Assembly: GCA_016763795.1 (NCBI GenBank)
Contig: JAESTF010000345.1
Location: 1-42,226, forward strand
From: Flavobacteriales bacterium
GTDB taxonomy: Bacteria > Bacteroidota > Bacteroidia > Flavobacteriales_E > Vicingaceae
Direction: 5' to 3'
DNA length: 42,226 nt
Shown piece after piece: positions 1 to 42,226 of the stretch. The notes beneath the pieces were generated by a model that made no database searches, was not told where the DNA came from, and saw only the letters and a program-made list of their open reading frames with translations. The translations under genes and the position numbers were made by a program. Each line of letters begins with the position of its first letter. Within the stretch, counting starts at the first letter, position 1.

Positions 1-1233
1 AAAACAAAAACAGAAATATTAGACATTGAAAAAATTCGGAAAGATTTTCCAATACTTTCTAGAGAGGTAAACGGAAAACCGTTAATTTATCTTGACAATG
101 GTGCTACTTCACAAAAACCTTTATCGGTTATTTCTGCTATTAATAAATATTATACTTACGAAAATAGTAACATTCATAGAGGAATACATACACTAAGTCA
201 AGAAGCTACAACTGCTTATGAAGAAGCTAGAACAACTGTTCAACAATTTATTAATGCAAAACATACCCACGAAGTAATTTTTACAAGTGGTACTACAGGG
301 AGCATTAATTTAATTGCAACTTGTTTTGGAAAAAAACATCTAAAAAAAGGAGATGAGATTATTATTTCTACCATGGAACATCATTCCAACATTGTCCCTT
401 GGCAAATGGTTTGTGAAGAAAAAGGTGCTATTTTAAAAGTAGTTCCCATTAATGATAGAGGAGAATTTTTGATGGATGAGTTTGAAAACTTGCTTTCTGA
501 TAAAACTAAATTAGTTTCCGTTACGCACGTTTCAAATACACTCGGAACAATCAACCCTATTAAAGAAATCATTGCTAAATCACACCAGAAAGGTGCATTA
601 GTAATAATTGATGGAGCTCAAGCTGTACCACATACTAAAGTAGATGTACAAGATTTAGATTGTGATTTTTATGCTTTTTCTGCACACAAAATGTTAGGTC
701 CTACAGGCGTAGGAATTTTGTACGGGAAAGAAAGTTTACTGAATGATTTACCTCCCTATCAAGGTGGTGGAGATATGATTAAAACAGTAACATTTGAAAA
801 AACGACCTACAACGAATTACCACACAAATTTGAAGCAGGAACACCTAACATTGTTGGTGGGATTGGTTTAGCTGCCGCTATCAATTACATAAATAAGATT
901 GAAATCGATAAAATTGAAGCTTATGAACACGAATTGCTAGCTTATGCAACAGAACAAATTAAACAAATACAAGGCGTTCGGATAATTGGCGAAGCAGAAA
1001 ATAAAGCAAGTGTTTTATCATTTGTTGTTGAAGGAACACATCCTTCAGATATTGGAACAATAATAGACAAATTAGGAATTGCTATTAGAACTGGACATCA
1101 TTGTACAGAACCATTAATGAACAGATTTGATATTCTAGGTACAGCAAGAGCTTCTTTTGCCTTCTACAATACATTTGAAGAAATAGATATTTTTATTAAC
1201 GCACTGAAAAGAGCAGTTAACATGTTAGTGTAA
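1..1233 (+). CDS. sufS: Cysteine desulfurase SufS (5' end outside window)
   Basis: PLP-dependent desulfurase that takes sulfur from L-cysteine for cytoplasmic Fe-S cluster assembly. The reading frame is open from base 1 and already encodes the family's N-terminal region (DFPILS, then NGKPLIYLDNGAT), so the true start lies left of the window; the ATG at 373 is internal. The PLP lysine is in SAHKMLGPTG (Lys codon 688-690) and the catalytic cysteine is in RTGHHCTEP (Cys codon 1102-1104), the group II (SufS) arrangement. The stop codon overlaps the sufE start by one base (TAATG), so translation is probably coupled. The assignment is secure from motifs and from the sufE neighbour. Confidence 0.96.
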   Translation, partial: KTKTEILDIEKIRKDFPILSREVNGKPLIYLDNGATSQKPLSVISAINKYYTYENSNIHRGIHTLSQEATTAYEEARTTVQQFINAKHTHEVIFTSGTTGSINLIATCFGKKHLKKGDEIIISTMEHHSNIVPWQMVCEEKGAILKVVPINDRGEFLMDEFENLLSDKTKLVSVTHVSNTLGTINPIKEIIAKSHQKGALVIIDGAQAVPHTKVDVQDLDCDFYAFSAHKMLGPTGVGILYGKESLLNDLPPYQGGGDMIKTVTFEKTTYNELPHKFEAGTPNIVGGIGLAAAINYINKIEIDKIEAYEHELLAYATEQIKQIQGVRIIGEAENKASVLSFVVEGTHPSDIGTIIDKLGIAIRTGHHCTEPLMNRFDILGTARASFAFYNTFEEIDIFINALKRAVNMLV

Positions 1234-1652
1234 TGACTATTAAAGAAATACAAGGTGAAATAGTTGATGAATTTGCACTATTTGATGAGTGGATGGACAA
1301 GTATGAACACCTCATTGAATTAGGAAAAGAATTACCAATTATTGAAGAACAATTTAAAACAGAAGGTAATTTAATAAAAGGCTGTCAGAGTAGAGTTTGG
1401 TTACATGCTGATTTAAAAGATGGAAACATTGTTTTTACTGCTGATAGCGATGCTATTATCACTAAAGGAATTATTGCATTAATGATTCGTGTTTTTTCTA
1501 ATCATACACCATTAGAAATAGCTCAGTCAGATTTATTCTTTATTGACCAGATTGGATTAAAAGAACACTTATCACCAACAAGAAGCAATGGCCTAGTTTC
1601 TATGGTAAAGCAAATTAAAATGTACTCAATCGCTTTTCAAATTAAAGCTTAA
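1233..1652 (+). CDS. sufE: SufE sulfur-acceptor protein
   Basis: Accepts persulfide sulfur from SufS and passes it to the SUF scaffold. The 139-aa length is normal for the family. The sulfur-accepting cysteine is residue 51 in KGCQSRVWL, the same motif and position as in E. coli SufE. The start ATG overlaps the sufS stop, and sufT-like follows after 3 bases, so this is an operon. No odd features. Confidence 0.95.
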   Translation: MTIKEIQGEIVDEFALFDEWMDKYEHLIELGKELPIIEEQFKTEGNLIKGCQSRVWLHADLKDGNIVFTADSDAIITKGIIALMIRVFSNHTPLEIAQSDLFFIDQIGLKEHLSPTRSNGLVSMVKQIKMYSIAFQIKA

Positions 1653-1655
1653 GAA

Positions 1656-1988
1656 ATGGAAAATCACAAAAAAGAAATATCAAAAAAAGACGTTGAAGAG
1701 TTAATCATTGAAACTCTCAAAACAATTTATGATCCTGAAATTCCTGTTGACGTTTATGAAATGGGGCTAATCTATGAAATTAATGTAGATGATGATTTTA
1801 ATGTTGAAATTATAATGACACTTACCTCTCCGTCTTGTCCTGTTGCAGAAAGTATGCCTGAAGAAATTAGGCAAAAAGTTGAAGCCATGTGGAGTGTTAA
1901 ATCTGCTACAGTAGAACTAGCATGGGAACCACCATGGGATAAAGAAATGATGAGTGAAGAGGCCAAACTAGAATTAGGATTCATGTAA
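1656..1988 (+). CDS. sufT: SufT-like MIP18-family (DUF59) Fe-S assembly protein
   Basis: A 110-aa single-domain MIP18/DUF59 protein. Family hallmarks visible are YDPEIPVDVYEMGLIY near residues 23-38 and TLTSPSCPVAESMPEEI near 56-72, which holds the conserved cysteine. Members work as accessory Fe-S maturation factors. Its place three bases after sufE favours the SUF role over PaaD or other relatives of the same fold. An uncleaved acidic/basic N-terminal extension of about 20 residues precedes the domain. Confidence 0.88.
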   Translation: MENHKKEISKKDVEELIIETLKTIYDPEIPVDVYEMGLIYEINVDDDFNVEIIMTLTSPSCPVAESMPEEIRQKVEAMWSVKSATVELAWEPPWDKEMMSEEAKLELGFM

Positions 1989-2046
1989 GTATTATTACCT
2001 ATTTTTTTCATTATTTATTAAACTATAATAGCTATTCATAGAGAAA

Positions 2047-2079
2047 TTGTCTTAAATCTGTAAAAATTACGTATTTTTA
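2047..2079 (+). promoter_or_regulatory. Predicted promoter of the 1070-aa secreted protein
   Basis: A TTG at 2047-2049 and TATTTTTA at 2072-2079 are separated by 22 bases, close to the Bacteroidota pattern (-33 TTTG, -7 TAnnTTTG, with G replaced by A here). Transcription would begin near 2085-2090 and leave a leader of about 55 bases before the ATG at 2144. Pattern match only. Confidence 0.45.
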
Positions 2080-2132
2080 CTTAGTATTAATTAGTATTAA
2101 TACGCAACCTTTGCGTATTCAAATACGTATTT
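2069..2132 (+). promoter_or_regulatory. Array of CGTATT/AGTATT motifs ending in AAATACGTATTT
   Basis: GTATT cores start at 2071, 2084, 2094, 2115 and 2127, at spacings of 13, 10, 21 and 12 bases. The last is the 12-bp palindrome AAATACGTATTT (2121-2132), which ends 11 bases before the ATG. A similar array lies upstream of the secreted protein at 7375-10212, and one related copy precedes porU. It may be a regulator-binding array or a set of degenerate -7 elements; the sequence alone cannot decide. Confidence 0.4.
2099..2119 (+). promoter_or_regulatory. Leader hairpin, 9-bp perfect stem
   Basis: AATACGCAA (2099-2107) and TTGCGTATT (2111-2119) are perfect reverse complements separated by CCT. 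The hairpin falls between the predicted promoter and the ATG at 2144, so it would sit in the 5' leader. A longer inverted pair, TGTCTTAAAT (2048-2057) and ATTTAAGACA (2129-2138), encloses it. Confidence 0.5.
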
Positions 2133-2143
2133 AAGACACAGCT

Positions 2144-5100
2144 ATGAAACCATATCTTCTTCTTATTGTATTAGCCTTTGGTGTTTATGAATTTAACGCC
2201 CAAGTAATTCAACTCGGAACGGGTACAGCTATTAATACGGTTACCCAAGCAAGTCCTATTAACATTTATTATAGAAGACAAGTTAATCAATTTGTTTATA
2301 CAGTAGCAGAATTGAATGCGGCAGGAGCAAATGGATCAAACATCCTCTCTCAACTAGGTTTCTTTGTAACTAATCAGCCTGTAAATGCAATACCTGGCTA
2401 TACTATTAAAATAAAACACACTAATGCTGCAAACGTAAGTAATGCTCTAGGTACAACTGGATGGACTACTGTGAAAAATGCTTTTACATACTCTCCTACA
2501 CCAGGCGGCTATGACATGATTGTTTTTGACACTCCTTTTAATTGGAATGGAACTCAAAATATTGGAATAGAAATTTGCTGGTCCCAAATACAACCAGGAT
2601 TCGACCCTTCTGGCCAATTAAGAGTTTACAACGCAACAAGAGGTTACCGCTACAGAAGAGATGATAATGCAGGAAGTATTTGTGGGCAAACTCCAAATAC
2701 GCGAGTAAATACTAAACCTCAGGCACAACTAACATTTAGAACAACAGCCACTTGGAACGGGTCAGTTAGCACTGATTGGTTTAATAATTCTAATTGGGAT
2801 ATTGGTACTCCGAATAATGAGTTAGATGCTATTATTCCTTCTGGAATGTCAAATATGCCCACCATTAATGCTGCTGGGGCAGAGTGTAAAAATTTACAAA
2901 TTAGCTCAGGTGCGAGTTTAACTTTAGCTGGTGCTAATAATATCGATATCTACCGAAATTGGACGAACAATGGAATTTTTACACCAAATACTGGAACGAT
3001 AAGTTTCAAGGGAAAAATAACCAATCAAATAAACGGATCAACCAATCAAAACTTATATAATTTAACTATAGATAATAAGAGTGGTGCCAATATCGCTTCT
3101 GGGAGCATTAACCTACACGGAACTTTAGGTATTGGTATTTCTACAGGTAGTTTTAACACTAACAATTCTTTAACTATTATTTCTGATGCATCAGGAACTG
3201 GTAGAATTGATGAATTAACTCCTAAATGCATCTACACATTAAATATGACCGACACATATGGTGATAGCTGGAACGGAGCTTTCATTACTGTTTTAATTGA
3301 TGGAATTCCGGAAGGAGATTATTTTGCTTTAGGAGCTAGTTCAAGTAATGTATTTATTGCTCCTGCAGGCTCTACAGTTCAATTAAACTATACCGCGGGG
3401 CTTTATGAGTATGAAAATGCATACACTTTAGTTGATGCTGGAGGGGTTACCATATTTTCTGACGGAACAACACCAGCTACAGGAACTAATGTCTTCAATA
3501 CAACATCTACCTGTTCGTTTTTTAATCCTATTACCGGCAACATTACCATGCAACGATATATCAATGCTGGATCTACCAATTGGAGGTTTATAAGTTCTGC
3601 AATTACTGGAGCTACTTTAGCGGACTTAAATGATGATTTTGAAACTAGTGGATATCCTGGTTCTGGTTTCCCCAATTGGCCAACGGCAGCTAATCCTTGG
3701 CCATCCATCTATAGCTATGATGAAACGCAGGCTGGGGTTCAGAGTAATGGCTTTACTGCTGCTACTAATGCATCAAACAGCATGAGTCCTGGACAAGGTT
3801 TTTGGGTCTGGAGTGGTGATACAATTACAGGGACTCAACCTTTTACAATTGATATTGATGGGCCTCCAAATGTTGGCACAATTAATATTCCTTTAAGTTT
3901 TACTAATTCAGGTAATACTGATGATGGTTGGAATATGGCTGGAAACCCCTATCCTTCTACACTTGACTGGGATTCTCCAAACATCACAAAAACAAACATT
4001 AACAATGCTATTTACATTTGGAATCCTGATAATGAACAGTTTGCAAGCTATGTTGCTGGCATAGGAACAAATGGAGGGTCAAGTAATATTGCTTCTTCTC
4101 AAGCTTTTTGGGTGCAGGCTACAAGCGCTGGAGCTGCTATCCAGGTAACTGAAGCAAGTAAAACAAGTACTGATGGGGCATTCTTAAAACAGGCCTCTTC
4201 TATTGCTCCTTTAAGGATTAAAACAGAAAATATTTACGGAAATGATGAATTGGTAATTAATTTTGAAAGCAATGCTACTAATAGTTTTGATCCATTATAT
4301 GATGCTGAAAAAATAGCTTCGTCAAATGTTTCTTTGCCAAAAATATCAAGTATTATAAATGGTTTTGAGTATTCTATCAATCAAATTAGTCCTCAAGAAA
4401 TTAGTATTCCTATTAAAATCTTAACTGGGGTAACTGCAACTCATCTTATAAGGTTTGAAAATGCGTATGATTTCAATTCTTCTTCTTGTCTTATTTTAGA
4501 AGATCTTTTCTCTGGAATCTTTTATGATTTATCCTTGGTTGATTCTTTTTCAACTATGATTTATGATACAACTCAAACTGCTCGCTTCTTATTACATATA
4601 GGGGCTCCTATTGATATTATTTCTGCTAATATCAGCTGTTTTGGAAATAATGATTCTAAAATAGTTTACACTAAAAATAATTCGACTCCTTTCGATATTA
4701 TTTGGAAAGATAGCTTAAATAATATCATTGCTGCAAATACTGCTATTATTGGATCGGATTCTTTAATGAATTTAACTGCTGGAACTTATTTTATTGAAAC
4801 AACTGATCCTTTATGTGGAAATAACATTGATACTGTTACAATTACTGAGCCTTCTCAAATTGTAGCTCAATTTTCTTCTGATGTTGATACTGTTTATTTA
4901 TCTAATGGTGGTAATGTTATATTTACGAATCAATCAACTAATGCAACTTCTTTTAACTGGAATTTTGGTGATTTAAATACTTCAAATCTAATTTCTCCTA
5001 TTCACCAATACACGCAAGCCGGAGATTATTTGGTGTCATTAAATGCCAATCAAAGTAATGATTGTTATGTTTCTTATTCTAAAACTATTACGGTATTAAG

Positions 5101-5356
5101 CATCATTACAAATATTCAAAATACTACTACTTCTAATTCTATTAAAATGTGGATTAACAATAATACATTATTAATTCTGGGGGAGGGTATTACTCATGTT
5201 GATGTTAGGAATATTTTAGGTCAAGTTTTATTCAATTCTACTAATCAAAATCAAAACACTTTTGATTTATCGGCATTAAGTAGTCAAGTACTTATTATTA
5301 GTGTTGTTGATGGCAACAATCTTTCTTCTTCTAAAGTCAACTACATCAAAAAATAA
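2144..5356 (+). CDS. Large secreted protein with PKD-like domain and type IX-like C-terminal sorting domain
   Basis: A 1070-aa predicted cell-surface or secreted protein. The signal peptide (residues 1-19) ends before Gln20. Next comes a beta-rich region to about residue 190, then a segment of the WNGSVSTDWFNNSNWD type (about 203-220) common in Bacteroidota surface proteins, then long Asn/Thr/Ser-rich beta regions. A PKD-like domain near 915-985 is marked by FTNQST and FNWNFGD. The last ~75 residues have the form of a type A sorting domain (VDVRNILGQVLF, ending KVNYIKK). Export by the type IX system is inferred from this tail and from porU in the same window. Start supported by the signal peptide and the leader. 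Specific ligand or activity unknown. Confidence 0.85.
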   Translation: MKPYLLLIVLAFGVYEFNAQVIQLGTGTAINTVTQASPINIYYRRQVNQFVYTVAELNAAGANGSNILSQLGFFVTNQPVNAIPGYTIKIKHTNAANVSNALGTTGWTTVKNAFTYSPTPGGYDMIVFDTPFNWNGTQNIGIEICWSQIQPGFDPSGQLRVYNATRGYRYRRDDNAGSICGQTPNTRVNTKPQAQLTFRTTATWNGSVSTDWFNNSNWDIGTPNNELDAIIPSGMSNMPTINAAGAECKNLQISSGASLTLAGANNIDIYRNWTNNGIFTPNTGTISFKGKITNQINGSTNQNLYNLTIDNKSGANIASGSINLHGTLGIGISTGSFNTNNSLTIISDASGTGRIDELTPKCIYTLNMTDTYGDSWNGAFITVLIDGIPEGDYFALGASSSNVFIAPAGSTVQLNYTAGLYEYENAYTLVDAGGVTIFSDGTTPATGTNVFNTTSTCSFFNPITGNITMQRYINAGSTNWRFISSAITGATLADLNDDFETSGYPGSGFPNWPTAANPWPSIYSYDETQAGVQSNGFTAATNASNSMSPGQGFWVWSGDTITGTQPFTIDIDGPPNVGTINIPLSFTNSGNTDDGWNMAGNPYPSTLDWDSPNITKTNINNAIYIWNPDNEQFASYVAGIGTNGGSSNIASSQAFWVQATSAGAAIQVTEASKTSTDGAFLKQASSIAPLRIKTENIYGNDELVINFESNATNSFDPLYDAEKIASSNVSLPKISSIINGFEYSINQISPQEISIPIKILTGVTATHLIRFENAYDFNSSSCLILEDLFSGIFYDLSLVDSFSTMIYDTTQTARFLLHIGAPIDIISANISCFGNNDSKIVYTKNNSTPFDIIWKDSLNNIIAANTAIIGSDSLMNLTAGTYFIETTDPLCGNNIDTVTITEPSQIVAQFSSDVDTVYLSNGGNVIFTNQSTNATSFNWNFGDLNTSNLISPIHQYTQAGDYLVSLNANQSNDCYVSYSKTITVLSIITNIQNTTTSNSIKMWINNNTLLILGEGITHVDVRNILGQVLFNSTNQNQNTFDLSALSSQVLIISVVDGNNLSSSKVNYIKK

Positions 5357-5378
5357 TAAACTGATAGCTTTTCTAGAA

Positions 5379-5603
5379 ATGAAATCTTTAAAATATTTTA
5401 TATTCACCTTACTCTTTATCTTCCTTAATACTGTAGATATCTTTTGTCAGCCTGGACCTCCAGGCGGAACAGGAATGGGAGGGCCTCCTTGTTGGCCTCC
5501 TTCAACTTGCGAAACGCCAATTAATAATGAATTAATCTTCTTATTAATAGCAGGACTAAGTCTTAGCTTCTACTTCTTTAAAAAGAAAAATCTTGTTACT
5601 TAG
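5379..5603 (+). CDS. Small exported Gly/Pro-rich peptide with C-terminal membrane anchor
   Basis: A 74-aa protein of unknown function. I start it at ATG 5379 because the signal peptide MKSLKYFIFTLLF begins there; the frame extends upstream into the previous gene without another good start. Order of parts: signal segment 1-23 followed by Gln24, a Gly/Pro/Cys stretch (PGPPGGTGMGGPPCWPPSTC), the motif TPINNEL, one hydrophobic helix (about 51-67) and a basic tail KKKN. It lies 22 bases after the secreted-protein gene and is probably co-transcribed. Short Bacteroidota proteins with this layout are familiar to me but have no assigned role. A broken second copy follows. Confidence 0.7.
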   Translation: MKSLKYFIFTLLFIFLNTVDIFCQPGPPGGTGMGGPPCWPPSTCETPINNELIFLLIAGLSLSFYFFKKKNLVT

Positions 5604-5618
5604 TTTCATTTCAACTTT

Positions 5619-5825
5619 ATGAAAAAAACTACCCTAAAACACTAATAATTATCACCTTAACCTGTCTTAGTTCTATTTGTTTTGCAGGAATGGGAAACAT
5701 GGGGCTGGGAATGGGAAATGGAAGCCCTCAAGTCCCTATTAATTGAACTATGGGTTTTATTAGTTATTGGATTAGCTTTAGGTATTTATTTTCTCAAAAA
5801 AAATAAGATTAACACTGCTTTATAA
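5619..5825 (+). pseudogene. Broken second copy of the small Gly/Pro-type peptide gene
   Basis: Starts with ATG 5619 but hits a stop after eight codons. Adding one A to the A7 run at 5622-5628 gives MKKNYPKTLIIITL and a continuous signal-like segment, then a Gly/Met-rich stretch (MGNMGLGMGNGSPQVPIN) until a TGA near 5744. A second shift there restores ELWVLLVIGLALGIYFLKKN and a stop at 5823-5825. The layout (signal, Gly-rich middle, PIN-EL, hydrophobic helix, KK) matches the intact gene just upstream. Two indels mean either a decayed tandem duplicate or sequencing errors. Confidence 0.65.
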
Positions 5826-7337
5826 CCCATTTCTTATTGCCCACCTTCTCCATTCAAGGGCAGCTTTTCCATTTAGTATCTCAAAAGAAGGTTTGCTATC
5901 TGTTAATATTTGAGCATCACTAAAATCTATTTTTTTCAAATCTAAATATTCTGGAAATATAGGGTAATCAGTAAAAGAAGAAATAAACAGCAAATTTCTA
6001 TCATTAATAATGGTATCAGTTGGCCAAACCTGTGTTTTAAACCCTGAATTAGTTAATGTCTTATATATTGATCTCAAGCCCAACCCTTTTTCTCCTTCAA
6101 TAAAATTAAAACTGTTAATCAATAAAAGACCATTAGGGTTAAGTAGGTTTTTCACTTCAACTAAGCTCTCTTTTGTAATAATATGATTTGGAGTTTCCTC
6201 GCCTTTAAAGGTATCAAAAATGATAGCATCATATTTCTTATCGGTTGTTTTAATATAATGACGTGCATCATCAATAGTTACTTTTATATTTTTAGGTAAA
6301 TTAAAATATTTTCTGGCAACATATTCAATTCTTGTATCTAATTCGCAAACTTCAACATTAAACCCATTTTCTGTTAGGTGCTTTACAATACTCCCGCCTC
6401 CTAAACCAAGTAATAAAACATTTCTCTTTCCTTCTGGTAAGTTATTTAACACTTTAGTAAAACAGTATATATAGGTAAAATATCTTTCCTCATCTTTTTT
6501 CTCTCGTGCAAAAGGATTATCCTTTGTTTGAGAAATTCTATTTACATACAACCACCTAGAATTTGTTCCTACAAGTGATGAATCTTGGTAGTAATAGGAA
6601 TTATCGTAATCAACTACTTTTATTTGACCTAATAAACCCTCTTGCTCATAAATGATTTTTTGATATTCATTATCAAAACTATTTTTCTGAGAATATACTT
6701 TTATAACACTCAAAAAAACAATTACCACATAAATAATTGCACCACTAGTATCTTTCTTTTTTAATATTGATATTAATGGAAAAACACCTAAGATTAAACC
6801 ACTTACTATTGCAGGAATTGTTAAACCGAATGTCGGAATAATATAAAATCCAAACAAAAAAGTAGCTAAGATACCTCCAGCAGTAGAAATAGCATAAACT
6901 GTTCCTGCAACTTTTCCAGAGTCTTTCCCTAATTTAGAAATAATACCAATAATTAAAGGTGAAACTGCACCCATTAGAAAAACAGGAGGAAATAATATTA
7001 ATAATGAAGATGAAATAACTGCTGGCAATAATGATCTTAATCCAAATAACGCCAATGCAACTTTAGAAGTATAAGGCATCAAAACAGTAAACAGGGCTGC
7101 AATTAAAAGCACTCTATAAAGCGTTAATTTATTGTTTTTCCGAGAAGAAAGTATTCCTCCAAAAAAATAACCACAAGCCAATCCGCCCAAGGTAATTGCC
7201 ATAACAGATGACCAAACATACAATGAGGAGCCAAAAAAAGGAGCCAACATTTTAGCACCCATCAGCTCTGTTCCCATAACTGTCGCGCCCTCAATAAACG
7301 AAAGTAATAGTAAATAGTATAAGGTGTTTTTTTTCAC
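5820..7337 (-). CDS. Membrane protein fused to a spermidine-synthase-like domain
   Basis: A 505-aa two-part protein. Residues 1 to about 215 are hydrophobic with several membrane segments (for example VMAITLGGLACGYFFGGIL), resembling the membrane half of fused MFS/spermidine synthase proteins. Residues about 235-490 resemble a spermidine-synthase Rossmann domain: VLLLGLGGGSIVKHL is the S-adenosyl-ligand glycine loop, followed by VEVCELDTRI and the acidic DDARHYI and IIFDTF segments. Whether it makes polyamines is unproved; many fused members have no known substrate. It converges on the broken small gene, overlapping its end by a few bases. Confidence 0.85.
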   Translation of the reverse strand: MKKNTLYYLLLLSFIEGATVMGTELMGAKMLAPFFGSSLYVWSSVMAITLGGLACGYFFGGILSSRKNNKLTLYRVLLIAALFTVLMPYTSKVALALFGLRSLLPAVISSSLLILFPPVFLMGAVSPLIIGIISKLGKDSGKVAGTVYAISTAGGILATFLFGFYIIPTFGLTIPAIVSGLILGVFPLISILKKKDTSGAIIYVVIVFLSVIKVYSQKNSFDNEYQKIIYEQEGLLGQIKVVDYDNSYYYQDSSLVGTNSRWLYVNRISQTKDNPFAREKKDEERYFTYIYCFTKVLNNLPEGKRNVLLLGLGGGSIVKHLTENGFNVEVCELDTRIEYVARKYFNLPKNIKVTIDDARHYIKTTDKKYDAIIFDTFKGEETPNHIITKESLVEVKNLLNPNGLLLINSFNFIEGEKGLGLRSIYKTLTNSGFKTQVWPTDTIINDRNLLFISSFTDYPIFPEYLDLKKIDFSDAQILTDSKPSFEILNGKAALEWRRWAIRNGL

Positions 7338-7374
7338 AATTATCTTACGGAAATACCATAAATAGAAATAATAC

Positions 7375-10212
7375 TTACTTAATTATCAATTTCTGACTGT
7401 AGATTTGATTTTCTGATGTTGCAGTAATTAAGTATATGCCCGCAGGAATAGCTGCATCAATCGGGACCCCAATTAATTGATCTCCTTCTATATTTAATAG
7501 AATTTTAGAATAAAACTCTTTCCCTGTAATATCTCGTAAAACAACTATTAATTCTGATTCAAAAACATCTCTAAAATCAACGATAAGCTCTTCCCCAATT
7601 CTTATCGGATTAGGAAATACACTAAGTGTTCCTTTAGAAATATTTATTTCAAATTCTACAGGAACAATATTGGAATACGAAAAGTCCCCATTAAAATCTG
7701 TCTGCTTTAAACGGTAATACGACACACCTCCTAAAGGTTCATAATCAGTATCAAAATACGTTATCGTTTGATTACTATTTCCAGCACCACTAACATTCAT
7801 TATCTCTTTCCAATTTTTAGCATCACCACTTCTCTCTATGGTAAAATAATCGTTATTTATTTCTGTCGATGTAACCCATTTTAAGTCTATCTTTTCCTCA
7901 TTTTTATTTGCCTCAAAATTGATTAATTTTATAGGAAGAGGTACTCCTGAAGAACCAAGAATAAATTCTGTACCCTGTGCCGTTGCAATCAATGTATTTG
8001 CACCTGTATTGAGTGTTGCACCTGTATTTGTCCATGTAACATCAGCATTATTATCTCTCTTAAAGAGCTCTACAGTTGGTTCACTGACAGTTCCAACATG
8101 TGTATTTCCTGAATAATTATATGTTGCTGTATAGGTTGCTGTAGCATCATTAACTTTAAACACTCCAAAATATCGGTTATTAGAACCTAGTCCTACTATT
8201 CCTGTGGTAACAATAGGAACTGTATTTACATAATAAACATGCACTCCTGCAGGACTTCCACTTACATTATCTACAGTTAAACTTTCTCCACCACAGTATG
8301 TCTGCGTTAGTGATTGTCCTCCCCAACTTCCTGGATAAAGATAAGTGCTATTATCTCCTATTGCGGCACCTGATGCTGTCCAAGTAGGGCCATTATTTAA
8401 TACTCCATCTAAACTATTTGTTGTTAAATCAGCTAGCTTTACTCCTACACCATCATCAAATCGATAATAAGCTACTAAACCCGTTTCTGAACCAATTAAT
8501 TTACTACACATCTTATTTCTTACTTCAGTTTGAGTTCTTGCTTCATTCCAAATTCTTAACTCCTCAATTTGTCCATCATAATTACTAACATAACCTTGAC
8601 CTATATAAATTGGATTTCCTCCTGCTGTAGCCGCTGCATAAGTTGCATTCGTCTGACTAGTTAATACTCCATTGATATACCAATACAACCTCATATTCGT
8701 TAAATCCCTAACTATTGCAATATGGTTCCATTCATTTAGATTAAGAGATGCTCCACTACCAAACCCTTGATAAGGAAACCCATTAACACCACTTGTTCCG
8801 TAATAAAAACTTAATGCCCCACTCGTTTCTTGAGTTATTGTTCCTTCCCCACCATAAGCTTTTGCATAAGGATTTTTTCTACTTGAAAAATTATCAGGTT
8901 TTAACCACATTTCTATGGTCATATCTCCTGTAATTTGTAATTGAGTAGGATTACCTAAAGCAACATAATCATTAGAACCATCAAAATCTAATGCACTTAA
9001 CGACCCACTAGCATTATTAATAATAATAGTATCTCCATCAGAACAACCTCCACCATCATTCACATCTACCCAATACTGAGCAGATGTACTTACAGTAATT
9101 ATCTGAGTTGTTGCCCCTGTACTCCATAAGTAATTTGTGTACCCTATTCCAGCATCTAATGTAATTGATGCTGTACCACAAGCAAAAACTGTATCATTAC
9201 CTAAATCTACACCAGAACCTCCACCTATCGTTGCTGTTACAGTAACTCTAGGGCTTTCACATGTAGGACATTGGTAATCATAATCTGCAACGAGCCAATC
9301 ACTTGAAGCATCCATATTCATTAGAACTCCATGGTTTGCATTTATTGTTAAGTCCGTTGCTATTGCAGAACCTGCTCCATCATTAAATTGATAATAAGCT
9401 GCTAACCCTGCTTCCGCACCCGTTAAACACAGCCCCTTATTTAATTGTATTTGGGACTGTCCTCTTACAATATTCCACACTCTTAACTCCTCTATTTGTC
9501 CATCATAATTATTAACATAACCTTGGCCTATATAAATCGGATTTCCTCCTGCTGTAGCCGCAGCATAATTAGCATTCGTCTGATTAGTTAATACTCCATT
9601 AATGTACCAATACAACCTCATATTCGTTAAATCTCTAACTATTGCAATATGATTCCACACCCCTAAATTAAGAGATGCTGCTGTATTAAAACCTTGATAA
9701 GGAGTCGAATTCCCTCCGTTTGTCCCATAATAATAATTTAAAGTACCATTTGGTTCTTGAGTAATTGTTCCTTCTCCACCATAAGCTTTTGCATAAGGGT
9801 TTTTTCTATTTGAAAAATTATCAGGTTTTAACCACATTTCTATGGTCATATCTCCTGTAATTTGTAATTGAGTAGGATTACCTAAAGCAACATAATCATT
9901 AGAACCATCAAAATCTAATCCATAATTAGTGTCTGCAGCTGCCACATAATATGCAGTAGTAGATAAAATATGTGCTGTGTTAAAAGCAGCACCAGAACCT
10001 AAGTAGTTTCCCCCAGTAAGAGCATCATACCAGCTGTAATAACCCGTAGATCCTGAGGCTCCCAACGAAACAACCCCTGCAGACAGCTTACAACCATCAA
10101 CACCTGTTGGGACTACAACGGGGCACTGCGCCATCATGTTAAAAGAAAAAAATAACAAGTTAATTATTATAAAAATATGTTTTTGATAATTCTTTAGTAA
10201 AGATATTTCCAT
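7375..10212 (-). CDS. Secreted protein with two LamG-like domains and type IX sorting domain
   Basis: A 945-aa predicted surface protein. Signal peptide 1-28, then Gln29. An Ig-like segment near 30-97 contains YYSWYDALTGGNYLG. Two LamG/concanavalin-like domains (about 98-295 and 405-605) each begin LDFDGSNDYVALGNP and contain GDMTIEMWLKP and YDGQIEELR. Between them lies a CxDGD-type Ig/SprB-like stretch (LWSTGATTQIITVS). The C-terminus has a fibronectin-like part and a type A sorting domain (FPNPIRIGEEL, ending YSQKLIIK). Likely role is adhesion or glycan binding at the cell surface, inferred from LamG. The two LamG units are near-identical at DNA level. Confidence 0.9.
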   Translation of the reverse strand: MEISLLKNYQKHIFIIINLLFFSFNMMAQCPVVVPTGVDGCKLSAGVVSLGASGSTGYYSWYDALTGGNYLGSGAAFNTAHILSTTAYYVAAADTNYGLDFDGSNDYVALGNPTQLQITGDMTIEMWLKPDNFSNRKNPYAKAYGGEGTITQEPNGTLNYYYGTNGGNSTPYQGFNTAASLNLGVWNHIAIVRDLTNMRLYWYINGVLTNQTNANYAAATAGGNPIYIGQGYVNNYDGQIEELRVWNIVRGQSQIQLNKGLCLTGAEAGLAAYYQFNDGAGSAIATDLTINANHGVLMNMDASSDWLVADYDYQCPTCESPRVTVTATIGGGSGVDLGNDTVFACGTASITLDAGIGYTNYLWSTGATTQIITVSTSAQYWVDVNDGGGCSDGDTIIINNASGSLSALDFDGSNDYVALGNPTQLQITGDMTIEMWLKPDNFSSRKNPYAKAYGGEGTITQETSGALSFYYGTSGVNGFPYQGFGSGASLNLNEWNHIAIVRDLTNMRLYWYINGVLTSQTNATYAAATAGGNPIYIGQGYVSNYDGQIEELRIWNEARTQTEVRNKMCSKLIGSETGLVAYYRFDDGVGVKLADLTTNSLDGVLNNGPTWTASGAAIGDNSTYLYPGSWGGQSLTQTYCGGESLTVDNVSGSPAGVHVYYVNTVPIVTTGIVGLGSNNRYFGVFKVNDATATYTATYNYSGNTHVGTVSEPTVELFKRDNNADVTWTNTGATLNTGANTLIATAQGTEFILGSSGVPLPIKLINFEANKNEEKIDLKWVTSTEINNDYFTIERSGDAKNWKEIMNVSGAGNSNQTITYFDTDYEPLGGVSYYRLKQTDFNGDFSYSNIVPVEFEINISKGTLSVFPNPIRIGEELIVDFRDVFESELIVVLRDITGKEFYSKILLNIEGDQLIGVPIDAAIPAGIYLITATSENQIYSQKLIIK
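8554..8992 (-). repeat. 439-bp internal direct repeat, copy 1 (LamG unit nearer the C-terminus)
   Basis: Aligns without length change to 9481-9919. The last 110 bases (8883-8992) are identical to 9810-9919; the rest differs by scattered substitutions. It encodes part of the second LamG domain. Confidence 0.9.
9481..9919 (-). repeat. 439-bp internal direct repeat, copy 2 (LamG unit nearer the N-terminus)
   Basis: Partner of 8554-8992, same length, 110 bases identical at one end (9810-9919). Suggests intragenic duplication with recent gene conversion, and is a spot where assemblies may collapse or recombine. Confidence 0.9.
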
Positions 10213-10226
10213 AGGAAAACTGTATT

Positions 10227-10256
10227 AATACGTAGTTACAATACGTGAAAATACGT
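10227..10256 (-). promoter_or_regulatory. Three CGTATT motifs upstream of the LamG protein gene
   Basis: On the minus strand ACGTATT occurs three times (plus-strand AATACGT at 10227, 10240 and 10250), spaced 13 and 10 bases, the same two spacings seen upstream of the secreted protein at 2144. The nearest copy ends 14 bases before the start codon. Function not shown. Confidence 0.4.
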
Positions 10257-10312
10257 ATTATATAAAAAATAGTTACATTTTTCTACATAAGAAATAAGAA
10301 CTTAATATTATT

Positions 10313-10320
10313 TAAATTTG
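10313..10320 (+). promoter_or_regulatory. Predicted -7 box of uvrC
   Basis: TAAATTTG fits the Bacteroidota -7 consensus TAnnTTTG exactly. No clear TTTG is seen 17-23 bases upstream. The GTG start of uvrC is only 5 bases downstream, so the transcript may have little or no leader. Confidence 0.5.
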
Positions 10321-10325
10321 CTATT

Positions 10326-12119
10326 GTGCAAAAACTCGAATTAAAGAATATCATTAAAACGCTTCCCAACAAACCTGGAATTTATCAATATTACAATTCT
10401 GAAGGAACAATTCTTTACATAGGAAAAGCCAAAGCACTTAAAAAGAGAGTTTCATCATATTTTACTAAAAATCATGAAAATGGTAAAACAGCTATTTTGG
10501 TAAAACAAATTGCAGACATTAAAACCATTGTAGTTGAAACGGAAATTGAAGCTCTTCTATTAGAGAACAATCTCATTAAAAAATACCAACCCAAGTACAA
10601 TATTTTACTGAAAGATGATAAAACTTACCCCTGGATTTGCATAAAAAACGAGCGTTTTCCTAGAATTTTTTCTACTCGTAATATTGTGAAAGATGGTTCT
10701 GATTATTTTGGGCCTTATGCTTCGGTTAAAATGATGAATACTGTTCTCACTTTAATTAGAGAGTTATATCCATTAAGAAACTGCAACTATAACTTATCTA
10801 AAGAAAACATAGCTTCTCAAAAATTTAAAGTTTGTTTAGAATACCATATCGGTAATTGTAAAGGTCCGTGTGTTAATGAACAAAATGAGGAAGATTATGA
10901 TATCTCTATTACTCATATTAAATCCATCATTAAAGGGAATATCAATAGTGTTACGAAACACTTAAAACCCTTAATGCATTCATATTCTAACAATTTACAG
11001 TTTGAAAAAGCGCAACTCCTAAAAGAACGAATAGAAATCTTAGAAAAATACCAAAGTAAATCAGTAATAGTTAGTCCAACGATAAATGATGTAGATGTTT
11101 TCTCTATTATTTCTGACGAAAAATATGGCTTTGTAAACTATCTAAAAGTAATAAACGGAGCGATTATTCAAGGACACACTATAGAATTAAAAAAGAAATT
11201 AGACGAAACTGACGATACTTTATTACAAATTGGAATAGCTGAACTCCGTCAACGATTTGAAAGCAATTCTAAAGAAGTAATTGTCCCTTTTAAACCTGAA
11301 TTAGAAGATGATAATATTCGATTTCTAGTCCCCCTAAGAGGAGATAAAAAAAAGCTCTTAGAATTATCTGAGCGAAATGCTAAATACTACCGCTTAGAAC
11401 GAAACAAACAAAAAGCCAACATAAGCCCAACCAAACATTCTGACAGGATTTTAGAACGTATGCAAAAGGATTTACGAATGAAAGTAAAACCCGTACACAT
11501 TGAATGTTTTGACAACTCTAATATACAGGGAACAAACCCTGTTTCTGCTTGCGTAGTTTTTAAAGATGCCAAGCCAAGTAAAAAAGATTACCGCCACTTT
11601 AACATTAAAACAGTTGAAGGTCCTGATGATTTCGCATCAATGACAGAAGTGATTTACAGAAGGTATAAACGATTATTGGATGAAAAACAACCATTACCTC
11701 AACTCATCATTATAGATGGAGGGAAAGGGCAATTAAGTGCATCTCTAAAAAGTATTGATAAGTTAGGTTTACGCGGAAAAATAACCATAATCGGTATCGC
11801 CAAAAAATTAGAAGAAATCTATTTCCCTGGAGATTCAATCCCTTTATATATCGATAAAAAATCGGAATCATTAAAGGTTATTCAGTATTTGAGAAATGAA
11901 GCACATCGTTTTGGAATTACCCATCACAGAAACAAAAGAAGTAAAGCGGCAATTACTTCTGAATTAGATAAAATTGGAGGAATAGGTTATAAAACAGCTC
12001 AACAGCTCTTATGGAAATTTAAATCTGTTGCTCGGATAAAAAAAACAACATTACAAGAACTAGAAGCTACTATTAGTAAAAAAAGAGCGAAAGTAGTTTT
12101 TGATTTTTTCACTAAATGA
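10326..12119 (+). CDS. uvrC: UvrABC excinuclease subunit C
   Basis: The dual-incision nuclease of nucleotide excision repair, cytoplasmic, acting after UvrA/UvrB. 597 aa, the usual length. Domains in order: GIY-YIG nuclease (about 12-95, with PGIYQYY and ILYIGKAKALKKR), a Cys-containing linker (CLEYHIGNCKGPC near 170-182), UVR domain for UvrB contact (about 200-235), the RNase H-like second nuclease (HIECFDNSN, IIIDGGKGQL), and C-terminal helix-hairpin-helix. It starts at GTG 10326; no in-frame ATG fits the conserved N-terminus. It ends in TGA, overlapping the next gene by 4 bases (ATGA). Confidence 0.97.
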   Translation: MQKLELKNIIKTLPNKPGIYQYYNSEGTILYIGKAKALKKRVSSYFTKNHENGKTAILVKQIADIKTIVVETEIEALLLENNLIKKYQPKYNILLKDDKTYPWICIKNERFPRIFSTRNIVKDGSDYFGPYASVKMMNTVLTLIRELYPLRNCNYNLSKENIASQKFKVCLEYHIGNCKGPCVNEQNEEDYDISITHIKSIIKGNINSVTKHLKPLMHSYSNNLQFEKAQLLKERIEILEKYQSKSVIVSPTINDVDVFSIISDEKYGFVNYLKVINGAIIQGHTIELKKKLDETDDTLLQIGIAELRQRFESNSKEVIVPFKPELEDDNIRFLVPLRGDKKKLLELSERNAKYYRLERNKQKANISPTKHSDRILERMQKDLRMKVKPVHIECFDNSNIQGTNPVSACVVFKDAKPSKKDYRHFNIKTVEGPDDFASMTEVIYRRYKRLLDEKQPLPQLIIIDGGKGQLSASLKSIDKLGLRGKITIIGIAKKLEEIYFPGDSIPLYIDKKSESLKVIQYLRNEAHRFGITHHRNKRSKAAITSELDKIGGIGYKTAQQLLWKFKSVARIKKTTLQELEATISKKRAKVVFDFFTK

Positions 12120-12676
12120 TACAAGAAAACAAACAATACAGTAAAGAAGATTTTGCAAAATTAAAACTAGCTAATCAATACGATTGCTGCACTTTTATTG
12201 ATTGTACTTTTGAAAACGTACAACTCTCAAACATTACTTTTATTGAATGTAAATTTATAAACTGTAACCTCAGTAACATTAAAATTAATGTATCAGCATT
12301 TAAAGATGTTCTATTTAAAAAATGTAAACTTCTTGGTGTAAACTTTAACGATTCTAATCCCTTTTTACTCCATTTCACTTTTATCGAATGTGATTTAACG
12401 TTAGCTTCGTTTTATCGATTAGAGATTAAAAACACAACATTTAAAAACTGTAACCTGCAAGAAGTCGATTTTACCGAATCTATCTTAATACAATCAGTGT
12501 TCCACAACTGTGATTTATCAAAAGCTATTTTTGAAAATTCAAATCTAGAAAAAGTTAATTTTTCATCTGCGTATAATTTCAATATCAACCCTGAGATAAA
12601 CAATATTAAAAAAGCTCAATTTTCTAAAGAAAACATTGAAGGGCTTTTAAACCATTTACAAATTAGGATAAATTAA
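12116..12676 (+). CDS. Pentapeptide-repeat protein
   Basis: A 186-aa protein built of A(D/N)LXX-like five-residue repeats with unusually many Cys at the fourth position (FIDCTFENV, FIECKFINCNLSN, FKKCKLLGVNF, FKNCNLQEVDF), predicting a right-handed quadrilateral beta-helix. The C-terminal helix (KENIEGLLNHLQIRI) is the usual dimer-type cap of Qnr-like proteins. Qnr proteins protect DNA gyrase, but similarity here is only of fold, so a role in quinolone protection is not claimed. Translation is coupled to uvrC through a 4-base overlap. Confidence 0.85.
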   Translation: MIQENKQYSKEDFAKLKLANQYDCCTFIDCTFENVQLSNITFIECKFINCNLSNIKINVSAFKDVLFKKCKLLGVNFNDSNPFLLHFTFIECDLTLASFYRLEIKNTTFKNCNLQEVDFTESILIQSVFHNCDLSKAIFENSNLEKVNFSSAYNFNINPEINNIKKAQFSKENIEGLLNHLQIRIN

Positions 12677-12762
12677 AAATCCTGTGAAAAATACTGAAAA
12701 GATTACATCACTTTAAAACCAAAATGAGTTCATTTCTAAATATAATTTGAAATCACTCTTTT

Positions 12763-12788
12763 ATTAAAGTTGTATATACAACTTTAAT
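12763..12788. promoter_or_regulatory. 26-bp perfect palindrome, likely MarR operator
   Basis: Every base from 12763 to 12788 pairs with its mirror; the centre is TTGTATATACAA (12770-12781). It ends 16 bases before the ATG of the MarR-family gene, where bound protein would cover its promoter. Size and symmetry suit a MarR dimer site, so autorepression is likely. Confidence 0.75.
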
Positions 12789-12804
12789 TCACTTGCTTTG
12801 TTCT

Positions 12805-13230
12805 ATGGAATTCAAAAACATACAAAAATTCAACCCCCGAGAGTGTATTTCGGGAAAAATAATGCGCTTAAATAGACTAACTGCAAACGTATTTAGAAAA
12901 CATCTATCTCCATTTAATATTACTGATAGTCAACTCACTTTACTTTTTATCCTTTCTAAAAAAGAGAAGTGCAATCAAAAAGAAATAAGTGATATTGCCA
13001 AGCTCGAAAAATCTTCTTTAAACAGAAATTTAACTCGTTTAATCGAAAAAGGTTTTGTCACTAAAAAAGAGTTCCCATTATTACAACTTACCCTCTCTGG
13101 AAAAGTATTTGTAAATGACATTATTCCTGAATGGGGAAAAGCAATGAACGAAATAAAAGAACTGATTTCGGAAGAAGGATTAAACGGAATAAATATAGCA
13201 TTAGATAATCTATCTAAAAACTCAACATAA
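12805..13230 (+). CDS. MarR-family transcriptional regulator
   Basis: A 141-aa winged-helix regulator. I start it at ATG 12805 (MEFKNIQKF); a TTG 12 bases earlier is also in frame but weaker. The helix-turn-helix (CNQKEISDIAKLEKSSLNRN, about residues 56-75) is followed by the wing region (LIEKGFVTKKEF). MarR proteins bind as dimers to palindromes and release DNA on ligand binding or oxidation. A 26-bp palindrome lies just upstream. The ligand and other targets are unknown; the membrane protein downstream, beyond a folded repeat, could be a target but is not clearly in the same operon. Confidence 0.88.
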   Translation: MEFKNIQKFNPRECISGKIMRLNRLTANVFRKHLSPFNITDSQLTLLFILSKKEKCNQKEISDIAKLEKSSLNRNLTRLIEKGFVTKKEFPLLQLTLSGKVFVNDIIPEWGKAMNEIKELISEEGLNGINIALDNLSKNST

Positions 13231-13236
13231 AAATAT

Positions 13237-13341
13237 TGTCAGTTCGAGTGGTTTTCGTAGAAAACTGTATCGAGAACCAATGATTTTATTAAACTGTTGT
13301 TTTCGATACAAAATTCTTACAGAATTTCACTCGAACTGACA
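13237..13341. repeat. Intergenic multi-arm palindromic element 1
   Basis: Outer stem 13237-13250 / 13328-13341 (TGTCAGTTCGAGTG and its complement, 14 bp perfect). Directly inside: hairpin 13251-13265 (GTTTTC-GTA-GAAAAC), stem 13266-13273 / 13303-13310 (TGTATCGA / TCGATACA) and hairpin 13311-13327 (AAATTCT-TAC-AGAATTT). The four helices meet with no unpaired base at the junction. It lies between two + genes and could also end the MarR transcript. Resembles TGTCA-ended intergenic repeats I recall from Flavobacteriia; copy number not checked. Confidence 0.85.
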
Positions 13342-13369
13342 TTTCAAACATTTATATTAAAAACAATTA

Positions 13370-14083
13370 ATGATGATTTTACAGCTTGGATACCTCGGAC
13401 TAACAACATTAATGGTAATTCTTATTTCCATTATGGGAAAAAATGCAATTGACAAAACCGTTTCTGATAAAAAAACAAGAAAGAAAAAGCTTTTCCTTTT
13501 AGTGGGAGGACTAATTCTCTGGCAACTCTATCAATTAGCAATTGGGACCTCAGGTTTCCTCACTGATTTCTCTTTACCTCCAAGGTTTTTATTCTGCTTA
13601 GTATTACCTGCATTTTTATTTACAGGTGTATTCTTAACCAAAAATAGAAAAAAAGACTGGATCATGGCTATTCCAGAGAGCTGGTTAACCTACATTCAAT
13701 CCTTTAGAATTCTAGTAGAAATTCTCTTTATCTTTTCTGTTTCTGCAGGCGTGCTTCACCCTACTGTAACGATAGAAGGTTATAATTTTGACATGATATT
13801 TGGAGCATCAGCGTTAATAATGTGGTTATTCACCTATAAAATAAAACTCATTCCTAAACCAATTTTAATACTTTGGAACTATTTAGGGATAACTATTTTA
13901 ATGTCAGTCATCTTCTTATTTGTCAGCGCTGTTTACTTTCCTAATATTTGGGGAGAAACTGAAATGATGCCAACGGAATTTGCAAAAGCTCCTTATGTTT
14001 TGGTAGCAGGATTTTTGATGCCTTCTGCAATTTTTATTCATGTTTTGTCTATTATTAGGCTAAGGAGAGAGTTACATAAATAA
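13370..14083 (+). CDS. Unknown multi-spanning membrane protein
   Basis: A 237-aa inner-membrane protein with about seven hydrophobic segments (first: LGYLGLTTLMVILISIM; last: PYVLVAGFLMPSAIFIHVLSI), a basic loop KKTRKKK after the first, and a basic tail RLRRELHK. I do not recognise the family. ATG 13370 is the first start after the folded element. It may be linked to the MarR gene 140 bases upstream, but the intervening structure could terminate transcription. Confidence 0.7.
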   Translation: MMILQLGYLGLTTLMVILISIMGKNAIDKTVSDKKTRKKKLFLLVGGLILWQLYQLAIGTSGFLTDFSLPPRFLFCLVLPAFLFTGVFLTKNRKKDWIMAIPESWLTYIQSFRILVEILFIFSVSAGVLHPTVTIEGYNFDMIFGASALIMWLFTYKIKLIPKPILILWNYLGITILMSVIFLFVSAVYFPNIWGETEMMPTEFAKAPYVLVAGFLMPSAIFIHVLSIIRLRRELHK

Positions 14084-14156
14084 CACGTTTACGAGAGATC
14101 GAGAATTTAGAAAAAAAATAAAATCTAATCTCCAAACCATTAATTACCTCAATTAA

Positions 14157-14265
14157 AAGTGATAAATTCGCTCAACAACATATAAGAAACATTAAAACGT
14201 TTCCAATAAGAACGTTGAGCGAACCACTTCAAAAACTCCCATAGAGCGAAGGAATTCTCTTCGCT
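14157..14265. repeat. Inverted repeats in the 444-bp gap before acnB's end
   Basis: TTCGCTCAAC (14167-14176) and GTTGAGCGAA (14214-14223) form a perfect 10-bp inverted pair, flanked by AAGTG/CACTT, with GAAAC/GTTTC inside. A second hairpin, AGCGAAG/CTTCGCT (14245-14251 / 14259-14265), follows. The gap 14084-14527 holds these, a terminator and palindromic element 2; I see no gene in it. Confidence 0.55.
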
Positions 14266-14380
14266 ATGTCCCGACAATCATCGGTAGCGAATTCAGATTG
14301 CTTACCTTTTCAAAGTACATTATTTTTTTCATGCTCCCGCATTCAAAACGCGCTTTTCAAGACTTTATGAAGCTTCCGAA

Positions 14381-14425
14381 AAACAAAGAAAAGCCCAACT
14401 CTATGAGTTGGGCTTTTCTTTGTTT
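14381..14425. terminator. Strong bidirectional terminator
   Basis: A 21-bp perfect stem (14381-14401 / 14405-14425) with a TAT loop; the core is AAAAGCCCAACTC. The stem is A-rich on one side and T-rich on the other, so it can work for the + membrane gene and for acnB on the minus strand. Confidence 0.85.
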
Positions 14426-14426
14426 G

Positions 14427-14525
14427 TGTCATCTTCAGCTTGACTGGAGATCTTTTAGATTCTTCACTTCGATTTGTTATACACTTCGACAAGCTCAGTG
14501 TGACAAATCATCGTTCTAAATGACA
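14427..14525. repeat. Intergenic multi-arm palindromic element 2
   Basis: Outer arms TGTCAT (14427-14432) and ATGACA (14520-14525). Arm one: ATCTTCAG / CTGGAGAT (14431-14438 / 14444-14451, one G-T pair). Last arm: GATTTGT / ACAAATC (14471-14477 / 14503-14509) with ACACT / AGTGT inside (14481-14485 / 14497-14501). It sits directly behind the acnB stop. It contains CTTCGACAAGCTCAGTG, a repeat core familiar from Bacteroidota intergenic regions. Confidence 0.65.
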
Positions 14526-14527
14526 AC

Positions 14528-17305
14528 CTATTTAACCAATTGCTTATCCGATGGCTTAAACTTAGTTAATACAATACCATCAACTGCAGCTTCGTATTCT
14601 TCCATAGTAGGAGTTCTTCCTAAAATGGTAGATAAAACTACTACTGGAGTAGATGACAAAAGAGATTCTCCTTTTTTCTCATTAGAATCTTTTACCACTC
14701 TTCCTTTGAATAAACGAGTTGAAGTAGCAATCACCGTATCACCTGGCTCTGCTTTTTCTTGATTCCCCATGCATAGGTTACACCCAGGTCGTTCCAAGTA
14801 TAACATATTTTCATATTTAGTACGTGCTAAACCTTTTGGTGCATTATCATCAAACACAAATCCTGAGTATTTTTCTAAGACTTCCCAATCCCCTTCTGCT
14901 TTTAGCTCATCAACAATATTATATGTTGGAGGTGCCACTACTAAAGGAGCTTTAAACTCAACTTTACCATGTAGTTTCTCAATATTCTTTAGCATTTGAG
15001 CAAGAATTTGCATATCCCCTTTATGAATCATACAAGACCCTATAAATCCTAAATCTACTTTTTTAGTACCTCCATAGTATGAAAGAGGTCTAATAGTATC
15101 GTGTGTATAACGTTTAGAAACATCTGCATTATTTACATCCGGATCGGCAATCATTGGCTCTACAATCAAATCAAGATCAACAACAACTTCAGCAGAATAC
15201 TTAGCATTTGCATCTGGAGTTATAGCTGGTTTCTCACCTGATTTAATCTCTGCAATTCTCTTATTAGCAATATCCATTAATCCTTGAAGAACTTGTGGCT
15301 TATTATCCATTCCCTTGTTTATCATGATCTGAATTCGACCCTTCGCAATTTCTAAAGAATCAATCAACGTTTCATCTTCAGAAATACAAATAGAAGCTTT
15401 TGCTTTCATCTCTGCAGTCCAGTCAGTAAACGTAAATGCCTGATCGGCAGTAAGCGTTCCAATGTGTACTTCAATTATTTTACCTTGAAATACGTTATCA
15501 CCACCAAAAGTCTTCAGCATTTGCTGTTGAGTCGCATGAACAACATCACGGAAATCCATGTACTCTTTCATTTCACCTTTAAAAGTAACTTTTACTGATT
15601 CAGGAATTGGCATTGAAGCCTCACCAGTAGCAAGAGCCAAAGCAACAGTACCTGAATCTGCACCAAAAGCAATACCTTTAGACATTCTAGTATGAGAATC
15701 ACCTCCAATAGTTACTGCCCAATCGTCAACTACAAGATCGTTTAATACTTTATGAATTACATCAGTCATCGCATCGTATCCCCCTTTAGGATCACGAGCT
15801 GTAATTAGACCAAAATCGTTCATAAACTTCATTAACCTCGGGATGTTTGCTTTAGACTTATTATCCCAAACTGAAGCAGTATGACAACCTGATTGGTAAG
15901 CACCATCAACAATCGGTGAAATTGTTGTAGCCGCCATCATCTCTAATTCCTGAGAAGTCATTAACCCAGTTGTATCTTGTGAGCCTATAATGTTCACTTC
16001 AACACGAACATCAGAACCAGCATGCAATATTGCACCTGGAGTAGTACCAACGGCATTTTTATTAAATATTTTCTCTACTGCAGTAAGTCCTTGTCCATTA
16101 ATAGAAATTTCTTTTGATGGAGCAAATACAGGCACAACATCAACACCTAATACACTGGAAGCAAATGCCTGAAGTTTTTTACCAAATACAACAGCATATG
16201 AACCACCAGCTTTTATAAATTCAGCTTTTTGAGGTGTTAATGAAGCAGAAATATCAATCAACTCCTGATCTCCATTATATAATTTCTTCTTCTTCGTATT
16301 AACAGTAAGAACTGTTCCTGTCGCAACAGAATAAGCTTCCTCTAAAATAGAGTCTCCATTTTCATCTCTTACAGTATTACCTTCTACATCTTGTTTTTTT
16401 ACCCAGTTTTGAAGATCAATTCCAATACCACCAGTTACACTAACAGTTGTCAAAAAAATCGGAGAAATTCCGTTTGTTCCTGCAATAATTGGAGCGATAT
16501 TTATAAATGGAACATATGGACTAGCTTTTTTCCCAGTCCATAAAGCCACGTTGTTTACACCTGACATTCTAGATGAACCAACACCCATTGTACCTTTATC
16601 CGCAATTAACATTACCCTCTTACCAGGATGTTCTTTTTGCAACGCAAGAAGTTCGTTCTGTTGCGCCTTGTTGTGTTCAAATAAACATTGACCATGTAGT
16701 TCACGATCAGATCGTGAGTGTGCATCACCACCTGGGGAAAGTAAATCCGTAGAAATATCACCAATACCTGCAACAAAAGTAACAATCTCAATTTCTTCGT
16801 CAATTTCTGGAAGCTTAGTAAAAAACTCAGCCTTAGCGTAGCTCTCTATAAGTTCTTTAGCAATATCGCTCCCACTTTTAAATGCGTCTTCTAATCGAGC
16901 AGTATCAGCTTCATATAAAAATACTTGTGTTTTTAAAACATCTGCAGCTTGTTTTGCTAAAGCAGCATCAGCTCCTAAAGCCAAATCTAATAGCACCTCA
17001 ACTGAAGGACCACCTTTCATGTGCGACAATTGCTCAAAAGCAAAAGCAGTCGAAATTTCTTTAACTTCTGATTCTCCTAAAATGATCTCTTTTAAGAACT
17101 TAGCTTTTACACCTGCAGCACTAGTAGTTCCTGGTAAAACATTGTAGATAAAAAAGTGAAGAGAATCTGCTCTATACGCATTATCTACATCCTTAATTTG
17201 AGCAATAATTTCACTTAGTAAATCAGCGCCATCAACTGGTTTTGGATGAAGCCCCTGTGTTTTTCGGACTTCAATCTCTTTAATGTAATCTTGATAAAGA
17301 CTCAT
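14528..17305 (-). CDS. acnB: Aconitate hydratase B
   Basis: Interconverts citrate and isocitrate in the TCA cycle, and in many bacteria also dehydrates 2-methylisocitrate; cytoplasmic 4Fe-4S enzyme. 925 aa, slightly longer than E. coli AcnB (865). The N-terminal HEAT-like region (about 1-160) is specific to AcnB. Cluster cysteines lie in SGCHTAS (mid-protein) and in RPGCNLCMGNQ near the C-terminus; IGGDSHTRMSKG is another signature. The start MSLYQDYIKEIEVRK matches the family. It stands alone, with no TCA neighbours; its 5' side faces aspS across a ~600-bp gap. Codon use is like its neighbours. Confidence 0.97.
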   Translation of the reverse strand: MSLYQDYIKEIEVRKTQGLHPKPVDGADLLSEIIAQIKDVDNAYRADSLHFFIYNVLPGTTSAAGVKAKFLKEIILGESEVKEISTAFAFEQLSHMKGGPSVEVLLDLALGADAALAKQAADVLKTQVFLYEADTARLEDAFKSGSDIAKELIESYAKAEFFTKLPEIDEEIEIVTFVAGIGDISTDLLSPGGDAHSRSDRELHGQCLFEHNKAQQNELLALQKEHPGKRVMLIADKGTMGVGSSRMSGVNNVALWTGKKASPYVPFINIAPIIAGTNGISPIFLTTVSVTGGIGIDLQNWVKKQDVEGNTVRDENGDSILEEAYSVATGTVLTVNTKKKKLYNGDQELIDISASLTPQKAEFIKAGGSYAVVFGKKLQAFASSVLGVDVVPVFAPSKEISINGQGLTAVEKIFNKNAVGTTPGAILHAGSDVRVEVNIIGSQDTTGLMTSQELEMMAATTISPIVDGAYQSGCHTASVWDNKSKANIPRLMKFMNDFGLITARDPKGGYDAMTDVIHKVLNDLVVDDWAVTIGGDSHTRMSKGIAFGADSGTVALALATGEASMPIPESVKVTFKGEMKEYMDFRDVVHATQQQMLKTFGGDNVFQGKIIEVHIGTLTADQAFTFTDWTAEMKAKASICISEDETLIDSLEIAKGRIQIMINKGMDNKPQVLQGLMDIANKRIAEIKSGEKPAITPDANAKYSAEVVVDLDLIVEPMIADPDVNNADVSKRYTHDTIRPLSYYGGTKKVDLGFIGSCMIHKGDMQILAQMLKNIEKLHGKVEFKAPLVVAPPTYNIVDELKAEGDWEVLEKYSGFVFDDNAPKGLARTKYENMLYLERPGCNLCMGNQEKAEPGDTVIATSTRLFKGRVVKDSNEKKGESLLSSTPVVVLSTILGRTPTMEEYEAAVDGIVLTKFKPSDKQLVK

Positions 17306-17523
17306 AATATATTGGTTTTTTGAAATAAGTTAAAAGTCAAAAGTTCATCAAGTAAAAAGTCTTGACTCTAATGTCTTTAATCTTAAATCTATTAATAAAA
17401 AAACAGCTTATTATGGATAATTTCTCTTACCAACTTCACATTATCCCAGATAGGATATCCCAACTTACTGTATTGAATTACGAAATTAAGCATTCATAAA
17501 AAAAGATGCAAATATTGCAGCTT

Positions 17524-17571
17524 AGATTTTGGGGCTTCCCTGCGGTCGGGCTGTGCGCTAAATCTTTTTTT
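17524..17571 (+). repeat. GC-rich element with terminator-like end
   Basis: AGATTT (17524-17529) and AAATCT (17560-17565) enclose a GC-rich core (TTCCCTGCGGTCGGGCTGTG) that stands out from the AT-rich surroundings, and a run of T follows on the + strand. I recall similar CCCTGCGGTCGGGCT elements from Bacteroidota intergenic DNA, unverified here. Confidence 0.5.
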
Positions 17572-17584
17572 CATTTTATTAAAT

Positions 17585-17630
17585 TCTCCAAGAGTTATAA
17601 TTCATTAGCTAATTAACTCTTGGAGAGTTT
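17585..17630 (+). terminator. Hairpin plus T-run with no gene upstream on this strand
   Basis: TCTCCAAGAGTTA (17585-17597) and TAACTCTTGGAGA (17614-17626) form a 13-bp perfect stem, followed by GTTTTTT on the + strand. The nearest upstream genes are on the minus strand, so it may end an unannotated small RNA or be part of a repeat. The rest of 17306-17735 shows no coding sequence I would support. Confidence 0.55.
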
Positions 17631-17735
17631 TTTCAAAAAAAAGGATATCGCTTCCATCCCTAAGCCAAACAAAACTCGTCAAAGCATTACTTCTCATATA
17701 AAACCAAAATAAACAGCTTTTAATCAACCCTCCCC

Positions 17736-17866
17736 TGTCATTCTGAATACTATTTTGTCGAGAATTCATTCTCGTAACAAAATGAAATGAAGAATCTTTA
17801 ATTAGATACTTCATTTTGTTTTACATACGCAGCTAAAGCTGCGGTAAAACTTCATTCTGCATGACA
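17736..17866. repeat. Intergenic multi-arm palindromic element 3
   Basis: Outer stem 17736-17747 / 17855-17866 (TGTCATTCTGAA with TTCTGCATGACA, 10 of 12 paired). Inside, three hairpins in a row: 17752-17783 (ATTTTGT+CGAGAAT with ATTCTCG+ACAAAAT), 17786-17815 (AATGAAGAATCT with AGATACTTCATT, one mismatch) and 17818-17850 (GTTTTAC+CGCAGCT with AGCTGCG+GTAAAAC). It lies directly upstream of the aspS promoter region. An open frame across it (17605-17814, minus) is a by-product of the repeat. Confidence 0.8.
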
Positions 17867-17889
17867 TCGTTTTTCGCAAGCATTTTTCT

Positions 17890-17897
17890 TAATTTTG
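17890..17897 (+). promoter_or_regulatory. Predicted -7 box of aspS
   Basis: TAATTTTG matches TAnnTTTG and lies 21 bases before the ATG at 17919. No clear -33 TTTG is visible; the region upstream is the end of palindromic element 3. Confidence 0.5.
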
Positions 17898-17918
17898 TCT
17901 TCCAAAACAATTGAAAAA

Positions 17919-19655
17919 ATGTACAGATCACATACCAACGGAGAATTAAGATTAAAAAATGTAAACACAGAAGTTACCCTTTGTGGATGGGTACAAAAAT
18001 CGAGAGATTTAGGTGCCATGACTTTTGTTGATTTAAGAGATAGGTATGGTATTACGCAATTAGTATTTGGCGAAAACCAAAGCGAAATGGCGAAAGATTT
18101 AGGCAGAGAAGATGTTATTCAAATTAAAGGAACTGTAATTGAGCGTGAAAGCAAAAACAAAAAAATTCCGACAGGAGAGATAGAAATTACAGTTACAGAA
18201 TTAACTGTTTTAAACAAAAGTAAAACTCCTCCCTTCACTATTGAAGATGAAACAGATGGTGGTGAAGAGCTTAGAATGCAATACCGTTATTTAGATTTAA
18301 GAAGAAAACCTCTTCAAGAAAACCTAAAACTAAGACACAAACTTTCTATAGAAATTAGAAAATATTTAGATAGCATTGATTTCTTTGAAATTGAAACACC
18401 GTACTTAATTAAATCTACTCCTGAAGGAGCAAGAGATTTTGTGGTGCCAAGTAGAATGAACCCTAATCAGTTTTATGCTTTACCACAATCGCCACAAACA
18501 TTTAAGCAATTGCTAATGGTTGGTGGTTTTGATAAATATTATCAGATTGTAAGATGTTTTAGAGATGAAGATTTACGAGCAGATCGTCAACCAGAATTTA
18601 CGCAAATAGATTGCGAAATGGCATTTGTTGATCAAGAAGATATCCTTAACACTTTCGAAGGTATGATGGATTACTTATTCAAAAAAGTAAAAGGAATTAC
18701 TTTAGACAAGTTTCCTAGAATGGATTATGCAACAGCAATGGAGCAATATGGTTCTGATAAACCAGATATTCGTTTCGGGATGACATTTAATTACATTAAT
18801 GATGTTGCTCAAAACAAAGGCTTCCAAATTTTTGATGATGCTGAAGCTGTTATTGCGATTGTAGCAGAAGATTGTTCAACTTATACAAGAAAGGAATTAG
18901 ATAAATTAGTTGATTTTGTAAAGCGTCCACAAGTTGGAGCTAAAGGGTTAATTTATGTAAAATGCAATGAAGATGGAACATTCAAATCTTCAGCAGACAA
19001 ATTTTATAACCAAGAGGATTTAAAAGCTTGGGCAGATAAATGTAATGCAAAAGCAGGAGATTTAATCTTAGTGTTGTCTGGAGATAAAGCTACAATTCAA
19101 AACCAAATGAACGTTTTACGTTTACATTTAGGAAATGAATTAGGATTAAGAAATCCAAATAAATATGCTCCTTTATGGGTTTATGATTTCCCTTTATTAG
19201 AATGGGATGAAGACTCTAAACGTTACCATGCAATGCACCACCCGTTTACTTCTCCTAAAAAAGAAGACATGCATTTATTAGATTCTGCTCCTGGAGAGGT
19301 TCGTGCAAATGCTTACGATTTAGTAATGAACGGAACTGAAACTGGTGGTGGGTCTATCAGAATTCATGATAAAGCAACTCAAGCATTAATGTTAAAACAT
19401 TTAGGATTTTCTGAAGAAGAGGCAAATGCTCAATTCGGATTTTTAATGGACGCCTTTGAATATGGAGCTCCTCCACACGGAGGAATCGCTTTAGGTTTTG
19501 ATAGATTATGTGCTTTATTTGGAGGTCAAGAAACAATTAGAGATTTTGTTGCTTTTCCCAAAAACAATAGCGGAAGAGATGTAATGATTGATTCTCCTTC
19601 CCCAATTAGTAAAGAACAATTGGATGAATTATATTTAGATACCAAACCTGCTTAA
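17919..19655 (+). CDS. aspS: Aspartate--tRNA ligase
   Basis: Class II synthetase charging tRNA-Asp. I start it at ATG 17919 ([10 protein letters not shown]), which matches the family; an in-frame TTG 24 bases upstream overlaps the predicted -7 box and is unlikely. 578 aa. Parts in order: OB-fold anticodon-binding domain (about 1-110, [20 protein letters not shown]), class II motif 2 ([18 protein letters not shown]), the GAD insertion domain of the bacterial type (about 280-400), and motif 3 (GIALGFDRL). The bacterial insertion indicates AspRS of the usual bacterial kind. No anomaly. Confidence 0.97.
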
Positions 19656-19715
19656 TGCGCTTTATCAGTTTTTGATTAATTGAATTCCTGTAATTTTACG
19701 TTTCAACATATTAAA

Positions 19716-20771
19716 ATGGGAGAGAAAAAACAAGCTTTATTTAATAAATTAGGAAGACCTGAACTTGAAGAAGAACTTCGTAATGAAACTTTTAAAAGAA
19801 TAACTGTTTCTTTATATAGTTACGTTAACATCAAAAACCCTGATGTTTTTAGAGATGTTTTATACGGTCGTTGGGCTGGATTTAACATTAAAGGAAGAAT
19901 ATATCTTGCTAAAGAAGGTATAAACGCACAATTCTCTTGCCCAGAACAAAATTGGGAAGCTTTTAAAACTTCATTAGAAGATTACGACTACCTCAAAAAT
20001 GTCCCTTTAAAAATTGCTGTTGAAGATGATGGAAAGTCTTTCATTAAACTCACCATAAAAGTTAGAGATAGAATTTTAGCTGACGGAATGGATGATGATG
20101 CTTATGACACATCCAACGTAGGAAAACATTTAACTGCTGCCGAATGGAACAAAGACATGGCAGGTCCTGACACTATTATTGTTGATGTTAGAAATCATTA
20201 TGAACATGAAATTGGTCATTTTAAAGGCTCCGTCTGTGCTGAATCAGACACTTTTAAAGAGGATTTACCGAAAATACACGACAAATTAAAAGGCAAGGAA
20301 AATCAAAAGATACTCCTTTATTGTACTGGCGGAATTAGATGTGAAAAAACAAGTGCTTTCTTAAAACACAAAGGATTTGAAGATGTAAACCAATTACACG
20401 GAGGTATTATTGATTATGCTAGACAAATTGAAGCGGAAGGGTTAGAAAATAATTTTATTGGCAAGAACTTTGTCTTTGATGAAAGAAGAGGGGAACGGGT
20501 TTCTGATGATATAATTAGTTCTTGCCATCAATGTGGCGAGACATGTGACAATCACACTAATTGCGAATATTTAGATTGTAATCTACTATTTATTCAATGT
20601 AATAATTGTAAAGCGGAATTTGAAAATTGCTGTTCAACAGAATGCCTTGAGCATTCTAAACTACCTATTGAAGAGCAAAAAGAATTAAGAAAAATTAGAG
20701 AAAAAAAAGGTCTTTTGGATTATCAAAAAAGTCTAAGACCAAAAATTAAAGGGATAAGAAAAGAAAAATAA
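19716..20771 (+). CDS. trhO: tRNA uridine(34) hydroxylase TrhO (rhodanese family)
   Basis: Oxygen-dependent hydroxylation of U34 in tRNA wobble positions, by family (YceA/TrhO). I start it at ATG 19716 (MGEKKQALFNKL), not the in-frame TTG at 19680. 351 aa. N-terminal acylphosphatase-like domain (GRIYLAKEGINAQFS), then the rhodanese domain (VDVRNHYEHEIGHFKGS) with active loop LYCTGGIRCEKTSAFL, and a C-terminal Cys-rich segment (CHQCGETCDNHTNC, IQCNNC, CCSTEC) likely to bind zinc. It follows aspS by 60 bases on the same strand; both affect tRNA function. Confidence 0.93.
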   Translation: MGEKKQALFNKLGRPELEEELRNETFKRITVSLYSYVNIKNPDVFRDVLYGRWAGFNIKGRIYLAKEGINAQFSCPEQNWEAFKTSLEDYDYLKNVPLKIAVEDDGKSFIKLTIKVRDRILADGMDDDAYDTSNVGKHLTAAEWNKDMAGPDTIIVDVRNHYEHEIGHFKGSVCAESDTFKEDLPKIHDKLKGKENQKILLYCTGGIRCEKTSAFLKHKGFEDVNQLHGGIIDYARQIEAEGLENNFIGKNFVFDERRGERVSDDIISSCHQCGETCDNHTNCEYLDCNLLFIQCNNCKAEFENCCSTECLEHSKLPIEEQKELRKIREKKGLLDYQKSLRPKIKGIRKEK

Positions 20772-20916
20772 TATTTTTAAACTATCATAATTTTAGGAAT
20801 AAAATATTGTGTCCTTCAATTATTTGATTTATCCTTCCAAATATCAAAATATAATTCTTTGTTTTAAATATTTTCTTTTCTATTATGTATTTTTACGAGA
20901 AATATAGAAATTTAGT

Positions 20917-21876
20917 ATGGAAGAGCGAATATTAGTTATTGGATCATCTGGTCAAATAGGAACTGAATTAGTTGAAGAATTAAGAAAATTATACGGAAAC
21001 AAAAACGTAATTTCTTCAGATATTAGAGACCCTCAAATTGCTCAAGACGGCCCTTTCGAACGGTTGGACATCCTAAACAAATTACAGTTGCTTGATATTG
21101 TAGAAAAATACAATATAAAAGAAGTTTATTTATTAGCAGCTATGCTTTCTGCAACGGCAGAGAAAAACCCTGCTTTAGGTTGGGATTTAAACATGAATAG
21201 TTTGTTTAACGTGTTAAACCTTGCCAAAGATAAAATTATTAATAAAATATTCTGGCCAAGCTCTATTGCTGTATTTGGACCAACAACCCCACAACAAAAC
21301 ACACCACAATACACCATAATGGAACCAACTACTGTTTACGGAATCAGTAAACAAACTGGTGAAAGATGGTGTGAGTATTATCACAAACAATTTGGAGTTG
21401 ATGTTAGAAGCATCCGTTATCCAGGTTTGATTGGGTATAAATCAAAACCAGGTGGAGGTACTACAGATTATGCTGTAGACATTTTTCATCAAGCTATTGA
21501 ACAAAGATCGTACGAATGCTTTTTGTCAGAAAACACTACTTTACCTATGATGTATATGAGTGACGCTATAAAAGCAACCATAAGCATAATGGATGCCAAG
21601 GATAGCGATATTAAAATTAGATCAAGTTACAATATTGCAGGAATGAGTTTCTCTCCAAGCGAAATTGCTAGTGAAATAAAAAAGTCAATTCCAAATTTTG
21701 AAATTTCTTATAAAATTGACTACCGACAAGAAATAGCGGAAAGCTGGCCACAATCTATCGATGATAAAAATGCTTCAAACGATTGGAAATGGTCTGCTGA
21801 TTTTAACCTATCTAAACTAACAGATATAATGCTAGAAAACCTAAAAGAATCTATCACTTCTAAAAAAAATCATTAA
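20917..21876 (+). CDS. SDR-type L-threonine 3-dehydrogenase
   Basis: NAD-dependent epimerase-like short-chain dehydrogenase, 319 aa. Gly-rich NAD loop GSSGQIG at residues 9-15, catalytic Tyr141 and Lys145 in VYGISK, and family-typical segments LLSATAEKNP-like (residues 73-85), FWPSSIAVFGPTTP and RYPGLIGYKSKPGGGTTDYA. The last points to threonine 3-dehydrogenase of the UDP-galactose-epimerase-like type, which oxidises L-threonine to 2-amino-3-ketobutyrate. No kbl (ligase) gene is next to it. Other epimerase activities cannot be excluded from sequence alone. Confidence 0.88.
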   Translation: MEERILVIGSSGQIGTELVEELRKLYGNKNVISSDIRDPQIAQDGPFERLDILNKLQLLDIVEKYNIKEVYLLAAMLSATAEKNPALGWDLNMNSLFNVLNLAKDKIINKIFWPSSIAVFGPTTPQQNTPQYTIMEPTTVYGISKQTGERWCEYYHKQFGVDVRSIRYPGLIGYKSKPGGGTTDYAVDIFHQAIEQRSYECFLSENTTLPMMYMSDAIKATISIMDAKDSDIKIRSSYNIAGMSFSPSEIASEIKKSIPNFEISYKIDYRQEIAESWPQSIDDKNASNDWKWSADFNLSKLTDIMLENLKESITSKKNH

Positions 21877-22010
21877 ACATGTAACTTTCATTTAATGATA
21901 AACGTAATAAAGCACAAATGTGTCTATTAGTCGTAAAAAAAACATATTTTATCTAAAATTTAAAAAAGAAACATTAATATTTACCTATATTTATTTTTTC
22001 AAACCAAGGT

Positions 22011-22898
22011 ATGAGTAGAATGAAAAAAATATTATACATATTTATCCCCGTTTTTATTTGCAGTATAAGCGTTGCACAAAGTGTTCCTAACTTTATAATT
22101 ATTGAAGGTGATACTGTAAACTTGGTTGATGAAAATAATTTAAAACAAGGTTTTTGGAAGATTTTTGGTAAAATGAGAAAATTACCTAGATATGAGCCAG
22201 ACCAAGTAATTGAACAAGGAAAATACGCAAACAGCAGGAAACAAGGGCTTTGGACTAAATTTTTCCCTTCAGGAAAAACAAAAAGTGAAATAGAATATAA
22301 AAACAGCAGACCTAATGGGTCTTACAGAACATACTTTGAAAATGGACAAGTAGAAGAAGAAGGTAACTGGAAAAATAATCGTAATACAAATGATTTCAAA
22401 AGGTATTATGAAAATGGACAAGTATCACAAAATTTTGCGTTTAATACCTCCGGAAAAAGAAATGGTAGACAAACCTACTTCTATGAAAATGGACAAGTTA
22501 TGATTGAGGCAGATATAGAGTCTGGCAAAGAAAAATTTGTAAAGGAGTATTACGAAGACGGATCTATTAAAGCTGAGAAAAATTTTATTGATGGAAAGCT
22601 TGATGTTGTAAATACAAAGGTATACGAATCTAAAACTCCTGTTAAAGAAAAAGGTCCTGAAGGAGTTGTAGAAATTGTAACAGTCGACAAGACTGAAAAA
22701 TCCAACACAGGAAGTTTCCATGGAGAAGGACAGCATAAAATGTACAATGCTAACAGACAAATATCTAAAGATGGATTTTTTAAAGCCTATCGTTTAATAG
22801 ATGGGAAATGGTACATTTATGATGGAAATGGAATTTTAACTAAAATTAAACGATTCAAGAGCGGAAGATACATTGGTGATTCTCCTCTCCCAAAATAA
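22011..22898 (+). CDS. Exported MORN-like (YwqK-type) repeat protein
   Basis: 295 aa with a signal peptide (residues about 1-22) ending before Gln23. The centre consists of repeats of the YYENGQV type (YFENGQV, YYENGQV, FYENGQV, YYEDGSI), visible at DNA level as GAAAATGGACAAGT three times between 22338 and 22500. Proteins of this kind are often labelled YwqK-family antitoxin, but export and the lack of a toxin partner make that label unsuitable here. Likely a periplasmic or surface protein of unknown role. MKK at 22020 is an alternative start. Confidence 0.8.
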   Translation: MSRMKKILYIFIPVFICSISVAQSVPNFIIIEGDTVNLVDENNLKQGFWKIFGKMRKLPRYEPDQVIEQGKYANSRKQGLWTKFFPSGKTKSEIEYKNSRPNGSYRTYFENGQVEEEGNWKNNRNTNDFKRYYENGQVSQNFAFNTSGKRNGRQTYFYENGQVMIEADIESGKEKFVKEYYEDGSIKAEKNFIDGKLDVVNTKVYESKTPVKEKGPEGVVEIVTVDKTEKSNTGSFHGEGQHKMYNANRQISKDGFFKAYRLIDGKWYIYDGNGILTKIKRFKSGRYIGDSPLPK

Positions 22899-22913
22899 TA
22901 AAAAACAACCTTT

Positions 22914-22950
22914 AAAAAAGCCCAGTAAGATTCTTATTGGGCTTTTTGTT
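22914..22950 (+). terminator. Terminator after the MORN-like gene
   Basis: AAAAAGCCCAGTAAG pairs with CTTATTGGGCTTTTT (one G-T pair) around a short ATT loop, followed by GTTTTTT. It separates the MORN-like gene from cysS. Confidence 0.85.
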
Positions 22951-22990
22951 TTTTAATTATACTTTTACAGTATAAACAAAGTGCAAAATA

Positions 22991-24472
22991 ATGTCCAAAA
23001 AAAAATCACTATATATATACAACAGCTTATCTCGAAAAAAAGAATTTTTTGAGCCATTAAACCCTCCTTTTGTTGGTCTATACGTATGTGGACCAACTGT
23101 TTATAGCGATGTTCATTTAGGAAATGTTAGATCCTTTATGACCTTTGATGTAGTATATCGATACTTAACTTATTTAGGATATAATGTTAGGTATGTCAGA
23201 AACATTACAGATGTTGGTCATTTATTAGATGACAGCGATACTGGTGATGATAAAATTGAAAAACGAGCTCGATTAGAAAAAATAGAGCCGATGGAAATCG
23301 TTCAAAAATACACGAATGGATTTCACAATACAGTCAATCAATTCAATTTGATTCCTCCAAGTATTGAACCAACTGCTACGGGACATATTGTTGAACAAAT
23401 AGAAATGGTGCAAAGAATCATCAAAAATGGATTAGCATATGAAGTGAATGGCTCTGTTTATTTTGATGTGAAAAAATATTCAGAAGAACATCATTATGGT
23501 GAATTATCTGGCAGAAAATTAGATGAACTTTTAGAACAGACAAGAGATAATTTGGAAGGCGGAGATGAAAAAAAATATTTTGCTGATTTTGCTATTTGGA
23601 AAAAAGCTTCTGAAGAGACCATTATGAAATGGGATTCTCCTTGGGGAATTGGAGTGCCAGGTTGGCATTTAGAATGCTCAGTAATGAGTACTAAATATTT
23701 AGGGCAAGAATTTGATATACATGGGGGAGGAATGGATTTAAAATTCCCTCATCACGAATGTGAAATTGCACAATCAGTTGGTGCAGACGGAGTAAATCCA
23801 GTAAAGTATTGGATGCACGGCAACATGTTGACTGTTAATGGTACTAAAATGAGTAAATCCTTAGGTAATTCTTTTTTACCACACGAACTCATTTCTGGAG
23901 ACCATCCTTTATTGGAAAAAGGTTACACTCCAATGACCGTTCGCTTTTTCTTTTTACAAGCCAACTATAAAAGCACTGTTGATTTCTCTAATGATGCATT
24001 ACAAGGGGCTGAAAAAGGACTTATTAAATTAATGAACGCTATTAAAACTTTGTCTAAACTAATTTCATCTGAAAAATCGAGTATTGATCTCAATACTATT
24101 ATTACAAACTGTAATGATAGTATGAATGATGATTTTAATACTCCAATGACAATCGCTCATCTGTTTGATGGTGTTAAAATGATAAACTCCATTAACGATG
24201 GAAAAGCAACTATTTCTCTTTCAGATTTAGAAAAGCTACAAGAACATTACAATATTTTTGTTTTTGAAATATTAGGATTACTTCCACAAAACACTGATTC
24301 ATCGAATGATGAATTACCAAGTGAACTAATGAACATTATTATTGAGTTGCGTAAAAAATCTAAAGAAAATAAAGATTGGGATACAGCAGATTTAATTCGT
24401 GATGAATTAAAAAAACTAAATATCTCCATTAAAGATACAAAGGATTCATCTGTTTGGAATTATGAAGAATAA
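22991..24472 (+). CDS. cysS: Cysteine--tRNA ligase
   Basis: Class I synthetase charging tRNA-Cys, 493 aa. Zinc ligands by family: Cys33 (YVCGPTVY), Cys229 (HLECSVMS), His254 or His255 and Cys/Glu near 256-257 (HHECEIAQS). HIGH-type motif HLGN at 42-45, KMSKS at 286-290. C-terminal helical DALR-like anticodon region follows (about 350-490). It starts at ATG 22991 shortly after a terminator; its last 11 bases overlap the next gene. Confidence 0.97.
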   Translation: MSKKKSLYIYNSLSRKKEFFEPLNPPFVGLYVCGPTVYSDVHLGNVRSFMTFDVVYRYLTYLGYNVRYVRNITDVGHLLDDSDTGDDKIEKRARLEKIEPMEIVQKYTNGFHNTVNQFNLIPPSIEPTATGHIVEQIEMVQRIIKNGLAYEVNGSVYFDVKKYSEEHHYGELSGRKLDELLEQTRDNLEGGDEKKYFADFAIWKKASEETIMKWDSPWGIGVPGWHLECSVMSTKYLGQEFDIHGGGMDLKFPHHECEIAQSVGADGVNPVKYWMHGNMLTVNGTKMSKSLGNSFLPHELISGDHPLLEKGYTPMTVRFFFLQANYKSTVDFSNDALQGAEKGLIKLMNAIKTLSKLISSEKSSIDLNTIITNCNDSMNDDFNTPMTIAHLFDGVKMINSINDGKATISLSDLEKLQEHYNIFVFEILGLLPQNTDSSNDELPSELMNIIIELRKKSKENKDWDTADLIRDELKKLNISIKDTKDSSVWNYEE

Positions 24473-25460
24473 AATTTACTACATTTTTATAACATTACTT
24501 ATTGCTAGTTGCGGCAATGATAAGCCTAAAAAAAAAGACTCTATTATTAAAATAGAACCTATCGTTTCTAAGCCCAAAATTGAAAAACCAGATTTCAATG
24601 CTGATTCAGCCTACCTTTACATTCAAGATCAAGTAGATTTTGGACCAAGATTCCCCAATAACAATGCTCATGCTAAATGTGCTGAATATTTAGAAACCAA
24701 ACTCAACTCATTTGGATTAAAAACAAACATTCAAATAGGTGAAGGAATAACTTTTAATAACCAAAAAATTATCATAAAAAATATTATAGGGGAATATAAT
24801 CCTGAAGCTCAAAAAAGAGTTTTACTTTTTGCTCATTGGGATACTCGCCCATTTGCTGACCAAGACAACAAAGACATGACTAAACCAATTTTAGGAGCTA
24901 ATGATGGGGGAAGTGGTGTTGGCATCTTATTGGAGGTCGCAAGACAATTGACCATTACAAAACCAAATGTTGGTGTTGACATTATTTTTTTCGATGCAGA
25001 AGATTATGGTCAACCTGCTGGAATTTCTGACAACATAAATAGTGAAAATTCATGGTGTTTAGGCTCTCAGTATTGGTCAAAAAATCCGCACAAAGAAAAC
25101 TACAAAGCAGAATATGGAATTTTATTAGACATGGTTGGCTCTTCAAATGCTACATTTTTTCAAGAAGAAATTTCAGTCCAATATGCCCCACAAGTTGTTC
25201 AAAAAGTATGGGGAAATGCTAAGAAGTTAGGCTACAATAATTATTTTATAACTCAGCAAATGGGGGGGCTCATTGATGATCATAAGTTTGTAAATAAAAT
25301 TGCTAATATTCCAAGTATTGATATTATTCATTACGAAAGAGGACAAAGAGGATTTCATCCTACTTGGCATACTCACAATGATAATATGGACGTAATTGAC
25401 AAAATGACTCTTTCTGTAGTTGGAGAAGTCCTATTATATACAATATATCAAGAGAAATAA
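24462..25460 (+). CDS. M28-family lipoprotein, probable glutaminyl-peptide cyclotransferase
   Basis: 332 aa. Lipobox LIASC with lipid Cys17, so membrane-anchored on the periplasmic side or outer membrane. The catalytic domain shows M28 zinc features: FAHWDTRPFAD (His125, Asp127), GANDGGSGVG (Asp148), FFDAEDYG (Glu180), DMVGSSN (Asp223) and WHTHNDNMD (His303/His305). The combination HWDTRPFAD + DAEDYG + WHTHND is that of Bacteroidota zinc glutaminyl cyclases, which turn N-terminal Gln into pyroglutamate, rather than of aminopeptidases. Aminopeptidase remains possible. It overlaps cysS by 11 bases. Confidence 0.82.
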   Translation: MKNKIYYIFITLLIASCGNDKPKKKDSIIKIEPIVSKPKIEKPDFNADSAYLYIQDQVDFGPRFPNNNAHAKCAEYLETKLNSFGLKTNIQIGEGITFNNQKIIIKNIIGEYNPEAQKRVLLFAHWDTRPFADQDNKDMTKPILGANDGGSGVGILLEVARQLTITKPNVGVDIIFFDAEDYGQPAGISDNINSENSWCLGSQYWSKNPHKENYKAEYGILLDMVGSSNATFFQEEISVQYAPQVVQKVWGNAKKLGYNNYFITQQMGGLIDDHKFVNKIANIPSIDIIHYERGQRGFHPTWHTHNDNMDVIDKMTLSVVGEVLLYTIYQEK

Positions 25461-25488
25461 TTGATTTCAGCATCTAATCCTTTTAATC

Positions 25489-25520
25489 TTGTGATATTTA
25501 AAATTTTAAATCTATATTTG
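25489..25520 (+). promoter_or_regulatory. Predicted promoter of the tandem lipoprotein genes
   Basis: TTG at 25489-25491 and TATATTTG at 25513-25520 with a 21-base spacer, a good fit to the Bacteroidota consensus. The ATG at 25550 is 29 bases downstream. Confidence 0.6.
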
Positions 25521-25549
25521 CGGCAATACTAACTTAATAAATTAAAAAG

Positions 25550-25885
25550 ATGAAAAAATTATTTACAATACTAATGGTAGCAAGCATGTTTAGCTTAGTT
25601 GCTTGTGGACCATCTGCAGAAGAAAAAGCTAAAGCTGAAGCTGATGCTGAAGCAATGGTAAACGAAATGTTTGAAGGTTTAGAAGAAGCAATGGAAGAAG
25701 AAGTTGCTGAAGAAACTGAATTAGCTGAGCATGCATGTGATGCTAAATGTGAAGAAGCTGGATGTACTGGACCAAGATGTGGTGAAGCAGGACATGAATG
25801 TACTGACGCTTGTCATGCTGATGATGCAGAAGCAGAAGGTGAAGAAGGGCATGAGCACGTAGAAGGTGAAGAGCACGAACATTAA
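25550..25885 (+). CDS. Small acidic lipoprotein with Cys/His-rich tail
   Basis: 111 aa. Signal and lipobox LVACG with lipid Cys19. Then an Ala/Glu-rich helical stretch (about 22-65), then a Cys/His cluster (CDAKCEEAGCTGPRCGE, CTDACH) and a Glu/His tail ending HEH. The Cys/His spacing suggests metal binding; this is inference, and I do not recognise a family. The first ~24 residues are nearly the same as those of the next gene, so the pair is a tandem duplication with diverged C-termini. Confidence 0.78.
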   Translation: MKKLFTILMVASMFSLVACGPSAEEKAKAEADAEAMVNEMFEGLEEAMEEEVAEETELAEHACDAKCEEAGCTGPRCGEAGHECTDACHADDAEAEGEEGHEHVEGEEHEH

Positions 25886-25918
25886 TAAGTAAATAATAAC
25901 CTAATAATAAAAAAAAAG

Positions 25919-26176
25919 ATGAAGAAATTTTTAACGTTATTGATGGTAGCAAGCATGTTTGGATTAGTTGCTTGTGGAGAACCGTCAGAAGAAGAAAAAG
26001 CTGCTGCTGAAGCTGAAGCTGCTGCAATGGTAGAAGAAATGATGGGTGGACTTGAAGAAGTTATGGAAGAAGCTACTGAAGAAGTTGCTGAAGAGGTTGC
26101 TACTGAAGAAGCAGTTGAAGAAGTTGCTACTGAAGAAGTAGTTGAAGAAGAAGCTACTGAAGAAGTTGCTGAATAA
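25919..26176 (+). CDS. Small low-complexity acidic lipoprotein
   Basis: 85 aa, paralogue of the preceding gene: MKKFLTLLMVASMFGLVACG with lipid Cys19, then Glu/Ala-rich helix and a degenerate repeat (EEVATEEAVEEV, then EEVVEEEATEEVAE). It lacks the Cys/His cluster of its neighbour. The repeat tract could vary in length by slippage. Both genes likely share the promoter at 25489 and the terminator at 26191. Confidence 0.75.
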   Translation: MKKFLTLLMVASMFGLVACGEPSEEEKAAAEAEAAAMVEEMMGGLEEVMEEATEEVAEEVATEEAVEEVATEEVVEEEATEEVAE

Positions 26177-26190
26177 TATCAAATTCTTTT

Positions 26191-26225
26191 AAAAAAAGGT
26201 TCAACTTAGTTGAACCTTTTTTTTT
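26191..26225. terminator. Bidirectional terminator between lipoprotein genes and folC
   Basis: AAAAAAAGGTTCAAC (26191-26205) pairs perfectly with GTTGAACCTTTTTTT (26209-26223) around TTA. A-run on one side and T-run on the other serve the convergent genes on both strands. Confidence 0.9.
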
Positions 26226-26239
26226 GCTTCAAACTTTTT

Positions 26240-27457
26240 TCAAATCACTTCTGCAACAACAAAAGTACTTCCTCCAACAAAGATTAAATCGTTTGCTAAA
26301 GCATTTTTCTTTGCCGTACTTAATGCATTCTCAACACTCGTATATTGTTTTCCTTTTAAACCTTTTTGTTTCCCTAACTCAAACAATTCATTTACTGCTA
26401 ATGCTCTAGGAATTTTAGCTTCACAAAAATAATATTCAGCATCTTTAGGAAATAAATCAAGTACTTTATCAATTGACTTATCATTAACTGCTCCAAATAC
26501 AACATGTAACTTATCGAACTTCATCGTTTTTATCTGACTCATAATTTCTTTTACACCCTCCTCATTATGTCCTGTATCACAAATTATTAAAGGTTGTTTA
26601 GAAAGTATTTGCCATCTGCCTAAAATCCCTGTATTTTTTACTACATGTTGCAAACCTCTTTCAATATTTTCCTGAGAAATCTTCCAACCTTTTTCAATTA
26701 AAGTATTAATTGTGGTTATACATGTTTTAACATTTTTACGCTGGTAAACACCTTTTAAATCAGTTTGAAAAATTTCATTAACAGCTTTATCCGCAAATTG
26801 AATTGAAGTTTTTACCACAGTAACTTTTTCTTGAAAAATAATGCTAGTTTCGGCTTGTGTTTCTCCTATAACTACTGGCACACCAAACTTAATAATTCCT
26901 GCTTTTTCAATTGCTATTTTTTCTAATGTATCACCTAAAAATTGAGTATGATCTATTCCAATATTAGTAATTACAGAAACCTCAGGAATCACGACATTGG
27001 TAGAATCTAATCTTCCTCCCAAACCTGTTTCAATAATTGCGATGTCTACTTTTTGAGTTGCAAAATAATCAAATGCTAAACCGACAGTCCACTCAAAAAA
27101 AGATAAGTTAATTTTTTCAAATTCCGTCTTATAATTAATTACAAAATTAATTACTTCGCTCTCAGGAATCATTTCTCCATTAATTTTAACCCTTTCTCTA
27201 AAATCTTTCAAATGAGGAGAGGTATATAACCCTACTTTATATCCTGCCTCCTGTAAAACAGAGGCTAACATATGTGATGTTGAACCTTTACCATTAGTTC
27301 CAGCAACATGCACTGATTTAGACTTGTTCTCAGGATTCTTCAACAACTTACATAACAAATGAGTATTTGTTAAATCTACCTTATAAGCAGCTTTTCCTAC
27401 TCGTTGGTACATTGGTAATTGTGTAAATAAATAAGCTAAGGTTTGTTGATAGTTCAT
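26240..27457 (-). CDS. folC: Bifunctional folylpolyglutamate synthase / dihydrofolate synthase
   Basis: Adds glutamate to dihydropteroate and to folates (ATP-dependent), cytoplasmic. 405 aa, typical. ATP loop HVAGTNGKGSTSHML near residues 49-63, then SPHLKDFRERVKING (about 80-94), ETGLGGRLDSTNV and the C-terminal Mur-ligase-type domain (ICDTGHNEEGVKEI). Start MNYQQTLAYLF is the usual one. The gene follows tonB on the same strand after ~80 bases with a hairpin between. Confidence 0.95.
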   Translation of the reverse strand: MNYQQTLAYLFTQLPMYQRVGKAAYKVDLTNTHLLCKLLKNPENKSKSVHVAGTNGKGSTSHMLASVLQEAGYKVGLYTSPHLKDFRERVKINGEMIPESEVINFVINYKTEFEKINLSFFEWTVGLAFDYFATQKVDIAIIETGLGGRLDSTNVVIPEVSVITNIGIDHTQFLGDTLEKIAIEKAGIIKFGVPVVIGETQAETSIIFQEKVTVVKTSIQFADKAVNEIFQTDLKGVYQRKNVKTCITTINTLIEKGWKISQENIERGLQHVVKNTGILGRWQILSKQPLIICDTGHNEEGVKEIMSQIKTMKFDKLHVVFGAVNDKSIDKVLDLFPKDAEYYFCEAKIPRALAVNELFELGKQKGLKGKQYTSVENALSTAKKNALANDLIFVGGSTFVVAEVI

Positions 27458-27476
27458 TCCTTTTATAAATATAAAG

Positions 27477-27497
27477 ATCCCGCATCAGGTGCGGGAT
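27477..27497 (-). terminator. Hairpin between tonB and folC
   Basis: ATCCCGCA (27477-27484) and TGCGGGAT (27490-27497) form an 8-bp GC-rich stem downstream of the tonB stop. No long T-run follows on the minus strand, so termination may be weak and folC may still be read through. Confidence 0.5.
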
Positions 27498-27536
27498 AGT
27501 TCAATTTACTATTTTGTACAACAAAATAGGATTTCA

Positions 27537-28298
27537 TTAGTTAAGGATAAAAACAAAAGTCATGGTTCCTTTTTGCTCAAAAGGGGCATTTACATCTCGT
27601 TTAAATTTAGCTTTGTAAGCTGCCTCTTCTGCTTTTTTCTGTAAAATAGTATTTGTAGTAGTAGTTCCTCTTGCTCCAGGTTTGGCTTTTATTACTTTCC
27701 CATCTCTGTTTACCCAAATTTCTACTACAACAGTTCCATCTTTTTGGGTTGGATTATTGGGTTTTTTAAAACTTATTTTCCCTCTACCTCCTAGATTATA
27801 GCCGATCCCGTCTCCTGCAACATTACTATTCCCATTGGTATTTGGATCTCCATTCGGATCTCCTTGATTACCAGGATTCCCTGTTTCACCCTGATTTCCA
27901 TCTTCAGTCGTATTTTGAGAGTTATTAACTGCATTTAATGCATTTAAAAGATTCTGACTAGCAACTTGCTCTTCTTGTACAGTTTCCTCTGTCTGTGTTT
28001 CTGATGAGCTTACAACAGGAGCTTCTACATTATCTTGAGTTAACACTTGCTCTTCAGCAGCACTTGCATTTTCTGAAGGCAACACACTTTCTGATGTTGA
28101 GCTTGCAGCTTCTTCAGCTTCAACTTCTCCAGAACCCTCATCACTTGTCCCAAAATTAATCATCATTGAGCCTTCATTTGGTTCTGGTGGATCTTGGTAA
28201 TTCATTCCAAAAGAAAGAAACATAAGCAACAGTAATAAGTGAACTAAGATAGTTCCTATTAACCCTGATCTGCTATTTTTATCTTTTACAATTTCCAT
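27537..28298 (-). CDS. tonB: TonB-family energy transducer
   Basis: 253 aa. One N-terminal membrane helix (about 13-33, GTILVHLLLLLMFLSFGM), a long Glu/Ser/Gly/Asn-rich linker spanning the periplasm (about 40-165), and a C-terminal TonB domain (about 170-253: GTVVVEIWVNRDGKVIKA, AAYKAKFKRD). It transmits the ExbB/ExbD proton force to outer-membrane receptors. It follows exbD by 37 bases. The linker is not Pro-rich as in E. coli TonB. Confidence 0.87.
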   Translation of the reverse strand: MEIVKDKNSRSGLIGTILVHLLLLLMFLSFGMNYQDPPEPNEGSMMINFGTSDEGSGEVEAEEAASSTSESVLPSENASAAEEQVLTQDNVEAPVVSSSETQTEETVQEEQVASQNLLNALNAVNNSQNTTEDGNQGETGNPGNQGDPNGDPNTNGNSNVAGDGIGYNLGGRGKISFKKPNNPTQKDGTVVVEIWVNRDGKVIKAKPGARGTTTTNTILQKKAEEAAYKAKFKRDVNAPFEQKGTMTFVFILN

Positions 28299-28335
28299 TT
28301 ATCAAATAGATGCTTTAAAAAAGCATTTCCATAAA

Positions 28336-28728
28336 TTATTTTGATGCTGTTGCTAAAACTAGTTTCAGCCTATTTCTGTTGGCGATATCCATAATTACTA
28401 CCACATTTTCAATTGGCACAGATTTATCGGCTTTTAATATAATCCCAGGATTTTCTTCTCCTTTCATCAACGCTAAAACTTGAGCTTCTATATCTTGTTT
28501 ACTTACTTCATTATCATTTACATGATACGTTAAATCCTTGGTTATTGCTATCGTAACCGTTTGAGGTCTTGGGGCCATATGACTTGCTTTTGGCAATTCA
28601 ACATCTAGGGAATTAGGGCTTATTAAGGTTGACGCAATAATAAAAAAGATAAGCAATAGAAAAACAATGTCGGTCATGCTCGACATGTTAAAATTTGTTG
28701 TGACTTTATTTCTAGATCTTATCGCCAT
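28336..28728 (-). CDS. exbD: ExbD/TolR-family biopolymer transporter
   Basis: 130 aa, standard length. One membrane helix at about 19-36 (TDIVFLLLIFFIIAST); its Asp (MTDIVFLL) is the proton-path residue of the family. The periplasmic domain follows (VTIAITKDLTYHVNDNEVS). Its ATG overlaps the exbB stop by one base. Confidence 0.94.
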   Translation of the reverse strand: MAIRSRNKVTTNFNMSSMTDIVFLLLIFFIIASTLISPNSLDVELPKASHMAPRPQTVTIAITKDLTYHVNDNEVSKQDIEAQVLALMKGEENPGIILKADKSVPIENVVVIMDIANRNRLKLVLATASK

Positions 28729-29444
28729 TATACTGCAGGTTCGTGTAAAATATCCAAGAATTCCATTGTTCTAGCTTCCATCATAAAAACAATTTTTTCT
28801 ACTCTAGCTACTAAGGTATTATAACCTACATAAGCCATAATGCCAACAATAAGTCCCGCTACAGTTGTTACCATTGCAGTAAAAATCCCATCAGATAGTG
28901 TTTGTAAATCTACACCACCACCACCAGCAGCCATCTTATGAAACACCAATATCATTCCTATTACTGTTCCTAAAAACCCTATCATAGGTGCTGCACCAGA
29001 GATTGTTGCTAATGTAGATAGGTTTTTTTCTAATTTATTTAATTCAATTTTACCAGTATTTTCAACTGCCGTGCCAATATCACTCAATGGTTTTCCAATT
29101 CTACTAACTCCTTTTTCCATCATCCTAGCAATTGGAGAAGCATTAGAGTTACACAAAGCTTTTGCTGCATCAATTTTACCATCTAAAATATTATCCTTTA
29201 TCTGGTTCATAAAATTCTCATCCTCTTTACTCGCTTGTTTAATCACTAAAAATCGTTCAACAATAATATACACAGCTAAAATTGAAAGAATTAAAAGCGT
29301 AATCATAATAACTGCTCCACCAGTACCTCCAGAACTAACCAATTGCCATATTGTAAGCGTTTTTTCTTCTGGAACAATAGCTTCTGCAACTTCCACTACA
29401 GGTGTATTTCCAACAGTAACTTGTAATAAAAAATTTTGTAACAT
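28728..29444 (-). CDS. exbB: MotA/TolQ/ExbB proton-channel family protein
   Basis: 238 aa with three membrane segments (about 39-62, 148-172 and 186-209). Family core ISGAAPMIGFLGTVIGMI and AMVTTVAGLIVGIMAY hold the conserved small and Thr residues of the channel. It forms the pore that powers TonB with ExbD. The first gene of the exbB-exbD-tonB operon; the N-terminal periplasmic part is short. Confidence 0.93.
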   Translation of the reverse strand: MLQNFLLQVTVGNTPVVEVAEAIVPEEKTLTIWQLVSSGGTGGAVIMITLLILSILAVYIIVERFLVIKQASKEDENFMNQIKDNILDGKIDAAKALCNSNASPIARMMEKGVSRIGKPLSDIGTAVENTGKIELNKLEKNLSTLATISGAAPMIGFLGTVIGMILVFHKMAAGGGGVDLQTLSDGIFTAMVTTVAGLIVGIMAYVGYNTLVARVEKIVFMMEARTMEFLDILHEPAV

Positions 29445-29593
29445 TTTTCTGAAAATTTAATTCTAAGCTAAATTACGATTAAGGATTACTGCGAATAAAT
29501 AACACCTTTAGAATTGTAAACAGCTAAATGTTAGTTTTTATTGTATAAAAAAGGAAAGTAAATTATTTTCTAAAGTTAAGAAAAGAGTAAAAA

Positions 29594-32500
29594 TTATCGA
29601 AACAAATACATTTTACCAAAACCTTTCTTAAAATAATTATCAGAAGAATTGCCACGATGTTCTATATTTTCTGAGTTAATTTTAGTAATTACATGATATA
29701 AGTACAACCCATTAGCAAGCCTATCTCCATAAGTATCCGTCCCATCCCAAGCAAATTCCGAAATATTTCTACCAATATTTATTGCTCCTAATTCATCTTT
29801 ATGAATTTCTCTAACCACCTTACCTGTTATTGTCATAATTTGAATTTTAAATACATCTGGTATTTCACTCCCTGTTAACGTAAATACGAACCTTGTAGAG
29901 GTTGTAAAAGGATTTGGATAGTTTAATATATTTGTGATTGTAGATTTATTTATCACCTCAAAGCCTATAATATAATCAAAACTACCCGATCGATTTTCCG
30001 TTCTGTCATTTGCCTGAACTCTCAACCTATACCCTCCATCTTCTAAAAAGCTTCCTTGATAAATAATTTTCGAATTATTTCTTGGTAATGCCGCAGGAAT
30101 AAATTGCATTTTTTCTAACCCTCCAGAATAAAAATAAATTCTCTCTTCTACTCCGCTTGGATAAGTTATATAAACAGCATAAGCCGATGTATCGTTTAAT
30201 AATAAAAACTGATTTTCATCTGTCAGTTCCATCACAATATTAGTTTTTGGAGAAACAATATCCCCATCCAGAATATGAACTCCATCAAAAGTTACATCTA
30301 AAATAGGATTAATCTTATCTGCATTAACATAAAAAGGGATTTGTGCTACATTATTAAAATGATACTTTTCTAATTGATCATTATTAGGATTAACATCTAT
30401 TAATAAGCTATTAAGACCAGCTAGTCCAACAGTAGAAAACGTTAAAGTTGCTATAAAAATACTATCAGCAAGTAAAGGCTTTTGCCTCACATAAGGCAAA
30501 GATTGAATATTTGTATTCCTGTCTAAAACCTCAAATGAAATTAATAAACTATCCATATCATATCTACTAATATTTTTTACTGCTATAGAAACCGTAATAT
30601 CCACTCCTTCATCAACCGTATCATTTTGTATAGAAAAATAAATACTTGGGTCTAATGCTGCTTCAGGAACACCTGCATAAGTTATTTGCCAACGATCTAA
30701 TTGAGGAGCGGTTAATAACGAATCATCAGACAAACGTGCATTTAGTTTTAGATATGGATAAAGTGAGGCATCTATTTGATTAGTAATTCTAATATCCCCT
30801 GAATCGGTTGGCAAACTGTTTATTAAAAGCGTTTGATTTCCACTCGCATCAACACCAAAAACATTTAATACGGTGCTATCTCTAGTAGAAGGAAACTCTA
30901 AGGTATTTACTCTCCAAGATAATGAATCCCACCTTGTTGCAGGTCCTAATGTTTCAGAAAAAATATTACCAAAATTAGCACTTGTTGTTACCACTTTAGA
31001 TAACAATAAATTTTTATGCGTAATTGAATCACCTATAACTTCAATAGTTGAGGCAGGGTTTCCTTTTTGATGATACATTATAAAGGGATACAAATTAGGT
31101 ATTGTTGGCAATTGAGAAGCTCCCATATTGCTAAACTCAGTTCTTAAACTTGCAGGAATCGAATCAGAAAAGCCACTAAGATTTACAATATACCAAGTCC
31201 AAATTAATATATGGTTACCACTTGGAACAGTATCTTTAATAAATGTTTCCAAAGCTGCCATTTGAGTGGCATTATGCCTAAATACAAAAAATAAATCTTT
31301 GTTATTCGGACTAGGATTCGCTTGACCAACACTCCAGTCATCTATTGACCAAGGCTCTAATGTTGCTGAGTCTAATACTGCAACATGAATTGCTGTAGGC
31401 GTTCCTACTCCATTTCCTTCAATATAAGCTCCAGCTTTAAAATATGCTATTTGACCTATTTCAGCCCAACCTGCTTGACCATGAGTCACCACTTTTAATT
31501 CTTTAAGATCATTCACAAATGAATAATTTCTTGTAGGTCTATTGTATTTCACAAACTGGTAATCATCTTTTTCAAACTGAAAAAAATGGTCTTGTTCCCA
31601 ACCCTCTTTTCCTTGGATATATTGAAATGACCTCATCCTCCAACTGTACCCATTTGCATCTACAGAGTCTTTACTTACTCTCCAAAAATAAACAGTACTA
31701 TCTGGCATTGAAACCAATAATGATGGTGACCACGAAACAACTCCTCCTGCATGATTAATTGTAATCCTTTCTTTAACTGGGCTATTAAAATAATCTGTGG
31801 TGTCAATTTCAAATACATAATCTTTTATTGGCTCAAATGGAAATGCAGTAGAAGCTTTTAGTGTAACCCCTTGATCTGGCACTATCATATATTCATAAGG
31901 GTATATTGGTATGATTTCTCCTGAAAATATATTTAATGATTGATTTACCACATTGTTCGTTTCAAACCCCTCTACAACAGCATCAATAGCATCTACAGTA
32001 ATTTTAAAACTATTCAAGCCTAAGCCTCTGACAACATCAACTGGAAGTCGAAATGAAACTGTTTCTTGATAATTAGTCCCAGAAAAAAAATTTGTATAAA
32101 TTGTATCTGCAAAAGAAGTTCCTGGATAATTTCTAACTAGCTCTAAAATAATGGTATCATTTATCGCTTTTCCCAAGTTTGAAACCAACACATTTACATC
32201 AAATGAATCTATATCTGATGTAACAATTGTAGGGTTATAAGTAACGGTACTTGCTTCTATCATATAATCTGGCAATTCAAAAAAGTTTAATTTTACAGCA
32301 GGGTCTCCATGATATGCAAACGCAGAAGCTGTTTGATAACTAACAGGTCCTTGTTCTATTGAGTTTTTAATTTGGCGACCAACACTAATGCCATATTTGA
32401 TATACGCTAAATTTTTATAAAATTCAGAAGCTACTGAATTTAACGAAGTAACTGTAGATAAACCAACCGTAGATAAATAACCGATAACTCCTTTTTGATC

Positions 32501-34647
32501 ATGAATAACATACTCTTCGCTGGTACTATTTGCTGGGGCAGTATGTATATCTCCTGCAAAACATCCTAATCCTAACAAAAAAGGATATTTACCATTTTGG
32601 TTTGGCCACAAATTAACATCATCAATATTTTGATCGAACCCTCCAGATGTTGATGCATGTCCTAAAAATGTCATTAATGCAACCCCATTCCCAATATGGT
32701 CTTTTATTGTATCAGCTAATGTTGTTTGAATTGGCGCTGTAGAATTTTTAAAAAACGAAATTGTATTCCCTCCAAACAACGTATCTTCTATTATATTTTT
32801 ATAGTTATTTAAAAAATTTACAAACGACTGTTGTTCTCCAGCACTCGCTCCTCCTCCAAAATGTAAAACCTTTTTCATCCAATCATTAGAAGCAGTGGAG
32901 CTAATAGGTGCTGGGTTCTCATGTTCAATAATTTTATTTAAATACCATGTTACTTCAGTTCCATTTTTTGCTGCTAGTCGACCAGTTGGAATAAGGGGTT
33001 CTTTGGATGTTCCATTTAATCCTGATGTTAGCATATGATCTGAAGCTGGATCGCCAAAAGAAGGCACAAGGTTATTATGAAATTCATTTACATCTTTTCT
33101 TGATTCACTTGGCTTAACTGATTTTCCTATTAAAAAAAGATAATTAGGCGTTGTTATCCACGTATCTGATATATAATCTATGAAATTTCTAATCGAAAAT
33201 GGATGTTTTTCCACTCCGTAAGAAAATTGATCATACAAGTCTTCTATGTTATAAATTACTACATTCTGAGGTTCTGTATTTAAATTAATTGGATTTAATC
33301 GGTAATTCGCATAATCATTGACTTCCGTCATTAAGCTTGGATGTGTTATAATGACATATGCCGTGTCTATTGGGTTTACCCCATAATCAACAAAAGTTCC
33401 TGTTCCGTTAATAGCAGATAATGATGTAATATTAATTACTTCTCCATCAGAGCTAATAAAACATTGAACAGATGATGATGAAGAGTTTGGAACCAAACAT
33501 TGATGGTTTACACCTGAAGAGACTACATCAATTCTCTTATTATTGGTTAATTCATAAAAATAACATTACTCGATGAATTAAAATTATTAAAATTGAGATA
33601 TGATTTCGCTTCCGTGGGGTGCGATTCTAAAAATAAATTGTCAAAAGTCACTTTCCCTTCTAAATCCATTGTGTGAGGGTAATTAATTTTAATGTACGAA
33701 ACTGTTTGCCTAGCAGCCCCCGCCCCCAAATCATTAATGCTTTCAAAATTTATTGAAGTATTGGCTACTCCAATATCTCCTATAGGGATATTCATTTGAA
33801 TATTAATTTTTTGATACCCTGCAAACACAGAGTCTAACTGGATTGACCCTAAACTAACTCTTAAATGCTGATCTAAAATTAAATTTGCAAAATTTGATTC
33901 ACCTAAAACAACTGTTTCTACAACTGCATTTGGTCCACCTATGTAAGCATTTTGTGTTGGTATATTCTTTGTCTTATTTGCTCCTAATAAGTAATAATTA
34001 TCAAACCAGCCCTCTGTAGGAACATAACCCATAGAAAGTGCTCCACCAGCAAAAGATTCTCCGTCATAATATCTAAAAACACCTCCTGCCTGAGCTCCTA
34101 CCGTGTAATATTGAACAGATTCTTTATTAAAATAATTTATAGGCGTATAAAAAGAAAAATTAGTGTCCGTTTCTATTGTTAAACGATTATTTGATATAGA
34201 TGAATTCCACGTTAAATAGTAGCTAATTGTATCTGTGAATAAACTATAATAAGGGTTAGGCTGATTTGCAACACTTCCATAAAGTAACTCATCCAACCAC
34301 CCATCATTATACTCTCCATAAAACTCAATAAAATCAGTACCATTAAAAGCTCCATCATTCCCTCCTTTAATATACAAAGGCACTTCTACACCTCGAGCAA
34401 ATAATTGGAAATTTTGTGGGTCAATAGTTGAGAGTGGGATTCCTGAATTTACCAAAGCAATAGAATCAATTCTATAAATTCCAGTTTCAGCGACTTTAAA
34501 TTTATAGTATTTCTGAGAGTAATTTATCCAACTATTATTATATGGCTGAGAATAAGCAAATACTGCTACTCCTAATAACAAAATTAGAAATACTGACTTT
34601 TTAAATTTTAGATTTATTTTTTTGAAATTTATCAAACTAAAATACAA
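29594..34647 (-). CDS. porU: Type IX secretion sortase PorU (C25 peptidase family), with one frameshift
   Basis: Surface protease-transpeptidase that removes cargo C-terminal signals and attaches cargo to the outer membrane. The frame breaks at the A5 run 33556-33560 (T5 on the coding strand). One extra base restores a continuous 1684-aa protein; the joined segment reads VIFYELTNNKRIDVVSSG. Signal peptide ends before Gln34. The C25 domain has catalytic-type His (~664, FLGHAS) and Cys (~696, LGCFAGD). The C-terminus has a FlgD-like repeat (FAWDGTDTYGDRLANGLYLY) and ends KKGFGKMYLFR. No ATG fits the start; TTG 34647 abuts a tiny ATG ATG AAG TAA frame. Clear PorV-family gene upstream. Error or real break is undecided. 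Confidence 0.88.
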
Positions 34648-34662
34648 TTACTTCATCATAAC

Positions 34663-34674
34663 AAATACGCATTT
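34663..34674 (-). promoter_or_regulatory. CGTATT-type motif upstream of porU
   Basis: AAATGCGTATTT on the minus strand, one base from the palindrome AAATACGTATTT at 2121-2132. It ends 15 bases before the TTG start. On the minus strand GCAACTATTTTGTG precedes it, similar to GTAACTATTTTTTA before the motifs of the LamG gene. Confidence 0.35.
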
Positions 34675-34736
34675 AAACACAAAATAGTTGCAAGCTAAAT
34701 ACAACATTAACTATGTTTTAATCCTAAATTAAAGAC

Positions 34737-35840
34737 TTACTCAAACCTCTTTTGAGTATAATTTTGTTTATTAATATCGAAACGCAGCGAAAATATGTTT
34801 GAATAAAGTGCATCTGATTGATCTCCAATATCAGAAAACGCATAATCTAACGTTATTCCTCTAAACTTTATTCCTATACCAAAATTAGGCTGATATGTGA
34901 TTTTATCATTTTTTAAAATATCTGTTACTTTTTGAAAATTTCCAACACCTAACCGTAAAAATATCATTTTGCTATAACCAAACTCAACGCCCATATGGGG
35001 ATCAATACTAACAGGATCTCCAGTAATCAAAACATTTCTTTTCCCATCAGTTGACAAATCAAAATCAATTTCTCCTAAAAAATCAAACTTATTGCTAATC
35101 TTAATTTCTCTGCCAATTCCTAAAATTACTTTTGGCAAAGTAATTTCTATTCCATTTTCTGGCAATTCATTATTCGTTCTTATAAACACCTCAATGGTTT
35201 CTTGATCCAAAGAAGAAGTCCATGCATTAAATGTTGAAGTAACATCTCTTGCCATTAAACCAAATTTCCATTTCTTATAATCATATTGGATTCCTCCATC
35301 TAAACCAAATCCCCAAGCTTTTGCAAACTCGCCCACTTGTCGATAAATAATTTTAACACTTGCTCCATATCTTAACCCTTTAATTTTAGATTTTCGAGCA
35401 TAAGAAAACATAAAGGCATAATCTACTGCAGAAAACGAAGAAATTCTATCAAAATCAATATTTCCATCAGCATCAATTAATTTTGTTGTATTTGGAATAT
35501 CATCTACACCAAAACGGACGATAGAAAATGCAAATGCACTTGCACTATCAATTCTAGCAGCAAAAGCTCCATAATCATACTTTGCAATACCAGCAAAATA
35601 TTCGGCATGCATTAAACTTACCTGAAAATCTTTTTCTATTTGAACCAACCCTGCAGGATTCCAGTACCCCGCAGTAACATCATTTACAGTTGTAACATAA
35701 GAGTTTGACATCCCTAAAGCTCTAGCACCAACACCAATAGATAAAAATTCATTACTAAATTTAGGCGCAGAGGTTTGAGAGAAAATATTTATAACACTCA
35801 AAAGAAAAATAAAAAAAAGTATCCTTTTCATTAATATCAT
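34737..35840 (-). CDS. PorV/PorQ-family outer-membrane protein (type IX secretion)
   Basis: 367 aa. Signal peptide ending before Gln22 (IFSQTSAP; MKR at 35831 is an alternative start). The N-terminal signature FLSIGVGARALGMSNSYV and GYWNPAGL are those of the PorV/PorQ (UPF0164-like) beta-barrel family; the rest is alternating aromatic/hydrophobic strands. Classical PorV shuttles cargo from the SprA translocon to PorU, and a PorV-type gene next to porU is the usual order. The signature is closer to the general family than to canonical PorV, so a PorV paralogue is possible. Confidence 0.82.
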   Translation of the reverse strand: MILMKRILFFIFLLSVINIFSQTSAPKFSNEFLSIGVGARALGMSNSYVTTVNDVTAGYWNPAGLVQIEKDFQVSLMHAEYFAGIAKYDYGAFAARIDSASAFAFSIVRFGVDDIPNTTKLIDADGNIDFDRISSFSAVDYAFMFSYARKSKIKGLRYGASVKIIYRQVGEFAKAWGFGLDGGIQYDYKKWKFGLMARDVTSTFNAWTSSLDQETIEVFIRTNNELPENGIEITLPKVILGIGREIKISNKFDFLGEIDFDLSTDGKRNVLITGDPVSIDPHMGVEFGYSKMIFLRLGVGNFQKVTDILKNDKITYQPNFGIGIKFRGITLDYAFSDIGDQSDALYSNIFSLRFDINKQNYTQKRFE

Positions 35841-35930
35841 TAAAATTGGTACGAAAATTACCCTTTTTTAAATAAATAGCGTAATTAAAGCAATCTTTCG
35901 TTACACATGAACTTAATTTAAACTAAATTA

Positions 35931-35958
35931 TTGTTTCTACTTTAAATAATTAAATTTG
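35931..35958 (+). promoter_or_regulatory. Predicted promoter of pssA
   Basis: TTG at 35931-35933 and TAAATTTG at 35951-35958 with a 17-base spacer; ATG 16 bases downstream at 35975. Confidence 0.55.
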
Positions 35959-35974
35959 CTGTATAATTCAGTTT

Positions 35975-36703
35975 ATGAAAAATCAAATTCCAAATGCAAT
36001 TACAATTCTGAGTTTAATACTAGCTTGTTTAGCTATTATTTTAACTTTTGAAGGAGAATTAGCTATTGCCGCATATTTACTAATTGGGTCTTGTGTTGCT
36101 GACTTTTTAGATGGTTTTGCTGCACGCGCATTAAAGGTCAATAATCCTATTGGCAAAGAAATTGACTCATTAGTTGATATGATTGCTTTTGGTGTTGCAC
36201 CAGCAATGCTAATGTACCAAGTAACAAAAATGGCTCAAGAAACTGCTCAAATTCAAATTTTAATTGATTTTCCTTGGCTACATTACTTAGTTTTCTTAAT
36301 CCCAATTTTTTCTGCCATACGTTTAGCCAAGTTTAATATCGATACGAGACAAACAAAGTCATTTATTGGCTTAGCTGTTCCGGCCCATGCTGGATTTTAT
36401 ATTTTCTGTACGTTACTCTATCTATTTCCAAACCTTCCAAAAGTGATTAATGTTAACAGTATTGTAAATCCTATTGTTTCCAACCCTTTAATTCTACTCT
36501 TATTATGCATTCCACTTTCTTTTATGATGCTAGCAGAAGTTCCAATGTTTTCTTTAAAAGTGAAGAATTTAAAATGGTCGGAAAATAAATTACCGCTGAC
36601 TTTTCTATTTTTATGGCTAGGATTATTAGCGCTAACTAATATTGTTGCAATGCCAACAATCATTATCATTTATATAGTTTGGTCTATTTTCTTAAAATTA
36701 TAG
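35975..36703 (+). CDS. pssA: CDP-diacylglycerol--serine O-phosphatidyltransferase
   Basis: Makes phosphatidylserine, the precursor of phosphatidylethanolamine, at the inner membrane. 242 aa with about seven membrane segments. The CDP-alcohol phosphotransferase motif is complete: Asp46-Gly47, Ala50-Arg51, Gly60, Asp64 and Asp68 (DGFAARALKVNNPIG then KEIDSLVD). The start MKNQIPNAIT is the family N-terminus. Phosphatidylglycerophosphate synthase is an alternative, but PNxITxxxL with this length favours PssA. It is followed by tadA after 28 bases. Confidence 0.88.
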   Translation: MKNQIPNAITILSLILACLAIILTFEGELAIAAYLLIGSCVADFLDGFAARALKVNNPIGKEIDSLVDMIAFGVAPAMLMYQVTKMAQETAQIQILIDFPWLHYLVFLIPIFSAIRLAKFNIDTRQTKSFIGLAVPAHAGFYIFCTLLYLFPNLPKVINVNSIVNPIVSNPLILLLLCIPLSFMMLAEVPMFSLKVKNLKWSENKLPLTFLFLWLGLLALTNIVAMPTIIIIYIVWSIFLKL

Positions 36704-36731
36704 AACAAATCTAACCCTGAAACAATTTAAA

Positions 36732-37178
36732 ATGTTATCTGCTTTTTCTGACGAACATTTTATGAAAGAAGCCTTTAAAGAAGCTCAAAAAGCTTTTGAT
36801 GAAGACGAAGTTCCTGTGGGCGCAATTATCGTTTGTGACAATAAAATTATCGCTCGCGCTCATAATATGACTGAACGATTAAACGATGTAACTGCTCATG
36901 CAGAAATGCTAGTTTTCACCTCAGCAACCGATTATTTAGGAGGAAAATACTTAAACGAATGCACGCTATATGTTACACTTGAGCCATGCGTAATGTGTGC
37001 TGGAGCAAGTTACTGGACTCAACTGAAAAAAGTGGTTTATGGTGCTTCTGATCAAAAAAGAGGGTTTGCGAAACACCAAGAAAATTTGTTACATCCTAAA
37101 ACTAAAATTATAAAAGGATTAATGGAGAATGAGTCTAGCAACTTATTAAAAAGTTTTTTTCAGAAAAAACGCGATTAG
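36732..37178 (+). CDS. tadA: tRNA-specific adenosine deaminase TadA
   Basis: Deaminates A34 to inosine in tRNA (zinc enzyme, cytoplasmic). 148 aa. Zinc site His56 and catalytic Glu58 in TAHAEML, and Cys86/Cys89 in LEPCVMCAGA. The region VPVGAIIV and the end helices are typical. It converges on the LytTR regulator gene, 11 bases apart, with no terminator visible. A general nucleoside deaminase is the alternative. Confidence 0.88.
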   Translation: MLSAFSDEHFMKEAFKEAQKAFDEDEVPVGAIIVCDNKIIARAHNMTERLNDVTAHAEMLVFTSATDYLGGKYLNECTLYVTLEPCVMCAGASYWTQLKKVVYGASDQKRGFAKHQENLLHPKTKIIKGLMENESSNLLKSFFQKKRD

Positions 37179-37189
37179 CAAATCAACAC

Positions 37190-37936
37190 CTAAATTCCTA
37201 ACATAGTTTTTAATTCTTGGTAACGAGAACGGCTCACTTTTAAATCTGTTCCATTTTTTAGTACAACTTGATAGGTATCCTTTCCGTATTTCTCAATTTT
37301 ATTAATTTCTGAAATTTTCACGATGTAAGAACGATGAATTCTAATAAATTTTGAAGCGTCTAAATTTTCCTCATAAAACTTCATGGTTTGATGTTTCAAA
37401 TGCTTTCCCTTTGTGGTATGTATCATCACATAATCGTCTTCCGATTCAATAAACAACACTTCATCTAAAGGAATTACATGAATATTATTATTCGATTTTA
37501 CAACAATTTTATCCAGTACTTTACCCTCTAAAATATGTGATTTAAGTTGGTTTACATTATCTGAAGATTTACCACTTCCTATTTTTTGAAACACCTTATC
37601 TAACGCTTTGTCAAAACGTTCTTTAGAAAATGGTTTTAACAAATAATCTACTGCATTTAAATCAAAAGCATTAATCGCATACTCATCATAAGCAGTGGTA
37701 AAAATAATATGAGGATTCCCTTCAACCAATTCTAACAATTCCAAACCTGTGAGCTTTGGCATTTGCACATCTAAAAAAACAATGTCTGGCTTTAATTCGT
37801 TAATTGCTTTTAGCCCAGAAAATCAGTCAGCAAATTCACCAATCAATTCTATACTTTTTTGAGTAGATAAATAATTTCTAACTAAATCTCTAGCCAAAGA
37901 TTCATCTTCTACAATTATTGCTGTTTGTTTAGTCAT
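37190..37936 (-). CDS. LytTR-family response regulator with internal TGA
   Basis: The reading frame starts at ATG 37936 (MTKQTAIIVEDESLARDL) and is interrupted by TGA at codon 38 (37823-37825), in the middle of an otherwise perfect receiver domain (GEFAD*FSGLKAINELKPD). Relatives usually have Gly (GGA) there, a single-base change. The rest is intact: phospho-acceptor Asp56 (IVFLDVQMPK), Lys in DYLLKPF, then a LytTR DNA-binding domain (about 140-248: FIRIHRSYIVKISEI). It overlaps the kinase gene by 8 bases. With TGA as stop, only residues from MQMPKLTG could be made separately. Confidence 0.85.
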
Positions 37937-38975
37937 TTTGTGGAATTTTAATGGAAACTGTAAATAGATTTTCTAACTTATCAATCATTAATAAATCATT
38001 CTTTTTATAAATTAGGAATAACCGTTCTCTAGTGTTTTTTAATCCAATACCTTCTCCTTTTGTTTGTTTTGCATCCTTATCAAAATCGTTCTGTAATGAT
38101 ATTTTCAATGTTTGGTCATTTACCTCACAATCTAATTTAATATGAATGGTTTCTACACTTTCATATACGCCATGCTTAATCGCATTTTCAAAAAGAGGTT
38201 GTAAAATCATTGCAGGGATGCTTGATTTTAGTGATTTATCATCACAGTTAAACTGGAAACTTAATCGATCTCCAAAGCGAATTTTTTCTATCTCTAAATA
38301 AAGCTTTATGTTATCTAACTCTGTTTTTAATGTTGTAATTTGTTGTTCTTCATTACTTAATGAATACCTCAAATATTCAGAAAGTTTAATAATCATTTCT
38401 TGTGCTTTTTGAGGGCTTGTAATCGTTAACGAACTCACAGAATTTAAACTATTAAACAAAAAATGAGGATTAATTTGATTCTTTAAAGCCTTTAGTTCTA
38501 CCTCTTTAATTAATGTTTTCAAATTGGCTTCTTGTTTAATCTTACTTTGAATATCTTGATAATACACCACCACATAATACACCAAAATAAATAACGAATA
38601 ATAAAATATTCCACTAATAATTCGCCAAGGGAAAGAGCTATCTAAAAAGGATAAATAATGAACATCAGATATTGCATATCTTAAAATTAAATACCCACTA
38701 ATTAACCAAAAACCTATTATCAATAAAGAAGAAACTATATGACTAATAAAAAGGTTAACAAAGTTCTGATTGCTTTTCCCATACCGAACCAAGTTCCATA
38801 AGCTAATACCTAAAAATGCAAAAAACACATTAAATAATAAACTATCTGCAGACGAAATACCTACCGACAAACCATAATACCAGTGTAAAACCGCAAAGTG
38901 AGCCCCTATAATTAAGGACCACACTAATGCGTAATTTATCGTATACTTGCTATTGCTTGTTATTGGGTTTAACAT
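37929..38975 (-). CDS. LytS-type sensor histidine kinase
   Basis: 348 aa. Four membrane segments in the first ~140 residues (for example YALVWSLIIGAHFAVL, SSLLIIGFWLISGYLIL), a short coiled linker, then the His_kinase domain with phospho-His171 (KNQINPHFLFNSLN) and a HATPase region (LFENAIKHG, GIGLKNTRERL). Its partner is the overlapping LytTR regulator downstream. No extracellular sensor domain is visible, so the signal is probably sensed in the membrane or through the LiaF-like protein. Confidence 0.92.
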   Translation of the reverse strand: MLNPITSNSKYTINYALVWSLIIGAHFAVLHWYYGLSVGISSADSLLFNVFFAFLGISLWNLVRYGKSNQNFVNLFISHIVSSLLIIGFWLISGYLILRYAISDVHYLSFLDSSFPWRIISGIFYYSLFILVYYVVVYYQDIQSKIKQEANLKTLIKEVELKALKNQINPHFLFNSLNSVSSLTITSPQKAQEMIIKLSEYLRYSLSNEEQQITTLKTELDNIKLYLEIEKIRFGDRLSFQFNCDDKSLKSSIPAMILQPLFENAIKHGVYESVETIHIKLDCEVNDQTLKISLQNDFDKDAKQTKGEGIGLKNTRERLFLIYKKNDLLMIDKLENLFTVSIKIPQND

Positions 38976-39038
38976 GCTAACTTAATTTGTTAAAGTTAAA
39001 AGAAGTTTTTTAACTTGATAAACTTTAAACTCTTTTTC

Positions 39039-39797
39039 CTAGTAACTCTTTACTTCTCCTCCTCCAAAAATGGCAAAACCTTTTATTATTAGAGTTTTCT
39101 TATCGTTATCTGAGCTAGGTTCAACCGGACCTCTTTTATCATTAAAGCCTCCAAAAATTGAAGTTACATCTACCTGAACTTCCCACCCTCTTGGAACAGA
39201 AATTTCTACACCTCCAAACATAGTGAAAACATCAACAACACACTCATTTTCTCTTAATTTTGCTCCTGTTAAATCAATTTCACTTCCTCCAAAAATACTA
39301 GTTACTTTTCCACCTAAAAATTGGTCTGAAGTAATTTTTCTATTCCCGCCACCAAACAGTGTCAACATGTCTATTTCATGCTCCAAAGATTCATTGTCAC
39401 CTGTTTTTTTATGCCTGTTTTTCACCGTTAGCATTATTACACCTATTGCTACAAATATTGCTGGCCAAAACATTTCTTTTACCTCAAAAGGAATATGAAA
39501 CATTTTTGGTAAAATAAAAAATGTACCCAAAGCGATTAAAATTAACCCTGAACTGTAGTTTTTATTCGTGACAATATTAAACGTTCCGATTCCTATCAAT
39601 AACATTTGCCACGAAATAATAATGTCGCTAATACTTTCCGGTATAATGTTCATTTTATTGGCAATTAAAGCAGTTCCTACTACTATAAAAATAATACCCA
39701 TTAAAGATCGTTTATTTGCTTTTCGTTTATGGTAATCTTCTCTAGATATTTTCCCTTTTTTTTCGATGTGTTTTTGATATTTTTCTTCTGAATTCAT
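39039..39797 (-). CDS. LiaF-like membrane protein
   Basis: 252 aa. A charged, Lys-rich N-terminus (1-30), four hydrophobic segments (about 31-125: MGIIFIVVGTALIANKM to FWPAIFVAIGVIMLTV) and a C-terminal beta-repeat region with recurring FGG (LFGGGNR, IFGGSEIDL, MFGGVEIS, IFGGFND, IFGGGEVKS), matching the LiaF C-terminal fold. In Firmicutes LiaF inhibits the LiaS kinase under no cell-wall stress. Here it heads an operon with a kinase and regulator, 63 bases ahead of the kinase, so a similar modulator role is likely. Confidence 0.87.
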   Translation of the reverse strand: MNSEEKYQKHIEKKGKISREDYHKRKANKRSLMGIIFIVVGTALIANKMNIIPESISDIIISWQMLLIGIGTFNIVTNKNYSSGLILIALGTFFILPKMFHIPFEVKEMFWPAIFVAIGVIMLTVKNRHKKTGDNESLEHEIDMLTLFGGGNRKITSDQFLGGKVTSIFGGSEIDLTGAKLRENECVVDVFTMFGGVEISVPRGWEVQVDVTSIFGGFNDKRGPVEPSSDNDKKTLIIKGFAIFGGGEVKSY

Positions 39798-39913
39798 AGT
39801 TGTATGTTTTAAAATTATAGTTCAAATGTAAGTTAGCCTATTTCGATACGGAACAGTTTTTAGGCAAGTTGCTGCATATTTTCGGTAAACGGAGAAAACA
39901 ATGCTTTAATGCT

Positions 39914-39921
39914 TAATTTTG
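39914..39921 (+). promoter_or_regulatory. Predicted -7 box of the bacilliredoxin gene
   Basis: TAATTTTG matches TAnnTTTG, 32 bases before the ATG at 39954. No clear -33 element. Confidence 0.45.
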
Positions 39922-39953
39922 AATCATTATAAATAACAATTAAAACATAATAT

Positions 39954-40364
39954 ATGTATCCACCAGAATTAGTTACCCCAATGAAAGAAGAATTAACTTC
40001 TGTGGGCTTTGAAGATTTAACAACAGTTGAACAAGTTGATGAAGCAATAACTGCTGAAGGAACGACTTTAGTAATTATTAACTCTGTTTGTGGTTGTGCT
40101 GCTGCAAATGCAAGACCTGCTGCAAAAATGTCGATTACTAACGATAAAAAACCTAACAGAATTACTACTGTTTTTGCAGGTGTTGATAGTGACGCTGTTG
40201 CTCAAGCAAGAAAATATATGTTACCTTATCCTCCATCATCACCAAGTATGGCCTTATTTAAAGATGGTAAAATTGTACATTGTATAGAAAGGCACCACAT
40301 TGAAGGAAGACCAGCTGAAATGATTGCTGAAAATTTAGCAGAAGCTTTTAATGAATATTGCTAA
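39954..40364 (+). CDS. BrxA/BrxB-family bacilliredoxin
   Basis: 136 aa thioredoxin-fold protein. The signature MYPPELVTPMKEEL and the active site SVCGCAAANARP (Cys46-Gly-Cys48) identify the YphP/YqiW (BrxA/BrxB) family, which removes bacillithiol from proteins or acts as a disulfide isomerase. Bacillithiol occurs in some Bacteroidota, so the function is plausible; no bacillithiol synthesis genes are in the window. It stands alone between a promoter box and a strong terminator. Confidence 0.93.
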   Translation: MYPPELVTPMKEELTSVGFEDLTTVEQVDEAITAEGTTLVIINSVCGCAAANARPAAKMSITNDKKPNRITTVFAGVDSDAVAQARKYMLPYPPSSPSMALFKDGKIVHCIERHHIEGRPAEMIAENLAEAFNEYC

Positions 40365-40401
40365 CCTGAAAAATTCGAGTAGTTATCACTTATTAAAATA
40401 T

Positions 40402-40437
40402 AAAAAAGAGCCTTGAAAAATTTCAAGGCTCTTTTTT
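40402..40437. terminator. Bidirectional terminator after bacilliredoxin gene
   Basis: AAAAAAGAGCCTTGAAA (40402-40418) pairs perfectly with TTTCAAGGCTCTTTTTT (40421-40437), loop AA (likely opening to four or more bases). It serves the convergent lipoprotein gene too. Confidence 0.95.
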
Positions 40438-40454
40438 ATATTATACATATTGAT

Positions 40455-41414
40455 TTAAAATGTTCTAACAGCTCTTACCCCAAAAAGTTGTTCAGAACCC
40501 CCCATTCCTTCTTGCCCTGTATCAAATTTACGATACCAAACAATAGTTGCAGTTGGTGTTTCACTTGAACTCCAATAACTAATATTCTGGAAATTTCCGT
40601 AACCATTTAAATGTAAATTATTATACACTTCTGTTAACTCATCCCTACTTGGCAAAAACCAATCAGAGAAAGAATTCAAGACTAAATCATTACAAGCTTG
40701 AGCAGCATAACTACCCGCAAGTATCGTATTAACAATTGCATTAGTATTTAAAGGTCCATTTCCTATCGCATCATTTGTTCCTGCTGTACCTGAACCTGCT
40801 GGCTGATTAGGATCCCAAATAAGAGCAGTGCTTTGATCATTAGAAGCTACAACAAATCCATTTCCTCCAATTGTATTTAAATAAGCAATCAATCCTCCAG
40901 CATAAGTCTTTCCATATAAAGAATCTAGTAAAGAATTATTACTAATATAAATATCAATTGGAGTTTCCCCTCCATTCAAACGTTCTTGAACTGAAACTGT
41001 TGGAGGTGTCGTTTCTATTACATCAGTAATATTAACGGTAACAGAAAATGACACTCTAGTCTCATTATCCTTGCCATCAAAAGCTGATATTTCAGCAGTT
41101 CCTGAAATTGACGTTACTTGTTCAAAATCAAAAAAACTAGGATTAGATACAGTCATCTCTCCTGTGGCTCTATCCATAGCGATATGTTCTCCTATACCAG
41201 TATGCTCTGGTGTAAAATAATAACCAACACTTGTTGCGTTTTCTATACTAGAATTAACATGCCCTACATACTGTCCCATCACAGGATTTTCTGCTAATGA
41301 TGTTACGAAATTTTCTACTGTAACGATTGGCTTTTCTTCATCTTTACTACATCCTGTAGAAAGGAAACCTGTAGCTAATACCAATACCGATAATGTTTTC
41401 ACTTGTTTTTTCAT
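40455..41414 (-). CDS. Lipoprotein with Lcl (DUF1566) domain
   Basis: 319 aa. Signal and lipobox LSTGC (lipid Cys22). Residues about 30-130 form a cadherin-like beta region (ENPVMGQYVGHVNSS; VSFSVTVNITDV). The C-terminal part is an Lcl/DUF1566 domain, shown by FSDWFLPSRDELTEVY, YWSSSE and LFGVRAVRTF; this C-lectin-like fold often binds glycans or proteins. Outer-membrane or surface location likely. It follows the unknown exported protein by 28 bases and probably shares its transcript. Confidence 0.88.
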   Translation of the reverse strand: MKKQVKTLSVLVLATGFLSTGCSKDEEKPIVTVENFVTSLAENPVMGQYVGHVNSSIENATSVGYYFTPEHTGIGEHIAMDRATGEMTVSNPSFFDFEQVTSISGTAEISAFDGKDNETRVSFSVTVNITDVIETTPPTVSVQERLNGGETPIDIYISNNSLLDSLYGKTYAGGLIAYLNTIGGNGFVVASNDQSTALIWDPNQPAGSGTAGTNDAIGNGPLNTNAIVNTILAGSYAAQACNDLVLNSFSDWFLPSRDELTEVYNNLHLNGYGNFQNISYWSSSETPTATIVWYRKFDTGQEGMGGSEQLFGVRAVRTF

Positions 41415-41442
41415 TGTTTTTGTTTTTAAATTTCTCTAGTAA

Positions 41443-42180
41443 TTATTTTCTTTTTGAAACTACTTTATTGTGTTTCTTTAATTTTCTTGCTGCAAAATCA
41501 ACCGTATATTCAGTCATTGTTTTTGTAAAACCTTCTAACAATTCTGATGCAGGAAAATTTATTTCCATGTATTCTAAATTTTCTAACTTATCTGTTTTTA
41601 TTAAAGCCGAACTAGCATGACCTAACAAAACACCCGATTTCATTAACATACTTCCATATTTTTTAACTTTCCCGCCTATTACCTCATAAAAAAATAAATG
41701 TGATTTAATCGCCATCCTATTGGTTGCTTCAAACACAGTCTTCCCACCTACTTCTTTCCGCTCTAAAAACCGTGTATATTCCCCGTAAATATCAATAATA
41801 GCATAAAACCCATCAGGTAATTTTGATAAATCCCTATAGCTTGTATTTTTTTTATCTGATACTGGTAATGAAGAAATATCTCCTTCAACAAAAGCTTCGC
41901 CAACTTTTAAACCATCATTTAATGCTTTAATTACATTCTTTCTAATTTCAGTGCTAGAAAATGCTTCAGGCATATTCGTTCTAATATCAGTTTTCGCTTT
42001 AGGCTTTAATTGCTGTAATTTCCTTTCGTGCTCCGCATCAACAATATCCCTAACACTAAAAAATATTTTTACTGTTTTACTTTTTTCAATTTTTTCTTTT
42101 AATGATATTTTATCTTTACCTGCATAAGCTCCTGTTGTCATTAACAAAATTGTTAAGGCGCTAATTATTGATTTTTTCAT
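41443..42180 (-). CDS. Exported protein of unknown function
   Basis: 245 aa. Signal peptide to about residue 20 (TTGAYAGKD), unlike others here not followed by Gln. The rest is soluble, mixed alpha/beta, with Lys-rich ends (KSKTVKIFFSVRD; KKHNKVVSKRK). I do not recognise the family. It is the first gene of a likely two-gene unit with the Lcl lipoprotein. The 46 bases left of the window end hold no gene. Confidence 0.7.
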   Translation of the reverse strand: MKKSIISALTILLMTTGAYAGKDKISLKEKIEKSKTVKIFFSVRDIVDAEHERKLQQLKPKAKTDIRTNMPEAFSSTEIRKNVIKALNDGLKVGEAFVEGDISSLPVSDKKNTSYRDLSKLPDGFYAIIDIYGEYTRFLERKEVGGKTVFEATNRMAIKSHLFFYEVIGGKVKKYGSMLMKSGVLLGHASSALIKTDKLENLEYMEINFPASELLEGFTKTMTEYTVDFAARKLKKHNKVVSKRK

Positions 42181-42226
42181 TGTTTTTACTTTATAATTTA
42201 TTGTACATACACCACCCCAAAATGAG

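Follow-up and report, generated by a model that had tools for sequence, protein, structure and literature searches.

A head-to-head dimer of REP-like hairpin units, very probably a non-autonomous repeat, between a MarR-family gene and a membrane-protein-like gene of a Flavobacteriales bacterium

The window, a stretch of 42,226 nt of DNA from a Flavobacteriales bacterium, contains a conspicuous palindromic element at positions 13237-13341, and this raises the question of what kind of object the element is and which of its pairings are conserved. An earlier note had described it as four perfect helices that follow one another without an unpaired base at the junction, and these helices are indeed present in the sequence. 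The outer arms at 13237-13250 (TGTCAGTTCGAGTG) and 13328-13341 (CACTCGAACTGACA) are perfectly paired over 14 bp and enclose a 6-bp hairpin GTTTTC-gta-GAAAAC at 13251-13265, an 8-bp inner stem (TGTATCGA/TCGATACA) and a 7-bp hairpin AAATTCT-tac-AGAATTT at 13311-13327. The element lies between the gene of a MarR-family regulator and a membrane-protein-like gene. The features of the locus are as follows.

12793-13230, plus strand: upstream gene for a MarR-family regulator (Pfam MarR_2, E = 7.8e-10)
13237-13341, no strand assigned: the element, a head-to-head dimer of two REP-like hairpin units (~37 copy places in its own genome; shared ends in Tenacibaculum agarivorans)
13237-13277, plus strand: unit 1, TGTCAGTTCGAGTG-hairpin-GTATCGAGAAC, an exact match to the unit pattern
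13251-13265, plus strand: variable tip hairpin of unit 1 (GTTTTCgtaGAAAAC); tip sequences vary among copies, palindromy is kept
13278-13298, no strand assigned: inter-unit spacer, 21 nt here and mostly 9-40 nt in 111 dimers
13299-13341, minus strand: unit 2, inverted, TGTCAGTTCGAGTG-AAATTCTGTAAGAATTTT-GTATCGAAAAC (positions 1430-1472 of L263 correspond to window 13299-13341)
13311-13327, minus strand: variable tip hairpin of unit 2, arms AAATTCT/AGAATTT, of the tip type AAATTCTGNAAGAATTTT that is present in most dimers of this genome
13370-14083, plus strand: downstream membrane-protein-like gene, no Pfam match

The folding energy of the element was -45.4 kcal/mol compared to a shuffle mean of -19.7 (z = -8.0; equalled by none of 200 shuffles), and its minimum-energy RNA fold is a long rod, not exactly the four-helix drawing. 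No tRNA was predicted within the element, as the earlier note had stated. Rfam gave no family over it at gathering score; the matches obtained at E ≤ 10 lay far under the curated scores, were mostly eukaryotic microRNA-like hairpins and were dismissed. A simple terminator scan of the element detected neither an intrinsic-terminator signature nor a U-run. Elsewhere in the window, the Rfam Flavo-1 RNA (RF01705, 46.6 bits, E 4.6e-07) was found between two genes at 17540-17670 on the minus strand, with an expanded central loop.

The genome from which the window was taken (G000; 3.24 Mb, 377 contigs, 75% complete) gave 54 BLAST matches to the element at ~37 places, counted by hand. Hence the dispersed, REP-like palindrome that had been proposed is multicopy, and not a single copy. 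When the copies of this genome were aligned, two near-constant blocks, TGTCAGTTCGAGTG and GTATCGAGAAC, flanked a hairpin that changed from copy to copy, and therefore the repeated object is the unit TGTCAGTTCGAGTG-hairpin-GTATCGAGAAC. It follows the pattern [T/C]GTCA-S-TTCGAGTG-(variable hairpin)-GTATCGAGAA-S, in which the two S positions pair, and is ~41-55 nt long. Single units exist besides dimers. G000 holds 23 exact matches to the pattern, which occurred in 12 of the 60 genomes searched; a reversed control pattern gave none in either search. With C or G permitted at both S positions, the unit was present in 16 of the 46 genomes of the window's family, and in a scan of named genomes at least 118 stretches carried it. 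Among the matches listed, the carriers were Tenacibaculum, Polaribacter, Winogradskyella, Lutibacter, Maribacter, Flavobacterium, Chryseobacterium, Kordia and other Bacteroidota, so that these matches spread over Flavobacteriaceae, Weeksellaceae and other Bacteroidia. There were also matches in a few MAGs with Chlorobiota or Dojkabacteria labels, which may reflect binning errors. Viral contigs gave no exact match to the unit. In draft assemblies of these bacteria, copies often lie at contig ends.

Two folds compete for such a dimer, a long-range one in which unit 1 pairs with unit 2 and a local one in which each unit forms its own hairpin, and they can be discriminated at the S positions, one directly behind GTCA and the other at the very end of the unit. 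The other stem positions of the unit are almost invariant and therefore neutral on either fold; since units were located via their conserved ends, the apparent conservation of these ends is inflated. In 454 units, collected with up to two mismatches allowed in each block, the S-S pair was G-C in 247, C-G in 126, A-T in 23, T-A in 4, G-T or T-G in 20 and another combination in 34. A standard pair occurred in 391 of 425 distinct units, compared to a mean of 214 and a maximum of 240 in 2000 shuffles in which kinship was ignored. When all four C/G combinations were permitted at S, every match listed was G..C or C..G. As four pair types occur, at least two of them within single genomes, one inherited change is an unlikely cause. 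The earlier note had looked to compensatory changes among copies as the sign of a selected fold, and such changes are thus present in the local hairpin.

The long-range fold fared differently. In 111 head-to-head dimers, the local S-S pair was standard in 209 of 222 units, whereas the equivalent inter-unit pair was formed in 37 of 111, which is below chance; it follows that the small hairpins are kept and the long palindrome is not. Dimer partners carried the same base at S in 26 cases compared to 47 expected, and none of 5000 permutations was as low. In T. agarivorans, a G-C unit stands opposite a C-G unit in nearly all copies. From these comparisons of copies, the conserved objects are two separate hairpin units, and inter-unit pairing seems to be avoided. 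The perfect outer arms of the window copy are the less common state overall, though common in its own genus. Selection for the fold, as claimed earlier, was hence retained for the hairpin inside each unit and not for the long-range outer stem, and the perfect four-helix junction was given up as the conserved fold, since about two thirds of the dimers lack inter-unit pairing at the variable position.

The orthologous locus in congeners bears on how the element came to its present place. G000 and G006 share 78% identity in their MarR proteins, and in the alignment with L264 the G006 orthologue starts at MEF, corresponding to window position 12805. The distance from the MarR stop to the next start is 2 nt in G006 and 1 nt in G004, and both congeners are without the element. 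In G000, where the start of the downstream gene that is homologous to the relatives is probably the ATG at 13373, this distance is ~142 nt and includes the 105-nt dimer. Because the element-free orthologous pairs have a gap of 1-2 nt, the dimer is taken to have been inserted in this lineage, and insertion into a tight two-gene operon would be the simplest reading of the sequences. The ends of the insertion are approximate, as the flanking bases differ between the genomes.

These observations bear on a reading of the element as a functional RNA, for example a four-way-junction cis-regulator or an sRNA acting on the membrane-protein gene. Although the predicted fold is very stable and the element is probably transcribed, both flanking genes being on the same strand, the inter-unit helices are not kept at the variable position, the orthologous gene pairs of congeners lack the element, many copies are found at other places of the genome and no Rfam family covers it. 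We consider this reading extremely improbable.

The same gene pair bears on a role as a transcription terminator or stabilizer of mRNA 3' ends, selected as such and immobile. With gene calls from simple ORF heuristics and one position per cluster, 19 of 181 clusters lay in an ORF of at least 100 aa compared to 84% of random positions, and copies were ~90% intergenic. Intergenic clusters were enriched between convergent genes (0.30 compared to 0.19 for random positions) and depleted between divergent genes (0.10 compared to 0.18). Intergenic position and this orientation bias would suit a terminator or stabilizer; against it, the element lacks a U-run and a terminator signature, its site is an abutting gene pair in relatives, and dozens of copies conserve a tag that has no role in termination. 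As the selected function this is highly improbable, although it may be a secondary effect. Such placement is typical of REPs and would be expected if insertions that damage genes or promoters are selected against.

The hairpin tips are variable in sequence but not in kind. With the long search pattern, which covered tips of 5 nt and more, 398 different tips were collected; they range from 6 to 44 nt with a mode of 18, mostly form hairpins in their own right and have a mean MFE of -3.8 kcal/mol compared to -1.1 for shuffled tips. In T. agarivorans, tips show compensatory changes, e.g., TTTCAC...GTGAAA compared to TTTTAC...GTAAAA. Neighbouring units within 120 nt were arranged head to head with the tags outside in 111 cases, with the tags inside in 53 and in tandem in 35. 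None of the 111 dimers had equal tips in both units, and the similarity of tips between dimer partners was no lower than between random partners. Most of the G000 dimers listed had exactly one tip near AAATTCTGNAAGAATTTT and never two. A second palindromic repeat (TGTCA..CTGAGTTTATCGAAG..) is nested in the tip hairpin of the unit at three loci of G000 (L018, L022 and L008) and one of G006 (L043), and at L022 the nested repeat apparently contains a further insertion. In a stronger version of the dimer reading, which we regard as possible but doubtful, the element would be the two-ended substrate of an enzyme mobilizing single-strand DNA, with left and right hairpins of fixed, different subtypes; this enzyme would read the tag and the bulged stem and ignore the tip, and the family would diversify by nesting as inserted palindromic repeats renew the tips.

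Some dimers are parts of larger elements. In G010, near-identical dimers lie within a larger MITE-like element with the inverted ends AGGGCAAACGCACTATA...TATAGTGCGTTTGCCCT (L258 ~1100-1390; L251-L257). Several copies of this carrier were seen at contig ends. The T. agarivorans genome G071 (L275-L307) contains more than 20 related 121-bp dimers with common ends TGTCA...TGACA and several different flanks outside; many of them lie within longer inverted arms (ACGTGAATCTTGGATAAG / CTTAAACGAGATTCACG) that end in CGTGAATC/GATTCACG, and others have different flanks. Dimers of the CGTC and GTAG types within palindromes are reported from other bacteria in PMC3733652. Since dimers lie inside larger elements in two genomes, part of the copy number reflects passenger amplification, and the amplification in G010 was rejected as proof of REP mobility, its copies being passengers of the larger inverted-repeat element. 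What was observed on mobility of the repeat itself is its presence or absence between species. The carriers would also fit a MITE that has TGTCAGTTCGAGTG for its terminal inverted repeats and is moved by a classical DDE transposase, as do the dispersal of the element, its inverted terminal arms and its length of ~105 bp. Set against these are the occurrence of single units, the heterotypic halves at the variable arm position, the covariation of the local hairpin in each half and the lack of an apparent target-site duplication among aligned copies, which leave a MITE highly improbable.

The earlier note had also suggested a search for a REP-associated (TnpA-type) transposase. The search for Y1 transposase genes used Pfam PF01797 and a protein query, and no Y1/RAYT gene examined in the relatives, Tenacibaculum, Maribacter and Chryseobacterium was flanked by the unit. 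RAYT genes with examined flanks had no copies of the element; some had GTAG-type hairpins of their own. A Y1 gene of the own genome (contig C134, 182 aa), whose motif YIHNNP fits subclass 2.6 of PMC6006769, was rejected as the cognate enzyme, as it bears a GTAGCT...GTAGCTAC hairpin downstream instead. Also rejected was the Y1 gene that lies ~1.1 kb from a dimer in G056, since another gene separates the two and flanking units are absent; this proximity was taken as chance. Divergent Y1 genes of Tenacibaculum and the own genus, which Pfam missed or matched weakly, had no units within 1.5 kb with one exception, a single degenerate unit ~1-1.1 kb from a Y1 gene of T. finnmarkense. The few copies at ~1.1 kb from a Y1 gene (G056, T. 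finnmarkense) look incidental. The own genome also encodes a divergent Y1 protein of 202 aa that the Pfam search overlooked. G005 and G009, which are 98-100% complete and carry 4-8 units, gave no Y1 gene by Pfam or protein query.

Several other Y1 loci were observed. A divergent Y1-like gene (189-196 aa, YINLNP) adjoins the same FAD-monooxygenase-like gene in three Tenacibaculum genomes (L319, L320 and L324 in G070, G069 and G071, respectively), and no REP units lie at its flanks; it has relatives in G000 (L330), G002, G006, G007 and G008. RAYT genes resembling subclass 2.6 at L100, L102, L108 and L112 are flanked by GTAG-type hairpins, e.g., AAGCGTAGTTGGAAACTACGCTT and GTTTGTAGCTACAAGCTACAAAC. 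Contig C27 of the own genome (L031) carries two Y1 transposases and an RHS-like protein of proteobacterial appearance, possibly a contamination.

How the repeat relates to known families was judged by its features. In the broad sense it resembles REP/BIME sequences in its many dispersed, mostly extragenic copies that can form hairpins. With the GTAG REPs, BIMEs and REPINs known from enterobacteria and pseudomonads it shares inverted two-unit dimers, often of different subtypes, and extragenic location. It differs in its tag, [T/C]GTCA instead of GT[AG]G at the hairpin foot, and whereas a REPIN/RAYT system has a cognate RAYT (Y1) gene flanked by repeats, none was found among the Y1 loci examined. 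According to PMC3733652, CGTC-tagged REPs include dRS3 of Neisseria and RPE-4/RPE-6 of Rickettsia and are reported from Bacteroidetes, with G. forsetii CGTC-positive; that text, from 2013, states that they have no dedicated transposase. As described there, the CGTC REPs and the window family have in common a C/TGTC tag at one end, the predominance of head-to-head dimers that are often heterodimers, a mostly extragenic location and the lack of a transposase gene flanked by repeats. In the 454 units, GTCA was preceded by T in 275 and by C in 151, and GTC was conserved in 96-99%; the search was anchored on GTCA, so that the conservation of GTC is partly built in, while the preceding pyrimidine is free of that bias.

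By the same descriptions, CGTC REPs have stems of 8-9 bp that start with A-T pairs, loops of 4-5 nt and an unpaired tail, mostly CCA, whereas in the window family the stem is bulged and opens with a C/G-variable pair, the tips measure 6-44 nt and are mostly hairpins, and the downstream region is A/T-rich without consensus. Its first base after the tag is A in 94% of units, the facing base is T in only 39%, and the next pair is S-S. As loop length, stem start and tail differ, the family was not filed under the four published CGTC families, from which it is set apart by their descriptions in that source; it may be identical or closely akin to the CGTC family of G. forsetii, compared by the same description. 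A short form in Bacteroidota, GTCAGTTCGAGCGGAGTCGAGAAC (L093:1392, G021, G018), has the tag and stem halves of the window unit, but a 5-nt loop in place of a hairpin tip, and occurs in 2 of the 46 genomes of the window's family. A description of the repeat family was not found in the searchable literature; searched by sequence string, the 14-mer of the element gave nothing, and the 11-mer matches among those listed look like chance primer matches.

Taken together, the element is very probably a BIME/REPIN-like dimer of a non-autonomous REP-like repeat, inserted between the MarR and membrane-protein genes. By its working it is a BIME/REPIN-type dimer, and it belongs to the known REP/BIME kind as a family that the searchable literature does not describe. 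What the sequences show directly is the number of copies, the unit and its local covariation, the arrangement in dimers with heterotypic partners, the placement between genes and the presence or absence at the orthologous locus. Each unit, with the tag [T/C]GTCA at its 5' end, would fold as a single strand into a bulged hairpin whose stem consists of S-TT/AA-S and CGA/TCG with an AG bulge, followed by the conserved GTG/GTA internal loop and a tip that would be free in sequence and constrained in pairing. The two units of a dimer, which are usually of different subtype, sit head to head at a distance of 10-40 nt and would spread together. An enzyme acting in trans, of the HUH/Y1 type by analogy or another transposase, may use the unit as a hairpin substrate in single-stranded DNA, and this putative enzyme would read the tag and the bulged stem and accept any tip. 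Unlike partners could be favoured because hairpin nucleases remove long perfect inverted repeats, or because the two ends differ in role. Now located between two cistrons, the dimer probably has a side effect on mRNA stability or coupling.

According to PMC3733652, CGTC-type REPs are the branch of REPs without a known mobilizing enzyme. With its clear units, covarying stem and bias for heterodimers, and with its many copies in Tenacibaculum, Chryseobacterium and Maribacter that are in culture, this Bacteroidota-wide family is a tractable set in which to look for such an enzyme. Annotation of the family is worthwhile, since its copies often lie at contig ends in these draft assemblies and can split the genes of one operon. 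In this family, conservation lies in the small hairpins and not in the striking long palindrome.
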